This document shows positions 1-64,000 of a DNA stretch of 64,000 nucleotides, piece after piece (within the stretch, counting starts at the first letter, position 1; each line of letters begins with the position of its first letter). Where the stretch lies: assembly GCF_900109195.1 (NCBI RefSeq), contig NZ_FNZG01000002.1, positions 318,191-382,190 on the forward strand, in the 5' to 3' direction. Source of the DNA: Pseudooceanicola nitratireducens. GTDB taxonomy: Bacteria; Pseudomonadota; Alphaproteobacteria; Rhodobacterales; Rhodobacteraceae. A program made the position numbers and the translations under genes. The notes below the pieces were generated by a model that did no database searches, was not told the DNA's origin, and saw only the letters and a program-made list of their open reading frames with translations.

Positions 1-1221
1 GCGGACCATGTAGCCGACGGTTCCGGCGTCGGCGGCAAAGGGCGCGCGGGCCGAGGCGTCGGGGGTCAGGGCGATCGACCCCATCATGCCGACGATCTTC
101 GCCTCGCCCACCATGGGGTGGTCGGTCAGCGCCTGGAATTTCTCGGCCAGGTAGGGGCCGGTGTCCTCGCGCACGCGGTCGACGATCTTTTCCTCGTCCA
201 GGATGCGCAGGTTCTCAAGCGCGACGGCGGCGGCGACGGGATGGCCGGAATAGGTGTAGCCATGGTTGAATTCGCAGGCCCCGATGACCTCGGCCACCTC
301 GTCCGAGACGATGGAGCCGCCGATCGGCTGGTAGCCCGAGCTGAGGCCCTTGGCGATGGTCATGATGTCGGGAGTGATGTTCAGCTTTTGCGACCCGAAC
401 CATTCGCCGGTGCGTCCAAAGCCGCAGATCACCTCGTCCGCGATCAGCAGGATGTTGCGTTCGCGGCAGATGCGGCTGATCTCGGGCCAGTAGGTGTCGG
501 GCGCAACGATCACGCCGCCCGCACCCTGCACGGGTTCGGCGATGAAGGCCGCGACATTGTCTTCGCCCAGCTCGTCGATCTTGGCTTCCAGCTGGCGGGC
601 GCGTTCCAGGCCGAATTCCTCGGGGGACATGTCGCCGCCTTCGGCCCACCAGTTGGGCTGGTCGATATGGGCGATGCCGGGGATCGGCATGCCGCCCTGG
701 GCGTGCATCCCCTTCATCCCGCCAAGCGAGCCCGAGCCGACCGAAGACCCGTGATAGGCGTTCCAGCGCGAGATCACGATCTGCTTGGACGGCTTGCCCT
801 TCTCGGCCCAGTAGGTGCGGACCATGCGCAGGTTGGTGTCATTCGCCTCGGATCCCGACCCGGCATAGAAGACGTGGTTCAGATTGCCCGGGGCCAGTTC
901 GGCCAGCCGCGCGGCCAGCGCGATGGCGGGCACATGGGTCGTCATGAAGAATGTGTTGTAATAGGGCAGTTCGCGCATCTGGCGGGCGGCGACCTCGGCC
1001 AGTTCATCGCGGCCGTAGCCGATATTGACGCACCACAGGCCGGCCATGGCGTCCAGGATTTCCTGGCCCTCGCTGTCGCGCAGCATCACGCCCTTGGCCC
1101 CGGTGATGACCCGCGCGCCCTTGGCGGCAAGGTCCGTCTGGGTCGAGAACGGGTGCATGTGGTGGGCGGCATCCAGGGCCTGAAGTTCGGCCGTGGGCAG
1201 GTGGTTGGTGATCGGCTGCAT
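1..1221 (-). CDS. Class III (omega) aminotransferase, C-terminus outside the window
   Basis: A PLP-dependent fold-type I aminotransferase that probably moves the amino group of a diamine or omega-amino acid (putrescine, beta-alanine type) to pyruvate. The 407 visible residues include the PLP-phosphate region GSGSEANDTN (about 121-130), the pyridine-N aspartate in LLIADEV (D262) and the Schiff-base lysine in TIAKGLSS (K291). The gene runs off the left edge without a stop; the family is usually about 450-460 residues, so about 50 are missing. It is divergent from the polyamine-type binding protein at 1358, which suggests the amine imported there is its substrate. The exact substrate cannot be read from the sequence. 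Confidence 0.9.
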   Translation of the reverse strand, partial: MQPITNHLPTAELQALDAAHHMHPFSTQTDLAAKGARVITGAKGVMLRDSEGQEILDAMAGLWCVNIGYGRDELAEVAARQMRELPYYNTFFMTTHVPAIALAARLAELAPGNLNHVFYAGSGSEANDTNLRMVRTYWAEKGKPSKQIVISRWNAYHGSSVGSGSLGGMKGMHAQGGMPIPGIAHIDQPNWWAEGGDMSPEEFGLERARQLEAKIDELGEDNVAAFIAEPVQGAGGVIVAPDTYWPEISRICRERNILLIADEVICGFGRTGEWFGSQKLNITPDIMTIAKGLSSGYQPIGGSIVSDEVAEVIGACEFNHGYTYSGHPVAAAVALENLRILDEEKIVDRVREDTGPYLAEKFQALTDHPMVGEAKIVGMMGSIALTPDASARAPFAADAGTVGYMVR

Positions 1222-1357
1222 GAAAACCTCTCGAATTCCGATTTATGGCGACGCTACGCCTGCCAGAAAGAAAACGCCATATTGCAAGTGCGCGATTTTG
1301 TTGCTTGGATCATTTCCCAAGGGCGCTAGCTCAACCGCGTCCATGGGGAGAAATACA
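1222..1357. promoter_or_regulatory. Divergent intergenic region between aminotransferase and potF-like gene
   Basis: These 136 bases separate two divergent genes and must hold both promoters. The stretch is more AT-rich than its surroundings. A GGGGAG ribosome-binding site at 1345-1350 fixes the ATG at 1358 as the potF-like start. No convincing operator palindrome was found. Confidence 0.4.
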
Positions 1358-2446
1358 ATGTCCAAAACACTGATCGCACTCACCGCGGCGCTGACCGTCG
1401 GCACGGCCGCCGTCGCCGAAGAAGTGCATGTCTACAACTGGTCCGACTATATCGACGAAGAGCTTCTGGCGAAGTTCGAGGAAGAAACCGGGATCGAACT
1501 GGTCTACGACGTCTTCGACAGCAACGAACTGCTTGAGACGAAGATGCTGGCCGGCGGCTCGGGCTATGACGTGGTGGTTCCGACCGGCACCTTCCTACAG
1601 CGCCAGATCATGGCCGGGTCGTTCCAGCCGCTGGACAAATCCAAGCTGCCGAATGCCGGGAACCTCTGGGACGTGATCCAGAAGCGGACCGATGTCTATG
1701 ATCCGAATGGTGAATATTCGATCAACTACATGTGGGGCACCACCGGGATCGGCGCGAACGTCGGCAAGGTCAAGGAAGCCCTGGGCGATGACGCCGAGCT
1801 GAACACCCTGTCGCTGATCTTCGATCCCGCCAAGGCCGAGAAACTGGCCGGCTGTGGCATCCACCTGCTGGACGCCCCGACCGAGGTGATCCCCGCCGCG
1901 CTGACCTATGCCGGCTGGGAAGGCGGCCCGGACGACAAGTCCGACGAAGCCCTGGCCAAGGCCGAGGAAGTCCTGTCGGCCGTGCGTCCCTACATCCAGA
2001 AGTTCCACTCGTCCGAGTACATCAATGCGCTGGCGAACGGTGACATCTGCGTTGCCCTGGGCTGGTCCGGTGACGTGCTGCAGGCCCGCGACCGCGCGGC
2101 CGAGGCCGACAACGGCGTCGAAGTGACCTACGAAGTGCCGTCCGAAGGCGCGCTGATGTGGTTCGACCAGATGGCGATCCCGGTGGATGCGCCGAACCCC
2201 GATGCCGCGCACAAGTTCCTGAACTTCATCCTGGATGCGCAGAACATGGCGGCGGCGTCGAACTATGTCTACTACGCCAACGGCAACAAGGCTTCGCAGG
2301 AGTACCTGATCGAGGACGTGATCGGCGACACCGCGATCTACCCGGACGATGCCACGCTTGAGAACACCTATACGGTGACCCCCTTCGGCCCGAAAGAGCA
2401 GCGGTCGCTGACCCGGCTCTGGACCAAGATCAAGTCCGGTACCTGA
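1358..2446 (+). CDS. Polyamine-type ABC transporter substrate-binding protein (PotD/PotF family)
   Basis: Periplasmic binding protein of the spermidine/putrescine family, 362 residues. A Sec signal peptide occupies residues 1-20 (hydrophobic core LIALTAALTV, cleavage after AVA). The mature protein opens with EEVHVYNWSDYI, a typical PotD/PotF start. It heads a potF-G-H-I-like operon followed by an FAD amine oxidoreductase. An in-frame ATG at 1343 and a longer reading frame upstream exist, but only the ATG at 1358 has a well-spaced Shine-Dalgarno and begins a proper signal peptide. Putrescine-like ligands are likely by family; the true ligand is inferred. Confidence 0.93.
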   Translation: MSKTLIALTAALTVGTAAVAEEVHVYNWSDYIDEELLAKFEEETGIELVYDVFDSNELLETKMLAGGSGYDVVVPTGTFLQRQIMAGSFQPLDKSKLPNAGNLWDVIQKRTDVYDPNGEYSINYMWGTTGIGANVGKVKEALGDDAELNTLSLIFDPAKAEKLAGCGIHLLDAPTEVIPAALTYAGWEGGPDDKSDEALAKAEEVLSAVRPYIQKFHSSEYINALANGDICVALGWSGDVLQARDRAAEADNGVEVTYEVPSEGALMWFDQMAIPVDAPNPDAAHKFLNFILDAQNMAAASNYVYYANGNKASQEYLIEDVIGDTAIYPDDATLENTYTVTPFGPKEQRSLTRLWTKIKSGT

Positions 2447-2458
2447 TCGGGATCCTGT

Positions 2459-2476
2459 CCGGTCTTCGAAGACCGG
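2459..2476 (+). other. Intercistronic hairpin after the binding-protein gene
   Basis: A perfect inverted repeat, CCGGTCTT then AAGACCGG, lies 12 bases after the binding-protein stop and before the ATPase gene. It has no T-run, so it is more likely an RNA stabiliser or partial terminator that keeps binding-protein mRNA in excess over the transporter genes. Confidence 0.5.
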
Positions 2477-2533
2477 CCCCAAAGTCCGGCCCGCGCATGG
2501 CTTGCGCGGGCCACACCCTGACCCCGAGGCCCT

Positions 2534-3655
2534 ATGCCACAAAAAATCTTTGCCCCCTGGGATGATCCGCAGGAAAAACCGCTGATCCGGTTCCAGAACG
2601 TGACCAAGCGGTTCGGCGACTTCACGGCCATCGATTCGATTGATCTTGATATCTACGCACGCGAATTCTTTGCCCTGCTCGGCCCGTCGGGCTGCGGCAA
2701 GACCACGTTGATGCGGATGCTTGCCGGGTTCGAGACCCCCTCATCGGGCACCATCCTTCTGGCGGGGCAGGACATCGCTCCGGTCGCGCCGAACCAGCGC
2801 GCGGTGAACATGATGTTCCAAAGCTATGCCCTGTTCCCGCATCTGTCCGTCTGGGACAACATCGCCTTTGGTCTGCGCCGCGAAAAGCGGCCCAAGGACC
2901 AGGTTGCCGCCCGGGTCGAGGAAATGCTGAAGCTGACCCGCCTGACCAAGTTCGCCCGCCGCAAGCCGCACCAGATTTCCGGTGGTCAGCGGCAGCGGGT
3001 GGCGCTGGCGCGGTCGCTGGCCAAGGCCCCGAAACTGCTGCTGCTGGATGAACCGCTTGGCGCGCTGGACAAGAAGCTGCGCGAAGAAACCCAGTTCGAG
3101 CTGATGGACATCCAGGAAAAGACCGGCACGACCTTCGTGATCGTCACCCACGACCAGGAAGAGGCGATGACCGTCGCGTCCCGCGTGGCGGTGATGGACG
3201 AAGGCAAGCTGATGCAGATCGCCACGCCCGACCGCATCTATGAAGCCCCGAATTCCGTCTATGTCGCGGATTTCATCGGCGACGTGAACATCATCGAAGG
3301 CAAGGCGCACCAGGTGGGTGAGCTGGTTCAACTGGACTGGGCCGAGGGCCAGCCGGCCCTGGCCGCGCGCACCGACAAGAACCTGGGCCTGGCGCAGACC
3401 TGTTACCTTGCGATCCGGCCCGAGAAGGTCTCGATCTCGGCGGACCGTCCGGGCGGGGCCAACGCCCTGCAGGGCGAGATCATCGACATCGCCTATCTGG
3501 GCAATCTGTCGACCTATCACGTGAAACTGCCCACGGGCCATGTGATCAAGGCGCAGCAGGCCAACACGCGGCGGATTTCGCGCCGGCCCTTCACCTGGGA
3601 AGACAAGGTCTGGGTCAGCTGGACCGAAACCGCCGCCGTGGTGCTGGACCAATGA
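2534..3655 (+). CDS. Polyamine-type ABC transporter ATP-binding protein (PotA/PotG family)
   Basis: Cytoplasmic ATPase of the first Pot-type importer, 373 residues. Walker A GPSGCGKT is at about 50-57, the Q-loop in MMFQSYAL near 94-100, the signature SGGQRQR near 149-155, Walker B LLLLDEP at 168-174 and the H-loop in VTHDQEE near 206. The C-terminal 130 residues form the TOBE-type regulatory domain of PotA-like ATPases. It lies in an operon with the binding protein upstream and two permeases downstream. Confidence 0.94.
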   Translation: MPQKIFAPWDDPQEKPLIRFQNVTKRFGDFTAIDSIDLDIYAREFFALLGPSGCGKTTLMRMLAGFETPSSGTILLAGQDIAPVAPNQRAVNMMFQSYALFPHLSVWDNIAFGLRREKRPKDQVAARVEEMLKLTRLTKFARRKPHQISGGQRQRVALARSLAKAPKLLLLDEPLGALDKKLREETQFELMDIQEKTGTTFVIVTHDQEEAMTVASRVAVMDEGKLMQIATPDRIYEAPNSVYVADFIGDVNIIEGKAHQVGELVQLDWAEGQPALAARTDKNLGLAQTCYLAIRPEKVSISADRPGGANALQGEIIDIAYLGNLSTYHVKLPTGHVIKAQQANTRRISRRPFTWEDKVWVSWTETAAVVLDQ

Positions 3656-3704
3656 CCCTGCTGACCGCCTTCCGGACCGCCCCACAGGCGCAGGAGGTGA
3701 GCCG

Positions 3705-4595
3705 ATGCGCCGCCTGATCCTGATCGCCATTCCCTATGTCTGGCTGCTGGCGCTGTTCCTGATCCCCTTCGTGATCGTGGTAAAGATCAGCCTTTCGGAC
3801 ACCGCGCTGGCCCGTCCGCCCTATTTCCCGCAATGGGACTGGTCCTTGGGCTGGGCTGGCATCAAGGACTTCTTTGCCGAGCTGGATTTTGAAAACTTCT
3901 GGTTCCTGACCACCGACGATCTGTACTGGAAGGCCTATCTGTCGTCGCTGCGGATCGCGCTGATTTCCACGCTGATGACACTGCTGGTCGGCTTTCCGAT
4001 CGCCTATGGCATGGCGCGCGCACCGGAACACTGGCGGCCCACGCTGATGATGCTGGTGATCCTGCCGTTCTGGACGTCGTTCCTGATCCGGGTCTATTCC
4101 TGGATGGGGATCCTGTCGCAGAACGGGCTGCTGAACGCGCTTTTGCTGGGGATCGGCGTGATTGATGAGCCGCTGATCATCCTGAACACCGATACGGCCG
4201 TCTACATCGGGATCGTCTACACCTACCTGCCCTTCATGATCCTGCCGATCTACGCGGCGCTTGAGAAACTGGACGGATCGCTTCTGGAAGCGGCCGAGGA
4301 TCTGGGCTGTTCGCGGCTGTCGGCCTTCTGGCTGGTGACCGTGCCGCTGTCGAAACAGGGCGTGATCGCGGGCTGTTTCCTGGTCTTCATCCCGGCCATC
4401 GGGGAATTCGTCATCCCCTCGCTTCTGGGTGGGTCGGAAACGCTGATGATCGGCAAGGTGCTGTACGAGGAGTTCTTCTCGAACCGCGACTGGCCGGTGG
4501 CCTCGGCGGTGGCGGTGATCCTGCTGCTGATCCTGATCATCCCGATCGTGCTGTTCCAGCGCAACCAGCAGAAACAGGCGGAGGCCGAAGGATGA
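3705..4595 (+). CDS. Polyamine-type ABC transporter permease 1 (PotB/PotH family)
   Basis: Inner-membrane permease with about six transmembrane segments, 296 residues. The first helix is at residues 5-27. The EAA-type coupling motif is LLEAAEDLGCSRLSAFWLVTVPL in position, around residues 190-212, which docks on the ATPase. An AGGAGG Shine-Dalgarno at 3692-3697 supports the ATG at 3705. Its stop overlaps the next permease start by four bases, so the two are translationally coupled. Confidence 0.93.
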   Translation: MRRLILIAIPYVWLLALFLIPFVIVVKISLSDTALARPPYFPQWDWSLGWAGIKDFFAELDFENFWFLTTDDLYWKAYLSSLRIALISTLMTLLVGFPIAYGMARAPEHWRPTLMMLVILPFWTSFLIRVYSWMGILSQNGLLNALLLGIGVIDEPLIILNTDTAVYIGIVYTYLPFMILPIYAALEKLDGSLLEAAEDLGCSRLSAFWLVTVPLSKQGVIAGCFLVFIPAIGEFVIPSLLGGSETLMIGKVLYEEFFSNRDWPVASAVAVILLLILIIPIVLFQRNQQKQAEAEG

Positions 4596-5407
4596 ACCGT
4601 CTGTCCCCTTTCAACGTGGTGTCGCTGACGCTTGGCTTCGCCTTCCTCTACCTGCCGATGATCATCCTGGTGATCTATTCCTTCAACGCGTCCAAGCTGG
4701 TGACCGTCTGGGCGGGCTTCTCGACCCAATGGTATGGCGAGTTGCTGCGGAACGAGGCCTTTCTCGATGCCGCGCTGGTGACGCTGAAAGTGGCGGTGCT
4801 GACTTCGACCCTGGCGACGGTGCTGGGCACCTGTACGGCCTATGTGCTGGTGCGGATCCACCGCTTTCCGGGGCGCACGCTGTTTTCCGGCATGGCCTTT
4901 GCGCCGCTGGTGATGCCCGACGTGATCCTGGGCCTGTCGCTTCTGCTGCTGTTCATCGGCGTGGGCGTGGACCGGGGCGTGCTGACCATCGTGCTGGCCC
5001 ATACGACCTTTGCCATGTGCTATGTCTCGGTGGTGGTGTCGTCGCGGCTTGTGGCCTTTGACCAGTCCCTGGAAGAGGCCGCGCTGGATCTGGGCGCGAC
5101 CCCCTGGGAGACCTTCCGCCTTGTGACCCTGCCGATCATCGCGCCTGCGGTGATCTCGGGCTGGCTTCTGGCCTTTACCCTGTCGCTGGACGATCTGGTG
5201 ATCGCGTCCTTCACGGCGGGCCCGTCGTCGACCACGCTGCCGATGAAGATCTTTTCCGCCGTGCGTCTGGGTGTCTCGCCGGAAATCAACGCGCTGTCGA
5301 CGATCATGATCTCGATCGTGACCGTGGGGGTCATCGCGGCCTCGCTTCTGTCGAAACGGGCAGCGGTACAGCGGGTGCGGGAAGAAAAGGCCGCCGAGCG
5401 GGCATAA
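4592..5407 (+). CDS. Polyamine-type ABC transporter permease 2 (PotC/PotI family)
   Basis: Second permease of the first importer, 271 residues, about six transmembrane helices. The EAA loop EEAALDLGATPWETFRLV lies near residues 159-176. It overlaps permease 1 by four bases (ATGA) and ends one base before the FAD oxidoreductase start, so transport and oxidation genes form one transcription unit. Confidence 0.93.
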   Translation: MNRLSPFNVVSLTLGFAFLYLPMIILVIYSFNASKLVTVWAGFSTQWYGELLRNEAFLDAALVTLKVAVLTSTLATVLGTCTAYVLVRIHRFPGRTLFSGMAFAPLVMPDVILGLSLLLLFIGVGVDRGVLTIVLAHTTFAMCYVSVVVSSRLVAFDQSLEEAALDLGATPWETFRLVTLPIIAPAVISGWLLAFTLSLDDLVIASFTAGPSSTTLPMKIFSAVRLGVSPEINALSTIMISIVTVGVIAASLLSKRAAVQRVREEKAAERA

Positions 5408-5408
5408 G

Positions 5409-6752
5409 ATGCGACGTCTTTACAGTGATTTCGCCTATTCGCGCGGGCCGATCGCGGGCTGCCACTGGGCCGGGGCCGTGCCCGATCAGGCGCTCGAGTT
5501 TCCCGTCATCGCAGGCGATCAGCGCGCCGATGTGGTTGTCGTGGGCGGTGGCTATACCGGGCTGAACGCCGCGCTGCACCTGGCCGAGGCCGGGCGCGCT
5601 GTCACGCTGTTGGATGCGGAATTTCCGGGCTTCGGGGCCTCGGGGCGGAACGGCGGCTTCTGCTGTCTGGGCGGCACGCGGGCGACCAACCTGCAACTGA
5701 AGCTGACCGGCGACCCGGGAGAGGTCCGCCGGGCCGAGGTTGCCGCCATCGACCATGTGGCTGACCTGCTGGACCGGCTGCAGATCGACGCCGACCGCCA
5801 GGCCCACGGAGAGCTGATCGTCGCCCATTCCCGCGCCAGCGCCGCCGGCTTTCCCGCCCTGGCCCAGGAGGTCGCCGAGGATTATGGCGTCACGGCCAAG
5901 GTCATCGCGCGCGAGGACATGGTGGCGCGCGGCATGGGCGGGCGCTGGCAGGGGGCGCTGCATGTGCCGCTTGGCTTTTCGCTGCACCCCCGGAAATACC
6001 TGCAGGGCCTGCTGCGCGCCGCCTTGGCCGCCGGGGTGCAGGTGCATGGGAACAGCGCGGTGCAGAACATCGACCACGGCCCCGAGGGGCTGGTGATCCG
6101 CACCGCCGGGGCCCGCATCCGCGCCGACCAGATGGTTCTGGCCACGAATGGCTATACAAGCGAGTCCGTCCCGCCCTGGATCCGCAGCCGCACGCTGCCG
6201 TCGCAAAGTTCGGTCATCGCGACAAGGGCGATGACGCCCGAGGAGCTGTCCGCCCAGGGCTGGACCACGCGGCTGATGGCCTATGAGGACCGCCGGCTGC
6301 TGCATTACTTCCACCTGACGCCCGACAACCGCATGGTCTTTGGTCAGCGCGGGGGGCTTCTTTCCTCGGCTGCGAATGATGCGCGGATCGCGGATCGGGT
6401 GCGCCGGGATTTCGCGCGGGTCTTTCCCGAATGGGCCCATGTGGAAACGCCGCACAGCTGGTCGGGCATGGTCTGTCTGACCGCGTCGCTGACGCCCTAT
6501 TGCGGGCCGATCCCGGGGCTCCCCGGGGCCTTCACCGCTTTTGGCTATCACGGCAATGGCGTTGCCATGGGGTCCTACCTGGGCGCGCGTCTGGCCGATT
6601 TGATGCAGGGAATTGATCCGCGCGGCGTGCTGCCCCAGGCCTTCCGCCGGGTGCCGCCGCGCTTTCCGCTTGGGCCGCTGCGCCGGGCCTGGCTGGCGGC
6701 GGAATACGGCTGGTCGCTGATGACCGATCGCGCGGATTACGCGGCCAGCTGA
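5409..6752 (+). CDS. FAD-dependent amine oxidoreductase (DAO family, PuuB-like)
   Basis: Flavoenzyme of the D-amino-acid oxidase/glycine oxidase fold, 447 residues. A Rossmann FAD motif VVVVGGGYTGLNAA is at about 42-55 and a second conserved flavin region, GFGASGRNGGF, near 76-86. Enzymes of this layout include gamma-glutamylputrescine oxidoreductase PuuB, which oxidises the free amine of glutamylated putrescine. It is directly downstream of the Pot-type permeases, and its end overlaps the convergent M20 gene by 16 bases. Oxidation of an imported amine is the likely role; the substrate is inferred. Confidence 0.85.
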   Translation: MRRLYSDFAYSRGPIAGCHWAGAVPDQALEFPVIAGDQRADVVVVGGGYTGLNAALHLAEAGRAVTLLDAEFPGFGASGRNGGFCCLGGTRATNLQLKLTGDPGEVRRAEVAAIDHVADLLDRLQIDADRQAHGELIVAHSRASAAGFPALAQEVAEDYGVTAKVIAREDMVARGMGGRWQGALHVPLGFSLHPRKYLQGLLRAALAAGVQVHGNSAVQNIDHGPEGLVIRTAGARIRADQMVLATNGYTSESVPPWIRSRTLPSQSSVIATRAMTPEELSAQGWTTRLMAYEDRRLLHYFHLTPDNRMVFGQRGGLLSSAANDARIADRVRRDFARVFPEWAHVETPHSWSGMVCLTASLTPYCGPIPGLPGAFTAFGYHGNGVAMGSYLGARLADLMQGIDPRGVLPQAFRRVPPRFPLGPLRRAWLAAEYGWSLMTDRADYAAS

Positions 6753-7897
6753 TCCACCAGCCCGTGCAGCATCGACAGGCACTGGACCAATTGGTCCAGC
6801 TCGATGAACTCGTCCGGCTTGTGGGCCTGCGCGATGGATCCGGGGCCGCAGATCACCGCCGACATGCCCAGTTGCTGGAACAGCCCCGCCTCGGTCCCGA
6901 AGGACACCAGGTCGGTGCCATTGGCCCCGGTCAGACTGGCGACCAGGTCTCGGGCGGCGTTGTCCTCCATCGGCTCAAGGCCGGCGACTTCCCCGATCAC
7001 CTGGGTGATGACATCGGCCCTTGGGTGCACGCGGCGCATTTCCGGCAGCAGGGTTTTCTTCACGTAGCGCTCCATCCTTTCGCGGACAAAGGCGCGGTCG
7101 GCGTCGGTGACGGGGCGCATTTCCCAGTCGATCTCGGCCAGGCCGGGGATGACGTTGTGCACATGGCCACCGGTCAGGCGGCCGATGTTGATCGTGCTCC
7201 AGGGTGGTTCGAACGCCGATCCGGGCGGGGTGCGGTGGCGTAGCTGTTCACGAAGGCGCAGCAGCTGGCTGACATAGCGCACGGCATATTCCACCGCGTT
7301 CACGCCCAGTTCGGGGCGGCTGCCGTGGCCTTCCAGCCCGGTGAACCGGGTGGTGTATTCGCAACAGCCCTTGTGGCCTTCGATGATCCGCATCTCGGTC
7401 GGTTCGCCGATGATGGCCAGCGCGGGCAGGGTGTCCCGCCCCCGCAGCACGTCCGACAGGTTTCGCGCCCCCAGGCAGCCGACCTCTTCGTCGTGGGTGA
7501 AGGCGAAATGCACCGGGCGGCGCAACGGCGTTTCGGCCAGGCGCGGGGCCATGGCGGTGGCGGCGGCGATGAACCCCTTCATGTCGCAGGTGCCGCGCCC
7601 GAACAGTTTGCCGCCGTCTTCCCACATGTCAAAGGGGTCGCGGGACCAGTCCTGATCCGCGACCGGGACCACATCGGAATGGCCGGACAGAAGGATGCCG
7701 CCCGGTTCATCCGGTCCGATCCGCGCCAGAAGATTGGCCTTTTTCCCGGTGTCGTCGGTCATGATCTCGACCTCGGCCCCGTGATCGCCCAGCCGGTTGG
7801 CCAGCAGGGCGATCATCTCGAGGTTGCTGTCCGCCGAGACGGTCGGGATCGCGATCAGGTCATGCAGAAGCGCGCGGGTGGTGGCGAGGTCGGTCAT
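6737..7897 (-). CDS. M20 family deacylase, acetylornithine deacetylase-like (ArgE)
   Basis: Dinuclear-zinc amidohydrolase, 386 residues. Ligand motifs are visible: SGHSDVVP (H73, with D75), GRGTCDMKG (D105, bridging) and THDEEVG (E137/E138). The family removes acetyl groups from N-acetyl-ornithine and related diamino acids. The ATG at 7897 overlaps the stop of the DoeA-like gene by four bases (ATGA), so the two are one operon. In ectoine breakdown a deacetylase follows the ring-opening hydrolase, so this gene may do that step here, although the classical DoeB is from another family. A longer frame from 8002 has no support. Confidence 0.88.
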   Translation of the reverse strand: MTDLATTRALLHDLIAIPTVSADSNLEMIALLANRLGDHGAEVEIMTDDTGKKANLLARIGPDEPGGILLSGHSDVVPVADQDWSRDPFDMWEDGGKLFGRGTCDMKGFIAAATAMAPRLAETPLRRPVHFAFTHDEEVGCLGARNLSDVLRGRDTLPALAIIGEPTEMRIIEGHKGCCEYTTRFTGLEGHGSRPELGVNAVEYAVRYVSQLLRLREQLRHRTPPGSAFEPPWSTINIGRLTGGHVHNVIPGLAEIDWEMRPVTDADRAFVRERMERYVKKTLLPEMRRVHPRADVITQVIGEVAGLEPMEDNAARDLVASLTGANGTDLVSFGTEAGLFQQLGMSAVICGPGSIAQAHKPDEFIELDQLVQCLSMLHGLVDQLAA

Positions 7898-9078
7898 GGT
7901 TTGACGAACATCTCGCGCGGGCGATCGCAGAGACATTCCGCCGGGCCATCTTCGGTGATGCGGATCGATTCGGTGATCTCGAGCCCCCAGTTCGACATCC
8001 ACAGGCCGGGCATGAAGTGGAAGGTCATGTCCGGTTCCAGGATGGTTTCATCCTCGGAGCGCAGGGAAATCGTGCGTTCGCCCCAGTCCGGCGGATAGGA
8101 CAGGCCGATCGGATAGCCACAGCGCGCGCCCCGGGTGATCCCGGCGGCTTCAAGCGGGGCGGCCAGGGCATTCGCCACGTCGCAGGCGCGGTTGCCGGCG
8201 CGGGCGGCGTCCAGCCCGGCCTCCAGCCCCTCGATCAGCGCGGCCTCGGCGTGGCGGAACAGGTCCGGCGGCTCGCCCAGGAAAACGGTGCGGCAGAAGG
8301 GGACGTGATAGCGGCGATAGCAGCCCGAGATCTCGAAGAACGTCGCCTCGCCTTTCTGGAAGGGGCGGCCATCCCAGGTCAGATGCGGCGCGGCGGCGTC
8401 GGTGCCCGAGGGCAGCAGCGGCACGATGGCGGCGTAATCGCCCCAGGCATCGTCCACGCCCAGGATCGCGTCGCGCTGGATCTCGGCGACGATCTGGTTC
8501 TTGGGCAGGCCCGGTTCGACCCGGTCCAGCCAGCCATCGACGATCTTTTCGGAAATCCGCGCGGCCTTGCGCATGAAGGCCAGTTCTTCGCCGGATTTCA
8601 CGGTCCGGCACCAGTTCACCAGGGCGGTGCCGTCGATGAAGGTGGCATCGGGAAGTTCGTGGGTCAGAACCGCATGCGCCTTGGCGGAATAATAGTAATT
8701 GTCCATCTCGGTGCCGATGCGGGCGGTGCCCACGCCCATGGCCTTCAGCTGGGCGGCCAGCTCCTCCATCGGGTGGCGTTCGGTGGACTGCACGAAGTGG
8801 TCGGCATAGCCGTAACAGCGGCTGTCCTCCATCCAGACGGTGCGGATCGCGCCGTTGCGATCCTGGGCCCGGCCCCACCACCAGGGGTCGCGGTCCAGGA
8901 AGACGACAACCCCTTGATGGACATAGAAACTCCAACCGTCGTAGCCGGTCAGCCAGGCCATGTTCGACGGGTCGGTGACGCAAAGAACCTCGATGCCCGC
9001 GCGCTCCATCGCGGCACGCGTCTTGGTCAGGCGGCGGTCGTATTCTTCGGGCGAGAAGGGAATGGATTTCTGAATCAT
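7894..9078 (-). CDS. Ectoine hydrolase-like protein (DoeA/EutD), M24 'pita-bread' fold
   Basis: A 394-residue member of the M24 creatinase/aminopeptidase fold. Many stretches match what I recall of ectoine hydrolase DoeA/EutD: TGYDGWSFYVHQ (44-55), MDNYYYSAKA (125-134), APHLTWD (230-236), FFEISGCYRRYHVPF (247-261), GYPIGLSYPPDWGER (321-335), TFHFMPGLW (352-360). DoeA opens the ectoine ring to N-acetyl-diaminobutyrate. The usual metal ligands are absent: the first Asp position is Glu249, the second Asp is missing and the GHGxG histidine is Tyr322. It is coupled to the M20 deacylase. It could instead act on another cyclic or acylated diamine. Confidence 0.82.
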   Translation of the reverse strand: MIQKSIPFSPEEYDRRLTKTRAAMERAGIEVLCVTDPSNMAWLTGYDGWSFYVHQGVVVFLDRDPWWWGRAQDRNGAIRTVWMEDSRCYGYADHFVQSTERHPMEELAAQLKAMGVGTARIGTEMDNYYYSAKAHAVLTHELPDATFIDGTALVNWCRTVKSGEELAFMRKAARISEKIVDGWLDRVEPGLPKNQIVAEIQRDAILGVDDAWGDYAAIVPLLPSGTDAAAPHLTWDGRPFQKGEATFFEISGCYRRYHVPFCRTVFLGEPPDLFRHAEAALIEGLEAGLDAARAGNRACDVANALAAPLEAAGITRGARCGYPIGLSYPPDWGERTISLRSEDETILEPDMTFHFMPGLWMSNWGLEITESIRITEDGPAECLCDRPREMFVKP

Positions 9079-9188
9079 TGCGGGCCTTTCAACCTTGTCC
9101 GGGGATCGTGGGGGAGAGGCGATCGGGTTGCAAGTGCAGTGCTCGGATGCGAGGTCTTGAGGCGAATCCGAACCTCAGGAGGGCTGAA

Positions 9189-10559
9189 ATGCTGCGCAAC
9201 GATCAATTGGACCAATGGGACCGCGAGGCGTTCTTCCACCCCTCGACCCACCTTGCACAGCACGCCCGCGGAGAGGCACCGAACCGCGTGATCCAGACCG
9301 CCAAGGGCTGTCACATCACCGACCGAGACGGCAATGAACTGCTGGATGCCTTTGCCGGGCTGTACTGTGTGAACGTGGGCTATGGCCGCCCCGAGATCGC
9401 CGAGGCGATCGCCGAACAGGCGAAGGAACTGGCCTATTACCACGCCTATGTGGGACACGGAACTGAGGTCTCGATCACCCTGGCCAAGATGGTGCTGGAC
9501 CGGGCCCCCGCGGGGATGTCCAAGGTCTACTTCGGCCTTGGCGGGTCCGACGCGAACGAGACCAACATCAAGCTGGTCTGGTACTACAACAACATCCTTG
9601 GCCGCCCCGAGAAGAAGAAGATCATCTCGCGTTGGCGGGGCTATCACGGGTCGGGCCTGATGACCGGGTCGCTGACGGGGCTGGAGCTGTTTCACAAGAA
9701 ATTCGACCTGCCGCTGGCCAATGTGATCCACACCGACGCGCCCTATTACCTGCGCCGCCCGGATGCCGGGATGAGCGAGGCCGCCTTTGTCGATCACCTG
9801 GTCGCAGAGCTTGAGGCGCTTATCGAACGCGAAGGCGCGGATACGATCGCGGCCTTTATCGGTGAACCGCTGATGGGCACCGGTGGCATCGTGCCGCCGC
9901 CCGAAGGCTACTGGCCCGCGATCCAGAAGGTTCTGGACAAGCACGACATCCTGCTGATCGCGGATGAGGTCGTCACCGGGTTTGGCCGGTTGGGGTCGAT
10001 GTTCGGGTCGGATCACTACGGGATGCGCCCGGACCTGATCACCATCGCCAAGGGCCTGACCTCGGCCTATGCGCCGCTGTCGGGGTCCATCGTGGGCGAC
10101 AAGATGTGGAAGGTGCTGGAACAGGGCACGGACGAAAACGGGCCGATCGGCCACGGCTGGACCTATTCCGCGCATCCGATCGGGGCGGCGGCCGGGGTCG
10201 CCAACCTGAAGCTGATCGACGACCTGAAACTGGTCGAGAACGCGGGCCGGGTCGGCAAGATCCTGAACGATGCGCTGCGCGATGCGGTCGGGGGCCATGC
10301 TCATGTGGCCGAGGTCCGCGGCGAAGGCATGATCGCGGCGGTGGAGTTCCAGAAGGACGTCGCCGGGCGGAAGTTCTTCGAGGCGTCCGAGAAGATCGGG
10401 CCGCAGATCTCGGCCAAGCTGCTGGAGCAGGGGGTGATCGCCCGCGCCATGCCGCAGGGCGACATCCTGGGCTTTGCGCCGCCCTTCTGCCTGACCGAGG
10501 CAGAGGTCGAGGAAATCGCCGGAAAGACCGCCGAGGCCGTCGCGGCCGTCCTGGGGTAA
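9189..10559 (+). CDS. Class III (omega) aminotransferase, putrescine/taurine-pyruvate type
   Basis: PLP enzyme of 456 residues. The pyridine-N aspartate is in LLIADEVV (D259) and the Schiff-base lysine in LITIAKGLTS (K288); FGLGGSDANETN at 115-126 binds PLP phosphate. The family transaminates terminal amines of putrescine, taurine, beta-alanine or diaminobutyrate. AGGAGGG at 9177-9183 picks the ATG at 9189 over an in-frame upstream start at 9078. It is divergent from the DoeA-like gene and could do the DoeD-like transamination after deacetylation. It is a paralogue of the partial aminotransferase at the window start, not a tight duplicate. Confidence 0.9.
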   Translation: MLRNDQLDQWDREAFFHPSTHLAQHARGEAPNRVIQTAKGCHITDRDGNELLDAFAGLYCVNVGYGRPEIAEAIAEQAKELAYYHAYVGHGTEVSITLAKMVLDRAPAGMSKVYFGLGGSDANETNIKLVWYYNNILGRPEKKKIISRWRGYHGSGLMTGSLTGLELFHKKFDLPLANVIHTDAPYYLRRPDAGMSEAAFVDHLVAELEALIEREGADTIAAFIGEPLMGTGGIVPPPEGYWPAIQKVLDKHDILLIADEVVTGFGRLGSMFGSDHYGMRPDLITIAKGLTSAYAPLSGSIVGDKMWKVLEQGTDENGPIGHGWTYSAHPIGAAAGVANLKLIDDLKLVENAGRVGKILNDALRDAVGGHAHVAEVRGEGMIAAVEFQKDVAGRKFFEASEKIGPQISAKLLEQGVIARAMPQGDILGFAPPFCLTEAEVEEIAGKTAEAVAAVLG

Positions 10560-10570
10560 CCCGGGCCAGG

Positions 10571-10592
10571 CCCCGGGGGGCGCCCCCCGGGG
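10571..10592 (+). terminator. GC-rich palindrome after the aminotransferase
   Basis: Twelve bases after the stop there is a perfect palindrome with ten-base arms (CCCCGGGGGG and CCCCCCGGGG) around CG. There is no T-tract, so intrinsic termination is only possible, not certain. Confidence 0.4.
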
Positions 10593-10601
10593 TGATGTGA
10601 C

Positions 10602-10641
10602 TTTACGCAGGATTGCCCTAGGTATCCTGCTGGACCGTAAA
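10602..10641. promoter_or_regulatory. Long interrupted inverted repeat upstream of second Pot-type operon
   Basis: Two nested pairs of arms are arranged symmetrically: TTTACG (10602) with CGTAAA (ending 10641), and CAGGAT (10608) with ATCCTG (ending 10629). The inner pair encloses a ten-base loop. It lies in the 197-base gap before the second importer, among several further GTAAA/TTTAC boxes (near 10636-10665 and 10703). It could be a regulator binding site or leader-RNA structure. Confidence 0.4.
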
Positions 10642-10756
10642 AACGTCGTAAACGTGGAGTAAAGCGCCGCCTTTTGGTTGCAACCTGTGCACAGCGGAGT
10701 CTTTACTGGTCCCATAACAGCGGCAAAAGCCGCGAGATGACAACGGGGAGCCAGCT

Positions 10757-11854
10757 TTGGCTGACATGACAAGCGATGCGTTCGTTGAATTCGAACGCGT
10801 GCAGAAAAGCTATGATGGCGAGACGCTCGTCGTCAAAGACCTCAACCTCTCACTGCCGAAGGGCGAGTTTCTGACGATGCTCGGGCCGTCGGGGTCAGGC
10901 AAGACCACCTGCCTGATGATGCTGGCGGGGTTCGAAACCGCCACCCACGGTGAGATCAAATTGGACGGAAAGCCGATCAACAACATCCCGCCGCACAAGC
11001 GCGGCATCGGGATGGTGTTCCAGAACTACGCGCTGTTCCCGCACATGACCGTGGCCGAGAACCTGTCCTTCCCGCTGGAAGTGCGGCGGATGGGCAAGTC
11101 GGACCGCGAGGCGAAGGTGAAGCGCGCGCTGGAGATGGTGCAGATGGGGGCCTTTGGTGGCCGCCGTCCCGCGCAGCTTTCGGGCGGTCAGCAGCAGCGG
11201 ATCGCGCTGGCGCGCGCCCTGGTGTTCGAGCCCGAGCTGGTCCTGATGGACGAACCGCTTGGCGCGCTCGACAAACAGCTGCGCGAACACATGCAGTTCG
11301 AGATCACCAGCATCGCGCACAACCTTGGGATCACCACCGTCTACGTGACCCACGACCAGACCGAAGCGCTGACCATGTCGGACCGCGTGGCGGTGTTCGA
11401 CGATGGCCGCATTCAGCAGCTGGCCCCGCCGGATGAGCTGTATGAAAGCCCGCAGAACAGTTTCGTGGCGCAGTTCATCGGCGAAAACAACACGCTGGAA
11501 GGCGTGGTGCAGGAGATCCGCGGCGATCACTGCACGGTCAAGCTTGACGACGGCTCGATCATCGACGCCAAGCCGGTGAACGTGTCTGCCGTCGGGGATC
11601 GCACGCTGGTGTCGATCCGGCCCGAGCGGGTCGAGATGGACAAGACCCGGCTTAGCCCCGATGCCCATACGCTCAAGGCCGAAGTGCTGGAGTTCATCTA
11701 CATGGGCGACATTTTCCGCACCCGTCTGCGCGTGGCGGGATCGGACAATTTCGTCATCAAGACCCGGAACGCCCCCGACCAGCGTCGCCTGACCAAGGGC
11801 GAAACGATCGAGATCGGCTGGCTAGCGGACGATTGCCGGGCGCTTGACGCCTGA
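10757..11854 (+). CDS. Polyamine-type ABC transporter ATP-binding protein, second system (PotA family)
   Basis: ATPase of the second Pot-type importer, 365 residues from a TTG start. Walker A GPSGSGKT is at 43-50, signature LSGGQQQR at 141-148, Walker B LVLMDEP at 161-167; a C-terminal TOBE-like domain follows residue 240. The TTG at 10757 is six bases after GGGGAG (10745-10750) and was preferred; an ATG at 10766 is the alternative but lies 15 bases from that site. It is the first gene of the operon, followed by its binding protein, a DUF1330 gene and two permeases. Confidence 0.93.
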   Translation: MADMTSDAFVEFERVQKSYDGETLVVKDLNLSLPKGEFLTMLGPSGSGKTTCLMMLAGFETATHGEIKLDGKPINNIPPHKRGIGMVFQNYALFPHMTVAENLSFPLEVRRMGKSDREAKVKRALEMVQMGAFGGRRPAQLSGGQQQRIALARALVFEPELVLMDEPLGALDKQLREHMQFEITSIAHNLGITTVYVTHDQTEALTMSDRVAVFDDGRIQQLAPPDELYESPQNSFVAQFIGENNTLEGVVQEIRGDHCTVKLDDGSIIDAKPVNVSAVGDRTLVSIRPERVEMDKTRLSPDAHTLKAEVLEFIYMGDIFRTRLRVAGSDNFVIKTRNAPDQRRLTKGETIEIGWLADDCRALDA

Positions 11855-11965
11855 GGATATCGGTTTCGACGCGCCCCCGGCGCGCCGATCACCTTGGCCA
11901 CCGCGTCCGACCCGTGGCGTGCGGCTAACAAAACCCGAAAACGGGAATAAAACAGGGAGACCAGT

Positions 11966-13075
11966 ATGAAACTGACCAAGACCCTTCTTGCGACGACGGC
12001 TCTGACCGTCGCGGCCGGTTCGGCGATGGCGGAAAGCCACATGGCATCCGACATGACGCTCGTATCCTGGGGCGGCGCGTACCAGTCGTCGCAGCAGAAA
12101 GCCTATGTGGAGCCCTACCAGGCCAACAACCCCGGCGTGAACGTCGTCTGGGACGAATCGTCCAACGAAGCCGTGGCCAAGCTGCGCGCCATGAACGAAG
12201 CCGGCAACATCACCTGGGACCTCGTGGACGTCGTGGCATCCGACGCGATCCGTCTGTGCGACGAAGGCCTGGCGATGGAAATCGACCCGGAAGCGGACCT
12301 GGCGGCTGCGCCCGACGGCACCTCGGCCGAGGATGACTTCGGCGACCTGCTGGTGTCCGACTGCTTCATCCCGCAGATCGTCTATTCGACCACCTTCGGC
12401 TATCGCACCGACATGGTTGGCGACACCCCGCCGACCTCGGTCTGCGCCGTGTTCGACACCGAAGCCTACCCGGGCAAGCGCGCCCTGGAAAAGCGTCCGA
12501 TCAACAACATGGAATGGGCGCTTCTGTGTGACGGCGTTGCCAAGGAAGACGTCTATGACGTTCTGGAAACCCCGGAAGGTCAGGACCAGGCCCTTGCCAA
12601 GCTCGACACCATCAAGGACGACGTGATCTGGTGGTCCGCCGGTGCCGACACCCCGCAGCTGCTTGCCGATGGCGAAGTGGTCATGGGTTCGACCTACAAC
12701 GGCCGCCTCTTCTCGGTCATCGAAGAGCAGGACCAGCCTGTCGCGATGCTCTGGGACGCTCAGGTGTTCGACCTGGACGGCTGGATCATTCCCGCCGGTC
12801 TCAGCGATGAGCGTCTGGCCCGCGTGAAGGACTTCGTGAAGTTCGCCACCGACACGCAGCGTCTGGCAGACCAGGCCAAGTACATCTCGTACGGCCCGGC
12901 GCGTCAGTCCTCGGCTCCGCTGGTTGGTCAGCACGCCGAGCTGGGCATCGACATGGCTCCGCACATGCCGACCGACCCGAACAACGCCACGAACACGTTC
13001 CTCTACAACTACGAGTTCTGGGCTGACTATCGCGACGACATCGACGCGAAGTTCCAGGCGTGGCTGGCACAATAA
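11966..13075 (+). CDS. Polyamine-type ABC transporter substrate-binding protein, second system (PotD-like)
   Basis: Periplasmic binding protein of 369 residues with a Sec signal peptide (MKLTKTLLATTALTVAAGSAMA, hydrophobic core 7-20). The mature part starts with a short ESHMASDMTLVSWGGAYQ, typical of the iron/polyamine extracellular-solute-binding family. It sits between its ATPase and the DUF1330 gene. It is quite different from the first binding protein at 1358, so the two importers probably take up different ligands. Confidence 0.92.
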   Translation: MKLTKTLLATTALTVAAGSAMAESHMASDMTLVSWGGAYQSSQQKAYVEPYQANNPGVNVVWDESSNEAVAKLRAMNEAGNITWDLVDVVASDAIRLCDEGLAMEIDPEADLAAAPDGTSAEDDFGDLLVSDCFIPQIVYSTTFGYRTDMVGDTPPTSVCAVFDTEAYPGKRALEKRPINNMEWALLCDGVAKEDVYDVLETPEGQDQALAKLDTIKDDVIWWSAGADTPQLLADGEVVMGSTYNGRLFSVIEEQDQPVAMLWDAQVFDLDGWIIPAGLSDERLARVKDFVKFATDTQRLADQAKYISYGPARQSSAPLVGQHAELGIDMAPHMPTDPNNATNTFLYNYEFWADYRDDIDAKFQAWLAQ

Positions 13076-13084
13076 AGATCTGAG

Positions 13085-13137
13085 GGCGGGGATCTTCCCC
13101 GCCTGACGGTCCGGGGCGCGCACGTGTGCCCCGGACC
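13085..13137 (+). terminator. Double hairpin after the second binding-protein gene
   Basis: Two stem-loops follow the stop. The first is GGCGGGGA/TCCCCGCC with a 3-base loop (13085-13103). The second is GGTCCGGGGC/GCCCCGGACC with a 10-base loop (13108-13137). Neither has a T-run. They probably protect the binding-protein mRNA end or reduce read-through into the permease genes. Confidence 0.5.
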
Positions 13138-13186
13138 ACACCCAGAATGACCGCGACAACGCGGCGAAACAACGGGGACCAACCAC

Positions 13187-13474
13187 ATGCCGAAAGGCTA
13201 CATCATTGGCCATATCACGGTGAAAGACCCTGAGGCCTACAAGGAATACGTGGAACGGGACACGCCCATCCTGGAAGGCTACGGCGGACGGTTCATCGTT
13301 CGTGGCGGGGCCTCGGAGGCACCCGAAGGTCCGATGAAGGACCGGCACGTGGTCATCGAATTCCCCACGTTCGAGGACGCCAAGCGCGCCTATCATTCCC
13401 CCGAATATCAAGAGGTGGTGAAGATCCGTCATGCCACCGCCGACAGCGACATCATCCTCGTGGAGGGCGTCTGA
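13187..13474 (+). CDS. DUF1330 domain protein
   Basis: Small cytoplasmic protein of 95 residues with the DUF1330 ferredoxin-like (dimeric alpha/beta barrel) pattern: PKGYIIGHITVKDPEAY at the N-terminus, a central GGRFIVRGG (about 29-37) and the conserved HVVIEFPTFEDAKRAYHS region. Its biochemical role is unknown. It lies between the binding-protein and permease genes and stops one base before the permease ATG, so it is co-transcribed with the importer. Confidence 0.85.
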   Translation: MPKGYIIGHITVKDPEAYKEYVERDTPILEGYGGRFIVRGGASEAPEGPMKDRHVVIEFPTFEDAKRAYHSPEYQEVVKIRHATADSDIILVEGV

Positions 13475-13475
13475 C

Positions 13476-15029
13476 ATGGCCGATGCAAGTGTTTCCGAAG
13501 CCAAGGGCGGGCCGATGCTGGCCGCCGACGGCACGCCCCTGAAGAAATCCCTGTCGCGCGCCCTGCGCCGTCAGAAGATGCGGGCGTTGGCGCTGATCGC
13601 GCCGCTGCTGGTCTTTGTTCTGCTGACCTTCGTGCTGCCGATCGGCGACATGCTTCTGCGGTCGATCAAGAACGACATCGTGGCCGAAACCCTGCCCGCC
13701 ACCGTGGTCGAGCTGGCCGACTGGGACCCCGAGGCCGAGGCGCTGCCGGGCGACGACGTCTGGATGGCCTTCTACGTCGACATGTGGTTCGCGTCGGAAC
13801 GCAAGGAACACACCCGGCTGGGCACGCGCCTGAACTATGAACAGACCGGCGTGTCGTCGCTGTTCCGCAAGACCGGGCGGCGGGTCGACCGCTTTGACAC
13901 CGATGTCTATGCCGATCAGTTCGTGGCGCTGGACGCCGCCTGGGAAAACCCCGCGACCTTCGCGTCGCTGCTGGACAGCGATGCCGCCGATGCGCTTCCC
14001 GTGACCGCCGACGCCTGGGCGCGCTGGAAGGACTTCAACGAGGAAGAGGGCGACAAGGTCCTGGAAGAGGACGTGCCCGATTTCCTTTATACCGCGCTGT
14101 ATCATGATCTGAGCAAGGCCCCGCAGGTCTCTGGCCCCGCGCTGAGCGCCGCCGCCGCGGCCGTGCCGGGGTTCGAGACCGTATCGCTGCCCGAACAGTT
14201 CGAGGACGCGGACGAGGACTGGATGGACCCCGAGGTCTGGAAGACCATCCAGCTGTATTCGCCGCGCGTCACCTCGGGCTATTTCGCCAATGCCGCGGAC
14301 ATGCAGCTGACGCCCGAGGGCATTCAGCAGCGCCCCGAGAACGAACAGATCTATGGCACGCTGTTCAAGCGGACGCTGTTCATGTCGCTGATGATCACCG
14401 GGTCCTGCATCCTGCTGGCCTATCCGGTGGCCTGGCTGCTGGCGAACCTGCCGATGCGGGTAGCCAACCTGCTGATGATCCTGGTGCTTCTGCCTTTCTG
14501 GACCTCGCTTCTGGTGCGGACATCGGCCTGGAAGGTGATGCTGCAGCAACAGGGCGTGATCAACGATGTACTGGTCTGGCTTGGGCTGGTCGCGGATGAT
14601 GCCCGCCTGACCATGATCAACAACCAGTTCGGCACGATCGTGGCGATGACGCACATCCTGCTGCCCTTCATGATCCTGCCGATGTATTCGGTGATGCAGA
14701 CCATTCCGCCGACCTACCTGCGCGCGGCCAAATCGCTTGGCGCGACCAACTGGACGGCCTTCTGGCGGGTGTATTTCCCGCAGTCGGTGCCGGGCATCGG
14801 GGCGGGGTCCATCCTCGTCTTCATCCTGGCCATCGGCTATTACATCACGCCGGAAATCGTCGGCGGCAACACGGGCACGTTCATTTCGAACCGGATTGCC
14901 TATCACATCTCGTCGTCGCTCAACTGGGGTCTCGCGGCGGCACTGGGGACGATCCTTCTGGTGGTCGTGCTGGTGCTCTACTGGGCCTATGACAAGATCG
15001 TCGGCATCGACAACGTGAAGCTGGGGTGA
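13476..15029 (+). CDS. Polyamine-type ABC transporter permease with large periplasmic insertion
   Basis: PotB-family permease of 517 residues, far longer than the usual 280-300. TM1 is at about 38-60. A hydrophilic, acidic stretch of about 235 residues (62-298) separates it from TM2 (about 300-323) and would lie in the periplasm. The rest is normal: five more helices and an EAA loop, YLRAAKSLGATNWTAFWRVY, near 414-433. The ATG at 13476 follows the DUF1330 stop by one base; upstream in-frame codons lie within that gene. Confidence 0.9.
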   Translation: MADASVSEAKGGPMLAADGTPLKKSLSRALRRQKMRALALIAPLLVFVLLTFVLPIGDMLLRSIKNDIVAETLPATVVELADWDPEAEALPGDDVWMAFYVDMWFASERKEHTRLGTRLNYEQTGVSSLFRKTGRRVDRFDTDVYADQFVALDAAWENPATFASLLDSDAADALPVTADAWARWKDFNEEEGDKVLEEDVPDFLYTALYHDLSKAPQVSGPALSAAAAAVPGFETVSLPEQFEDADEDWMDPEVWKTIQLYSPRVTSGYFANAADMQLTPEGIQQRPENEQIYGTLFKRTLFMSLMITGSCILLAYPVAWLLANLPMRVANLLMILVLLPFWTSLLVRTSAWKVMLQQQGVINDVLVWLGLVADDARLTMINNQFGTIVAMTHILLPFMILPMYSVMQTIPPTYLRAAKSLGATNWTAFWRVYFPQSVPGIGAGSILVFILAIGYYITPEIVGGNTGTFISNRIAYHISSSLNWGLAAALGTILLVVVLVLYWAYDKIVGIDNVKLG

Positions 15030-15034
15030 GGGAC

Positions 15035-16252
15035 ATGAGCGATCTGAGCGTAAACAAGGGCCAACCCAACATGTCCGGTTTCGTCGTGCCCGTGGTGGGC
15101 GGACTGGGCCTGATCCTGGGCTTTCTGACCGGCAACGTCGTCGGGGCACCCCTGGTGGGGCTGCTTCTGGGGGCGGTGATCGGTGCCGTGCTGGCCGTGG
15201 TGCTGAACCGCATGGTGCCCAACAAGGCCATGGGCCGTTGGGCCGTCATCCTGGGCTTTGCCGTGATCGGTTTCCTTTTCGGAGGCCTGGGCGGTGCCGT
15301 GGGCGGCGCGCTGATCGGCGCGATCATCTCGTGGTTCGCCTATTGGATCGGACGCGGGACCTACCGCAAATCGGTGCCGATCTATTACACCAGAGGACAG
15401 ACGCTGTGGTGGAACAGCTTCCTGTTCGTCTGCGGGGCGATCTTCGTCTTCCTGATCACGCCGATCCTGGTGGTGCTGCCGCTGTCCTTCAACGCCGAGG
15501 ACTTCTTTACCTTCACCCCTGAGATGCTGCGCCTCGACCCCGAGGGCTATTCGCTGAAGCACTACCGCGACTTCTTCCAGACCGATGACTGGCAGCTGGC
15601 GCTGAAGAACTCTCTGGTGATTGCGCCGATCGCGACGATCATCTCGGTCTCGCTTGGGACGCTGGCGGCGATCGGGCTGTCGCAAAGCCACGTGCCGTTC
15701 CGCCGGCCGATCATGGCGATCCTGATTTCGCCGATGATCGTGCCGCTGATCATCTCGGCCACGGGGATGTTCTTCTTCTACTCGACGCTCGGCAACTTCC
15801 TGGAAGGGTCGCTTGGTATGTCCAAGTCGCTTGTGGGCTACATCAAGGTGATCCTGGCGCATGCGGTGCTGGGCATTCCCTTCGTGATCATCACCGTGAC
15901 GGCGACGCTTGTGGGCTTCGACCGGTCGCTGACCCGCGCGGCGGCGAACATGGGGGCGGACCCGGTGACGACCTTCTTCCGGGTGCAGATGCCGCTGATC
16001 CTGCCCGGCGTGATCTCGGGCGGGCTGTTCGCCTTCATCACCTCGTTCGACGAGGTGGTCGTGGTTCTGTTTGTCGGTTCGGCCGCGCAGAAGACGCTGC
16101 CCTGGCAGATGTTCATCGGGTTGCGCGAACAGATCTCGCCCACGATCCTGGCGGTGGCGACGATCCTGGTCGTGATCTCGATCGGGTTGCTGGCCACGGT
16201 CGAACTGCTGCGCCGCCGGAGCGAGCGTCTGCGCGGCATGTCGCCGGGCTAA
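15035..16252 (+). CDS. Polyamine-type ABC transporter permease with extra N-terminal membrane domain
   Basis: PotC-family permease of 405 residues, about 110-130 longer than usual. Residues 14-105 form an additional glycine-rich membrane domain (about four helices, with GxxxG-type packing such as GLLLGAVIGAV and GGLGGAVGGALIG). The canonical permease starts near 122, with the EAA loop TRAAANMGADPVTTFFRVQ near 307-325. The ATG at 15035 has GGTGAGGG just upstream; a GTG at 15026 overlaps the preceding stop and is less likely. Last gene of the second importer operon. Confidence 0.9.
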   Translation: MSDLSVNKGQPNMSGFVVPVVGGLGLILGFLTGNVVGAPLVGLLLGAVIGAVLAVVLNRMVPNKAMGRWAVILGFAVIGFLFGGLGGAVGGALIGAIISWFAYWIGRGTYRKSVPIYYTRGQTLWWNSFLFVCGAIFVFLITPILVVLPLSFNAEDFFTFTPEMLRLDPEGYSLKHYRDFFQTDDWQLALKNSLVIAPIATIISVSLGTLAAIGLSQSHVPFRRPIMAILISPMIVPLIISATGMFFFYSTLGNFLEGSLGMSKSLVGYIKVILAHAVLGIPFVIITVTATLVGFDRSLTRAAANMGADPVTTFFRVQMPLILPGVISGGLFAFITSFDEVVVVLFVGSAAQKTLPWQMFIGLREQISPTILAVATILVVISIGLLATVELLRRRSERLRGMSPG

Positions 16253-16277
16253 GGCCGGGGCGCATCTGGAAAACGGG

Positions 16278-16304
16278 AAACGGGGGCGCTGTCGCCCCCG
16301 TTTT
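16278..16304 (+). terminator. Intrinsic terminator of the second importer operon
   Basis: Stem AAACGGGGGCG/CGCCCCCGTTT with the 4-base loop CTGT, followed by a T-rich run (TTTTCTATT). It also serves the convergent ohrR gene, whose stop is at 16312, because the stem starts with an A-run. Confidence 0.85.
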
Positions 16305-16311
16305 CTATTGC

Positions 16312-16758
16312 TCAGCCCCTGGGATCGCGGTCTTCGATCGCATCGCGCAGGGCGAAGATGTCATCGCGCAGGCGGCGCGCCTCGTCCAGGGTCAGCCCCG
16401 TAGCATCGAAGACGCAGCCGACCAGATCGGCAACCTCGGATTTCAGCGCGTTTGCCTTGTCGGTCAGCGCGATGGTCACGACCCGTTCGTCGGCTTCGGA
16501 CCGGGCCCGCGTGACCAGTCCGGCCTCGGCCATGCGTTTCAGCAGAGGGGTAAGCGTATTGCTTTCCAGCCCCAGTTCCTCGCCCAGCTGGCCGACCGTC
16601 TTGCCGTCGCGATCCCACAATGAGACCAGAACGAGGTACTGGGGATAGGTCAGCCCCAACCGTGCGAGCAGCGGGCGATACAGCCGATTCATCGCGTTGT
16701 TCGCCGAATAAAGGGCGAAGCAGATCAGGTCCTGGGTGCCGAGGGGTCTGTGTTCCAT
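16312..16758 (-). CDS. ohrR: MarR-family organic-peroxide sensor repressor OhrR
   Basis: Winged-helix MarR protein of 148 residues. The N-terminal peroxidatic cysteine is present in LICFALYSA (C13), and a second cysteine, C115 in LVGCVFDA, matches the 2-Cys type of OhrR that forms a disulfide between subunits. The wing helix region is ESNTLTPLLKRM (65-76). It is divergent from ohr with palindromic operators between them, the standard autoregulated arrangement. Oxidised OhrR is expected to release the operators and induce ohr. Confidence 0.93.
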   Translation of the reverse strand: MEHRPLGTQDLICFALYSANNAMNRLYRPLLARLGLTYPQYLVLVSLWDRDGKTVGQLGEELGLESNTLTPLLKRMAEAGLVTRARSEADERVVTIALTDKANALKSEVADLVGCVFDATGLTLDEARRLRDDIFALRDAIEDRDPRG

Positions 16759-16769
16759 GCGTCATAAAT

Positions 16770-16785
16770 AAATCGTGCACGATTT
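16770..16785. promoter_or_regulatory. OhrR operator 1
   Basis: Perfect 16-base palindrome AAATCGTGCACGATTT, 12 bases upstream of the ohrR start, in the ohrR-ohr intergenic region. Position and AT-ends fit a MarR-type site, likely autorepressing ohrR. Confidence 0.75.
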
Positions 16786-16824
16786 GATCGCAAGGGATTG
16801 ACGACTGGGGGTGACTTCCTAAAT

Positions 16825-16840
16825 ATATCGTACACGATAT
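16825..16840. promoter_or_regulatory. OhrR operator 2
   Basis: Near-perfect palindrome ATATCGTACACGATAT (arms ATATCGT/ACGATAT), sharing the ATCGT...ACGAT core with operator 1 and located 30 bases before ohr. A more diverged copy, AAGCGTGAGCGATTT, follows at 16841-16855 and may be a half-functional third site. Confidence 0.75.
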
Positions 16841-16869
16841 AAGCGTGAGCGATTTAAAAGGAGAGCCCC

Positions 16870-17298
16870 ATGTCCATCACCCCCCTCTATTCCACCGAAG
16901 CCACTGCAACCGGCGGCCGTGACGGCAAGGTCAGCGCCGCCGATGGCGCGCTGGTTCTGGATCTGGCCATGCCGAAAGAGCTTGGTGGCAGCGGCGCGGG
17001 CCACAACCCCGAACAGTTGTTCGCTGCCGGCTATGCCAGCTGCTTTTCCTCGGCTCTTGGGCTGATCGCGCGGCAGGACAAATCCGTGGGCAAGCTGCCG
17101 GAAGGCACCGAGGTGACCGCCACCGTGGGCATCGGCAAGACCGACGCAGGCGGCTTTGGCCTGACGGTTGCGCTGAAGGTCAGCACGCCGGGGCTGGACC
17201 GCGACGTGGCTGAACGGCTGGCCCATGCGGCGCATCAGGTGTGCCCCTATTCCAACGCCGTGCGCGGCAACGTGGATGTCGAGGTCTCGGTCGCCTGA
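16870..17298 (+). CDS. ohr: Organic hydroperoxide resistance protein Ohr
   Basis: Thiol-dependent peroxidase of the OsmC/Ohr family, 142 residues, usual length. Both catalytic cysteines are present: C58 in GYASCFSSAL and C125 in HQVCPYSNAVRGN. It reduces organic and lipid hydroperoxides with lipoyl-dependent recycling. The start has AAGGAGAG about five bases upstream. Controlled by the divergent OhrR. Confidence 0.95.
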   Translation: MSITPLYSTEATATGGRDGKVSAADGALVLDLAMPKELGGSGAGHNPEQLFAAGYASCFSSALGLIARQDKSVGKLPEGTEVTATVGIGKTDAGGFGLTVALKVSTPGLDRDVAERLAHAAHQVCPYSNAVRGNVDVEVSVA

Positions 17299-17332
17299 AC
17301 CGGCGGCACGAGTCCTGGTCGGCTATCAAAGG

Positions 17333-17361
17333 AAAAGGCGCGGGAGAGACCCGCGCCTTTT
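17333..17361. terminator. Bidirectional terminator between ohr and ilvE
   Basis: Perfect 12-base stem, AAAAGGCGCGGG/CCCGCGCCTTTT, with loop AGAGA. The A-run and T-run at the two ends allow termination of both convergent genes. Confidence 0.88.
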
Positions 17362-17386
17362 GTTATTTCCCGGAAGGGGGCGGGGA

Positions 17387-18256
17387 TTATTCCCGCACCA
17401 GCTTCTCGTAGCTTTCGACCATGTCCTTGGCCAGGGCACCCACTTCGAAAGTGAAGTCACCGATCTGGCCGACGGGGGTGACCTCGGCGGCGGTGCCGGT
17501 CAGCCAGCATTGTTCGAAGCTTTCCAGCTCTTCCGGCATGATGTGGCGTTCGTGGACCGTGATGCCCTTGTCCTTGAGCATGCCGACCACCGTCTGGCGG
17601 GTGATGCCGTTCAGGAAGCAGTCGGGCTTGGGCGTGTGCACTTCACCGTCCTTGACGAAGAAGATGTTCGCGCCGGTCGCCTCGGCCACGTAGCCGCGGT
17701 AATCCATGAAGAGCGCGTCCGAGCAGCCCTTGGTTTCGGCCTCGTGCTTGGACATGGTGCAGATCATGTAAAGACCGGCGGCCTTGGCGTGCACGGGGAT
17801 CGTTTCCGGGGAGGGGCGCTTCCATTTCGCGATGTCGAGCTTGGCGCCCTTCATCTTGGCGTCGCCGTAGTAGTTGCCCCATTCCCAGCCGGCGATGGCC
17901 AGGCGGACGGGGTTGCGGCGGGCGCTGACACCCATGTCTTCACCGGCCCCGCGCCAGGCAACCGCCCGCACATAGGCGTCGGTCCAGCCGTTGGCTTCCA
18001 GCATGGCGTATTTCGCGGCTTCGATTTCCTCGACCGAGTAGGGGATTTCAAAGTCCAGGTACTGGGCGGATTTCTTCAGGCGCTCGGAGTGTTCGACGCC
18101 CTTGAAGATCTTGCCGTTGTAGCAGCGTTCGCCTTCGAAAACCGAGGAGGCATAGTGCAGACCATGGGTCAGAAGGTGGACGTTCGCGTCCCGCCATTCG
18201 ACCAGTTTGCCGTCCATCCAGATCTTGCCGTCGCGATCGTCGTATGCGCCTTCCAT
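17387..18256 (-). CDS. ilvE: Branched-chain amino acid aminotransferase
   Basis: Fold-type IV PLP enzyme of 289 residues that transaminates leucine, isoleucine and valine with 2-oxoglutarate. The Schiff-base lysine is in IPVHAKAAG (K158), and the family features HYASSVFEGERCY (34-46), EATGANIFFV and GITRQTV are present. The ATG at 18256 has GGAAAGG about eight bases upstream. An in-frame ATG at 18304 would add 16 residues but lacks a ribosome-binding site. Confidence 0.92.
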   Translation of the reverse strand: MEGAYDDRDGKIWMDGKLVEWRDANVHLLTHGLHYASSVFEGERCYNGKIFKGVEHSERLKKSAQYLDFEIPYSVEEIEAAKYAMLEANGWTDAYVRAVAWRGAGEDMGVSARRNPVRLAIAGWEWGNYYGDAKMKGAKLDIAKWKRPSPETIPVHAKAAGLYMICTMSKHEAETKGCSDALFMDYRGYVAEATGANIFFVKDGEVHTPKPDCFLNGITRQTVVGMLKDKGITVHERHIMPEELESFEQCWLTGTAAEVTPVGQIGDFTFEVGALAKDMVESYEKLVRE

Positions 18257-18407
18257 TGGCCCAACCTTTCCATTTGTTGCGTCTGTTATGGCCGGAGTGG
18301 TCATAAAGTTGCGCTGAAATCTGCGACTCGCTAACAGTTGGTCCTTGGAATGTCAACATGACTGACTTAATGTGACGAAAATCGAGGCGCTTTGTGAAGG
18401 GTGATCC

Positions 18408-18899
18408 ATGAGTGACATGCCGACCGGCGACAGTCTTCTTTTCCTGACCGACGAACAGCTGCGGCAGGGGATCGAAGCGATGTTCTTTGCCTACCGGGGC
18501 TTTACCTCGGCCCCGGACCAGATCCTTGCGGGGATCTCGTACGGGCGGGCACATCACCGGGCGCTGCACTTCATCGGGCGGTCGCCGGGCATGAACGTCA
18601 ACCGGCTTCTGGCGATCCTGGGCGTGACCAAGCAGTCGCTGAACCGGGTGCTGCGCACCCTGATCGAGGACGGGCTGGTGGAAAGCCGCGTCGGCGTGGC
18701 CGACAAGCGCGAGCGTCACCTGTATCTGACCGAAGAGGGGCAGACGCTGGAAACCCGCCTGTCCGAAGCGCAGCGCGCCTGGATGCGGGCGGCCTATCGG
18801 AAGGCCGGGCCGGATGCGGTGACCGGCTTCCGCCAGGTGCTGGAAGCGATGATGGAGCCCGAGCTGCGGCGGCTGTATTCCGGGTTGAGAGAGGGCTGA
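18408..18899 (+). CDS. petP: MarR-family regulator, PetP-like
   Basis: Winged-helix protein of 163 residues. The DNA-binding region is LLAILGVTKQSLNRVLRTLIE in position, around 65-85, followed by a wing with DKRERHLYLTEEG. It ends two bases before an OmpR-type response regulator. That pairing and both lengths match the petP-petR operon described in Rhodobacter capsulatus, where it is needed for cytochrome bc1 expression. Assignment rests on arrangement and size, so the symbol is probable, not proven. Confidence 0.72.
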   Translation: MSDMPTGDSLLFLTDEQLRQGIEAMFFAYRGFTSAPDQILAGISYGRAHHRALHFIGRSPGMNVNRLLAILGVTKQSLNRVLRTLIEDGLVESRVGVADKRERHLYLTEEGQTLETRLSEAQRAWMRAAYRKAGPDAVTGFRQVLEAMMEPELRRLYSGLREG

Positions 18900-18901
18900 G
18901 C

Positions 18902-19612
18902 ATGTCCGACCCGATGCCGCATCTTCTTGTCGTCGACGATGACGAACGGATCCGCGATCTGCTGACGCGCTACCTCAAGCGCAGCGGGTTCCTGATCTCG
19001 GGGGCGCGGGATGCGGGCCATGCGAGGCGGCTTCTGGCGGGGCTGGAATTCGATCTGATCGTGCTGGACGTGATGATGCCGGGTGAAGACGGGATCAGCC
19101 TGACCCGGTCGCTGCGCGAAAGGATGCAGACGCCGATCCTGCTGCTGACCGCGCGGGACGAGGCCAAGGACCGGATCGCGGGCCTTGAGGCCGGGGCGGA
19201 TGACTACCTAGCCAAACCCTTCGAGCCGAAGGAACTGCTGCTGCGGATCAACGCGATCCTGCGGCGGATGCCGGATGCTGAGCCGGTGGCGCAGAAGCCC
19301 AAGGTGCTGACGCTTGGCCGGGTGCGCTATGATATCGACCGGGGCGAGATGCGCGATGGAGAGGACATCGTGCGCCTGACCGGGACCGAGGTGCAGCTGA
19401 TGCGGATCTTCTCGGCCTCGCCCGGAGAGCCGATTTCCCGAACCCGCCTGGTCGAGGAGCTGGGCCGGGGCGCGGGCAAGGACGGGCAGGCGCAGGAACG
19501 CGCCGTCGATGTCCAGATCACCCGGCTGCGTCGAAAGATCGAAGATGACCCGAAACAGCCGCGCTATCTGCAGACGGTGCGCGGCGAGGGCTATATGCTG
19601 GTGCACGACTGA
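18902..19612 (+). CDS. petR: OmpR-family response regulator, PetR-like
   Basis: Two-component response regulator of 236 residues. The receiver domain has the acidic pocket VDDDE (11-15), phospho-acceptor D56 in LIVLDVMMPGEDG, T83 and K105 in YLAKPF. The C-terminal winged helix (about 135-234) has VDVQITRLRRKIEDDP and RGEGYML typical of OmpR/PhoB. No histidine kinase is next to it, so its phosphodonor is encoded elsewhere or it works with the MarR partner. Coupled to petP by a two-base gap. Confidence 0.85.
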   Translation: MSDPMPHLLVVDDDERIRDLLTRYLKRSGFLISGARDAGHARRLLAGLEFDLIVLDVMMPGEDGISLTRSLRERMQTPILLLTARDEAKDRIAGLEAGADDYLAKPFEPKELLLRINAILRRMPDAEPVAQKPKVLTLGRVRYDIDRGEMRDGEDIVRLTGTEVQLMRIFSASPGEPISRTRLVEELGRGAGKDGQAQERAVDVQITRLRRKIEDDPKQPRYLQTVRGEGYMLVHD

Positions 19613-19663
19613 CGCGCCGGACACACAGGGCCGCACCCGATGTCGGCCTAAGGGAGGACCCGC

Positions 19664-20602
19664 ATGACCACTGCCCTGATCACCCATGACGATTGCCACG
19701 GCCATGTCACGCCCGACGGCCACCCCGAACAGGTCGCCCGCCTGCACGAGGTGCTGCGCGCGCTTGAGGGCAAGGACCTGCTGCGCCGCGAAGCCCCGAT
19801 GGCCGACGACGCGACGATCCTGCTGTGCCACCCGCTGGCGCATCTTGAGGCGCTGAATGCCGCCGCGCCGGACACGGGGTCGGTCCAGCTGGATGCCGAT
19901 ACGCATATGTCGCCGGGATCGCTGAAGGCGGCCTATCGCGCCGTGGGCGGGGCGGTTCAGGCCGTGGACATGGTGCTGGCGGGCGAGGTGCAGAACGCCT
20001 TTGTCGCCACCCGTCCGCCGGGGCACCACGCGGAAAAGCAAAGCCCCATGGGGTTCTGCCTGTTCGGCAACGTGGCAATTGCGGCCAAACACGCGCTGGA
20101 GCGTCACGGGCTGTCCCGCGTCGCCATCGTGGATTTCGACGTGCATCACGGCAATGGCACGCAGGATCTGCTGTGGGACGAGGCACGGGCGCTGTTCATC
20201 TCCAGCCACGAGATGCCGCTTTACCCCGGCACCGGCGCGCAGCACGAGGTCGGGGCGCATGGGCAGATCACCAATATCCCGCTGTCGACGGGCACGGATG
20301 GTGGGCTGTACCGCAAGATCCTGACCGGCCGCATCCTGCCGCTGATCGAGACGTTCGAACCCGAGATGCTGTTCATCTCGGCCGGGTTCGATGCCCACAA
20401 GGATGATCCGCTGGCGTCTCTTGCGCTGGAGACCGAGGATTTCGGCTGGATCACCGATCAGCTGTGTGCGCTGGCGGGGCGGATCTGTGGCGGGCGCGTC
20501 GTGTCCTGCCTTGAGGGCGGATACAACCTTCCCGCGCTCGGGGCCTCGGCCGCGGCTCATGTGGATGCGCTGATCGCCGCGGGCGGGTCATCGCTGCGTT
20601 GA
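19664..20602 (+). CDS. Histone-deacetylase-family (HDAC-like) amidohydrolase
   Basis: Zinc-dependent deacetylase fold of 312 residues. The tandem histidines RPPGHHAE (H121, H122) and zinc ligands D159 and H161 in DFDVHHGNG and D243 in SAGFDAHKDDP are all intact, so it should be active. Bacterial members deacetylate acetylpolyamines, acetylated lysine or small amides. It lies just upstream of xseB-ispA-dxs. Given the polyamine locus earlier in the window, an acetylpolyamine substrate is possible but not shown. Confidence 0.9.
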   Translation: MTTALITHDDCHGHVTPDGHPEQVARLHEVLRALEGKDLLRREAPMADDATILLCHPLAHLEALNAAAPDTGSVQLDADTHMSPGSLKAAYRAVGGAVQAVDMVLAGEVQNAFVATRPPGHHAEKQSPMGFCLFGNVAIAAKHALERHGLSRVAIVDFDVHHGNGTQDLLWDEARALFISSHEMPLYPGTGAQHEVGAHGQITNIPLSTGTDGGLYRKILTGRILPLIETFEPEMLFISAGFDAHKDDPLASLALETEDFGWITDQLCALAGRICGGRVVSCLEGGYNLPALGASAAAHVDALIAAGGSSLR

Positions 20603-20657
20603 ACCTTGGCGCGACCCGCCGTATGTTGCCCGCGATTTACGCCGAAGGAGCCGCGCG

Positions 20658-20903
20658 ATGAGTGATCCCAGACCCGTCGAAGAGATGTCGTTCGAAGACG
20701 CCATGCGCGAGCTTGAGCAGGTCGTCGGCCAGTTGGAGCGCGGGGACGTGCCGCTGGAAGATTCGATCAAGCTGTACGAACGCGGCGCGGCGCTGAAGAA
20801 ACGCTGCGAAGACCGTCTGAAGGCAGCTGAAGAAAAGGTCGAGGCGATCACCGCCGATGCCTCGGGCAATGCCACGGGGACCACTCCGGCAAACGGGCTC
20901 TGA
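20658..20903 (+). CDS. xseB: Exodeoxyribonuclease VII small subunit
   Basis: An 81-residue protein with the XseB pattern: MSFEDAMRELEQVVGQLERGD (14-34), then PLEDSIKLYERGAALKKRCE. It forms the helical hairpin that assembles with XseA for single-strand DNA degradation. First of three close genes with ispA and dxs. Confidence 0.94.
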   Translation: MSDPRPVEEMSFEDAMRELEQVVGQLERGDVPLEDSIKLYERGAALKKRCEDRLKAAEEKVEAITADASGNATGTTPANGL

Positions 20904-20906
20904 TTC

Positions 20907-21767
20907 ATGTTCGACACGCGGATTGCCGAGGTCGCGCAAGGCGTGACCGCCCGGCTTCAGGCGGCGCTGGCCGCCTATCCCGGCCAGATCGGTGCGGCGA
21001 TGGCCCATGCCACCGGCGGCGGCAAGCGGCTGCGCGCCTTCCTGGTCTGCGAAGGGGCGGCGCTGCATGATGTCGATCCCGTGGCGGCCATGGATGCGGC
21101 GGCGGCGATCGAGGCGATGCACGCCTATTCGCTGGTGCATGACGACCTGCCCTGCATGGATGACGACGACCTGCGCCGGGGCCTGCCCACGGTGCACGTC
21201 AAATGGGACGAGGCGACCGCCGTTCTGACCGGCGACGCGCTGCAGACGCTGGCCTTTGACCTGATCGCCCATATGCCGCTGGCCGCCGACCGCGTCGTGA
21301 CGCTGACGGCCGGGCTGGCGCGGGCCTCGGGCGGGGTGGGCATGGTGCTGGGTCAGGCGATGGACATCGCCGCCGAAACCGCCGCGACGCCCCTGACCCT
21401 GCCCGAGATCACCGAACTTCAGGCCAAGAAGACCGGCGCGCTGATCGAATGGTCCGCCCAGGCGGGGCCGGTCATGGCGGCGGCGGATACCGGACCCATG
21501 GGGGCCTATGCCCGCGCGCTTGGCCTTGCCTTTCAGATCGCCGACGACATCTTGGATGTAGAGGGTGATGAGGCCGAGACCGGAAAGCGCCTGCGCAAGG
21601 ACGATGACGCCGGCAAGGCGACCTTCGTGTCGCTGCTGGGTCTGGACGGCGCCAAGGCCGAGGCCGCGCGCTTGACCGACAGTGCCTGCGACGCCCTGGC
21701 ACCCTATGGCCCGCGGGCGGATGCCTTGCGACAGGCCGCGCGCTTCGTTATTGCGCGACAAAGCTGA
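20907..21767 (+). CDS. ispA: Polyprenyl (farnesyl) diphosphate synthase
   Basis: Class I trans-prenyltransferase of 286 residues that joins IPP to DMAPP and GPP to make FPP. The first aspartate-rich motif is [14 protein letters not shown] (79-92), the second DDILDVEGD near 211-219. An aromatic chain-length residue is not obvious before the first motif (AYSLVHDD), consistent with a short-chain product. It starts three bases after xseB and is followed after 19 bases by dxs. Confidence 0.93.
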
Positions 21768-21786
21768 TTTTAGCCCCGGAGGGGTC

Positions 21787-23715
21787 ATGAGCGACAGACC
21801 AGATACCCCGCTGCTGGACAAGGTCCAGGTTCCAGCCGATCTCAAGCAGTTTTCGGATGCCGAACTGCGCCAGGTTGCCCATGAGCTGCGGAGCGAGACG
21901 ATTTCCGCCGTGTCGGAAACCGGCGGGCACCTTGGGGCCGGGCTGGGCGTGGTCGAACTGACCGTGGCGCTGCATGCGATCTGGGATGCGCCCAAGGACC
22001 GGATCATCTGGGACGTGTCGCACCAAAGCTATCCGCACAAGATCCTGACCGGGCGGCGCGACCGCATCCGCACCCTGCGTCAGAAGGACGGGTTGTCGGG
22101 CTTCACCAAACGGTCTGAATCGCCCTACGATCCCTTTGGCGCGGCGCATAGCTCGACCTCGATTTCCGCAGCGCTTGGCTTTGCCGTGGCGCGCGATCTG
22201 GGCGGCGCACCGGATCATGGGCTGGGCGATGCGATCGCCGTGATCGGCGATGGCGCGATGAGCGCGGGCATGGCCTTTGAGGCGATGAACAACGCCGGCC
22301 ACCTGAACAAGCGCCTGATCGTCATCCTGAACGACAACGACATGTCCATCGCCCCGCCGGTCGGTGCGCTGTCGAAATACCTGTCGCGTCTGTATGGTGA
22401 GGCCCCGTTCCACGATCTGAAGGCCGCCGCCAAGGGCATGGCCAGCCTTCTGCCGCCGCCCTTCCAGGAAGGGGCCAAGCGCGCCAAGGAAATGCTGAAA
22501 AGCATGACCGTGGGCGGGACGCTGTTCGAGGAACTGGGCTTTTCCTACATCGGGCCGCTGGACGGGCACGACATGTCCCAGCTGCTGCCGGTGCTGCGCA
22601 CGGTCAAGGCCCGCGCCACCGGGCCGGTGCTGATCCACGTGGTCACCAAGAAGGGCAAGGGCTATGGCCCCGCCGAACGCGCCGACGACAAGGGCCATGC
22701 CACGGCCAAGTTCGACGTGATCTCGGGCAAGCAGCACAAGGCCCCGTCGAATGCGCCGTCGTATACCTCCGTGTTCGGCAAGGAACTGGTGCGGCTGGCG
22801 GCAGTTGATCCGCGCGTCTGTGCGGTGACGGCTGCGATGCCGGATGGCACCGGGCTGAACCTGATGGCGGAACGCTATCCCTCGCGGTGTTTCGACGTCG
22901 GGATCGCGGAACAGCATGGGGTGACCTTTGCTGCCGGTCTGGCCGCGGGCGGGCTGCGGCCCTTCTGCGCGATGTATTCGACCTTCCTGCAGCGCGGATA
23001 TGATCAGGTCGTGCATGACGTGGCGATTCAGCGCCTTCCGGTGCGCTTCGCCATCGACCGCGCGGGGCTGGTCGGGGCCGATGGTGCCACCCACGCCGGG
23101 TCCTTCGACATCGCCTTCATGGCGAACCTGCCCGGCATGGTCGTGATGGCCGCCGCGGACGAGGCCGAGCTGATGCACATGGTGGCCACCGCCGCTGCCC
23201 ATGACGAGGGCCCGATCGCCTTCCGTTATCCGCGCGGCGAAGGGGTTGGTGTCGAACTGCCCGAGGCCGGCGAGGTCCTGGAAATCGGCAAGGGCCGGAT
23301 GATCCGGACCGGCAAGCGCGTGGCGATCCTGTCCTTCGGCACCCGCCTGTCCGAGGTGCTGACCGCCTGCGAGGCGCTTGAGGCGCGGGGGATCTCCCCC
23401 ACGGTGGCAGACGCGCGGTTTGCCAAGCCGCTGGACCGGGATCTGATCCTGCAGCTGGCCGAGGATCACGAGGCGCTCATCACCATCGAGGAAGGCGCGG
23501 TTGGCGGTTTCGGATCGCATGTGGCGCAGCTTCTGTCCGAGGAAGGTGCCTTTGACACCGGGCTGCGCTTCCGGTCGATGGTGCTGCCCGATACCTTCAT
23601 CGATCAGTCCAGCCCGGCCGACATGTACGCCACCGCCGGCCTGAACGCCGAGGATATCGAGGCCAAGGTGCTGGACGTGCTGGGCGTCGCCCAGGTCGGC
23701 AAGCGCAAGGCCTGA
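21787..23715 (+). CDS. dxs: 1-deoxy-D-xylulose-5-phosphate synthase
   Basis: Thiamine-diphosphate enzyme of 642 residues making DXP from pyruvate and glyceraldehyde-3-phosphate, first step of the MEP pathway. The ThDP-binding motif [16 protein letters not shown] lies near 153-168, the pyrimidine domain [15 protein letters not shown] near 377-391, and a transketolase C-terminal domain follows. The ATG at 21787 has GGAGGGG immediately upstream; an in-frame start at 21682 lies within ispA. Together with ispA and the later ispH it supplies isoprenoids. Confidence 0.96.
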
Positions 23716-23781
23716 TCCGCTTATTCCGGTAGACGCCGCGCGCGGCTTGGTGTCTGGTCCCCGAAGGGAGGACTAGACATC

Positions 23782-24384
23782 ATGTATACTGTTATCGGAT
23801 CGGCCCAAAACCGTACGTTCCGCGTCATCTGGATGCTCGAGGAACTGGGGCAGGCCTACGACCGCATTCCGGCGAAACAGCACTCGGCCGAGGTGCGGGA
23901 ACATTCACCCCTGGGCAAGCTGCCCGTGCTTCTGGACAATGGCGAGGCGATCACCGACAGCGCGGCGATCCTGACCTATCTGGCGGACAAGCACGGCAAG
24001 CTGACCGCGCCCGCCGGGACCATCGCCCGCGCCCATCAGGATGCGCTGACGTTCCACGTGCTGGACGACCTGGAGTCGATCATCTGGGTGGCCACGCGCC
24101 ACAGCTTTATCCTGCCCGAGGAACAGCGGGTCGACGGGCTGAAGCAATCGGCCAAATGGGAATGGGCGCGCAATCTGAAAGCGGTAGAGGCGCGTTTCAA
24201 GGGGCCGTTCCTGATGGGGGATGAGATGTCGGTGCCCGATATCCTGCTGACCCATGTGCTGAACTGGGCCTATAGCGCCAAGTTCCCGATCGAAAGCGAG
24301 GTCCTGCTGGCCTATTCCAAGCGGATGCGCGGACGCGAGGCGTTTCAGCGGGCGGCAGCCTCGGAACAGGCGCAGGCCGCCTGA
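23782..24384 (+). CDS. Glutathione S-transferase family protein
   Basis: A 200-residue GST. The N-terminal thioredoxin-like domain contains the glutathione-binding pattern GKLPVLLDNGEAITDSAAI (about 46-64), with the cis-proline and SAAI motif. An all-helical C-terminal domain covers residues 85-195. GGGAGGA at 23766-23772 supports the start. The physiological substrate is not apparent from its neighbours. Confidence 0.88.
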   Translation: MYTVIGSAQNRTFRVIWMLEELGQAYDRIPAKQHSAEVREHSPLGKLPVLLDNGEAITDSAAILTYLADKHGKLTAPAGTIARAHQDALTFHVLDDLESIIWVATRHSFILPEEQRVDGLKQSAKWEWARNLKAVEARFKGPFLMGDEMSVPDILLTHVLNWAYSAKFPIESEVLLAYSKRMRGREAFQRAAASEQAQAA

Positions 24385-24394
24385 TGCAGGCGAC

Positions 24395-25585
24395 TTAACG
24401 CTGCGCGTAGCGTGCGGCGGCGCGTCCGGCCCAGAGGCCGGTGGCGAGGCAGGCGGTCAGAAGATACCCGCCTGTCGGCGCTTCCCAGTCCAGCATCTCT
24501 CCGGCGGCGAAGGTGCCGGGGCGGTCGCGCAGCATCAGGCCCTCGTCCAGGTCGGACAGGCGCAGCCCGCCGGCGGTGGAAATCGCCTGCTCCATCGGCA
24601 TGGCCCCGTCATGGGGGATCGGCAGCGCCTTGAGCAGCGGGGCGATGTCGTCAGGCAGGGGACGACCGAATTCCATCAAAAGCGCGCGTTTCGCCGGGTC
24701 CAGCCGGATCGCACGGCGCAGGTGCGAGGCCAGGCTGTCGCCGCGCCGCCGCTTGGCCAGTTTCGCGCGCAGCCGGTCCAGCGGGATGTCGGGCACCAGG
24801 TCCATATGCAGGGCGGTGCCGTCGCGCAGGATATGCGACAGGGCGTAGATCCCCGCGCCCTCAAGCCCGCGGCGCGTGATGGTGCATTCGCCCCGGCTGA
24901 CCTCATCCCCGGCGCTCAGCGCAATGGATTTCAGCGGCTGGCCGAACTGCGCCTGCATATGGTCGGACCAGCGGATCGACAGGCCCACGTTGGCGGGCCG
25001 GAAGGGCGCGATGTCGAAATGCCGGGCCCAGATGCCGTCCGATCCCAGTCGCGGCCAGCTGGCCCCGCCAAGGGCCAGGACGGTGACATCGGGGGTGATG
25101 TCCTGCGGGCCATCGGGGGTTTCGAAGTGCAGCGTTGTGCGGGAAGCGGGGTCGGAGTTTGGGCCGGATTTTGGGCTGGACCAATCGGTCCAGCGCCAGC
25201 GGGTGCGCAGATCGACGCCCTTGTCGCGCAGCCGCGCCTGCCAGGCCCGCAACAGGGGCGAGGCCTTCATGACCTTGGGAAAGACGCGGCCCGTGGTGCC
25301 GGTGAACAGATCCTGCCCCAGGCCCTGCGCCCAGGCCTGGACGGCATCGGGTCCGAAGGCGTCCAGCATCGGGGACAGGGTCGACGCGGCCTCTCGGTAG
25401 GCGTCAAGAAAGGCGGGCAGGGGCTCGTCCTTGGTCAGGTTCAGCCCCGATTTCCCGGCCATCAGCAGCTTGCGCCCCAGGCTCGGCTTGGCCTCGGCGA
25501 CCATGACCTTCAGCCCGGCATCGGCCATCGCCTCTGCCGCCATCAGACCCGCCGGGCCGCCGCCTATGACCAATCCTACCGCCAT
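24395..25585 (-). CDS. HI0933/YhiN-family NAD(P)/FAD-dependent flavoprotein
   Basis: Flavoprotein of 396 residues. The N-terminal FAD motif is GLVIGGGPAGLMAAEAM (4-20), followed by GRKLLMAGKSGLNLT, the hallmark of the HI0933 family. The C-terminus has GEMLDWEAPTGGYLLTACLATG, which closes the FAD site. Function in the cell is unknown. ATG at 25585 was chosen; a TTG at 25621 would add 12 residues without any ribosome-binding site. Confidence 0.87.
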   Translation of the reverse strand: MAVGLVIGGGPAGLMAAEAMADAGLKVMVAEAKPSLGRKLLMAGKSGLNLTKDEPLPAFLDAYREAASTLSPMLDAFGPDAVQAWAQGLGQDLFTGTTGRVFPKVMKASPLLRAWQARLRDKGVDLRTRWRWTDWSSPKSGPNSDPASRTTLHFETPDGPQDITPDVTVLALGGASWPRLGSDGIWARHFDIAPFRPANVGLSIRWSDHMQAQFGQPLKSIALSAGDEVSRGECTITRRGLEGAGIYALSHILRDGTALHMDLVPDIPLDRLRAKLAKRRRGDSLASHLRRAIRLDPAKRALLMEFGRPLPDDIAPLLKALPIPHDGAMPMEQAISTAGGLRLSDLDEGLMLRDRPGTFAAGEMLDWEAPTGGYLLTACLATGLWAGRAAARYAQR

Positions 25586-25670
25586 TCGGGCGTTTCTGCT
25601 TTGCAGGCGACGGAAAGACAAGATGTCAAAGGGGGCGTGACGCGGGCGCGGCCAGGATTATCTTGGCGGC

Positions 25671-25814
25671 ATGAGCGACGATCCGATCTGCCCCCTCTGC
25701 CTGCGCCCGATCCCTGCGGACGCGCGGTCTTCGCTGCACCACCTTGTGCCGAAGCTGCGCGGCGGCAAGGGCGGGCCGACCGTGCGGTTGGATGAGATAT
25801 TGTGGTGGAAGTAG
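25671..25814 (+). pseudogene. HNH endonuclease, 5' half, interrupted
   Basis: The ATG at 25671 opens a short HNH nuclease: a CPLC zinc-type pair (residues 7-10), SLHHLVPK with the first catalytic histidine region (21-28) and GGKGGPTVRL (31-40). After residue 40 (base 25790) the match to the family ends and seven foreign codons lead to TAG at 25812. The other half resumes in frame at 26839. The intact protein would be about 98 residues. Broken by the insertion described next. Confidence 0.88.
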
Positions 25815-26838
25815 GAATTGGAGACACGGAGGAGGAATTTCGTAGTAAATAGGAGACTGGAAACTAACGGCGGGATTTTGCAGTGCTTGAGCGGTTTAGA
25901 GATGGCGTGTTTGCGGCTGGATTAACTGTTGGCGGAGGGTTGGCTATTGTCTCAGTTGTCTGGATTATTGGCTTGAATTATTGTCCTGCCGGCCCCTGTG
26001 GGTATGGCCAAGCGGAAAATGAAGTGGAGCAAAGCTCAGATCAGCGCGTCTGGCAAATGCCGGATGCCATACGGGGCACGTTTAGTTACGAGGCGGAGCC
26101 AGAATACAGTGAAGGCAAACCCAGCCTGTACGAATACTACGATTTGCGCGCCCAAGAGCGCATGGCGCACGCCACTGACTGGATCGCATGGCTGACTTTT
26201 GCCACTGGTTTATTTGGCGCGATGGGATTTTTTGCTCTGCTGTACACGTTGAAATTGCAGCGGACAGCCAATGACATCATGCTGAGGGATCAACGGCCAT
26301 GGTTGGATGTCAACATATCTCTCAGTGATTTCGTTTGGATTGATAAGAACTATGTTCAATTCGGGGGCGCGTATACAATTCGAAATTTTGGGAAAACCCC
26401 TTCGGAGTACGCTCAGGTGCGCGCGACCATTGCGAGGTGGAACGGTGTCTTCAACAGTGAAGCCTTCGTTGATTCCGCTTTGGCGATGAAAATCCCTCGA
26501 ACAAATTTGTTCTTGGGTGTTGTCTTTCAGGGGGAAAAGGAAGAGTCTGCTCCGATCAAAATCGGGGTTCCGGTGGTTGACCTTGTTGAAGATAATTCCG
26601 AGCAAGTGAACTATTCGCTATTGCTCTGGGCGGAGTATGGTGAAGGCAGCTCGTTTGTAACGAGAAAAATTTATGACGTTGAATTCGAGCACACCAATAC
26701 TTTCGCTGACGGCTTTTATGAACCAAGTCGCCTAAGGTTTGACCCCAGCCCGTTTGAGCACGCTCAGTACATGTAGTCAAAACTCAGAATAGATCATCGC
26801 TCCTCTAGGAGGGTTAGTACGTTTAATACACGACACCC
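25791..26838. mobile_element. Unclassified ~1.05-kb insertion carrying one ORF, inside the HNH gene
   Basis: DNA between the two HNH halves is plainly AT-richer than both flanks and uses A/T-ending codons. It contains one ORF (25883-26776) and short non-coding ends of 92 and 62 bases. No transposase, integrase, reverse transcriptase or homing nuclease is present, and no convincing terminal inverted repeats or target duplication were found. A short CTCCT/AGGAG hairpin is at 26808-26819. Boundaries are defined by loss of HNH similarity, so they may be a few bases off. Confidence 0.72.
25883..26776 (+). CDS. Unrecognised two-helix membrane protein inside the insertion
   Basis: A 297-residue protein from a GTG start; a TAA at 25865 blocks earlier starts. 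Two hydrophobic segments are visible, about 9-31 (AAGLTVGGGLAIVSVVWIIG) and about 102-124. Between them is a roughly 70-residue acidic loop. After the second helix comes LKLQRTANDIMLRDQRPWLDV and a C-terminal domain of about 150 residues with a beta-rich pattern. This TM-then-RPWL layout is common in island-borne hypothetical proteins. I do not recognise a function. No strong ribosome-binding site was seen. Confidence 0.7.
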   Translation: MLERFRDGVFAAGLTVGGGLAIVSVVWIIGLNYCPAGPCGYGQAENEVEQSSDQRVWQMPDAIRGTFSYEAEPEYSEGKPSLYEYYDLRAQERMAHATDWIAWLTFATGLFGAMGFFALLYTLKLQRTANDIMLRDQRPWLDVNISLSDFVWIDKNYVQFGGAYTIRNFGKTPSEYAQVRATIARWNGVFNSEAFVDSALAMKIPRTNLFLGVVFQGEKEESAPIKIGVPVVDLVEDNSEQVNYSLLLWAEYGEGSSFVTRKIYDVEFEHTNTFADGFYEPSRLRFDPSPFEHAQYM

Positions 26839-27012
26839 CAGATCTGCCACAACGAAATCCACGCCACGCTGACGGAAAGCGAACTGGCCCGCGACTATGA
26901 CACGCCCGAAAAGCTGCGCGCCCATCCCCGGCTGGCGAAATTCGCCGCCTGGGTGGCCAGGCGGCCGCCGGGTTTCCATTCCAAGACGCCGGGGCGCAGG
27001 CGGATGCGTTAG
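26839..27012 (+). pseudogene. HNH endonuclease, 3' half, interrupted
   Basis: Open frame of 57 codons beginning QICHNEIHATLTESELARD and ending RRRMR with TAG at 27010. It contains the second part of the HNH motif (CHNEIH) and the helical tail with FAAWVARRPPGFH. It continues the frame broken at 25790. It has no start codon of its own next to a ribosome-binding site, so it is probably not translated. Its end overlaps the convergent hydratase gene by four bases. Confidence 0.88.
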
Positions 27013-27617
27013 GTGCACATCCGCTTGATGCCGGCGGCGATCTCGGGCTTGGCGGCCAGGGTGTCGGCGCAGATCTCACGCGCCGTGTCCAGAAGCGCCT
27101 CGGGGGGGAGGATGCGGTCAATCAGGCCGAAGGACAGGGCCTCTTCGGTAGGGATCTTCTGGCCGCCCATCAGGATCAGTTTCGTGCGCGACGGGCCGAT
27201 CAGCGCGGCCATGCGGCCGGGGTCCGACGGCTGCGGCAGAAACCCCAGTTTCATCACGGGATAGAAGACCTTGGCCCCCGGCACGGCCAGCCGGATGTCA
27301 CAGGCCAGCGCCATGCCCATGGCCCCGCCCGCCAGCGTGCCGTTCAGCGCCGCGATGGTCAGGCCGGGCAGCGCCGCGATGGCCGAAGACAGCCGTTCCC
27401 AAAGGGGAGAGGTGGCGAGGCCGGCGCGTGCCTCGTCCAGGTCGGCACCGGCGGAAAAGACCTTGCCCCGGCCGGTCAGGATCACCGCGCGGGCGTCCTG
27501 CGCGCCCTCGAAGGTGGTGCAGAGGGTTTCCAGCATCTCGCCGGTCAGGGAATTGGCCTTGTCGGGGCGGTTCAGCGTGACGATCAGCAGGTCGCCGTCG
27601 CGGGTAACCTCGATCAT
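27009..27617 (-). CDS. Enoyl-CoA hydratase/isomerase family protein, short form
   Basis: Crotonase-fold protein of 202 residues, about 50 shorter than the usual 255; the C-terminal helical cap is reduced. The oxyanion-hole segments are recognisable: FSAGADLDE (53-61) and LNGTLAGGAMGMA (91-103). The glutamates used by classical hydratases are not evident after the second segment, so hydratase chemistry is uncertain. It overlaps the upstream SDR gene by four bases (ATGA), so they form an operon. Confidence 0.85.
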   Translation of the reverse strand: MIEVTRDGDLLIVTLNRPDKANSLTGEMLETLCTTFEGAQDARAVILTGRGKVFSAGADLDEARAGLATSPLWERLSSAIAALPGLTIAALNGTLAGGAMGMALACDIRLAVPGAKVFYPVMKLGFLPQPSDPGRMAALIGPSRTKLILMGGQKIPTEEALSFGLIDRILPPEALLDTAREICADTLAAKPEIAAGIKRMCT

Positions 27618-28369
27618 CGGATCAGCCCCACGCTGCGGCGGATCTTGTCATCGCGCAGCGAGATTTCTTCGCCCAGGAAGGCATCGGCATCGGATCCGCA
27701 CATCCACAGCAGGCAGCGCGCGGGCCATTCGGGGGGAACGTGGTCTTCCCAGTCCAGTTCGCTGACCGGGTTCATGCCGCTGGCCTTGATGTCGCGCTGC
27801 ATCTGTGTGGCGACGGTGCCGGGCGACAGGCCCATGATGCGGAGACCCTTGTGGGCGTTTTCCAGATGCGCCGCGCGGGTCAGCATCGCCGCCCCGGCCT
27901 TCGAGGTGCAATAGGCGCTCCAGCCCTCAAGCGGTGAATGGGCCGCGCCCGAGGAAATCGTGATGATCGTGCCGCCGCCGCCGCTTGTCATGACGGGGAT
28001 CGCCGCGCGCATGCCGTTGAAGACGCCCTTGATGTTGACGTCGATGACCTGGCCCCAGGCGTCGGGGTCGGCCTCGCTCAGATGGGCGATCGGTTGCAGG
28101 ACGCCGGCGTTGCCGATCAGGATGTCGAGCCGTCCGAAGGTCTCGATCGCGGCATTCACAGCGGCCTCGACCTCCCAGTAGCGCGAGATGTCGCATGGCA
28201 CGGCCAGGGCGTTCGGCCCGATCTCGCCGGCCAGTTCGGCGATGCGGTCTTCGCTGCGCGCAACCAGCACCACCTTGGCGCCGGCCTCGGCCAGGATGCG
28301 GGCGGCGGCTTCGCCGATGCCGCGGCTTGCGCCGGTAATCAGCGCGACTTTGTCTGTCAGATCGGTCAT
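27614..28369 (-). CDS. Short-chain dehydrogenase/reductase (SDR)
   Basis: Classical SDR of 251 residues. The cofactor motif TGASRGIG is at 13-20, NAG at about 89-91, catalytic serine in TISSGAAHS near 139 and YCTSK with Tyr/Lys near 152-156. NAD(P)H-dependent oxidation or reduction of an alcohol or ketone is expected. AAAGGG lies nine bases before the ATG. Paired with the short crotonase-family gene; substrate unknown. Confidence 0.9.
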   Translation of the reverse strand: MTDLTDKVALITGASRGIGEAAARILAEAGAKVVLVARSEDRIAELAGEIGPNALAVPCDISRYWEVEAAVNAAIETFGRLDILIGNAGVLQPIAHLSEADPDAWGQVIDVNIKGVFNGMRAAIPVMTSGGGGTIITISSGAAHSPLEGWSAYCTSKAGAAMLTRAAHLENAHKGLRIMGLSPGTVATQMQRDIKASGMNPVSELDWEDHVPPEWPARCLLWMCGSDADAFLGEEISLRDDKIRRSVGLIR

Positions 28370-28501
28370 GTGTGGCCCTTTCGACTCGTTTCCTGTTGGT
28401 AATCGCCCTTAGATGGCCGGGTAAAGGCCGCGATGACTTGACGGGAGCGAATCAACTCTCGATTCTGTGCGCAATTCAAGAAGCGGGAGGACCTTCGTTC
28501 G

Positions 28502-30067
28502 ATGGGTCGACAAATTCGCCAAGCCTCTACCCTTGCGGCAGCCCTGCTGACCGGCGCCATCGCGGGGCCGGTTCGGGCCGATGTGACCCCGGCGCAGGTC
28601 TGGGACCAATGGGCGGGCTACCTGTCCTCCTTCGGATATACCGTGGAATTCGAACCGGTCGTCGATGGCGACAACCTGCATTTCCCCGTCTTCGAGATGA
28701 CCATGTATATCCCTGGCGACAAGGCCACGGGCGTCAAGGGCGGCACGGTCACCATCAACATGGGCGAACTGGCGCTGGTCGATCTGGGCGATGGCACCGT
28801 GTCGATCGAACTGCCGGGCAAGATGCCGATCGCGGTCGCGGGCGACGGGCCGGGCGATGACGATTTCACCGCCGATCTGACGCTGACGGCCATGGGGCAT
28901 CGCACCATCGCCTCGGGCGATCCGGGCGACATCACCTATGATTTCTCGGCCGAGTCCCTGAGCGTCACGCTGGACCAGATCAGCGGTAAGGACGGGCCGT
29001 CGCGCATGCCCGGCACGGTCGCGATCACGATGGAGGGGGCCTCGGGCGTGAACCGACTGGCCTCGGACAACGGGGTGACGCGGATCAACCAGGCGTTGAA
29101 GATGGATCGGCTGGCCTATGACGTGGCGATCAGCGACCCGTCCTCGGGGCACAGCGGCAAGGTCATGTGGCAGGGCGAGATCACAGGGCTGACGACGTCA
29201 TCCCGCGGGGTGGTCCCGCCCGAGGTGAACCCGCTGGCGATCGACCGCGCGCTGGCCAACGGGTATATCGTGAACACGCTGATCGAATTCGACGCCGGCA
29301 ACGGTGTCTTCGGCTACGCGGACGAGAAAAGCGAAACCCGCATGGCGACGACCAGCCAGGGCGGCACCTTCGGGTTGGGCATGTCGGCAACCGGGCTGGA
29401 ATACAGCGTCCTGTCGCGCGACGTCAGCATTTCGCTGTCCGGAACCGAGGTGCCCTTTCCCCTGAACACCACCGCCGGGGCGCTTGGCCTGGGCATTCAG
29501 CTGCCGGTGATCGCGGGCGCGCTTGAACAGCCCTTCGGGGCCTCGATCACCGTGACCGATCTGGATGTGCCAGAAGCGGTCTGGATGATGGCGGATCCGA
29601 CCAACAGCCTGCCGCATGACCCGGTGACGATGGAGGTCGCGCTGAGCGGCAAGACCCGGCTGTTCACCGATATCATGAACGAGGCCGCGATGCGCCGCCT
29701 GGACAAGACTGGCGGTGCCCCCGGAGAGCTGACTGCGCTGGCGCTTGAGGCCCTGCGGATCCGCGCGGCCGGTGCCATGATCGAAGCTTCGGCCGATCTG
29801 GACATCGACAACACCAAGGTCTCGATGTTCCATCCCAACATGCCCGCCTTTGGCGGCACGGCCGATGTGACCCTGACAGGGGTGACCACCCTGCTGAACA
29901 AGCTGGGCCAGCTGGGCATGATCCCGATGCAGCATGCGCTGATCGGGGCAGGGATGATCCAGCAGCTGGGGCGTCAGGGCGACGAGGCCGATGAATTCAG
30001 CGCCGATATCCGCCTGTCGCCTGCGGGCACGCTGACGATCAACGACACGCCCTTTCCGCTTCAGTAA
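28502..30067 (+). CDS. DUF2125 family exported protein
   Basis: A 521-residue protein with a signal peptide (hydrophobic core ASTLAAALLTGAIAG, about 8-22, cleavage near VRA). The mature part is long, rich in beta-prone repeats and short of cysteines, ending with IRLSPAGTLTINDTPFPLQ. This matches the DUF2125 family of alphaproteobacteria, of unknown function, probably periplasmic. GGGAGGA is at 28483-28489. It stands alone, flanked by a divergent SDR operon and the pmbA gene. Confidence 0.75.
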   Translation: MGRQIRQASTLAAALLTGAIAGPVRADVTPAQVWDQWAGYLSSFGYTVEFEPVVDGDNLHFPVFEMTMYIPGDKATGVKGGTVTINMGELALVDLGDGTVSIELPGKMPIAVAGDGPGDDDFTADLTLTAMGHRTIASGDPGDITYDFSAESLSVTLDQISGKDGPSRMPGTVAITMEGASGVNRLASDNGVTRINQALKMDRLAYDVAISDPSSGHSGKVMWQGEITGLTTSSRGVVPPEVNPLAIDRALANGYIVNTLIEFDAGNGVFGYADEKSETRMATTSQGGTFGLGMSATGLEYSVLSRDVSISLSGTEVPFPLNTTAGALGLGIQLPVIAGALEQPFGASITVTDLDVPEAVWMMADPTNSLPHDPVTMEVALSGKTRLFTDIMNEAAMRRLDKTGGAPGELTALALEALRIRAAGAMIEASADLDIDNTKVSMFHPNMPAFGGTADVTLTGVTTLLNKLGQLGMIPMQHALIGAGMIQQLGRQGDEADEFSADIRLSPAGTLTINDTPFPLQ

Positions 30068-30273
30068 CCCGCCTCTGCCAGGATCGGCCCGGACCGGGTG
30101 ATCCGGTCGGGTTGCGGATGTCTTTTCGGACTGGGTGATGGCGCGGTGATCGCGGGCCCGGACGGGGTTGGGGCGGACCCGGACCGGGGGGCATCAGGCA
30201 TTGCAAATCTGGCCCCGACCTTGTTTCGGGGCGCAATCGCGGCTACCTCCTTGGTGCTGCGAAAGGACCATTG

Positions 30274-31620
30274 ATGACGGATCGTTTGGAAAATCTTACC
30301 GCCCGGTTTCTGCAGGCGGCAAAGGCCGCCGGGGCAGAGGCCGCGGATGCCATGGCCCGCGACGGGGTCTCGACCTCGATCGGGGTGCGCGCCGGCAAGC
30401 TGGAAGAGGTCGAGCGGTCGGAAGGCGTTGAAATCGGTCTGCGCGTGATCATCGGTCAGCGGCAGGCCTGTGTCTCGACCTCGGACCTGCGGGACGAGGC
30501 GATGGCCGAAATGGCCAAGCGCGCGGTCGACATGGCCCGGGTCGCGCCCGAAGACCCCTATGTCGGCCTTGCCCTGTCGGATCAGATCGGCATGGGCGTG
30601 GACCTGGCGCAGCTGGACATGGCTGACGATCAGCCCGCGCCCACGGCCGAGGATCTTCAGGCCGATGCACTTGCCGCCGAAGCGGCCGCCATGGCGGTCG
30701 ATGGCGTGTCGCAGGTTCAGGGGGCCGGGGCCTCTTATGGCGCGACGCAGATCTACTTGGCGGCCACCAACGGCTTTGGCGGCGGCTATGCCCGGTCGCA
30801 CCGGCAGACCTATTGCACCGCCATCGCCGGCAGCGGCACCGGGATGGAGCGTGACAGCGATGGCGACATGCGTCTGCACCAGTCCGACCTGCGCAGCCCC
30901 GAAGAAATCGGGCGCACCGCCGGGGAACGCGCCGTGGCGCGGCTGAACCCGGTGCAGCCCAAGACGGGCCGCTATCCGGTGCTGTTCGACGAACGCATCA
31001 GCAGCGGGCTGATCGGCCATCTTCTGGGCGCGGTGAACGGGGCGGCCATCGCGCGTGGCGCGTCCTTCCTGCGCGACAAGCTGGGCCAGCAGGTCCTGCC
31101 CGAAGGTCTTTCGGTGATCGAGGATCCGCATCGCGCCCGCGTCACCGGTTCGCGCCCCTTCGACGCCGAAGGACTGCCGACCCGTCGTCGTGCGATTGTC
31201 GAAGACGGTGTGCTGACCGGCTGGACGCTGGATCTGGCCACCGCGCGCAAGCTTGGGATGGCATCCACCGGCAATGCGGCGCGGGGGCTGACCGCGCCTC
31301 CGTCTCCGACGAACTGGAATATCTCCCTGACGGAGGGCGCGCAAAGCCGCGAAGACCTGATCGCGCAGATGGGCACCGGGCTGATCGTGACCTCGCTGAT
31401 CGGGTCGACCATCAACCCCAATACGGGCGATTATTCGCGCGGATTCTCGGGCCTCTGGGTCGAGAACGGGCAGGTGTCGCATCCGGTCAGCGAAGGCACC
31501 ATAGCCGGCAACCTGATCGAGATGCTGGCGCGGATCATCCCAGCCAATGACGCCCGCAAACATCTAAGCCACGTGGTGCCGTCCATCCTGATCGAGGATA
31601 TGTCGATTGCCGGCCAGTGA
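30274..31620 (+). CDS. pmbA: TldD/PmbA family metalloprotease (TldE/PmbA)
   Basis: Protein of 448 residues related to TldE/PmbA, which with TldD cleaves peptides and matures microcin-like products. Conserved features include EEVERSEGVEIGLRVI near 35-50, LFDERISSGLIGHLLGAVNG near 235-254 and the C-terminal NPNTGDYSRGFSGLWVENG near 389-407. The catalytic HExxxH motif of TldD is not present, as expected of the TldE partner. The ATG at 30274 follows AAAGGA; a TTG one codon earlier is the alternative. Overlaps cysQ-like gene by 14 bases. Confidence 0.87.
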   Translation: MTDRLENLTARFLQAAKAAGAEAADAMARDGVSTSIGVRAGKLEEVERSEGVEIGLRVIIGQRQACVSTSDLRDEAMAEMAKRAVDMARVAPEDPYVGLALSDQIGMGVDLAQLDMADDQPAPTAEDLQADALAAEAAAMAVDGVSQVQGAGASYGATQIYLAATNGFGGGYARSHRQTYCTAIAGSGTGMERDSDGDMRLHQSDLRSPEEIGRTAGERAVARLNPVQPKTGRYPVLFDERISSGLIGHLLGAVNGAAIARGASFLRDKLGQQVLPEGLSVIEDPHRARVTGSRPFDAEGLPTRRRAIVEDGVLTGWTLDLATARKLGMASTGNAARGLTAPPSPTNWNISLTEGAQSREDLIAQMGTGLIVTSLIGSTINPNTGDYSRGFSGLWVENGQVSHPVSEGTIAGNLIEMLARIIPANDARKHLSHVVPSILIEDMSIAGQ

Positions 31621-32428
31621 CACCGTGACCGATATCCAGGGCGATCCGGCCCGCGATCTGGCGCTTCTGGTCGATGCCGCGCGCGAGGCCGGGGCGGTCG
31701 CCCAGCAGTTCACCGGGGCCACGGCCCGCCGTTGGGACAAGCCCGACGACCAGGGCCCCGTGACCGAGGCCGACCTGGCCGTGAACGACGTGCTGCTGCG
31801 CCAGCTGCGCGACGCCCGGCCCGGCTATGGCTGGCTGAGCGAGGAAAGCGAGGACAGCGGCGCGCGGCTGACCCGCGACCGCGTCTTCATCATCGACCCG
31901 ATCGACGGCACCCGCAGCTTCATCGACGGCAATGACACTTGGGCGCATTCGCTGGCGATTGCCGAGCGCGGGCGCGTCGTGGCAGCCGTTGTCTATCTGC
32001 CGGTGAAGGGCATGCTTTATGCGGCGGCGGATGGCGGCGGGGCCTGGCTGAACGATGCGCCGATCCGGGTGTCGGGTCGTGACCGGCTGACCGGGGCCAG
32101 CGTGCTGGCGGCAAAGCCGAATTACGACAAACGGCACTGGCCCGGCGGCGTGCCGGACGTGGCGCGGCATTACCGGCCCTCGCTGGCCTACCGGCTGTCG
32201 CTGGTGGCCGAAGGAGCCTTTGATGCCATGCTGACCTTCCGCGACAGCTGGGAATGGGACATCGCCGCAGGCGACCTGATCCTGCGAGAGGCGGGGGCCG
32301 TGACCTCGGACCGCGAGGGGCGGGTCCTGGCCTTCAACAACGCCCATCCGCAGGTCGGCGGCGTGGTGGCGGCGGGCCCGGTGCTGCACGACGGGTTGAT
32401 GGCCGCGCTCGGGGTCAGGAAGCCGTAA
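31607..32428 (+). CDS. cysQ: Inositol monophosphatase family protein, CysQ-like 3'(2'),5'-bisphosphate nucleotidase
   Basis: Mg-dependent phosphatase of 273 residues. Metal-binding motifs are intact: LSEESED (E79, E80), DPIDGTRSF (D97, D100) and WEWDIAAGDLI near 215-225. It most likely degrades PAP from sulfate assimilation, though inositol or histidinol phosphatase activity cannot be excluded. The TTG start at 31607 lies eight bases after GAGGA and inside the end of pmbA; a GTG at 31625 is the alternative start. Confidence 0.87.
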   Translation: MPASDTVTDIQGDPARDLALLVDAAREAGAVAQQFTGATARRWDKPDDQGPVTEADLAVNDVLLRQLRDARPGYGWLSEESEDSGARLTRDRVFIIDPIDGTRSFIDGNDTWAHSLAIAERGRVVAAVVYLPVKGMLYAAADGGGAWLNDAPIRVSGRDRLTGASVLAAKPNYDKRHWPGGVPDVARHYRPSLAYRLSLVAEGAFDAMLTFRDSWEWDIAAGDLILREAGAVTSDREGRVLAFNNAHPQVGGVVAAGPVLHDGLMAALGVRKP

Positions 32429-32482
32429 CCTGTTAACCTTCGTCAACTTGACCTTTGGGCCCTGAAACCTCAGGTTGCAGGC

Positions 32483-32520
32483 AAGGGGGCAGGTTGGTGT
32501 CCCGCCTGTCCTGCCCCTTT
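32483..32520 (+). terminator. Possible hairpin terminator before DUF4170 gene
   Basis: AAGGGGGCAGG pairs with CCTGCCCCTT across a 16-base loop with one bulged G, followed by three Ts. Weak stem-loop in the 123-base gap; it could end the pmbA-cysQ transcript. Confidence 0.3.
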
Positions 32521-32551
32521 CTGCCCCGCCCTGTCTGCAAGGAGTTTCCCG

Positions 32552-32797
32552 ATGGCCCAACGTCTGCATCTCGTCTTCGGCGGAGAGCTGGTGGACCCGA
32601 CCAAGAACGTTTTCAAGGATGTCGAGGACATCCATGTCGTCGGCATCTTCCCCGACTACGCCAGCGCCTATGACGCCTGGAAAGCCGAGGCACAGCGCAC
32701 CGTGGATAACGCCCATATGCGGTATTACATCGCGCATCTGCACCGGCTGCGCGACGAAGAGGCCGCGGCCTCGTCGACCGAAGAACTGGGATCGTAA
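32552..32797 (+). CDS. DUF4170 family protein
   Basis: Cytoplasmic 81-residue protein with the DUF4170 pattern: LHLVFGGELVDP (5-16), then VHVVGIFPDYASAYDAWKAEAQRTVDNA and RYYIAHLHRL near 57-66. Unknown function, but it is commonly next to waaA/lpxK in Rhodobacteraceae, as here. AAGGAG lies ten bases upstream of the ATG. Confidence 0.87.
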   Translation: MAQRLHLVFGGELVDPTKNVFKDVEDIHVVGIFPDYASAYDAWKAEAQRTVDNAHMRYYIAHLHRLRDEEAAASSTEELGS

Positions 32798-32800
32798 GAT

Positions 32801-34000
32801 TTGCCATCCTCGCGCCGTGCCGCGGCAGATGGTGCGTCCCAGGACTGGGCCGCAGGGCCGCTGGTCTGGATCCACGCCGCCGATGCCGAACAGATCGCCG
32901 CATTGATCCAGCTGGGTCTGCGGGCGCAGGCGATGCGCCCGGATCTGCGCGTCCTGCTGACGGCGGCCGAGGCCGGCGACCTGCCCGAGAAACTGCCCGC
33001 CGGCATGCGGTCCGAGGTGCTGGGCGATGACCAGACCGGGCAGGTGCGGGCCTTCCTGTCGCGCTGGCAGCCCCGGCTCTGTGTCTGGCAGTTCGGTCAC
33101 CTGCGCCCGACGCTTCTGAACGCGGCGCGCAGTGTCGGCCTGCCGATGCTGCTAATCGACGCGGATGAACTGGGGTTCCAGGAACACCGGCTGCCCTGGC
33201 GGCGGCGGTCGGACCGGCTGATGCTGGGGCATTTTTCGGCGATCTTTGCCAATTCTGCCAATGTGGCGCGTACGCTGGTGCGCAACGGGGCCGATCCCGA
33301 CCGGGTCGAGGTCACGGGCCCGCTGCAGGAAGGCGGCGCAGCGCTGCCCTGCAACGAAGACGACCGCGCGGACCTGTCCGAGACCCTGGCGATCCGGCCC
33401 GTCTGGCTGGCCGCGATGGTGCAGCCCGACGAATTCCCCACGGTGATCGAAGCACACCGCCAGGCGCTGCGCGTGGCGCACCGGCTGATGCTGATCCTGG
33501 TGCCCAACCGCCCCGAGGATGGCGCGGCGATGATTGCCTCGCTCCGCGATCAGGGGTTGCGGCATGTCGTCTGGTCCGAAGGCGGCCTGCCCGAGGAAAC
33601 GACCCAGGTGCTGGTCGCCGACACCTATGGTGAGCTGGGGTTGTGGTATCGTCTGGCCCCGCTGACCTTCATGGGGTCGTCGCTGACCGCGGGCCATGGC
33701 GGGCGCGATCCCTATGAACCGGCGGCGCTTGGGTCCGCCATCCTTTATGGTCCGAACGTGGGGCGGCACCTGCGGGCCTATTCGCGCTTTGCCAAGGCCG
33801 GCGCGGCGCGGATGGTGCGCGATGCCTCGAGCCTCAGCAATGCGGTGCTGCGGATGAACGCCCCCGATCAGGCCGCCGCCATGGCGCAGGCCGCCTGGGA
33901 GGTCGCGACCGAAGGGGCCGAGGTGACGGACAAGGTGCTCGAGCAGATCGAGGATCTGCTGGACCGCACTGGCGCAGGAGGCCCCCATGCAGACGCCTGA
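32801..34000 (+). CDS. waaA: 3-deoxy-D-manno-octulosonic acid (Kdo) transferase
   Basis: Glycosyltransferase of 399 residues that moves Kdo from CMP-Kdo to lipid A precursor at the inner membrane. Recognisable parts are [11 protein letters not shown] near the N-terminus, the C-terminal-domain [12 protein letters not shown] (about 228-239), and [23 protein letters not shown] near 269-291, the nucleotide-sugar-binding core of WaaA. The usual N-terminal membrane anchor is not visible. It starts at a TTG three bases after DUF4170 and overlaps lpxK by 14 bases. Confidence 0.88.
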
Positions 34001-34976
34001 TTTCTGGTTCACCCCGGCCGACCGGCCCAACTGGCGGGCGCGGCTGCTGGCCCCCCTTGGCTGGGCCTATGCCGCAGGCACCGCACGGCGACTGGCCCGG
34101 GGCAGACCGCTGCGCCTTCCGGTGCCGGTGATCTGCGTCGGCAACATCAACGCGGGCGGCACCGGCAAGACGCCGACGGTCATGGCGCTGCTGATGCGGC
34201 TGATGGCGCGGGGCGTGGCGGCGCATGTGGTGTCGCGCGGCCATGGCGGGCGGCTGGAAGGTCCGGTGCAGGTCGATCCGGCGGTCCATACGGCGGCGGA
34301 TGTGGGGGACGAACCCCTGTTGCTGGCCGCCTTCGGGCCCGTCTGGATCGCGCGCGACCGTGCCGCCGGGGCGCAGGCGGCGGTCGCGGCGGGGGCGCAG
34401 GCCATCGTGCTGGACGACGGGCTGCAGAACCCGGCGCTGGCCAAGGATCTGACGCTGGTCGTGGTGGATGCCGCGCGGGGCTTTGGCAACGGGCGCTGCA
34501 TTCCGGCGGGGCCGTTGCGCGAACCCGTGGCCAGGGGTCTCGCGCGGGCCGATCTGCTTCTGTCGATCGGGGGTGAGGCCGCGCAACGCGGTTTCGACGC
34601 CGCGCAGGGGGGCTTTGCCCTGCCGCATCTGCGCGGGCGGCTGGAACCCTTGCAGACCGGCATGGACTGGCAGAGGTTGCGCGTGCTGGCCTTCGCAGGC
34701 ATCGGCCACCCGGAAAAGTTCTTTGCCACCCTGCGCGGGCTTGGGGCCGACCTGCTGCATGGTGAGGCGCTGAGCGATCATCAGGCGCTGACGCCCGGGC
34801 TGATGGCGCGGCTGGAAAGCGACGCCGCCCGGCTGGGCGCGCAGCTGGTCACCACGGAAAAGGACGCGGTGCGGGTGCCGGACAGCTTCCGCCAGAAGGT
34901 GCTGACCCTGCCCGTGCGCCTTGAACTTGAAGACGCCGCCCCGCTGGACGACGCATTGGACCGGCTGTTCCCGTAG
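33987..34976 (+). CDS. lpxK: Tetraacyldisaccharide 4'-kinase
   Basis: LpxK phosphorylates the 4' position of the lipid A disaccharide. It has 329 residues. A P-loop-like motif [14 protein letters not shown] is at about 51-64, followed by SRGHGG and the conserved VGDEPLLLA. Mid-protein LDDGLQNP (about 146-153) binds metal. It overlaps waaA and completes the Kdo-lipid A block. Confidence 0.94.
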
Positions 34977-35034
34977 GGCCGAGGCCACCCTATCACCCTG
35001 ACCCGACACCTTGACCAGAAGGGGACCATCGCGC

Positions 35035-35931
35035 ATGGCTGGACCCATGAAAAAGACGCTGCTTTCCCTTGGCCATGGCTATTCCGCCCGCGCGCTGGCG
35101 CGGATCCTGATCCCGCAGGGCTGGGTGATCCACGGCACCACCCGTTCCGAAGACAAGGCGCAGGTGCTGCGCGACGAAGGCATCGTGCCTCACGTCGTGA
35201 CCGACGTCGTGACCGACGATGCCGCGATCCCCGAGGGCTGGGGCGCGGCCAGCCATCTTCTGATTTCGGCTGGGCCGGATGCGGACGGCGATCCCATGCT
35301 GCGGGCCTATGGGGCCTTCCTGCGCGATCTGGCCCCGCGTCTGGACTGGGCCGGGTATCTGTCGACCACCGGTGTCTATGGCGACCACGCGGGCGGCTGG
35401 GTGGACGAGGACACGGCGCTGACGCCCTCGACTCGGCGGGGGCAATGGCGCGTCGCGGCCGAGGCCGAGTGGCGGGGGATCGACGGGCTGCCGCTGCATA
35501 TCTTCCGGCTGGCGGGAATCTACGGCCCCGGGCGCGGTCCGTTCTCCAAGGTCCGCGCGGGCACGGCCCGGCGGATCATCAAGCCCGGCCAGGTGTTTTC
35601 CCGCATCCATGTCGAGGATATCGCGCAGGTGCTGGCCGCCTCGATCGCGCGGCCCGATCCGGGGGCGGTCTACAACCTGTGTGATGACGATCCGGCCCCG
35701 CCGCAGGATGTCATCGGCCATGCCGCCGCGCTGCTTGGCCTGCCCCTGCCTAGGGAAGAGGATTTCGTCACGGCCGAGATGACGCCCATGGCCCGCAGCT
35801 TTTACGCGGAAAGCAAGCGGGTGAAGAATGACAAGATCAAGACAGACCTTGGCGTGGCGCTGAAATACCCCACCTACAAGGAGGGTTTGGCAGACTTGCT
35901 GAGACTTGAAGAAAGTCAGGGCGCGGGCTGA
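35035..35931 (+). CDS. NAD-dependent epimerase/dehydratase family protein (YeeZ-like)
   Basis: Extended SDR-type Rossmann protein of 298 residues. The N-terminal LSLGHGYSARALAR (10-23) replaces the canonical GxxGxxG and the sequence LSTTGVYGDHAGGWVDE (near 110) is the YeeZ-like active-site segment; Ser-Thr-Thr precede a Tyr without the usual YxxxK. RLAGIYGPGRGP is at about 157-168. Substrate unknown. Two in-frame ATGs exist (35035 and 35047); the first is best placed after AAGGGG. Confidence 0.83.
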   Translation: MAGPMKKTLLSLGHGYSARALARILIPQGWVIHGTTRSEDKAQVLRDEGIVPHVVTDVVTDDAAIPEGWGAASHLLISAGPDADGDPMLRAYGAFLRDLAPRLDWAGYLSTTGVYGDHAGGWVDEDTALTPSTRRGQWRVAAEAEWRGIDGLPLHIFRLAGIYGPGRGPFSKVRAGTARRIIKPGQVFSRIHVEDIAQVLAASIARPDPGAVYNLCDDDPAPPQDVIGHAAALLGLPLPREEDFVTAEMTPMARSFYAESKRVKNDKIKTDLGVALKYPTYKEGLADLLRLEESQGAG

Positions 35932-35963
35932 ACCCATCCTGCCCTTCGGGCGTTTCCCTTTGG

Positions 35964-36629
35964 ATGACTATGGCCACCATGACACCGCAAGCCGCCCCCG
36001 AAGGCCCAGAGACAGGCGCAGAGATGAGCGCCGGCGAGGGTGCCGGGATCCGCAGCCTGTCGGATATCCTTGACGCGCTGGAAGAGGCGGGGGGCGAGGA
36101 TCACGTGTCGGTCCGCGACATCCTGGACGAGGTCGGGGTGCGCAGTTTCGCCCCGACGATCCTTGTGCCGGCGCTGATCTTGGTGTCGCCCTTGTCGGGG
36201 ATCTTCGGGCTGCCGACCATCGGGGCGATCTTCATCTTCCTGATCACGGCGCAGAAGCTTGCGGGGCGGCGGCATGTCTGGCTGCCGGATATGCTTAAAC
36301 GGCGTCAGGTCGGGGCGTCGAAACTGTCCAAGGCGATCGGCTGGCTGCGCAAACCCTGCGCCTGGGTCGACCGCCACACGCATCGGCGTCTGGCCATGCT
36401 GGTGTCGCGCCCGGCGCGGATCATGACGCTGTTGACGATCATCGCGATCACCCTGGTGATCCCGTTCCTGGAGGTGCTGCCGATGGTAACGTCAGTCTTT
36501 GCCGGGGCGATTTCGCTGTTCGCCATCGGGCTGCTGGCGCGGGACGGGCTGTTCACCCTGCTGGGCTACGTGCAGGTGGCGATCAGCGGCACGCTGGTTT
36601 GGTGGCTGCTGACATCCACGACAAGCTGA
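35964..36629 (+). CDS. ExoD family exopolysaccharide-synthesis protein
   Basis: Inner-membrane protein of 221 residues. A hydrophilic start holds LSDILDALEEAGGEDHVSVRDIL (33-55), the conserved ExoD opening, then hydrophobic segments near 65-97, 150-175 and 178-220. RPARIMTLLTI near 146 is family-typical. ExoD influences exopolysaccharide and alkaline tolerance in rhizobia; its mechanism is unclear. Likely monocistronic. Confidence 0.88.
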   Translation: MTMATMTPQAAPEGPETGAEMSAGEGAGIRSLSDILDALEEAGGEDHVSVRDILDEVGVRSFAPTILVPALILVSPLSGIFGLPTIGAIFIFLITAQKLAGRRHVWLPDMLKRRQVGASKLSKAIGWLRKPCAWVDRHTHRRLAMLVSRPARIMTLLTIIAITLVIPFLEVLPMVTSVFAGAISLFAIGLLARDGLFTLLGYVQVAISGTLVWWLLTSTTS

Positions 36630-36678
36630 GCGGGGGGCAAGCAGGGGAGGGCTTCAGCCGGCACCCCCCTGAAGCGGC

Positions 36679-37128
36679 CTACTTGAACGGGGCCATGCCT
36701 TCGCGCGCCAGTTCATCGGCGCGTTCGTTTTCCGGGTGTCCGGCGTGCCCCTTGACCCATTTCCAAGTCACGTCGTGACGGGCTTGCGCATCGTCCAGCT
36801 GCTGCCACAGATCGGCGTTCTTCACCGGCTTCTTGGCCGCCGTCTTCCAGCCGTTCTTCTTCCAGCCATGGATCCAGCCGGTCACGCCGTTCTTCACATA
36901 GGTGCTGTCGGTGACCACCGTGATCGAGGTCGAACGGCCAAGCGCCTCGAGCGCGTTGATCGCGGCCAGCAGCTCCATCCGGTTGTTGGTGGTATTGGCC
37001 TCTCCGCCTTTCAGGTTCCGTTCCTTCAGAACCGTCTCGCCCTCGCGGGCCTGCAGAAGAACGCCCCAGCCACCCGGGCCGGGATTGCCGGAGCAGGCTC
37101 CGTCGGTGAAAGCATAGTAGTCGGGCAT
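36679..37128 (-). CDS. rnhA: Ribonuclease HI
   Basis: RNase H1 of 149 residues that cuts RNA in RNA-DNA hybrids. The DEDD residues are visible: D9 in [12 protein letters not shown]52 or 53 in [11 protein letters not shown]74 in VVTDSTYV and the last Asp in ERADELA. Last gene of the minus-strand run that starts with the TetR gene at 39986. Confidence 0.95.
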
Positions 37129-37135
37129 GGGGTCC

Positions 37136-37723
37136 TTAGCGTTGCGCGCCGATCAGACACCACGGATCAAGCGTCCCTGCAAGCCCTTTGCCCACCCCCG
37201 TCGTGATCGAGGTGATGGCAAAGCCCGCAGCGCCCAGAATGCCGGTCAGTTCGGGGATCGTGTAATAGGTATAGAAGCGGCCCAGGGCGTCACGCTGTTC
37301 GCCTTCGCCCAGCTTCATGCCGATGTGCAGAAGCCCGCCGGGCACCAGCGCGCGGTGCAGCGCGGCGATCAGTTCCGGGAACTGATCGCGCCGCGCATGC
37401 AGAAGCGAGAAGTTGGCCCAGACGCCGTGATAATCCCCCTCGCCCTGGATGTCCTCGAACCGGGCAAGGCGGGCGGCCAGACCCTTTTCGCGGGCCATGT
37501 CGACCATCGCGGTCGAGGCATCGACGGGATCGGGTAGCAGGCCCTTGCGCGCCATTTCCGCGCTGGCCTGGCCGGGACCGCAGCCCAGGTCCAGCACGCG
37601 GGCCTCTTTCGGCAGGGCGTCGATGAAATCGCGCAGGCTGCGGACCTCGCCCTCTGTGCCGATCAGGCGGGCGTAGTCGCGGGCGCGGGCGTCATAGGCG
37701 GCGATGGTCTCGGCGTCGGTCAT
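37136..37723 (-). CDS. Class I SAM-dependent methyltransferase
   Basis: Protein of 195 residues. The SAM-binding motif I is [12 protein letters not shown] (43-54), motif [13 protein letters not shown] near 68-78 and motif [15 protein letters not shown] near 99-111. Substrate unknown. Its ATG overlaps the LysE-family stop by four bases and it ends eight bases before rnhA. Confidence 0.87.
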
Positions 37724-38337
37724 GCGCGCTCCAGGGCCAGGCGACCGGCGAGAGCGGCGAAGATCGCGGCAAAGCTGCGGTTCACCCAGGCCATCAGCCG
37801 GGCATTGCCCAGAACCAGGTCACGCGCCTGGGCGGCAAAGATGCCATAGGCGGTGAAGACGGCAAAGGTCATCGCCATGAAGGTCGCGCCCATCAGGGCC
37901 AGTTCCATGCCTGCCGTCGCCGGGTTGCCCGACAGGAAGGGCGGCAGCAGCGCCAGGAAGAAGATCGACAGTTTGGGGTTCAGCACGTTGATCAGCACCC
38001 CGCGCCAGGCAATGCGGAAGCCGGACTGCGCGTCGCCGCCGGCCTCGGGCGTCACGTTCAGGGCGCCGCCCGCGCGCAGCGCCTGCCAGGCCAGCCACAG
38101 CAGATAGGCGATGCCTGCCAGTTTCACCGCCTGGAACAGCAGGGCCGAGGCATGCAGCGCCGCCGCCAGCCCCAGCATCGCCGCCGCCATGGCCGGAACG
38201 ATGCCCAGGGTACAGCCCAGGGCGGCCCAGGTGGCGGCGCGGCTGCCGCGCCCCAGCCCCATGGCGAGCGTGTAGATCACCCCGCTGCCGGGAACTAGCA
38301 CGACAATCAGCGCGGTCAGCAGGAAATGCAGGCTCAT
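37720..38337 (-). CDS. LysE family amino-acid/metabolite exporter
   Basis: Inner-membrane exporter of 205 residues with six hydrophobic segments. The conserved LysE features are VLVPGSGVIYTLAMGLGRG (13-31) and the LNPKLSIFFLALLPPF region near 123-138. AAAGGA is eight bases before the ATG at 38337; upstream frame to 38460 is not supported. Forms an operon with ispH upstream (40-base gap) and a methyltransferase downstream (4-base overlap). Substrate unknown. Confidence 0.88.
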   Translation of the reverse strand: MSLHFLLTALIVVLVPGSGVIYTLAMGLGRGSRAATWAALGCTLGIVPAMAAAMLGLAAALHASALLFQAVKLAGIAYLLWLAWQALRAGGALNVTPEAGGDAQSGFRIAWRGVLINVLNPKLSIFFLALLPPFLSGNPATAGMELALMGATFMAMTFAVFTAYGIFAAQARDLVLGNARLMAWVNRSFAAIFAALAGRLALERA

Positions 38338-38377
38338 GGGCGGTGTCCTTTGGGGCTGGGTGGGTGTTCGGGCGGGG

Positions 38378-39328
38378 TCAGGCAGGAACCCGCAGCACGC
38401 GGGGCACCTTGAATTCGACGTTCTCCTGCGCGGTCTCGACCAGTTCGACGGTGACGTCATAGCGGGCGCGCAGGGCGTCGATGACCTCGTTCACCAGCAC
38501 CTCGGGGGCCGAGGCCCCGGCGGTGATGCCGATCGACCGGATGCCTTCGATCGCGCGCCAGTCGATGTCGGTGGCGCGCTGCACCAGCTGGGCATAGCCG
38601 CAGCCGTTGTTCGCCGCGACCTCGACCAGCCGGCGCGAATTCGACGAGTTCGGCGCGCCCACGACCAGCATGGCGTCGATCTTGTCGGCGATGGCCTTGA
38701 CGGATTCCTGGCGGTTGGTGGTGGCGTAGCAGATGTCTTCCTTGTGCGGGCCGACGATGGCCGGGAAGCGCGCCTGCAGCGCCGCGACGATGCCCTTGGT
38801 GTCATCGACGGACAGGGTCGTCTGGGTGACGAAGGCCAGGCTTTCGGGGTTGCGCACGTCCAGGGTGGCCACGTCTGCCTCGGTCTCGACCAGCAGGACC
38901 TCGCCTTCGGGCAGCTGGCCCATGGTGCCGATGGTCTCGGGGTGGCCGGCGTGGCCGATCATGACGATCTGCAGGCCGTTTTCATGGTGCCGCTCGGCCT
39001 CGATATGAACCTTGGAGACCAGCGGGCAGGTGGCATCGACATAGATCATCTCGCGCCGGGCGGCTTCGGCAGGGACGGCCTTGGGCACGCCATGGGCGGA
39101 AAAGATCACCGGGCGGTCATCGGGGCATTCGTCCAGTTCCTCGACAAAGACAGCCCCCTGGTCGCGCAGGGCGTCGACGACGAACTTGTTATGCACGATC
39201 TCATGCCGGACATAGACCGGCGCGCCCCACTTCTGCAGCGCCATCTCGACGATTTTGATGGCGCGGTCGACACCGGCGCAGAACCCGCGCGGGGCGGCCA
39301 GGTAAAGGGTCAGGGGTGGCATGGTCAT
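38378..39328 (-). CDS. ispH: 4-hydroxy-3-methylbut-2-enyl diphosphate reductase
   Basis: Last enzyme of the MEP pathway, reducing HMBPP to IPP and DMAPP with a 4Fe-4S cluster. It has 316 residues. The three cluster cysteines are C17 in APRGFCAGV, one in [11 protein letters not shown] and one in [10 protein letters not shown]. The ATG at 39328 has AAGGAG six bases upstream. It partners functionally with dxs and ispA at 20.9-23.7 kb. Confidence 0.95.
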
Positions 39329-39350
39329 CGCGGTCTCCTTCGGGCCAGAC

Positions 39351-39986
39351 CTAAGGCCTGTGGCCGGCAGAATCCAGATCGCTGTTGGCCTGGGCTGCCT
39401 GGAATAGCGCAATCGTGCGCGTCAGGGCCCTTTCGGCGCGGTCGGCGATCCAGTCGGCGTCGGGTTCTTCCATCGCGCCGGTGACGCGGCGGATCTGGGT
39501 GTCGCCGATCAGCAGGGCGAAATAGGTCTCGATCATCTCGCTGACATCGGCGCGGGGCAGGCTGCCGTCCTCGATCCCGCGGGCAATGACGCGCCCCAGC
39601 CAGGGGCCGACGGTGTCCCGTCCGCTTTCCGACAGGGTGCGGCCCAGATCGCCCGTGGGATCGGCGGCGGCGGCCCGGTTCAGCGCCACGGCGCGCGGGC
39701 CCAGCAACATGGCCAGAAGCGCGGGGCCAAAGGCGCGCAGGGTGGTCATCGGCGATTGGCCCTGCGCCTGGTCAAGCGTCGCCTGAACGGCGGTGACATT
39801 GCCCAGGATCAGCGCCCGGAACAGGCCCGTCTTGTCGCCGTACCAGCGATACAGCGTCTCGTTCGAGGCTTTCGCGGCCCTGGCAACGGCCAGCATGGTC
39901 AGCCCTGCATAGCCTTTTTCTTCCAGGACCGCATAGGCGGCGGCTTCGATTTCGTCGGCACGGCGGGCGCGTTTGTCCTGTTTCAT
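39351..39986 (-). CDS. TetR family transcriptional regulator
   Basis: Repressor-type protein of 211 residues. The N-terminal HTH is [29 protein letters not shown], around residues 28-56. The C-terminal ligand domain has no cues about its ligand. A longer in-frame extension to 40400 is antisense to the next gene and not credible. Divergent from the DUF1772-like gene, with two matched inverted repeats between them, and upstream of ispH on the same strand. Confidence 0.9.
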
Positions 39987-40041
39987 GCGGGCCTGTTTCT
40001 TGCGGGGAACCCTGGCGTGGTCATTCGAGAGTTGACAGATA

Positions 40042-40059
40042 CCGTAACTGAAATTACGG
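40042..40059. promoter_or_regulatory. TetR operator candidate 1
   Basis: Inverted repeat CCGTAACTGAAATTACGG between the divergent TetR and DUF1772-like genes. It aligns base for base with the second site 28 bases later (TAA, TTACGGA shared; about 15 of 19 positions). Confidence 0.68.
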
Positions 40060-40071
40060 ATCGGGCAAGGT

Positions 40072-40085
40072 GTAATTGGAATTAC
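40072..40085. promoter_or_regulatory. TetR operator candidate 2
   Basis: GTAATTGGAATTAC, six-base perfect arms around GG, ending in TTACGGA like site 1. It lies just upstream of the ribosome-binding site of the DUF1772-like gene, where a bound repressor would block transcription. Confidence 0.68.
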
Positions 40086-40102
40086 GGAAATTGGAGGGAA
40101 TG

Positions 40103-40615
40103 ATGATGCAGGAACACAGGGTGCCGAATATGGTTTTGGGGGCTGGGCTGGGCTCGCTTCTGCTGGCGGGGGCGATCTTTGGCTTTTTCTACGCCTGGGT
40201 CTGTTCGACGATGTGGGGGCTGGATGCCGCCCCGCCGAAGGTCGCGATCGCGGCGATGCAGGCGATGAACGCCAGCGTGCGCAACGGGGTCTTCTTCCCG
40301 GCCTTCTTCGGCACCGGGCCCGTGCTGCTGCTGACCGGGCTGATCGCCTGGCGGGCGGGGTTCGGCCGGGCAGGGGTGATCTTTGCCGGGGCGGGGGCAC
40401 TGTATCTGGTGGGCGCTTTCGCGCTGACCGCCGGGATCAACGTTCCGATGAACGAAGCGCTGGCGCTGGTCGCCATCCCCGAGGATACCGCCCAGGCACA
40501 GGCGATCTGGGGCGCCTATTCGCCGCGCTGGCAATTGTTCAACACGATCCGGACCGTGGTGTCCGGCGTGGTGCTTCTGATGACGGGGCTGGGGCTTCTG
40601 GCGCTGCGCAGGTGA
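40103..40615 (+). CDS. DUF1772-like membrane protein
   Basis: About 170 residues with four hydrophobic segments. The pattern GSLLLAGAIFGFFYAWVCSTMWGLD near the start, MNVPMNEAL-like INVPMNEALA and WQLFNTIRTVVSGVVLLM near the end match the DUF1772 (anthrone oxygenase-like) family. Three ATGs in a row (40100, 40103, 40106) follow GGAGG at 40093-40097; the second or third has the best spacing. Probably repressed by the divergent TetR protein. Confidence 0.82.
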   Translation: MMQEHRVPNMVLGAGLGSLLLAGAIFGFFYAWVCSTMWGLDAAPPKVAIAAMQAMNASVRNGVFFPAFFGTGPVLLLTGLIAWRAGFGRAGVIFAGAGALYLVGAFALTAGINVPMNEALALVAIPEDTAQAQAIWGAYSPRWQLFNTIRTVVSGVVLLMTGLGLLALRR

Positions 40616-40628
40616 GCCGCGCAAAGGA

Positions 40629-40656
40629 AAAGGCCCGGGGAGTGAACCGGGCCTTT
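40629..40656. terminator. Bidirectional terminator between DUF1772-like and NYN genes
   Basis: Stem AAAGGCCCGG/CCGGGCCTTT with an 8-base loop between the convergent genes. A and T runs at the two ends suit both directions. Confidence 0.82.
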
Positions 40657-40675
40657 CCTTGGCATGTCAACGCTA

Positions 40676-41248
40676 TCAGTCGTTGGATGCGTTTTCGCGT
40701 TCGCGTTCGGCCGGAACCTCACGCGGGGGGCGGCCGATAACATCGCGCAGGTCGTCCAGCTCGATGAAGTTGTCGGCCTGGCGGCGCAGCTCGTCCGAGA
40801 TCATCGGCGGCTGGCTGCGGATGGTCGAGACGACGGAGACCCGCACGCCCTGACGCTGAAGGCTTTCCACCAGCGGGCGGAAGTCGCCGTCACCGGAGAA
40901 GAGAACGATATGATCAACGCGCGGTGCCAGTTCCATGGCATCGACGGTCAGTTCGATGTCCATGTTCCCCTTGACCTTCCGACGCCCCATGCTGTCGGTG
41001 TATTCCTTGGCCGGCTTGGTCACCATGGTGAAGCCATTGTAGTGCAGCCAGTCCACCAGTGGGCGGATCGGGGAATATTCGTCGTTTTCGAGGATGGCGG
41101 TGTAGTAGAACGCGCGCAACAGCTTGCCGCGACGCATGAATTCTTGTCGCAGAAGCTTGTAATCAATATCGAAATTCAATGCCTTCGCGGCGGCGTAGAG
41201 GTTGGAGCCGTCGATAAATAAGGCTAACCTTTCGTCCTTGTAGAACAT
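40676..41248 (-). CDS. NYN domain (LabA/PIN-like) nuclease family protein
   Basis: A 190-residue protein of the NYN/LabA family, with a PIN-like fold. Likely catalytic acidic residues are D14 in LFIDGSNLY, D97 and neighbours in KGNMDIELTVDAM and D120/D122 in FSGDGDFRPL. It probably cuts or binds RNA; bacterial targets are little known. Divergent from folK across a 130-base, AT-richer intergenic region that must contain both promoters. Confidence 0.9.
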   Translation of the reverse strand: MFYKDERLALFIDGSNLYAAAKALNFDIDYKLLRQEFMRRGKLLRAFYYTAILENDEYSPIRPLVDWLHYNGFTMVTKPAKEYTDSMGRRKVKGNMDIELTVDAMELAPRVDHIVLFSGDGDFRPLVESLQRQGVRVSVVSTIRSQPPMISDELRRQADNFIELDDLRDVIGRPPREVPAERERENASND

Positions 41249-41378
41249 TCAATACCTTTCTAAAGACTCGCCCGAAGCTGTGAGTGGTGAATTTCGGGCG
41301 AAGAGTGATCGACAATATTGGTTTTCCCCGGTCCTATCAACCGCTTGAAACTGTTCATAAGCATAGGTGAACAGCCCC

Positions 41379-41957
41379 ATGACCCTAAGTAAAATCGTCG
41401 CAATCGGTGGAAACCAGCCTACCAGAGACACTGATGTTCTGGAAACCTTGCAACTTGCGGTTGCAGAAATCAAGAACCTTCCGGGGCGGGTTGAAAAAAT
41501 TTCCTCCTATTATCAGACGCCTGCTTATCCTGTGGGGGCGGGCCCGGACTTTGTCAACGCGGCCCTGATCGTCGATTCCCCCTTATCATCTCACAAATTC
41601 CTTAATGAATTACATAAAATCGAGGTGAGCCTGGGCCGGGTCCGGCGTGACAGATGGGGCGCGCGGGTCGTGGACCTGGACCTGATCGCCGACGGGGGTC
41701 AGGTTCTGCCCGACATCGACACCTGGCGGCGCTGGCACGATCTGGCCCCCGATCGCCAGCAGGTCGAAACGCCGGATCAGCTGATCCTGCCGCATCCGCG
41801 GATGCAGAATCGTAGCTTCGTTCTGGTCCCCCTGGTCGAGATCTGCCCAGAGTGGGTTCACCCCGTTCTGGGGCGGACAATCGCCGAAATGCACGCTGAT
41901 TTGACCGAAGAAGACCGGAATTCCGTGGTGAAACTCGGGGATCGTGCTTGTCAATAG
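41379..41957 (+). CDS. folK: 2-amino-4-hydroxy-6-hydroxymethyldihydropteridine pyrophosphokinase
   Basis: Folate-biosynthesis kinase (HPPK) of 192 residues. Family motifs are visible: KIVAIGGNQ near the start, SSYYQTPAYPVGAGPDFVNAA (near 43-63), GRVRRDRWGARVVDLDLI (about 84-101; metal-binding DLDL) and LPHPRMQNRSFVLVPL. The interval between the last two is longer than in E. coli FolK. ATG at 41379 was preferred over a GTG at 41367. Confidence 0.92.
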   Translation: MTLSKIVAIGGNQPTRDTDVLETLQLAVAEIKNLPGRVEKISSYYQTPAYPVGAGPDFVNAALIVDSPLSSHKFLNELHKIEVSLGRVRRDRWGARVVDLDLIADGGQVLPDIDTWRRWHDLAPDRQQVETPDQLILPHPRMQNRSFVLVPLVEICPEWVHPVLGRTIAEMHADLTEEDRNSVVKLGDRACQ

Positions 41958-42009
41958 GGGTTCGCAGGCGTATGACACCCTCTCATCCCCGATCTAACCG
42001 GAGTGCCCT

Positions 42010-42369
42010 ATGGCCCGTGTGACCGTTGAAGACTGCGTTGACAAAGTCCCGAACCGTTTCGAACTGGTGATGCTTGCCGCACATCGTGCGCGCGAGATCT
42101 CGTCTGGTTCGCAAATCACCGTGGACCGGGACAACGACAAGAATCCGGTCGTCTCGCTGCGCGAAATCGCAGAAGAGACCCAGTCCGCCGATGAGCTGCG
42201 CGAGCGTCTGATCGAAGCGAACCAGAACCAGATCGAGGTCGATGAGCCGGAAGAAGACAGCATGGCGCTTCTGATGGGGTCGGAAACCGCGGACAAACCC
42301 GCAGAAGACGACATGAGTGAAGAAAAACTGCTCCGCGCGCTGATGGAGGCGCAGGGCGGTCAGGGCTAA
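42010..42369 (+). CDS. rpoZ: RNA polymerase omega subunit
   Basis: Protein of 119 residues. The N-terminal 60 residues carry the omega pattern: [22 protein letters not shown] in position, then [11 protein letters not shown] and [11 protein letters not shown]. The C-terminal half is acidic. It lies directly before relA/spoT, as in many proteobacteria. Confidence 0.95.
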
Positions 42370-42392
42370 GGCCCTTTGAAAGGCGCGACCAC

Positions 42393-44576
42393 GTGGACCT
42401 GAAGCCTGTCGACGATCTTGTCACACTGGTCCGCGCCTATAATCCACGGACGAACGAGGCGCTGATTCGTGACGCCTATGATTTCGGCCGCGAGATGCAT
42501 GAAGGGCAGTTCCGGAAATCCGGAGAGCCCTATTTTTCCCACCCGATCGAAGTTGCCTGCATCCTTGCCGAACAGCATCTGGATGACGCGACCCTTGTGA
42601 CCGCGCTGCTGCACGACACGATCGAGGACACCAAGGCCAGCTATCAGATCGTTGCCGACCGGTTCGGCGAACAGGTCGCGGATCTGGTCAATGGCGTGAC
42701 CAAGCTGACCAATCTTCAGCTGTCTTCGACCGAGACCAAGCAGGCCGAAAACTTCCGCAAGCTGTTCATGGCCATGTCCCGCGATCTGCGGGTGCTTCTG
42801 GTGAAGCTGGCCGACCGTCTGCACAACATGCGCACGATCAAGTCGATGCGCCCCGAAAAGCAGATGCAGAAGGCCCGCGAGACGATGGACATCTTCGCGC
42901 CGCTGGCCGGCCGGATGGGCATGCACTGGATGCGCGAAGAGCTTGAGGACCTGGCCTTCAAGGTCATCAACCCCGATGCGCGCAATTCGATCATGCGCCG
43001 TTACGTGCTGCTGCAGCAGGAATCGGGCGACGTGATCCAGCGGATCACCGGCGACATGCGGGTCGAACTGTCCAAGGCCGGCATCGAGGCGGTGGTCTTT
43101 GGCCGCGCGAAACGGCCTTATTCCATCTGGCGCAAGATGGAGGAAAAGGATCAGAGCTTTTCGCGCCTGTCCGACATCTATGGCTTCAGGATCATCACCG
43201 AAACCGAGGATGAATGCTATCGCGTGCTGGGGCTGATCCACCGGCGCTGGCGGTCCATTCCGGGGCGGTTCAAGGACTATATCTCTCAGCCCAAGTCGAA
43301 CGGTTACCGGTCGATCCACACCACGGTTTCGGGCCGCGACGGCAAGCGGGTCGAGGTGCAGATCCGCACCCGCCAGATGAACGAAGTGGCCGAATCCGGC
43401 GTGGCCGCGCATTGGTCCTATCGCGATGGCGTCCCGGCCGAGAACCCCTTTGCGGTCGATCCCGCCCGCTGGATCGCGTCCCTGTCCGAGCAGTTCGAGA
43501 ATGAAGACGACCACGAGGATTTCCTCGAGGCCGTTAAGCTCGAGATGTATTCGGACAAGGTTTTCTGCTTCACGCCCAAGGGCGAGGTGGTGAAGCTGCC
43601 CAAGGGAGCGACGCCGATCGACTTCGCCTATGCGATTCACACGCGGATCGGGTCGGCCTGCGTGGGCGCGAAGATCGACGGCATGCGCGTGCCCTTGTGG
43701 ACGCGGGTCAAGAACGGCCAGTCGGTCGAGATCATCACCGCCGAAGGCCAGGAGCCGCAGGCAACCTGGCTGGACATCGCCACCACTGGCAAGGCCAAGA
43801 CCGCCATCCGCCGCGCCCTGCGCGAAGTGGATCGCGAACGCTTCATCCGGCTTGGATCGGAACTGGCGCGATCCGCCTTTGAACACATCGGCAAGAAATC
43901 CACCGACAAGGCGCTGGACAAGGCGGCCGAGAAGCTGCGGCTTACCGGCCGGCAAGAGCTTCTGGCGCGCCTCGGCTCGGCCGAGCTGAGCGCAAGCCAG
44001 GTGGTGCAGGTCCTTTACCCGACGCTTGTGCCCGACGATGGCGAAGGCATCGGTCGCGACCGTGCCGTGATCGGCCTGTCGCCGGGGCAGAAGTTCGAAC
44101 GCGCCGCCTGTTGCCAGCCGCTGCCGGGCGAACGCATTGTCGGCATCACCTGGAAGGGCCGGGGCGTGGTCGTGCATGCTATCGACTGCCCCGTCCTGGG
44201 CGATTACGAGGACCAGCCGGACCGCTGGCTGGACCTGCACTGGCACGGTGGCAAACACGCCGCGGTGAACCCGGTGACGCTGTCGATCACCCTGGGCAAT
44301 GATGCAGGGGTACTTGGGCGGATTTGCACATTGATCGGTGAGCAAAAGGCCAATATCTCGGACCTCAAGTTCATGGACAAGAAGCCGGATTTCTACCGGG
44401 TGCTTGTCGATGTGGAATTGCGCGACGCAGAGCATCTGCACAACGTCACCTCGGCCCTCGAGGCCGAATCGGACGTGGCGGCCCTGTCGCGCCATCGCAA
44501 CCCTCTGGCGGCCCAGGCCCCTGCGCCGCCGCCGGACGAGATCGGAGAGACCGTTGGTCTTCAAACGTCGGGATAG
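42393..44576 (+). CDS. RelA/SpoT bifunctional (p)ppGpp synthetase/hydrolase
   Basis: Stringent-response enzyme of 727 residues (Rsh type). The hydrolase HD motif is intact in TALLHDTIED (H74, D75), so it should break down ppGpp. The synthetase region with YRSIHTTV (near 308-315) and KRVEVQIRT follows, then TGS (near 392-450) and a C-terminal ACT domain with LGNDAGVLGRICTLIGEQKANISDL near 630-655. The start is a GTG with AAAGG 12 bases upstream. Its end overlaps the DUF2062 gene by 23 bases. Confidence 0.94.
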   Translation: MDLKPVDDLVTLVRAYNPRTNEALIRDAYDFGREMHEGQFRKSGEPYFSHPIEVACILAEQHLDDATLVTALLHDTIEDTKASYQIVADRFGEQVADLVNGVTKLTNLQLSSTETKQAENFRKLFMAMSRDLRVLLVKLADRLHNMRTIKSMRPEKQMQKARETMDIFAPLAGRMGMHWMREELEDLAFKVINPDARNSIMRRYVLLQQESGDVIQRITGDMRVELSKAGIEAVVFGRAKRPYSIWRKMEEKDQSFSRLSDIYGFRIITETEDECYRVLGLIHRRWRSIPGRFKDYISQPKSNGYRSIHTTVSGRDGKRVEVQIRTRQMNEVAESGVAAHWSYRDGVPAENPFAVDPARWIASLSEQFENEDDHEDFLEAVKLEMYSDKVFCFTPKGEVVKLPKGATPIDFAYAIHTRIGSACVGAKIDGMRVPLWTRVKNGQSVEIITAEGQEPQATWLDIATTGKAKTAIRRALREVDRERFIRLGSELARSAFEHIGKKSTDKALDKAAEKLRLTGRQELLARLGSAELSASQVVQVLYPTLVPDDGEGIGRDRAVIGLSPGQKFERAACCQPLPGERIVGITWKGRGVVVHAIDCPVLGDYEDQPDRWLDLHWHGGKHAAVNPVTLSITLGNDAGVLGRICTLIGEQKANISDLKFMDKKPDFYRVLVDVELRDAEHLHNVTSALEAESDVAALSRHRNPLAAQAPAPPPDEIGETVGLQTSG

Positions 44577-45252
44577 ACGTCCTCTCTGGAAGATGGTTGC
44601 GGAATTCTTCTGGCCTCGTGGTGGCTGGGGCCGTGCGGCCCTTTACGTGAAACATCGCATGCGGCGTCTGCCCGACACGCCGGAAAAGATCGCCCGGGGC
44701 ATCTTTGCCGGGATCTTCACGGTCTTCTCACCCTTCTACGGGATGCATTTCGTGGTTGCCGCGCTGATCGCCTTCATCGTGCGGGGCAATGTGCTGGCGG
44801 CGCTTCTGGCGACCTTCGTGGGCAATCCGCTGACCTATGTGCCGATCGCGCTGGTCTCGATCCAGACGGGGCTGTTCCTGATGGGGCGGCATCCCGGCGC
44901 GGCGGGATCCGAGGAGACCTATGCCCAGAAGTTCTTCTTCGCGGCCGAGGATCTGAAGAACAACGTCATCGCGCTGTTCACCGATGTGGATGCGGACTGG
45001 ACGGCGCTAAAGGTCTTCTATCACGACATCTTCTATCCCTACATGATCGGCGGGATCGTTCCGGGGATCATCTTCGGGCTGGTGGCCTATTACCTGTCGG
45101 TGCCGCTGATCCGGGCCTACCAGGCGCGGCGTCGCGGAGCGCTGAAGAAAAAGTTGGCGGCATTGCGGGCCAAGGCCGAGGCCAATAAACACGACACCGG
45201 AAAACAGGCCGCCGATCTGGCGGACCAGGACCACGGAAAGGGCAGCCAATGA
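44554..45252 (+). CDS. DUF2062 family membrane protein
   Basis: Inner-membrane protein of 232 residues. The DUF2062 signature [23 protein letters not shown] is at about 42-64, followed by [11 protein letters not shown] near 88-98; a third helix is near 170-195 and the tail is lysine-rich. The TTG start at 44554 has GGAGAG close upstream and lies inside relA; the only in-frame ATG before the domain is at 44593. Overlaps pdxJ by four bases. Function unknown. Confidence 0.83.
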
Positions 45253-45995
45253 CCACATCGAAACTGCGTCTCGGGGTGAACATCGACCATGTGGCGACCG
45301 TGCGGAATGCCCGCGGCGGGGCCTATCCCGATCCGTTGCGTGCCGCCAAGCTGGCGGAAGAGGCCGGGGCCGACGGCATCACAGCCCATCTGCGCGAAGA
45401 CCGCCGGCATATCTCGGACGCGGATATTGAGGCGCTGATGGCGGGCCTGACCCTGCCCCTGAACTTCGAGATGGCCGCCACGGACGAGATGCAGAAGATC
45501 GCCCTGCGCCACAAGCCGCACGCCGTCTGCATCGTGCCCGAAAAGCGCGAGGAACGGACCACCGAGGGCGGGCTGGAAGTCGCGCGCGAGGAAAACAAGC
45601 TGGCGCATTTCATCGCCCCCCTTCGTGAGGCCGGCTGCCGGGTGTCGATCTTCATCGCCGCCGACCAGCGCCAGATCGAGGCCGCGCACCGCATCGGGGC
45701 CGAGGTGATCGAACTGCACACCGGGGCCTATTGCGACTTCCACGCCGAGGCCCGCATGTCAGAGCGGGACGAGGAACTGCGCCGCCTGACCGACATGGCC
45801 GCTTTCGCGCATTCCCTCGGGCTCGAGGTGCATGCTGGGCATGGGCTGACCTATGACACGGTTCAGCCGGTGGCGGCGCTGCCGCAGGTGATGGAACTGA
45901 ACATCGGCCATTTCCTGATCGGGGAATCGATCTTCCGCGGGCTCGATCCGGCGATCCGCGAAATGCGCCGCCTGATGGACGAAGCCCGCGCCTAA
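45249..45995 (+). CDS. pdxJ: Pyridoxine 5'-phosphate synthase
   Basis: TIM-barrel enzyme of 248 residues making pyridoxine phosphate from DXP and aminoacetone phosphate. Signature segments are [17 protein letters not shown] (7-23), [14 protein letters not shown] (41-54), [12 protein letters not shown] and the end [14 protein letters not shown]. It uses DXP, the product of dxs. Coupled to DUF2062 upstream. Confidence 0.96.
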
Positions 45996-46043
45996 GGTCA
46001 TTTGACCGGCCCCGCCGCCTGTTCGTTCTGGCGGCGGCCCCTG

Positions 46044-46976
46044 CTACTGGCCGTGGGATGGCACCGGCGACGATCCCATCCCCTCGGTCGCGATCGCATC
46101 CATCAGCCATTGCCGGAACCGGCGCTGCGGCGTCGTCAGCGACCTGTCGCGCGCCGAGATCAGCCAGTATTGCCCGCCGGTCGTCTTCCATTCGGGGAAG
46201 GGCGCGGTGATCTGGCCGCGGTTCAGCGCGTCGATGCACAGCGTCTCGAAGGCCAGGAAGACGCCGGCCCCGGTCATGGCCGCATCCAGGCATAGCGAGG
46301 CTTCGTTGAAATCCGGTCCGGCGGGCAGATCGGCGGCGCGCAGCCCGCTGTCGTTGGCTTTTGCGCCGCTCAGCCAGCTGTCCCAGCTGTACATGGCCTG
46401 AAGGTCGCGGATGATCGGAACCTGCCGCAGGGCATCCGGGCTGGGCAGCCGCGCCGCCACGTCGGCATGGCAGATCGGGATGACGCGCTGTGGAAACAGC
46501 GGCTCGGCCGATACGCCGTGATAGGGGCCGGGACCGATGCGGATGGTGAAATCCGCAGCGCCGGTGTTGGGGTCGACCAGCGCCACGTCGCTGTCCAGCC
46601 GGATGCGGATATCGGGATGCGCGCGGGAAAAGTCGGGGATCCGCCAGATCAGCCAGCGCGCGGCAAAGATCGGTGCCACGGAAACGGTCAGGGTCGAGTG
46701 CCGGTCGCGCCGGGTCAGGTCCACGGCCGCCGAGAGGTGGTCGAATCCGTTGCCCAGCAGGCGAAAGATTTCCTCGGTCCCGGGCAGGGGGCGCATGCCC
46801 CCGGGCCTGCGGTCGAACAGCGTGCGCCCAAGCGCGGCCTCCAGCCGGGCGATCTGCTGGCTGACCGCCCCGGTCGAGACCTCGAGTTCGCGCGCAGCCG
46901 CCGAAAGGGATCCCAGGCGTTCCACGGCCTCGGCCGCGCGCAGGCCGTTCAAGGGGGCTCGGTTCAGGTGCTGCAT
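46044..46976 (-). CDS. LysR family transcriptional regulator (GcvA-like)
   Basis: LTTR of 310 residues. The N-terminal winged HTH is at about 10-68, with SLSAAARELEVSTGAVSQQIARLE the recognition region. The effector domain has the GcvA-type VSVAPIFAARWLIWRI near 98-113. It is convergent to pdxJ and divergent from a small ORF at 47069, its likely target. It interrupts the pdxJ-acpS neighbourhood common in relatives. Confidence 0.9.
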   Translation of the reverse strand: MQHLNRAPLNGLRAAEAVERLGSLSAAARELEVSTGAVSQQIARLEAALGRTLFDRRPGGMRPLPGTEEIFRLLGNGFDHLSAAVDLTRRDRHSTLTVSVAPIFAARWLIWRIPDFSRAHPDIRIRLDSDVALVDPNTGAADFTIRIGPGPYHGVSAEPLFPQRVIPICHADVAARLPSPDALRQVPIIRDLQAMYSWDSWLSGAKANDSGLRAADLPAGPDFNEASLCLDAAMTGAGVFLAFETLCIDALNRGQITAPFPEWKTTGGQYWLISARDRSLTTPQRRFRQWLMDAIATEGMGSSPVPSHGQ

Positions 46977-47036
46977 TCAGATTATCTAAACTCGGATTCA
47001 GGTCTTGTGCAGTTCAAGAGGCGAATGGGTGCCCCT

Positions 47037-47050
47037 AGATAACGATATCT
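47037..47050. promoter_or_regulatory. LysR binding-site candidate
   Basis: AGATA-N4-TATCT inverted repeat in the LysR/small-ORF intergenic region. A related AGATTATCT lies at 46979-46987, three bases from the LysR start. Two related boxes fit LysR autoregulation and control of the divergent gene. Confidence 0.48.
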
Positions 47051-47068
47051 GAAACACAGGAGAAAACC

Positions 47069-47263
47069 ATGACAAACTGGTTCAAGACACTTTTCGCCCC
47101 GGTCCAGGTGCCGTCCAAAAGCGATCCCTTCGCCCATCCCGATGTCGCGGCCATGTCGCCACGCGAATTGGCGGACCTTCCGCTGGTGCCGCCGCCGGCC
47201 CCCGGATCGGCCAGCCGGTCGCGGGTGGCGCTGCGGCGGGGTCAGGTGCAAGCTTGCCCCTGA
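47069..47263 (+). CDS. Small hypothetical protein, divergent from LysR gene
   Basis: Predicted protein of 64 residues, proline-rich in the middle (LPLVPPPAPGS), basic towards the end, with an amphipathic N-terminus (MTNWFKTLFAPV). CAGGAG lies eight bases before the ATG, which makes translation likely. No family is recognised. It is probably regulated by the divergent LysR protein. Confidence 0.62.
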   Translation: MTNWFKTLFAPVQVPSKSDPFAHPDVAAMSPRELADLPLVPPPAPGSASRSRVALRRGQVQACP

Positions 47264-47319
47264 CTTCCCGAAGCTAAGGCGCTAGAGGTAGCCGGGCACA
47301 ACCCGGGACTGGCGCGACG

Positions 47320-47757
47320 ATGATACTAGGCATAGGCACCGATCTGGCGAATATCGAACGGATCCAGGCCACGCTGGACCGCTTTGGCGACCGGTTCCGC
47401 AACCGGGTCTTTACTGACATCGAACAGGCCAAGGCCGAACGCCGCGCCGATACCGCAGGCACATATGCCAAAAGGTGGGCCGCGAAAGAGGCCTGTTCCA
47501 AGGCGCTTGGCACCGGGTTGCGGATGGGCATCGCCTGGAAGGACATGGCGGTGACCAACCTGCGCAGCGGCCAGCCCGTGATGCAGGTCACCGGCTGGGC
47601 GGCTGAACGCCTGGCCCAGATGACCCCTTCTGGGCACGAGGCCATCATCCACGTCACCCTGACCGATGACCACCCCTGGGCCCAGGCCTTCGTGGTGATC
47701 GAGGCCCGGCCTCTGGGTCAGGCCGGGGCGGGCGGGACCGCGTCCGAAACGCCCTAG
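47320..47757 (+). CDS. acpS: Holo-[acyl-carrier-protein] synthase
   Basis: Phosphopantetheinyl transferase of 145 residues that activates acyl carrier protein. The motifs are [14 protein letters not shown] (2-15; metal-binding Asp) and [15 protein letters not shown] (51-65; Glu and Lys). The C-terminal 15 residues are low-complexity. It precedes lepB by a 238-base gap. Confidence 0.94.
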
Positions 47758-47995
47758 GGCAAGGGGGCGACCGGGCCGGCGCCAGCCTCAGTGACGGGGC
47801 GGGACATGGGACAGACCCGGGACGGGCCAGGGGCCGACTTGGGACCAGTGCTGGGCCCGACCCTCCGCAAGACGGGCCGCCAACGCATCCGTGAAGCATC
47901 CGCGCCCATGCGCGGGCCTGCGCCGGGCGGCGCTTGACACGCGGGGTTGCGCCCCGCATGTACCCCCTGTGCTGCAACGCAAAAGGACGGGACGC

Positions 47996-48838
47996 ATGAG
48001 CGAAGAATCACAGGGCTTTGGCGCGGCAATCTGGGAGACGGTGAAGACGATCTTCTGGGCCTTGCTGATCGCGGGTGTCTTCCGCACGCTGTTCTTTCAG
48101 CCCTTCTGGATCCCGTCGTCCTCGATGAAGGACACTTTGCTGATCGGCGACTTCCTGTTCGTCAACAAGATGTCTTACGGCTATTCCTACGCCTCCTGCC
48201 CGAACATCAAGATCGCGCGCTTCGGCGTCGACATCGACGCCAGCGACATCTGCGGCTTCCTCGACGGCGACAACACCCGCCTGTTCGGCAGCGAACCCAA
48301 GCAGGGCGATGTGGTGGTCTTCCGTCATCCCGTGACCCATCAGGACTACATCAAGCGTCTTGTCGGCCTGCCGGGCGACAAGGTGCAGATGAAGGGTGGC
48401 GTGCTGTACCTGAACGACGAACCGGTCAAGATCGAAGAGGCCGGCCCCTTCACCGAGGTCAAGGAACCCCAGGGCCCCGAGGGCCGTTTCCCGCGCTGCA
48501 CCAACGATCCGGTCGGCGAAGACGGTGTCTGCGTCAAACAGCGCCAGATCGAAACGCTGCCCAACGGCGTGGCGCATTCCATGCTGAACATCCAGCCGAA
48601 CGAAGACCTGGACGACACAAAGGCCTTCACCGTCCCCGAAGGGCATTTCTTCTTCATGGGCGACAACCGCGACAATTCGCTGGACAGCCGGGTGCTGCAG
48701 ACCTCGTTCGGGGTCGGCATGGTTCCGTTCGAGAACCTGATCGGCCGGGCGGACCGGGTGATGTTCTCGTCGGCGGGCCGCTCGATGCTGTTCTTCTGGA
48801 CCTGGCGCAGCGACCGCTTCTTCAAGGCGATCGACTGA
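47996..48838 (+). CDS. lepB: Signal peptidase I
   Basis: Membrane-anchored serine protease of 280 residues that removes signal peptides. Helix at 15-34; catalytic serine S43 in PSSSMKDTLLIGD, catalytic lysine K120 in DYIKRLVGLPGD; boxes D and [13 protein letters not shown] near 218-229. A cysteine pair sits in RFPRCTNDP and DGVCVK. AAAGGACGGG precedes the ATG; a longer frame to 47891 was rejected. A TTGACA box at 47934-47939 may be its -35 element. Followed after four bases by a paralogue. Confidence 0.94.
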   Translation: MSEESQGFGAAIWETVKTIFWALLIAGVFRTLFFQPFWIPSSSMKDTLLIGDFLFVNKMSYGYSYASCPNIKIARFGVDIDASDICGFLDGDNTRLFGSEPKQGDVVVFRHPVTHQDYIKRLVGLPGDKVQMKGGVLYLNDEPVKIEEAGPFTEVKEPQGPEGRFPRCTNDPVGEDGVCVKQRQIETLPNGVAHSMLNIQPNEDLDDTKAFTVPEGHFFFMGDNRDNSLDSRVLQTSFGVGMVPFENLIGRADRVMFSSAGRSMLFFWTWRSDRFFKAID

Positions 48839-48842
48839 TCCC

Positions 48843-49802
48843 GTGATCGCGCGTTTCCTGTCCGAGGGGCTGGACTGGACCGGGGTCTCGGGCCGGCTGA
48901 CATTCCTGTTCGCGACCCTGCTTCTGGCCGTGCCGACCACGGTCATCAACATGGCGCGCCCCTTTTCGCTGATCGCGGGGCTGGGCGTGGTCGTGGGGGC
49001 GGGGCTGTCCTATCTGTGGCTGGGCCATCTGCGCCGCCGGCTGCGGGCGCTGAAGCTGCCCGGCTGGGTCGGGATCGCGGCGCTGGTGCCTTACCTGAAC
49101 CTCGTGATGATCCTGGCGCTGGTGCTTTGGCCGACGCGGCCGGGGGCGCGCCGCGGGGGCGAGTCGCGCGCTTATGTCTGGGTCGGGCTGGGGATCGTGC
49201 TTCTGGTGCTGTCGCGGCTGCTCTGGCATCCCTTCACGGTGCCAGCGGGCAGCATGAAGCCCAACATCCTGCCGGGCGACTACCTGGTTACCCTGCGCGC
49301 CTTTTCCTCCCCCGAGCGTGGCCAGGTGGTGGCGCTGCGCCATCCGGTCAGCGATGCGATCTTCCTGAAACGGGTCGTGGCCATCGGCGGTGACAGCGTG
49401 CAGATGGTGCAGGGACAGGTCGTGCTGAACGGCACCCCCGTGCTGCAGACCCGCCTGACCGACTGGGTCGAACCCTACCGCGCCACGTCCGCTATGGCCT
49501 TTCCGCGCTGTGTGAACACGCCGGTGCCGCTGGACGGGGCCTGCATCAAGTACCAGGCGCAGGAGGCCCTGGGCGGTCACGAATACCGCGTGCTCGACCT
49601 TGGGCCGCATGCGCTGGACAATACCCCGGTCTTCCAGGTCCCCGAAGGCCACGTCTTCGTGCTGGGCGACAACCGGGACAATTCGCTGGACAGCCGCGTG
49701 GCGCAGGCGGCGGGGGGGCTGGGCTTCGTGCCGGACGCCCTGGTGTTGGCACGGCCCGTCCTGGTGATAGGATGGCCCGATCTTTTCAGGAGAATCCCGT
49801 GA
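48843..49802 (+). CDS. Second signal peptidase I paralogue with extra N-terminal membrane domain
   Basis: Protein of 319 residues. The C-terminal 190 residues form an S26 signal peptidase with catalytic S137 ([15 protein letters not shown]) and K176 ([12 protein letters not shown]) and [12 protein letters not shown] near 279-290. Before it lie about 100 residues with three or four helices (about 20-37, 42-60, 75-97) that resemble DUF805-type membrane domains; a helix at 111-128 is the usual anchor. Start is GTG at 48843, right after lepB. Its stop overlaps rnc. All catalytic residues are present, so it may serve particular substrates. Confidence 0.85.
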
Positions 49803-50479
49803 AACTCTCTGCCGAACTGGTCGCATTTTCCAAACGCATCGGACACGACTTTGCCCGACCCGAGCTGTTGCTGCGGTCCGTCACCCATTCCTCGGTCTCC
49901 TCGCCGACGCGCGACGACAACCAGCGGCTGGAGTTCCTGGGCGACCGGGTGCTGGGCCTGGTCATGGCCGAGGCGCTGCTGAAGACCGACCGCGCCGCAT
50001 CCGAAGGCCAGCTGGCCCCGCGCTACAACGCGCTGGTCCGCAAGGAAGCCTGCGCCGACGTGGCGCGTGAAATCGACATCGGCGCGGTGCTGAAACTGGG
50101 CCGGTCGGAACAGATGTCGGGCGGGCGGCGCAAGCAGGCGCTTCTGGGCGACGCGATGGAGGCGGTGATCGCCGCCGTCTACCTGGACGCCGGGTTCGAG
50201 GTCGCGCGCGAGATGATCCTGCGGCTCTGGGGGGATCGGATCAAGACGGTCGAGGCCGACGCCCGCGATCCCAAGACCGCGCTTCAGGAATGGGCGCAGG
50301 GCCGGGGTCTGCAACCGCCCCTCTACGTCGAGGTCGGACGCGACGGCCCCGATCACGCGCCCGTCTTCCGGATCGAGGCGCGGCTGCAGTCGGGCGATAC
50401 CGCCCAGGCCAGCGCCGGGTCGAAACGCGTGGCCGAACAGGCCGCCGCAAAGGCGTTGCTGGACCAGGTCCGCGGCTGA
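49799..50479 (+). CDS. rnc: Ribonuclease III
   Basis: Double-strand RNA endonuclease of 226 residues. The signature [12 protein letters not shown] (41-52) has E45 and D49, and [14 protein letters not shown] has D118 and E121. A C-terminal dsRNA-binding domain covers about 155-224. The GTG start at 49799 follows CAGGAG by six bases and overlaps the preceding stop. Coupled to the next gene by a one-base overlap. Confidence 0.95.
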
Positions 50480-51282
50480 TGCGCATCGTCAGCCTGAACG
50501 CCTGGGGCGGACGCCTGTCCGAGGAAATGTCCGCCTGGCTGGCGGATGTGCAACCCGACGTGCTGTGCCTGCAAGAGGTCGTCTTTGCACCCGGCAGCCC
50601 CTCGGCCTGGCTGGATTACCGCGACGGCGACACGGTGCTGCCGCAGCGCGCCGATGTGATGCGCGATGTGTCCCGGGCGCTGCCGGATCACGGGGTGACC
50701 TTCTGTCCGGCGGCCTGCGGGAATCTGTTCCTGGGCGATCGGCCCGTGCCCTCGCTTTGGGGTGTGGCGACCTTCCTACATCCCGATCTGATGGTGGTGG
50801 GCCAGTCCCAGGGCTTCGTTCATGGGGCCTTCAGCCCCGACGGCTTCGGGCCGCACCCCCGGTCGCGCACCGGCCATGTCGTGCGGGTCTGGCACCCGGA
50901 CGAAGGCGGCGTGACCGTGGGCCACATGCACGGGCTGCGCGATCCCAAGGGCAAGATGGACACGCCGGTGCGCGGCGAACAGGCACGCAAGTTCGCCGCC
51001 ATGGTGCAATCGGTGCAGATGCCCGGCGATCCGGTGGTGGTCTGCGGCGATTTCAACGTCCTGCCGGGGTCCGAGACCTTCCGCGTCCTCGCCCGTGTCG
51101 CGCCCTACAACCTGGTGACCACCGGCGGCTTCGACGGCACCCGCACCTCGCATTATCCCAAACCCGAGAGATGGGCGGACTACATGCTGGTGAACGGCCC
51201 CCTGAAGGACGCGCCCTTTACCGTCGTGCGCGACCCCGAGGTGTCGGATCACTGCCCCCTGGTGCTTGAGACCGCCTGGTGA
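50479..51282 (+). CDS. Endonuclease/exonuclease/phosphatase family protein
   Basis: EEP-fold hydrolase of 267 residues. Motifs: SLNAWGG (5-11; Asn), LCLQEVV (33-39; Glu), VVCGDFNVLPGS near 187-198 and SDHCPLVLE near the end (Asp-His). Metal-dependent phosphodiesterase or phosphatase; substrate could be nucleic acid or lipid. The ATG overlaps the rnc stop by one base. Confidence 0.87.
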   Translation: MRIVSLNAWGGRLSEEMSAWLADVQPDVLCLQEVVFAPGSPSAWLDYRDGDTVLPQRADVMRDVSRALPDHGVTFCPAACGNLFLGDRPVPSLWGVATFLHPDLMVVGQSQGFVHGAFSPDGFGPHPRSRTGHVVRVWHPDEGGVTVGHMHGLRDPKGKMDTPVRGEQARKFAAMVQSVQMPGDPVVVCGDFNVLPGSETFRVLARVAPYNLVTTGGFDGTRTSHYPKPERWADYMLVNGPLKDAPFTVVRDPEVSDHCPLVLETAW

Positions 51283-51288
51283 TGCGGC

Positions 51289-51894
51289 CTAGCCGCGCGG
51301 TTGCACGGGGGCGTTGAAGGCGCGCATGTTGCCTTTCTGGCGGGCCGCCGCGCGCCAGTGGCGTTTGCGGATGCCCTCGGGTTCAAGCGCGGTATAGACC
51401 CCGCCCGAGAATTTCGGCCAGTCAATTGCCATGCCCTGTTTCACCATTTCAGCGGAAAGATCGGTGCCATCGGGCAGATAGCATTTGGCGACGCAGCGAT
51501 CATGGGTCAGGCTGCCGTCCAGCTCGGCCCGGATCTTCTGCCCCTTGCACAGGGCGACCAGGGCCCATTTCGCCTTTTTGCCCCAGGGATGTTCCATCTC
51601 GGGGGCGTCGATCCCCCAAAGCCGGATGTGCGTCTTGTTGATGACAATCGTATCGCCATCAATGACATAGCAAGTGCCTTCAAGCGTCTGGGCGGGGGCG
51701 TCGCAATTGGGGTTCGCGGCCGGTTGCGCGGGCCGCAGGGGGACGACCTTGGCCGTTGGCTGCTGCTGCACAGGGGGTCTGGCGGTCGTCGTCCGCGCCG
51801 GCGATTTATGGGGTTTGCGCGCGGCGCGGGACATCCGGATCAGCAGGACGGCAATCACAATAATCCCGCCAATCGTGACAAAAAATTCAGGCAA
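51289..51894 (-). CDS. Thermonuclease (SNase-like) family protein, membrane-anchored
   Basis: Protein of 201 residues. An N-terminal hydrophobic helix (about 5-21) is followed by a basic, low-complexity linker and an SNase-like OB-fold domain from about 70: CYVIDGDTIVI, IRLWGIDAPE (Arg and Asp) and LTHDRCVAKCYLPDGTDLS (Arg). The uncleaved helix suggests anchoring with the nuclease in the periplasm. Convergent to the EEP gene; a 151-base AT-richer gap before era may hold promoters for both. Confidence 0.87.
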   Translation of the reverse strand: MPEFFVTIGGIIVIAVLLIRMSRAARKPHKSPARTTTARPPVQQQPTAKVVPLRPAQPAANPNCDAPAQTLEGTCYVIDGDTIVINKTHIRLWGIDAPEMEHPWGKKAKWALVALCKGQKIRAELDGSLTHDRCVAKCYLPDGTDLSAEMVKQGMAIDWPKFSGGVYTALEPEGIRKRHWRAAARQKGNMRAFNAPVQPRG

Positions 51895-52045
51895 CTCGAA
51901 TCCTCGACTTAATTTAATGCCATTGCATTGCCTGCATTTCGATTCGTCAATTTCCTTCGGTTCAACAGAGTGTTTGCAAATTTTTCACGCTGGCGTCCCT
52001 TCGTGCCATACTCTAAGAGCCGCCAGAGATGTTTGAGGTTTGCCC

Positions 52046-52948
52046 ATGACCACCCGTGCCGGATTTGTCGCCCTGATCGGAGAGCCCAATGCGGGCAAGT
52101 CCACCCTGACCAATCGCATGGTCGGGGCGAAGGTCTCGATCGTGACCCACAAGGTTCAGACGACCCGCGCGCGGATCCGCGGCGTGGCGCTCGAGGGCGA
52201 CAGCCAGATCGTCTTTGTCGACACGCCCGGCCTGTTCCAGCCGCGCCGCCGATTGGACCGCGCGATGGTCGCCGCGGCCTGGGGCGGGGTGGCGGATGCC
52301 GATATCACCGTTCTTCTGATCGAGGCGCATCGCGGCATCACCCATGGGGTCGAACGCATCCTCGAGACGCTGAACGACCAGAAGGGCCGCCGCGTCGTGC
52401 TGGCGATCAACAAGATCGACCGGGTCGAGGCCCCGCAGCTGCTTGATCTGACCGAGAAGCTGAACGCAGCCTATGACTTCGAACAGACCTTCATGATCTC
52501 GGCCGAAAAGGGCCATGGGGTGAAGGACCTGCGCGAATGGCTGGCGGGCGAGATGCCGGAAAGCCCCTGGCTGTATCCCGAGGATCAGATCGCCGATCTG
52601 CCCATGCGCATGATCGCCGCCGAGATGACCCGCGAAAAGCTGACCCTGCGCCTGCATCAGGAACTGCCCTATCAGCTGACGGTCGAGACCGAGGCCTGGG
52701 AAGAACGCAAGGACGGCTCGGCCCGGATCGACCAGATCGTCTATGTCATGCGCGACGGCCACAAGGGCATCGTGCTGGGCAACAAGGGCGAAACGATCAA
52801 GGCCGTGGGCAAGCTGGCCCGCGAAGAGCTTGTGGAATTCCTGGGCCGCAAGGTGCATCTGTTCCTGCAGGTGAAGGTGCGCAAGAACTGGCTGGAAGAG
52901 GCCGAGCGCTATTCCGAAATGGGTCTGGATTTCCGGGACGGGAACTAA
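52046..52948 (+). CDS. era: GTPase Era
   Basis: Ribosome-assembly GTPase of 300 residues binding 16S rRNA. G1 GEPNAGKS (12-19), G3 DTPG near 63-66 and G4 NKID near 124-127; the C-terminal KH domain has GHKGIVLGNKGETIKAVG near 237-254. ATG at 52046 lies eight bases after GAGG. Confidence 0.96.
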   Translation: MTTRAGFVALIGEPNAGKSTLTNRMVGAKVSIVTHKVQTTRARIRGVALEGDSQIVFVDTPGLFQPRRRLDRAMVAAAWGGVADADITVLLIEAHRGITHGVERILETLNDQKGRRVVLAINKIDRVEAPQLLDLTEKLNAAYDFEQTFMISAEKGHGVKDLREWLAGEMPESPWLYPEDQIADLPMRMIAAEMTREKLTLRLHQELPYQLTVETEAWEERKDGSARIDQIVYVMRDGHKGIVLGNKGETIKAVGKLAREELVEFLGRKVHLFLQVKVRKNWLEEAERYSEMGLDFRDGN

Positions 52949-52953
52949 GCGCG

Positions 52954-53283
52954 ATGCGCCTGACCGCCCGGATGTGGGTAGATGCCTATCTGACCCGGCT
53001 GCGCCTGTCCGACATCCCCGCCTTCGTGGTGGCCCATGGCGACGACACCGGCGGCGCGGTGCTGGTCAAGCTGGCGACGCTGGACGGCAGGGCGCAGGCG
53101 TTTCAGCGATCCTTTGACCTGATGACCGGCGAACGCAACTGGATGGTCCTGTCCGAGGGCGATGAGTCCGAGGTGGACGCAGCCATCAGTCGTCAGCGCG
53201 GCTATGACCCGGATCTCTGGGTGATCGAGGTCGAGGACAAGGCCGGGCGGCATCTGCTGGATGAACCGGGCCTGAAGGACTGA
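52954..53283 (+). CDS. DUF1491 family protein
   Basis: Protein of 109 residues matching DUF1491: MWVDAYLTRLRLSDIPAFVV (7-26) and the end DLWVIEVEDKAGRHLL. It starts five bases after era and shares its transcript. Function unknown. Confidence 0.87.
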   Translation: MRLTARMWVDAYLTRLRLSDIPAFVVAHGDDTGGAVLVKLATLDGRAQAFQRSFDLMTGERNWMVLSEGDESEVDAAISRQRGYDPDLWVIEVEDKAGRHLLDEPGLKD

Positions 53284-53310
53284 ACCCTGCGCAAGGACGC
53301 GGCCAAGGTG

Positions 53311-53928
53311 TCACCTGTGCCGTATGATCCGCGCCAGGGCGATCTGCGCCAGCCCGGCGACAAAGAAGGCGGTGGCCAGGATCACGATCCAGGTGACAAC
53401 GCCGCTCCACCCCACCTTGTTCGGATCGGTGAAGAAGTAGGGGTAGATGCCATCCATCTGTCCGCGTGCCAGGGCATAGCAGACATAGACCGTCGGCCAG
53501 AGCATCCACAGCGCGGCGGCCGTGACCGACAGGCCCCGGCGCGGCGCAAACGCCAGCCACCAGGCAAAGGCGGCCAGCGGCACGGCCGTATGCACCCCAA
53601 TATTGGCCCACCACCCGATCACCGTGGTCTGGCTGTCGGTGGCGGCCAGCAGCAGGTGATAGACCACGCCGGTGATCGCGATCCACAGCGCCACGCCGCC
53701 CAGCCAGACCGGTGACGCCACGCGCCCGCGCCAGGTCAGTACCGCAAAGGTCACCGCGACCATGGCATTGGTAAGGATGGTGAAGAACCGGCCCAGCCGC
53801 CACAGGGTGGCAAACAGCCCCTCGTCTGGGTGGGTGATCTGCGACGCGGTGAATTGCGCCACCAGCGACGCCACCGCCAGCAGGGCGACGATCAGGGCAA
53901 GGCTGCGGGCAGGCGGGGACAGCGGCAT
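53311..53928 (-). CDS. Pr6Pr family integral membrane protein
   Basis: About six hydrophobic segments in 205 residues. Pattern: [17 protein letters not shown] (48-64), GVVYHLLLA (near 87) and [14 protein letters not shown] near 104-117, typical of Pr6Pr/FAR-17a-like membrane proteins. The role in bacteria is unknown. ATG at 53928 chosen; the upstream 15 in-frame codons look non-coding. Convergent to DUF1491, divergent from recO. Confidence 0.8.
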
Positions 53929-53999
53929 CGGGCGGATCCTTTTGCCGGAAAGGATTGCGCAATCTTGCAGCACCGCGCAAGTGGGCAGATAAACCCCTC

Positions 54000-54743
54000 A
54001 TGGAGTGGAGAGATCAGGGCATCATCCTGGCGGTCCGGCCGCATGGCGAAAGCGCCGCCATCGTCGAGGTGTTCACCCCGGCGAAGGGGCGCCATGCGGG
54101 GGTGGTGCGCGGCGGCACCTCGCGACGGATGGCCCCGGTGCTGCAACCGGGCGCACAGGTGGACGTGGCCTGGAAGGCGCGGCTAGAGGACCAGCTGGGC
54201 AATTTCCAGATCGAGCCGCTGCGGTCCCGCGCAGGCGTTGCGCTGTCGGACCGGCTGGCGCTGGCGGGGCTTAGCGCGGTGACCACGCTGCTGTCCTATG
54301 CCCTGCCCGAGCGTGAGCCGCACGGCGCGCTCTATGCCCGGACCGAGGCGCTGCTGGACCTGCTGGGCCAGATGGAGCTTTGGCCGCTGGCCTATCTGCA
54401 CTGGGAACTGGCGCTGCTGGAGGATCTGGGCTTTGGCCTGGATCTGACCTCCTGCGCGGTGACCGGCGCGACCGACGGGCTGGTCTATATCTCGCCCCGG
54501 ACCGGGCGGGCGGTGACGCAGGCCGGGGCGGGGGCCTGGGCCGACCGTCTGCTGCCCTTGCCGCCCGTGCTGCTGCGCCAAGGCGAGGGCGCGGACGACG
54601 AGGTGGCGCAGGGGCTGCGCGTCACCGGCCATTTCCTGAATGAAATGCTGGCCCCGGAACTGGGGCGCAAGCCGCTGCCAGAGGCGCGGCAAAGGTTCGT
54701 GGATCGCTTTACCGCGCGGCTTGCACGGGGGGCGGCGGGTTAA
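54000..54743 (+). CDS. recO: DNA repair protein RecO
   Basis: Recombination mediator of 247 residues that works with RecR and RecF in loading RecA. The N-terminal OB-fold starts [17 protein letters not shown] and contains [13 protein letters not shown]; a helical C-domain follows with [18 protein letters not shown] around 158-175, where zinc cysteines are largely missing (one Cys), as in many alphaproteobacteria. Confidence 0.92.
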
Positions 54744-55267
54744 CGCAGCGCCAGGACCATATCGACAAGAGAGGCCAGCGCATCGTCATTGCGCGTGCCC
54801 TTGTCCAGCACCGACATGCCGACCTTGGCGGAATACAGCGACAGGGCCAGATCGCGGTTGGTCACACCCAGCTGGCGCAGCAACTCGCCCAGGTGATCCA
54901 GGCGTGCGGAATCCAGTTCGGCGATGGTCGCGGCGGCGTCGGGGTCCGAAGTGGCCCAGCTGCGCATCGCGGCCTCGGTCGCTGGATCGTCGCCGAAGCC
55001 GTCCTTCATGATCTTGTGAAGCTGCGCCACGGCCTCGGATTTCTCGGACGGGCGGCTGGGGATCTTGGCCGAGGCATCGCGCCAGAAGTTCAGCAGATCC
55101 TGACGGTAGCGCGGCACATCCTCGAAGTGCCAGTAGAACGACCCCTTGGTCGTGTCGAGCGCACGGGCCAGCGGTTCCGCCTTCAGGGCCTGGGGCCCGG
55201 AAGCGGCAAGGGCCTTGAGACCGGCATTCAGCCAATCGTCGGCAGACAGGCGTTGTTTGCGACTCAT
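54740..55267 (-). CDS. TetR family transcriptional regulator
   Basis: Protein of 175 residues. HTH at about 27-49 ([20 protein letters not shown]). The C-terminal domain resembles TetR regulators with the SFYWHF motif. Convergent to recO with a four-base overlap. No divergent target gene; the 125-base region upstream separates it from the FAH-family gene in the same direction. Confidence 0.88.
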
Positions 55268-55392
55268 GCCCTACCATAGCGCATTCTTGCTGCCGTGCAG
55301 CGAAAATTCTGCATCTGCGAGGTATCTGGGCCATTTGTCGCGGGCCGGGGCACAGGTGGCTGCCCGGCCCGCGTTCAAGGGGGTAAAGTGGA

Positions 55393-56085
55393 TTACTCGG
55401 GCGCGCCGATGGTCAGGTCGATCGGGGCCAGACCGTCGATTTCACCATGCAGCACGTCACCGGCCTGAACCGCGCCCACGCCCGCAGGCGTGCCGGTATA
55501 GATCAGGTCGCCGGGGCCCAGGTGGTAGTATTGCGACAGGTGTACGATCACCGCCGGAATATCGTGCAGAAGCTGGTCCAGCGTCGCGCTCTGCCGCAGA
55601 TCGCCGTTCACGGTCAGCGTGATGGTCTGGGATCCGACGGGGCCAAAGGCGCTGGCCTTGGTAAGGGGCGCGATCACGGCGGCGTTTTCGAAATCCTTGC
55701 CCAGGTCCCAGGGGCGGCGCTTGTCCTTGCCGTCCTGCTGGCGGTCGCGACGGGTCATGTCCAGCCCGCAGCCATAGGCATAGACCGCGGCCTCGGCCCG
55801 GTCGCGGGTGGCGCGGAAGACGGGGGCACCCAGGGCGACGACCAGCTCCATCTCGTGGTGGTAGTCGGCGGTGCCGGGCGCATAGGGCGTGGTGGCCCCG
55901 GTCAGGCACAGATGCGCGGGGGCCTTGGTGAAGTAGAAGGGCGCCTCCAGGTCGGGGGCGTGGCCCATTTCCTTGGCGTGGTCGGCGTAGTTGCGGCCAA
56001 CGCAGAAGATCCGGCGCACCGGGTAGGTGTCGGATTCACCGGCGACTGGCACTTCGGGATGGGCGGGCAGGTCGAATAGGCTCAT
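55393..56085 (-). CDS. Fumarylacetoacetate hydrolase (FAH) family protein
   Basis: Protein of 230 residues, the size of FAHD1/fumarylpyruvate-hydrolase-type enzymes. Metal-binding acids lie in [11 protein letters not shown] (about 76-86; E-x-E), [12 protein letters not shown]-like [13 protein letters not shown] (near 103-115) and [11 protein letters not shown] closes the site. It likely hydrolyses or decarboxylates a 2-oxo dicarboxylic acid; substrate unknown. AAGGAG lies seven bases before the ATG; a longer frame to 57096 is a shadow of ade. Confidence 0.88.
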
Positions 56086-56256
56086 TGGGCTCTCCTTGGT
56101 GGTCGGTTTATCGGGGCTGCGGCGGCTTACGTAAAGGCCCGGCAGGCCCGGATCCCGGGGCAGGGGGTGGACTTTCCTGCAGCACTGCGGTTGCACTGGG
56201 TGGAAATTGATCAGGCCCAGGATGGCACCGGCCCGATCGCACAAAGGAGAGCCGAG

Positions 56257-57957
56257 ATGACCCAATCCCTGTCCAAGCTGATCGCGCAGGGGCGCGGCGA
56301 TGCGCCCGCCGATCTGGTGCTGCGCGGCGGTGTGGTCTGGGACATGGTCACGGGGATGAAGATCCCCGGCGACGTGGCGATCTGCGGCGACACCATCGTC
56401 GGCATCGGGGCCGAGTATGAGGCGGCGCAGGTGGTGGATGTCACCGGGCTGACCCTGGTGCCCGGCTTCATCGACACGCATCTGCATATCGAAAGCTCTC
56501 TGGTGACGCCGCATGAATTCGACCGTTGCGTCGGGCCGCGCGGGGTGACCACGGCCATCTGCGACCCGCATGAGATCGCCAATGTGATCGGCGTGCCGGG
56601 GATCGAATATTTCCTTCAGTCCGCGAGCGAGACGGTGATGGACATCAAGGTCAACCTCAGCTCCTGCGTGCCGTCGTCGCATATGGAAACCGCAGGTGCG
56701 CGGATCGAGGCCGAGGATCTGATCCCGCTGGCAGATCACCCCCAGGTGATCGGACTGGCCGAGTTCATGAACTACCCCGGCGTGATCTTCCAGGACCCCG
56801 GCTGCATGGCCAAGCTGGAAGCCTTCCGGGGCCGGCATATCGACGGCCATTGCCCGCAGCTGGGCGGCAAGGACCTGAACGCCTATGTCAGCGCCGGAAT
56901 CCGCACGGAACACGAGGCGACGACAGCCGAGGAAGCACGCGAAAAGCTGCAAAAGGGCATGCGGGTGCTGATCCGCGAAGGCTCGGTCAGTAAGGATCTG
57001 CATGCGCTGCAACCGCTGCTGAATGACATCACCAGCGCCTACATGTGCCTGTGCACGGATGACCGGAACCCGCTGGACATCGGCGAACACGGGCATCTGG
57101 ACTACATGATCCGCGAATTGATCCGGCTGGGCTGTCCGCCGCTTGCGGTCTATCGCGCGGCATCCCTGTCGGCGGCCGAGGCCTTTGGCCTGAAGGATCG
57201 CGGCCAGGTCGCGCCGGGCAAACGGGCCGATATCGTGGCGCTGCGCGACGTGGACGACTGCCGGGCCGAGATGGTGTTTTCCGGCGGAGTGCGGATGGGC
57301 GATGCGGCCTTTGCCGCGCGTAAGGTCACGCCGCCGGTCGGGCAGGGGTCCGTCAAGATCGCCAAGGTCACTTCAGACACCTTCCGCACGGGCGGCAACC
57401 GCACCCAGACGGACGTGATCGGCATTGTCGAAGGCAAGATCATCACCGAACACCTGAACGAAGAGATTGCGATCACGGATGGCGACAAGCGCCCGGACCT
57501 GGACCGCGACCTGATCAAGATCGCGGTGATCGAACGGCATGGGGTAAACGGCAACAGCGCCACGGGGTTCGTCAAGGGCTTTGGGCTGAAGGCGGGGGCC
57601 ATTGCCTCGACCGTCTGTCACGATCACCACAATATCGCCGTGGTGGGCGCGGATTACGACGACATGGCCTTTGCCGCCAATCGCCTGGCCGAGCTTCAGG
57701 GCGGGTTCGTCGTGGTGCGCGACGGCAAGGTGCTGGCGGAACTGGCGCTGCCTGTGGCGGGGCTGATGTCGGATCAGCCCTTCGAGGTGGTGCATGACGA
57801 TCTGATCGCCCTGCGCGACGCTGCCAAGGGGCTGGGCGTCGTGCTGCAGGAGCCCTTCCTGCAGCTGGCCTTCCTGGCGCTTCCGGTCATTCCCGCGCTG
57901 AAGATCACCGACCGCGGCATGGTCGACGTCATCAAGTTCGAGATCATCCCGGGCTGA
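56257..57957 (+). CDS. ade: Adenine deaminase
   Basis: Amidohydrolase of 566 residues, converting adenine to hypoxanthine for purine salvage. The metal motif [11 protein letters not shown] (about 70-80), [13 protein letters not shown] near 200-212, DDRNPLD near 267-273 and the C-terminal domain [13 protein letters not shown]-like [13 protein letters not shown] near 454 are typical. AAAGGAGA lies before the ATG at 56257. Confidence 0.94.
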
Positions 57958-58042
57958 GGATCAGATCCGACGGCTTGGGTTTGCGTGCCCGGTTGTGACG
58001 TGACGTGCGTCAATTCTGCAATGCAAAACCCATTTCCGCGCG

Positions 58043-58071
58043 TTGACGACTCTGTTCCCGCGCCTTAGGTT
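58043..58071 (+). promoter_or_regulatory. Candidate promoter of the beta-oxidation operon
   Basis: TTGACG at 58043-58048 is followed by 17 bases and TAGGTT at 58066-58071. The -35 is good, the -10 is weak. It lies in the 201-base gap before the fadB-like gene, which shows no other feature. Confidence 0.35.
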
Positions 58072-58158
58072 CATGCGCGAAAGCGGGGGGAGTTTACCGG
58101 GCGGTTAGTACCGGTCTACCTTCCCCTGCAGCAAAACCAAGAGGGCGAAGGAACCGAC

Positions 58159-60258
58159 ATGGCCGAATCCAATTCCACCAGCGAAGCCGTTTCTTACGGG
58201 TATGAGGGCGACGTCGCGCTGATCTGCGTCGACAATCCGCCGGTGAACGCCACGGGCATTGCCGTGCGCGAAGGTCTGGTGAAGGCCATCGAGGCGATCA
58301 ACGAAGAAGCCAAGGCCGGTGCCATCGCGATCTATTGCGCGGGCCGGACCTTCATCGCCGGTGCCGACATCCGCGAATTCGGCAAGCCGCCGATGGCCCC
58401 GTCGCTGACCGAAGTGGTCAACGTGATCGAGCAAAGCAAGATCCCGACGCTGTCCGTCCTGCATGGCACGACCCTGGGCGGTGGCTTTGAAACCGCGCTT
58501 GGCACCCATGCCCGCGTCGCCATGAAGGGCGCGAAATTCGGCCTGCCCGAGGTTCTGCTGGGCATCATCCCTGGCGCTGGCGGCACGCAGCGCCTGCCGC
58601 GCGTGTCCTCGATCGCCTATACGCTGGATATCGCCGTCTCGGGGCGTCATGCGCCGGTCGAAGAGGGCCTGGAAAAGGGTGCCATCGACCGCGTTGTCGA
58701 ACCGGGCGAACCGCGCGACATCGCGATCGCCATGGGCCGCGAAGTGATCGCCGGAACCCTGCCGACCCGCCGCACCAATGAAATCGACGTCACCCGTGAC
58801 GACGCCGCCATCGAACAGACCCTGGCGATGGTGAAGAAGAAGAACCCGCATCTGATCAACCTGGCCGAATGTGTCGAGGCGATCGGCAAGTCCTCGCTTC
58901 CGCTGCAAGAGGGCCTGAAGGCCGAGCGCGAGCATTTCATGGTCTGCCTGAATTCGCCGCAGCGCTCCGGCCTGATCCACGCCTTCTTCGGCGAACGCGC
59001 CGTGTCGAACATCCCCGAAGCCAAGGGCGACACCCGTCCCCTGGGCAAGATCGGCGTGATCGGCGGCGGCACCATGGGCTCGGGCATCACCACGTCCTGC
59101 CTGATGGCCGGCATCCCCGTGCGCCTGATCGAGGTGCAGCAGGACGGCCTGGACCGTGGCGTCGCGACCATCACCAAGAACCTCGACGGGGCGGTGTCGC
59201 GCGGCAAGATGTCCTCGGACAAGCGGGACGCGGCGCTGGCCATGCTCGAGCCGTCGCTGGCCATGGAAGACCTGGCCGACGTGGACCTGGTCATCGAAGC
59301 CGTCTTCGAGAAGATGGAGATCAAGAAAGAGATCTTCGGCAAGCTGGACACGATCTGCAAGCCGGGCGCGATCCTGGCCTCGAACACCTCGTACCTCGAT
59401 GTGAACAAGATCGCCGACATGACCAACCGTCCGCAGGACGTTCTGGGCCTGCACTTCTTCTCGCCCGCGCATGTGATGCGCCTGCTGGAAATCGTGCAGG
59501 GGGCCAAGACCGCGCCCGACGCGCTGGCAACCGGCTTTGCCCTGGCGAAGAAACTGAAGAAGGTCGGCGTTCTGGCGCAGGTCTGCGACGGCTTCATCGG
59601 CAACCGGATCCTGGGCCACTATGGCAAGGTGATTTCCTACCTCGTGCTGGATGGCGCGTCGCCCGCGCAGGTCGACAGCGCGCTGGAAGGCTTTGGCATG
59701 GCCATGGGGCCGCACAAGGTCGGTGACCTCGCGGGTCTCGACATCGGCTACATGACGCGCCAGCGCCGCAAGGAAGAAGGCTATCCGGCCGACGAACGCT
59801 ATGGCGGCGACATCGCCGACCGCATCAGCGAACGGGTCGGCCATGGCCGCAAGACCGGCAAGGGGTATTACCTGTATGAAACCGGCGCCCCGGTGCCGAA
59901 CCCCGAGGTGGACGCGATCATCGACGAGGTGCGGGCCGAAAAAGGTATCACGCCCAAGGACTTCACCGATCAGGACATCGTCGACCGCTACATGACCGCC
60001 TTCATCGCCGAAGCGACCCGCGTGGTCGAGGACGGCACCGCCAAGCGGCCCGTCGACGTCGATATGGTCTTCCTGTTCGGCTACGGCTTCCCGCGTCACC
60101 GCGGTGGCCCGCTGCATTACGCCGACTCGATTGGCGCAGCGGAACTGGTGCGTCGTATCGAAGAATATGCCAAGGAAGATCCCTATTACTGGCAGGTGCC
60201 GGCGCTTCTTCGGAAGATGGCCGAGGATGGCACCAAATTTGCCGACATGAACACGTAA
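58159..60258 (+). CDS. Multifunctional enoyl-CoA hydratase/3-hydroxyacyl-CoA dehydrogenase (FadB/PimF-like)
   Basis: Beta-oxidation enzyme of 699 residues. N-terminal crotonase domain (about 12-190): AGRTFIAGADIREFG near 57-71 and LPEVLLGIIPGAGGTQRLPR near 130-149, with both active-site glutamates probable. Then a Rossmann NAD domain starting IGVIGGGTMGSGI near 298-310 with LHFFSPAHVMRLLEIV and two C-terminal helical domains. It hydrates enoyl-CoA and oxidises 3-hydroxyacyl-CoA. First gene of an operon with two acyl-CoA dehydrogenases. Confidence 0.93.
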   Translation: MAESNSTSEAVSYGYEGDVALICVDNPPVNATGIAVREGLVKAIEAINEEAKAGAIAIYCAGRTFIAGADIREFGKPPMAPSLTEVVNVIEQSKIPTLSVLHGTTLGGGFETALGTHARVAMKGAKFGLPEVLLGIIPGAGGTQRLPRVSSIAYTLDIAVSGRHAPVEEGLEKGAIDRVVEPGEPRDIAIAMGREVIAGTLPTRRTNEIDVTRDDAAIEQTLAMVKKKNPHLINLAECVEAIGKSSLPLQEGLKAEREHFMVCLNSPQRSGLIHAFFGERAVSNIPEAKGDTRPLGKIGVIGGGTMGSGITTSCLMAGIPVRLIEVQQDGLDRGVATITKNLDGAVSRGKMSSDKRDAALAMLEPSLAMEDLADVDLVIEAVFEKMEIKKEIFGKLDTICKPGAILASNTSYLDVNKIADMTNRPQDVLGLHFFSPAHVMRLLEIVQGAKTAPDALATGFALAKKLKKVGVLAQVCDGFIGNRILGHYGKVISYLVLDGASPAQVDSALEGFGMAMGPHKVGDLAGLDIGYMTRQRRKEEGYPADERYGGDIADRISERVGHGRKTGKGYYLYETGAPVPNPEVDAIIDEVRAEKGITPKDFTDQDIVDRYMTAFIAEATRVVEDGTAKRPVDVDMVFLFGYGFPRHRGGPLHYADSIGAAELVRRIEEYAKEDPYYWQVPALLRKMAEDGTKFADMNT

Positions 60259-60270
60259 GGAGGCGCGATC

Positions 60271-61458
60271 ATGGATCTGAACTTTACCCCCGAAGAAGAA
60301 GCCTTCCGCCAGGAAGTCCGCGATTTCTTTGCCGAGAACCTGCCCGAGGACATTCGCGATGCCGTCAAGAACGGTGGCGAACTGGGCAAGGAAATCATCG
60401 AACGCTACCACGCGATCCTGAACAAGAAGGGCTGGCTGGCGACCACCTGGCCCGCGGAATTCGGCGGCCCCGGCTGGGGTCCGGTCGAACGGCACATCTT
60501 CGACGAAGAAGCCGCCTTTGCCTATGCGCCCCGCATCGTGCCCTTCGGTCTGGGCATGCTGGGTCCGGTGCTGCAGAAGTTCGGCAGCAAGGAACAGCAG
60601 GATCACTACCTGCCGCGCATCCTTGATGGCACCGACTGGTGGTGCCAGGGCTATTCCGAACCGGGTGCCGGGTCGGACCTTGCGTCGCTGAAAACCCGCG
60701 CTGTCCGTGACGGGGACGAATGGGTGATCAACGGCCAGAAAACCTGGACCACGCTTGGCCAGCACGCCGACTGGATCTTCTGCCTGTGCCGGACCGATGC
60801 GGATGTGAAGCAGCAGGAAGGCATTTCCTTCATCCTCATCGACATGTCGACGCCTGGCGTCGAAGTGCGCCCGATCAAGCTGATCGAAGGCGGCCACGAG
60901 GTGAACGAGGTCTTCTTTACCGACGTGCGCGTGCCCTATGGCAATCTTGTCGGCGAAGAGAACAAGGGCTGGACCATCGCCAAGTACCTGCTGACCCACG
61001 AACGCACCGGCATCGCCGGCGTGGGCTTCTCGATGCTGGAACTGGAAGAGACCCGCGAACTGGCCAAGAAGGTCATGCGCAACGGCAAGCCCCTGTCCGA
61101 GGATCCGCTGTTCGCCGCCCGTGTGGCGCAGGCGGAAATCGACCTCGAGGCGATGAAGCTGACCAACCTGCGCATGCTCTTTACCGCGCAGAAGAACGGC
61201 GCGCCCGGACCAGAGACCTCGATCCTCAAGATCAAGGGCACCGTCATCAACCAGGAGTTCAAGGACCTGCGTCGTCGTGCGCTTGGCCCCAATGCGGCGC
61301 CCTTCCCGGGTTCGCTTGACGGGTCGAACCTTGATGTGGCCCCCGCCGGCAATGCCAACAACGCGGCGCGCTACTTCAACAACCGCAAGACCTCGATTTT
61401 CGGTGGATCGAACGAGATCCAGCGCAACATCCTGACCAAGACCATGCTGGGGCTCTGA
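60271..61458 (+). CDS. Acyl-CoA dehydrogenase, large subunit type (PimC-like)
   Basis: FAD enzyme of 395 residues, matching PimC in length. FAD/substrate motifs: WCQGYSEPGAGSDLASLKTRA (near 127-147), then NGQKTWTT. The C-terminal segment is SIFGGSNEIQRN; the catalytic Glu of medium-chain enzymes (YEGT) is Gly here, so the base must lie elsewhere, as in isovaleryl-type enzymes, or on the partner. Next to the smaller subunit, three bases apart. Confidence 0.9.
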   Translation: MDLNFTPEEEAFRQEVRDFFAENLPEDIRDAVKNGGELGKEIIERYHAILNKKGWLATTWPAEFGGPGWGPVERHIFDEEAAFAYAPRIVPFGLGMLGPVLQKFGSKEQQDHYLPRILDGTDWWCQGYSEPGAGSDLASLKTRAVRDGDEWVINGQKTWTTLGQHADWIFCLCRTDADVKQQEGISFILIDMSTPGVEVRPIKLIEGGHEVNEVFFTDVRVPYGNLVGEENKGWTIAKYLLTHERTGIAGVGFSMLELEETRELAKKVMRNGKPLSEDPLFAARVAQAEIDLEAMKLTNLRMLFTAQKNGAPGPETSILKIKGTVINQEFKDLRRRALGPNAAPFPGSLDGSNLDVAPAGNANNAARYFNNRKTSIFGGSNEIQRNILTKTMLGL

Positions 61459-61461
61459 TCC

Positions 61462-62514
61462 ATGAACTTTGACCTGACCGAAGACCGCCAGATGCTGCAG
61501 GACAGCCTGCGTCGTAACCTTGGCGACAAGTACCAGATCGACCACCGCAACAAGGTGGCCTATGCTGAACCCTTCCACGATCCCGCCAAATGGGGCGAGC
61601 TGACGGAACTGGGTGCGCTGTTTGCCCTGGCCCCGGAAGCGGCCGGCGGCATGGGCGGCGCAGGCTTCGACATCTCCGTGGTGTTCGAGGAACTGGGCCG
61701 GGTGCTGTGCCCCGAACCCGTCCTGGGCGCGCTGATGGCGTCCCGCCTGATGACCGCGGCCGGTGCCGATCAAGAGGCCCTGCTGTCGGGCGAAACCCGC
61801 TATGCCGTGGGCCTGGGCGAGTTGGACGCGCCCTATGACCTCGACAACATCACGACCTCTGTTTCGGACGGCAAGATCTCGGGCCGCAAGTCGCTGGTCT
61901 ATGGCGGCCAGGCGGCGGATGTCTTCCTGGTTGCGGCCAAGGACGGCGGCAGCCTCGCCATCTACGAAGTCGCGGCCTCGGATGCGTCGGTCACCGGCTA
62001 TGCCATGATGGACGGCGCAGGCGCGGCCGAGGTGGTGTTCGAAAACGCCCCGGCGAAACTGGTGCTGGCCGATGCCGGTGCCGCGATCGAGGATGCGGTG
62101 AACGCCGGTATCGTCGCGCTGTGTTCCGAAGCCGTGGGCGCGATGGACGTGCTGCACAAGATGACCGTGGAATACCTGGGTCAGCGCAAGCAGTTCGGCC
62201 GCCCGATCGGCACCTTCCAGGTGCTGCAGCACCGCGCCGTGGACATGCTGACGGAAATCGAACAGTCCCGCTCCATCGTCATCAAGGCGGCGGCGGAACT
62301 GGGCGGGCCGCAGGCCTCGCGCTATGCCTCGATGGCCAAGAACCTGATCGGCCGTGCCGGTCGCCTGGTGGCCGAGGAAGCGATCCAGATGCACGGCGGC
62401 ATCGCGATGACCTGGGAATACCCCGGTTCGCATTACGCCAAGCGCATCATCATGATCGACGCCCAGCTGGGGGACACCGATTACCACCTGATGCGCGTCG
62501 CCCAGGCCGCGTAA
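61462..62514 (+). CDS. Acyl-CoA dehydrogenase, small subunit type (PimD-like)
   Basis: Protein of 350 residues of the same family but without the usual FAD-contact motif YSEPxAGSD; the middle is shortened. It has QFGRPIGTFQVLQHRAVDM (near 236-254) and QMHGGIAMTWEYPGSHYAKR near 311-330. Likely a heteromeric partner of the preceding dehydrogenase, as with pimeloyl-CoA dehydrogenase large and small subunits. Confidence 0.88.
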   Translation: MNFDLTEDRQMLQDSLRRNLGDKYQIDHRNKVAYAEPFHDPAKWGELTELGALFALAPEAAGGMGGAGFDISVVFEELGRVLCPEPVLGALMASRLMTAAGADQEALLSGETRYAVGLGELDAPYDLDNITTSVSDGKISGRKSLVYGGQAADVFLVAAKDGGSLAIYEVAASDASVTGYAMMDGAGAAEVVFENAPAKLVLADAGAAIEDAVNAGIVALCSEAVGAMDVLHKMTVEYLGQRKQFGRPIGTFQVLQHRAVDMLTEIEQSRSIVIKAAAELGGPQASRYASMAKNLIGRAGRLVAEEAIQMHGGIAMTWEYPGSHYAKRIIMIDAQLGDTDYHLMRVAQAA

Positions 62515-62528
62515 GGCAGGGATCCAGG

Positions 62529-62566
62529 GGGCCGGGGCGTCGCACGCTCCGGCCCTTTCTCTTTTG
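62529..62566 (+). terminator. Intrinsic terminator of the beta-oxidation operon
   Basis: Twelve-base stem GGGCCGGGGCGT/ACGCTCCGGCCC with one G-T pair and a 3-base loop, then TTTCTCTTTT. Strong terminator before the thioesterase gene. Confidence 0.85.
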
Positions 62567-62626
62567 CCCTTCTGCAAAACCACCAAACCCATCCGCCCCG
62601 CCCAAGCGCCCATAGCAGAGCCTCCG

Positions 62627-63457
62627 ATGACCCAAGACACCACCGCCCCCTCTCAGGACACCGCCCCCTCGCTCGGCGATATGGTCAAGGCGCTGACACC
62701 CGAGGCCACCGACAGCGCCACGCGCTATTCCGGCCGGATCTCGCCCTCCTGGATGCAGGGCCGCACGGCCTTTGGCGGCATCACCGCCGCCCTGGCCCTG
62801 GCCGCCACCCGCAAGGCGCGCCCCGACCTGCCCAAGCTGCGCTCGATGCAGGTCAGCTTCCTGCGCCCCATCAGCGAAGAGGTCGCCTTCGAGGTCACAG
62901 CCATCCGTGAAGGCCGCTCCTCGTCCTTCTTTCAGGTCGACGCGATCTCTGACGGCAAGACCGGCGCGCGCTGCACCTTCGTCTTCGGGGCCGACCGCGA
63001 CAGCGCCATCGTGCATGACTACGGCCAGGCCCCCGCACTGCCCGACCCCGATGCGCTGCCCGACCTGGTGCGCCGCTCCAAGGCCCCCAGCTTTTTCTCG
63101 AACTTTCAGGCCCGCGTGGCCGATGGCGATCCGCTGATCTCCGGCTCCGCCCGCCCCGAGGTTCTGGTCTGGTCCCGCCTTGCCGTGCGCGACGGCATCG
63201 ATCCCGAAATCGCCTTCATCTGCAACGCGGACAGCCTGCCGCCGGCGGCGATGACGACCTTCACCGTGCCCGCCCCGATCTCGACGATCACCTGGTCGCT
63301 CGACATGGCGCGCTGCCCCGCGGATCTCGACTGGACCCTGACGCGCACCACCTCGAAACAAGCCTCTGACGGCTATTCGGTGCAGGACATGGAGATCCGC
63401 GCCCGCGACGGATCGCTCTTGGCCTCCGCCCAGCAGATGGTCGCTCTTTTCGCCTGA
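62627..63457 (+). CDS. Acyl-CoA thioesterase family protein (TesB-like double hotdog)
   Basis: Protein of 276 residues. First hotdog at about 35-125 with GRTAFGGITAALALAAT (45-61) and LRSMQVSFLRP; second at about 180-275 with AFICNADSLPPAAM near 198-211 and ending DGSLLASAQQMVALF. It likely hydrolyses acyl-CoA esters, which fits its position after the beta-oxidation genes, though a terminator separates them. A start at 62564 lies in the terminator and is rejected. Confidence 0.87.
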   Translation: MTQDTTAPSQDTAPSLGDMVKALTPEATDSATRYSGRISPSWMQGRTAFGGITAALALAATRKARPDLPKLRSMQVSFLRPISEEVAFEVTAIREGRSSSFFQVDAISDGKTGARCTFVFGADRDSAIVHDYGQAPALPDPDALPDLVRRSKAPSFFSNFQARVADGDPLISGSARPEVLVWSRLAVRDGIDPEIAFICNADSLPPAAMTTFTVPAPISTITWSLDMARCPADLDWTLTRTTSKQASDGYSVQDMEIRARDGSLLASAQQMVALFA

Positions 63458-63490
63458 TCTCTTTGGTTTTTAAAAATATCCCGGGATGAA

Positions 63491-63567
63491 TTTTCCGGGG
63501 CTTGCCCCGGAAAAGAAGGGCAGCGCCCTTAAGACAAATCATGTCGTGCGCGCCCCTCGGGGCGCGC
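63491..63567. repeat. Three tandem GC-rich stem-loops
   Basis: The 216-base gap after the thioesterase gene holds three perfect hairpins in a row. They are TTTTCCGGGGC/GCCCCGGAAAA (63491-63514), AAGGGC/GCCCTT (63516-63530) and GCGCGCCCC/GGGGCGCGC (63548-63567). The first, followed by AAAAG, could terminate transcription on the minus strand; on the plus strand it lacks a T-tract. A TTTTTAAAAATAT block precedes them. Confidence 0.6.
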
Positions 63568-63673
63568 GCCGCTGGATCAGACGCCGGATCAGCAACGCCT
63601 CCCCCGCATCTCTCCAACCCCCGATCGGGAACCGATCCGCCGCCGCGCGGTTGGTTCTGCGAAAGGGGACAAG

Positions 63674-64000
63674 ATGCGCGCACAGACTTTTCCGGACCTG
63701 CCACAAATGACCGACACCCAGGGCGACCCGCGTCGCTGCGGGGTCGAAATCGAATTTTCCGGCCTCACCGCCGAAAAGGTCGCCGATATCACGACCCGCA
63801 TCCTTGGCGGCACGGCGGATCAGACCGACGACCATGCCTTTACGATCACCGGCTCCGAGATCGGCGGGATCGAGGTCTACCTCGACACCGCCCTGCGCCA
63901 CGCCGACAGCTCTGCGGTGAAGGCCATCGGCCTTGACCTCGGCCAGGCGGTGATCCCCGTCGAACTGGTGACCGAGCCGCTGACCCTGGACCAGATGGCA
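63674..64000 (+). CDS. Amidoligase family protein, N-terminal part
   Basis: The first 109 residues of a glutamine-synthetase-fold amidoligase (Amidoligase_2). The diagnostic segment is RRCGVEIEFSGLT (19-31), the conserved metal/ATP-binding G-x-E-I-E-F, followed by EVYLDTALRHAD and IPVELVTEPLTLDQM near 94-108. AAAGGGG is four to five bases before the ATG. The gene leaves the window. Amidoligases of this group are predicted to make amide-linked small molecules or peptide tags and often adjoin a GAT-type amidohydrolase, which would lie outside. Confidence 0.85.
   Translation, partial: MRAQTFPDLPQMTDTQGDPRRCGVEIEFSGLTAEKVADITTRILGGTADQTDDHAFTITGSEIGGIEVYLDTALRHADSSAVKAIGLDLGQAVIPVELVTEPLTLDQMA

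Follow-up and report, generated by a model that had tools for sequence, protein, structure and literature searches.

The HNH gene (98 amino acids) found in the 64,000-nucleotide stretch of Pseudooceanicola nitratireducens analysed here, which we refer to as the window, is interrupted by an insert of 1,048 bp (25791..26838, + strand) that is most likely, judging from sequence comparisons, what is left of the right-hand part of an IS1595-family transposon carrying passenger genes. The octamer of the HNH gene in which it lies carries element ends in four genera, and a second site, in comM/yifB, has been struck in four genomes, with both orientations occurring at each of the two sites. Taken by itself, the insert is most likely an ordinary decayed transposon, and it is the recurrent insertion in two DNA-processing genes which we regard as the noteworthy part, beyond the decayed copy in the window.

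The split HNH gene and the insert

The N-terminal part of the HNH gene (25671..25790, + strand) runs over 40 codons from the ATG at 25671 to the TTG at 25788-25790, and its frame extends seven codons into the insert, where it ends at a TAG. The C-terminal part (26839..27012, + strand) reads CAG ATC TGC onward up to the stop codon at 27010-27012 and begins with the target octamer CAGATCTG (26839..26846, no strand assigned), which encodes part of the HQICHN motif and of which the copy to the right of the insert is the sole one left. The insertion place lies well within contig C18. The initial annotation had described an HNH gene split by an AT-rich insert of 1,048 bp with one long ORF, and this description is borne out by the relatives, in which the gene is uninterrupted. 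In detail, the 57-residue C-terminal part used as a query within the genus matched 14 of 22 genomes, one of which is that of the window, and when the other same-genus loci were aligned at the junction, as the annotation had proposed, all 13 were uninterrupted and the arrangement of the window was not found in any of them. Most of these orthologues encode Leu-His-Gln/His-Ile-Cys at this place; the junction in the window consists of TTG, the insert and CAG-ATC-TGC, and the His codon is gone. As the length of the insert is 3n+1 and one His codon is lost, the frame does not simply resume behind the insert as had been supposed, and the HNH reading frame is broken by it.

In the family as a whole, 182 of 365 genomes gave an HNH match. 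The window's own genome has two (best E-value 1.2e-34), neither as strong as that of an intact gene, and these are presumably the two gene halves. The match of the N-terminal part to the Pfam HNH model is weak (E 0.025, below the cut-off), and the intact orthologue L003 stays just below the cut-off of Pfam HNH as well. L003 matches the NCBIfam HlpB model with an E-value of 2.5e-15 and with 56.7 bits of the 130 set as cut-off, for which reason the HNH protein is considered a relative of HlpB and not a confirmed HlpB.

The G+C content of the insert is 49.1%, compared to 68.0% and 66.5% in the 2-kb flanks. It contains one long ORF of 297 amino acids with a GTG start (25883..26776, + strand), hereafter called the passenger, the remaining ORFs being of 131 amino acids at most. 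Hydrophobic stretches are visible by eye in the N-terminus of the passenger, and two membrane helices are predicted in its relatives at the loci L030 and L031. Searches against Pfam gave nothing above cut-off for the passenger, and no transposase was found among the ORFs of the insert, as the initial annotation had already stated. The passenger is 56% identical over its first 174 residues to a protein of genome G065, and 54% and 52% identical to those of L030 and L031, L031 being a contig of G065. Matches at E<=0.001 occur in 6 of 394 genomes of the family, counting its own; a search of the genome contig collection gave two loci (L030 and L031), and a search of the plasmid collection with the protein gave no match. 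In an alignment of the three sequences the N-terminal half is conserved and the C-terminal half divergent. The structure model obtained for the passenger was unusable (mean pLDDT 43).

To the left of the passenger, and overlapping it, lies what appears to be the decayed, frameshifted 3' part of a DUF6471 gene (25796..25925, + strand, TAA at 25923-25925), corresponding to about residues 31-74 of 74. In a frameshift-tolerant alignment, 25796-25922 matched residues 31-74 of the DUF6471 protein of L031 with a score of 45, compared to a mean of 23 and a maximum of 35 for 60 shuffles. When 18 DUF6471 proteins were aligned to the remnant in the window, 10 outscored all 60 of their shuffles and eight did not. 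The last 43 nt of the match are shared with the passenger ORF, and the distance between the DUF6471 stop and the passenger start (stop minus start) is 42.

At the opposite end, a right terminal repeat (26814..26838, - strand, outer end at 26838) agrees with the consensus of the family in 17 of 25 bases and lies exactly at the junction, but it can be recognised only by comparison with the relatives. The repeat is divergent: its profile score is 2.2, whereas none of the left ends of 24 elements scores below 38.2. Taken across the entire window such a score would be unremarkable, and it carries weight only because the place falls on the junction. Among some 128,000 places in the profile scan of the window it ranks second, and the maxima of 20 shuffled windows reached a mean of -1.4 and 8.3 at the highest. 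The profile scan found no left terminal repeat at the left junction, and the insert has no target duplication, the left octamer and a CAC being gone. The earlier statement that clear repeats and a duplication are missing holds for the second repeat and the duplication, whereas a divergent repeat is recognisable at the right end.

Copies of the insert at other loci, which the annotation had suggested looking for, were not found: the own genome gave no second copy but eight matches of 16-31 bp only, nor did it give a match to the IS1595 transposase model NF033547. The repeat core with up to two mismatches occurs in this genome in the window and at two further places with two mismatches each, a reversed control giving three places. 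With one mismatch allowed, the right-end core of the window was found in the 394 family genomes only in the window itself and at one place in G094. A separate place of the profile scan, at 41226, scores 9.1 and thereby above the real end; it falls inside an ORF that appears NYN-like by eye, in a less G+C-rich stretch. The ORF is unrelated and no second end was found, and the place was taken as chance.

Intact relatives and the origin of the insert

The relatives examined comprise 28 loci, namely L030, L031 and 26 from genomes of the family (L034, L035 and L069-L092). The transposase of L034 used as a query gave, at a threshold of E<=1e-60, 27 places in 26 genomes out of the 394 of the family. 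In L030 and L031 the relatives of the passenger adjoin an IS1595 transposase and are enclosed with it by inverted terminal repeats and 8-bp duplications, and these transposases match NF033547 (E-values of 4e-42 and 2e-41) as well as PF12762/PF12760 (only these two were tested). Both terminal repeats are present in 24 of the 28 loci; each of the remaining four is truncated by a contig end or could not be resolved. Perfect 8-bp target duplications flank 23 of the 24 two-ended elements. L088 has two repeats, a duplication in only 3 of 8 positions and a transposase with stops, and is possibly a rearranged copy.

These elements follow a fixed plan, in which the left repeat is followed by a small gene, in many cases by a left cargo gene and by the transposase on the minus strand, and then by DUF6471, the right cargo and the right repeat. 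A DUF6471 match beside the transposase is found in all 24 two-ended elements. The right cargo, as picked automatically, is in 10 of the 24 a membrane-type protein which overlaps the end of DUF6471, although in L035, one of the ten, a longer ORF on the minus strand competes with it. The overlap from its start to the end of DUF6471 measures 42 nt in eight of these elements, which is the spacing found in the window, and 39 nt in the other two. At the left end, the first ORF picked begins 51-71 nt from the outer end in 21 of the 24 elements; many of these small proteins are interrelated, and the one of L034 is weakly helix-turn-helix-like.

The left cargo includes a KilA-N protein (L069) and a Bro-N protein (L030), both with a BstA-like C-terminal part, Panacea (L076), an M78 peptidase (L078), PDC-M06B (L081), DUF3800 (L083) and a match to PBECR3 that is below cut-off (L073). 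In the right cargo, M78 (capP model, L073), NYN/HEC-09 (L092) and PDC-S42 (L071) were found. PADLOC, applied to 27 proteins representing part of the cargo, matched 7 of them at the thresholds used and gave no match for the passenger of the window or the related membrane passengers of L030, L034, L079, L082 and L084. By resemblance, some of the cargo genes look like phage-defence or toxin-antitoxin proteins.

With this anatomy in hand, we consider it very probable that an IS1595-family passenger transposon entered the octamer, that its left side was deleted later, and that an immobile relic remains. Judging from the intact relatives, a whole element would have inserted in CAGATCTG of the HNH gene. 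A later deletion, starting 11 bp beyond the left end of the element and stopping halfway through DUF6471, would then have taken with it the target copy, repeat and cargo of the left side together with the transposase and half of the DUF6471 gene; an intermediate of this deletion was not seen among the loci examined. What was left would be the immobile relic with a broken HNH frame and an open passenger ORF, and as the latter follows behind the HNH start and shares its strand, the HNH promoter could drive it. Since the window copy has no transposase ORF and its genome no NF033547 match, it has been classed as a remnant and not as an IS. The insert is foreign and now non-autonomous, as the initial annotation had suspected. 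The cargo swap by recombination that it had also offered is not needed; the insert looks like a truncated IS1595-family transposon.

Only 3 bp separate the left junction from the expected start of the octamer, a closeness that a large deletion at random would not necessarily produce, and a one-ended or aberrant transposition might therefore be considered, with the right repeat attached to the target and the left side severed by chance within DUF6471, so that the element would have arrived already truncated. We regard this as improbable, as the 8-bp duplication would still be expected but is not seen, with CAC and the left octamer gone, and as two repeats are the rule in the relatives. From the location of the insert inside a conserved catalytic motif, a mobile intron or a targeted element had been suspected. 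The targeted element is in keeping with the repeated strikes at the same spot described below. For a group I/II intron or another self-splicing element in the active-site codons there is hardly any likelihood left, given that an Rfam scan of 25500-27200 with E-values up to 5 gave nothing inside the insert, in accordance with the annotation, which had recognised no intron core; its sole match was a chance one to a miRNA model outside the insert. The long ORF, too, reached no Pfam cut-off by which a reverse transcriptase or homing nuclease would have been recognised.

An integron-type cassette that entered a secondary site is equally improbable. At the left, the junction GTTGGAT fits the integron core motif GTTRRRY, and the insert has a single long ORF, but the right junction does not go on with the TT of the target (junctions judged by eye), and the right end of the insert matches the transposon repeat. 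A MITE was ruled out because of the single repeat and the ORF of 297 amino acids.

Recurrent insertion in the HNH and comM/yifB genes

In G056, the orthologous HNH gene is occupied by the element L073, with CAGATCTG duplicated. When 394 genomes were searched for this octamer adjoining a repeat end, with up to three mismatches allowed, eight genomes gave a match. Three of them (G056, G191 and G255), which represent three genera other than that of the window, have exactly CAGATCTG, flanked in each case by the HNH halves; the other five are near-matches with different octamers. In G191 and G255, CAGATCTG is found at both repeat ends, which lie on separate contigs, and the elements have thus not been read through. 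In G191, both the transposase and DUF6471 are present. G255 is outside the 26 genomes with a transposase, and since its two end pieces contain neither of the two genes, only repeat ends are shown there; it perhaps represents another non-autonomous or an incompletely assembled element. The repeat ends of G255 are located on contigs C8 and C42 (L097 and L105). As the right repeat faces the C-terminal HNH part in the window and the N-terminal part in G056 and G191, at least two independent events must have taken place at this site. The transposase genes of G056 and G191 share 80.6% DNA identity.

Two HNH matches each were found in 6 of the 182 genomes with a match, namely the window's own, G056, G191, G255, G042 and G235, a count that can miss split genes with one half below the threshold. 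Seven genomes were re-examined for a split HNH gene, and the gene of G255 proved to be split by an element. No element was shown for the two matches of G042 and G235, the latter having one copy of full length beside a second, weak match, and in each of G028, G213, G259 and G282 there is a single match, partial or divergent. The HNH orthologue of G042 (contig C196, 3646-3916) shows as two weak matches side by side, which contain stops, and no element is visible there; this is possibly a case of gene decay by another route. Among 44 uninterrupted HNH loci (G013 counted twice), 31 have CAGATCTG, 11 a different octamer, and in two it was not located.

Comparing the flanks of the 24 elements revealed a second common target, shared by L078, L089, L090 and L092 from four genomes, with L078 in the orientation opposite to the other three. 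The target gene encodes the YifB/ComM AAA ATPase: a flank piece of L089 matches the Mg_chelatase and YifB models, the match to YifB being below the whole-protein cut-offs, and the assignment of L078, L090 and L092 is based on similarity. In all four elements the octamer spans the last two codons of LFLDE(L/F)PEF, the Walker B region. The genomes that have the HNH site occupied (the window's own, G056, G191 and G255) show one comM/yifB match each, which is open over 515-523 codons, and from this length the gene appears to be uninterrupted in them. L031 and L069, from different genomes, also have both flanks in common, with differing duplications.

The duplications show a weak palindromic consensus, GAAATTTC. 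Scored with an octamer profile made from 18 duplications, with HNH, comM and L088 left out, the HNH octamer comes out at the 99.5th percentile of the window and the one in comM of the own genome at the 99.86th. Within two HNH regions, the HNH octamer has rank 4 and 6 of 493. By extrapolation, these percentiles mean thousands of equal or better octamers per genome, and better-scoring ones exist even near the HNH site. Outside the HNH context, as judged by the neighbouring letters, CAGATCTG itself occurs four times in 432 kb of fetched DNA, or about 37 times per 4 Mb. As controls, the elements of G013 and G370 share the octamer CAAATATC and have no common gene flanks beyond one weak match (30% over 71 residues), and L069 and L074 are both at GAAATATC without common flanks. 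The octamer preference thus seems too weak to account for the recurrence alone: with this weak fit, and with pairs of equal octamers lying at differing places, something more is needed. This may be extra target features or selection which keeps insertions in these two genes.

When the flanks are joined, a spanning ORF of at least 70 amino acids is found at 19 of the 24 sites, five of them being HNH (one) and comM (four). Seven of the other 14 were tested in Pfam with one flank piece each and gave no match at E<=1e-4, L031, L034, L074, L076, L080, L083 and L088 standing outside this test; with seven of these 14 ORFs tested, HNH and comM are the only confirmed coding targets.

ComM has a function in the uptake and recombination of DNA, and the product of the HNH gene is related to a repair-linked protein. 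We tentatively put forward, as a possible though rather doubtful explanation, that an IS1595-type lineage with defence-like cargo might have a built-in preference for comM/yifB (at Walker B) and for the HlpB-like HNH nuclease (at HQICHN), that breaking these genes might hinder its removal by incoming homologous DNA, such as that of gene transfer agents, and that the window might contain an old scar of this. The idea of elements disabling their own removal routes could be tested with a small and simple transposon.

Comparison with known systems

An IS1595 family with passenger genes, the 'transporter IS', has reportedly been described by Siguier et al. 2009. In the parts of these sources that were available, the features of the family (PMC8101967) and its passenger-bearing members (PMC3129680, PMC8101967) resemble the intact relatives in the transposase domain, the GG-type tip of the repeats, the 8-bp duplications and passengers unrelated to transposition. 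The window copy differs from the family in lacking the transposase, the left repeat and the duplication. The fixed plan of the relatives (DUF6471, two cargo slots and recurrent targets) was not found in the portions of the IS1595 literature searched, and no mention of DUF6471 was found in the literature searched. This search did not pair IS1595 with comM or HNH, and no claim is made here that the targeting is new to the literature.

HlpB, whose model the intact orthologue L003 matches, yet with a bit score below the cut-off as given above, is according to the accessible text of PMC7317962 a stand-alone HNH protein of Bacillus subtilis encoded in an operon with addAB and sbcCD (study of Pediaditakis 2012, as cited in the part of PMC11352351 consulted). 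Excerpts of PMC10883770 and PMC6899734 state that ComM helps the entry of gene-transfer-agent DNA.

The interruption of competence genes, including comM, by mobile elements is described in the sections seen of Croucher et al. 2016 (PMC4774983), and AbaR islands in comM in those of PMC7508600. As far as these sections go, such elements are like the relatives found here in that they insert at the orthologous comM spot in different genera. They differ in that they use integrases, whereas here an IS1595-type DDE element is involved, with the HNH gene as a second target.
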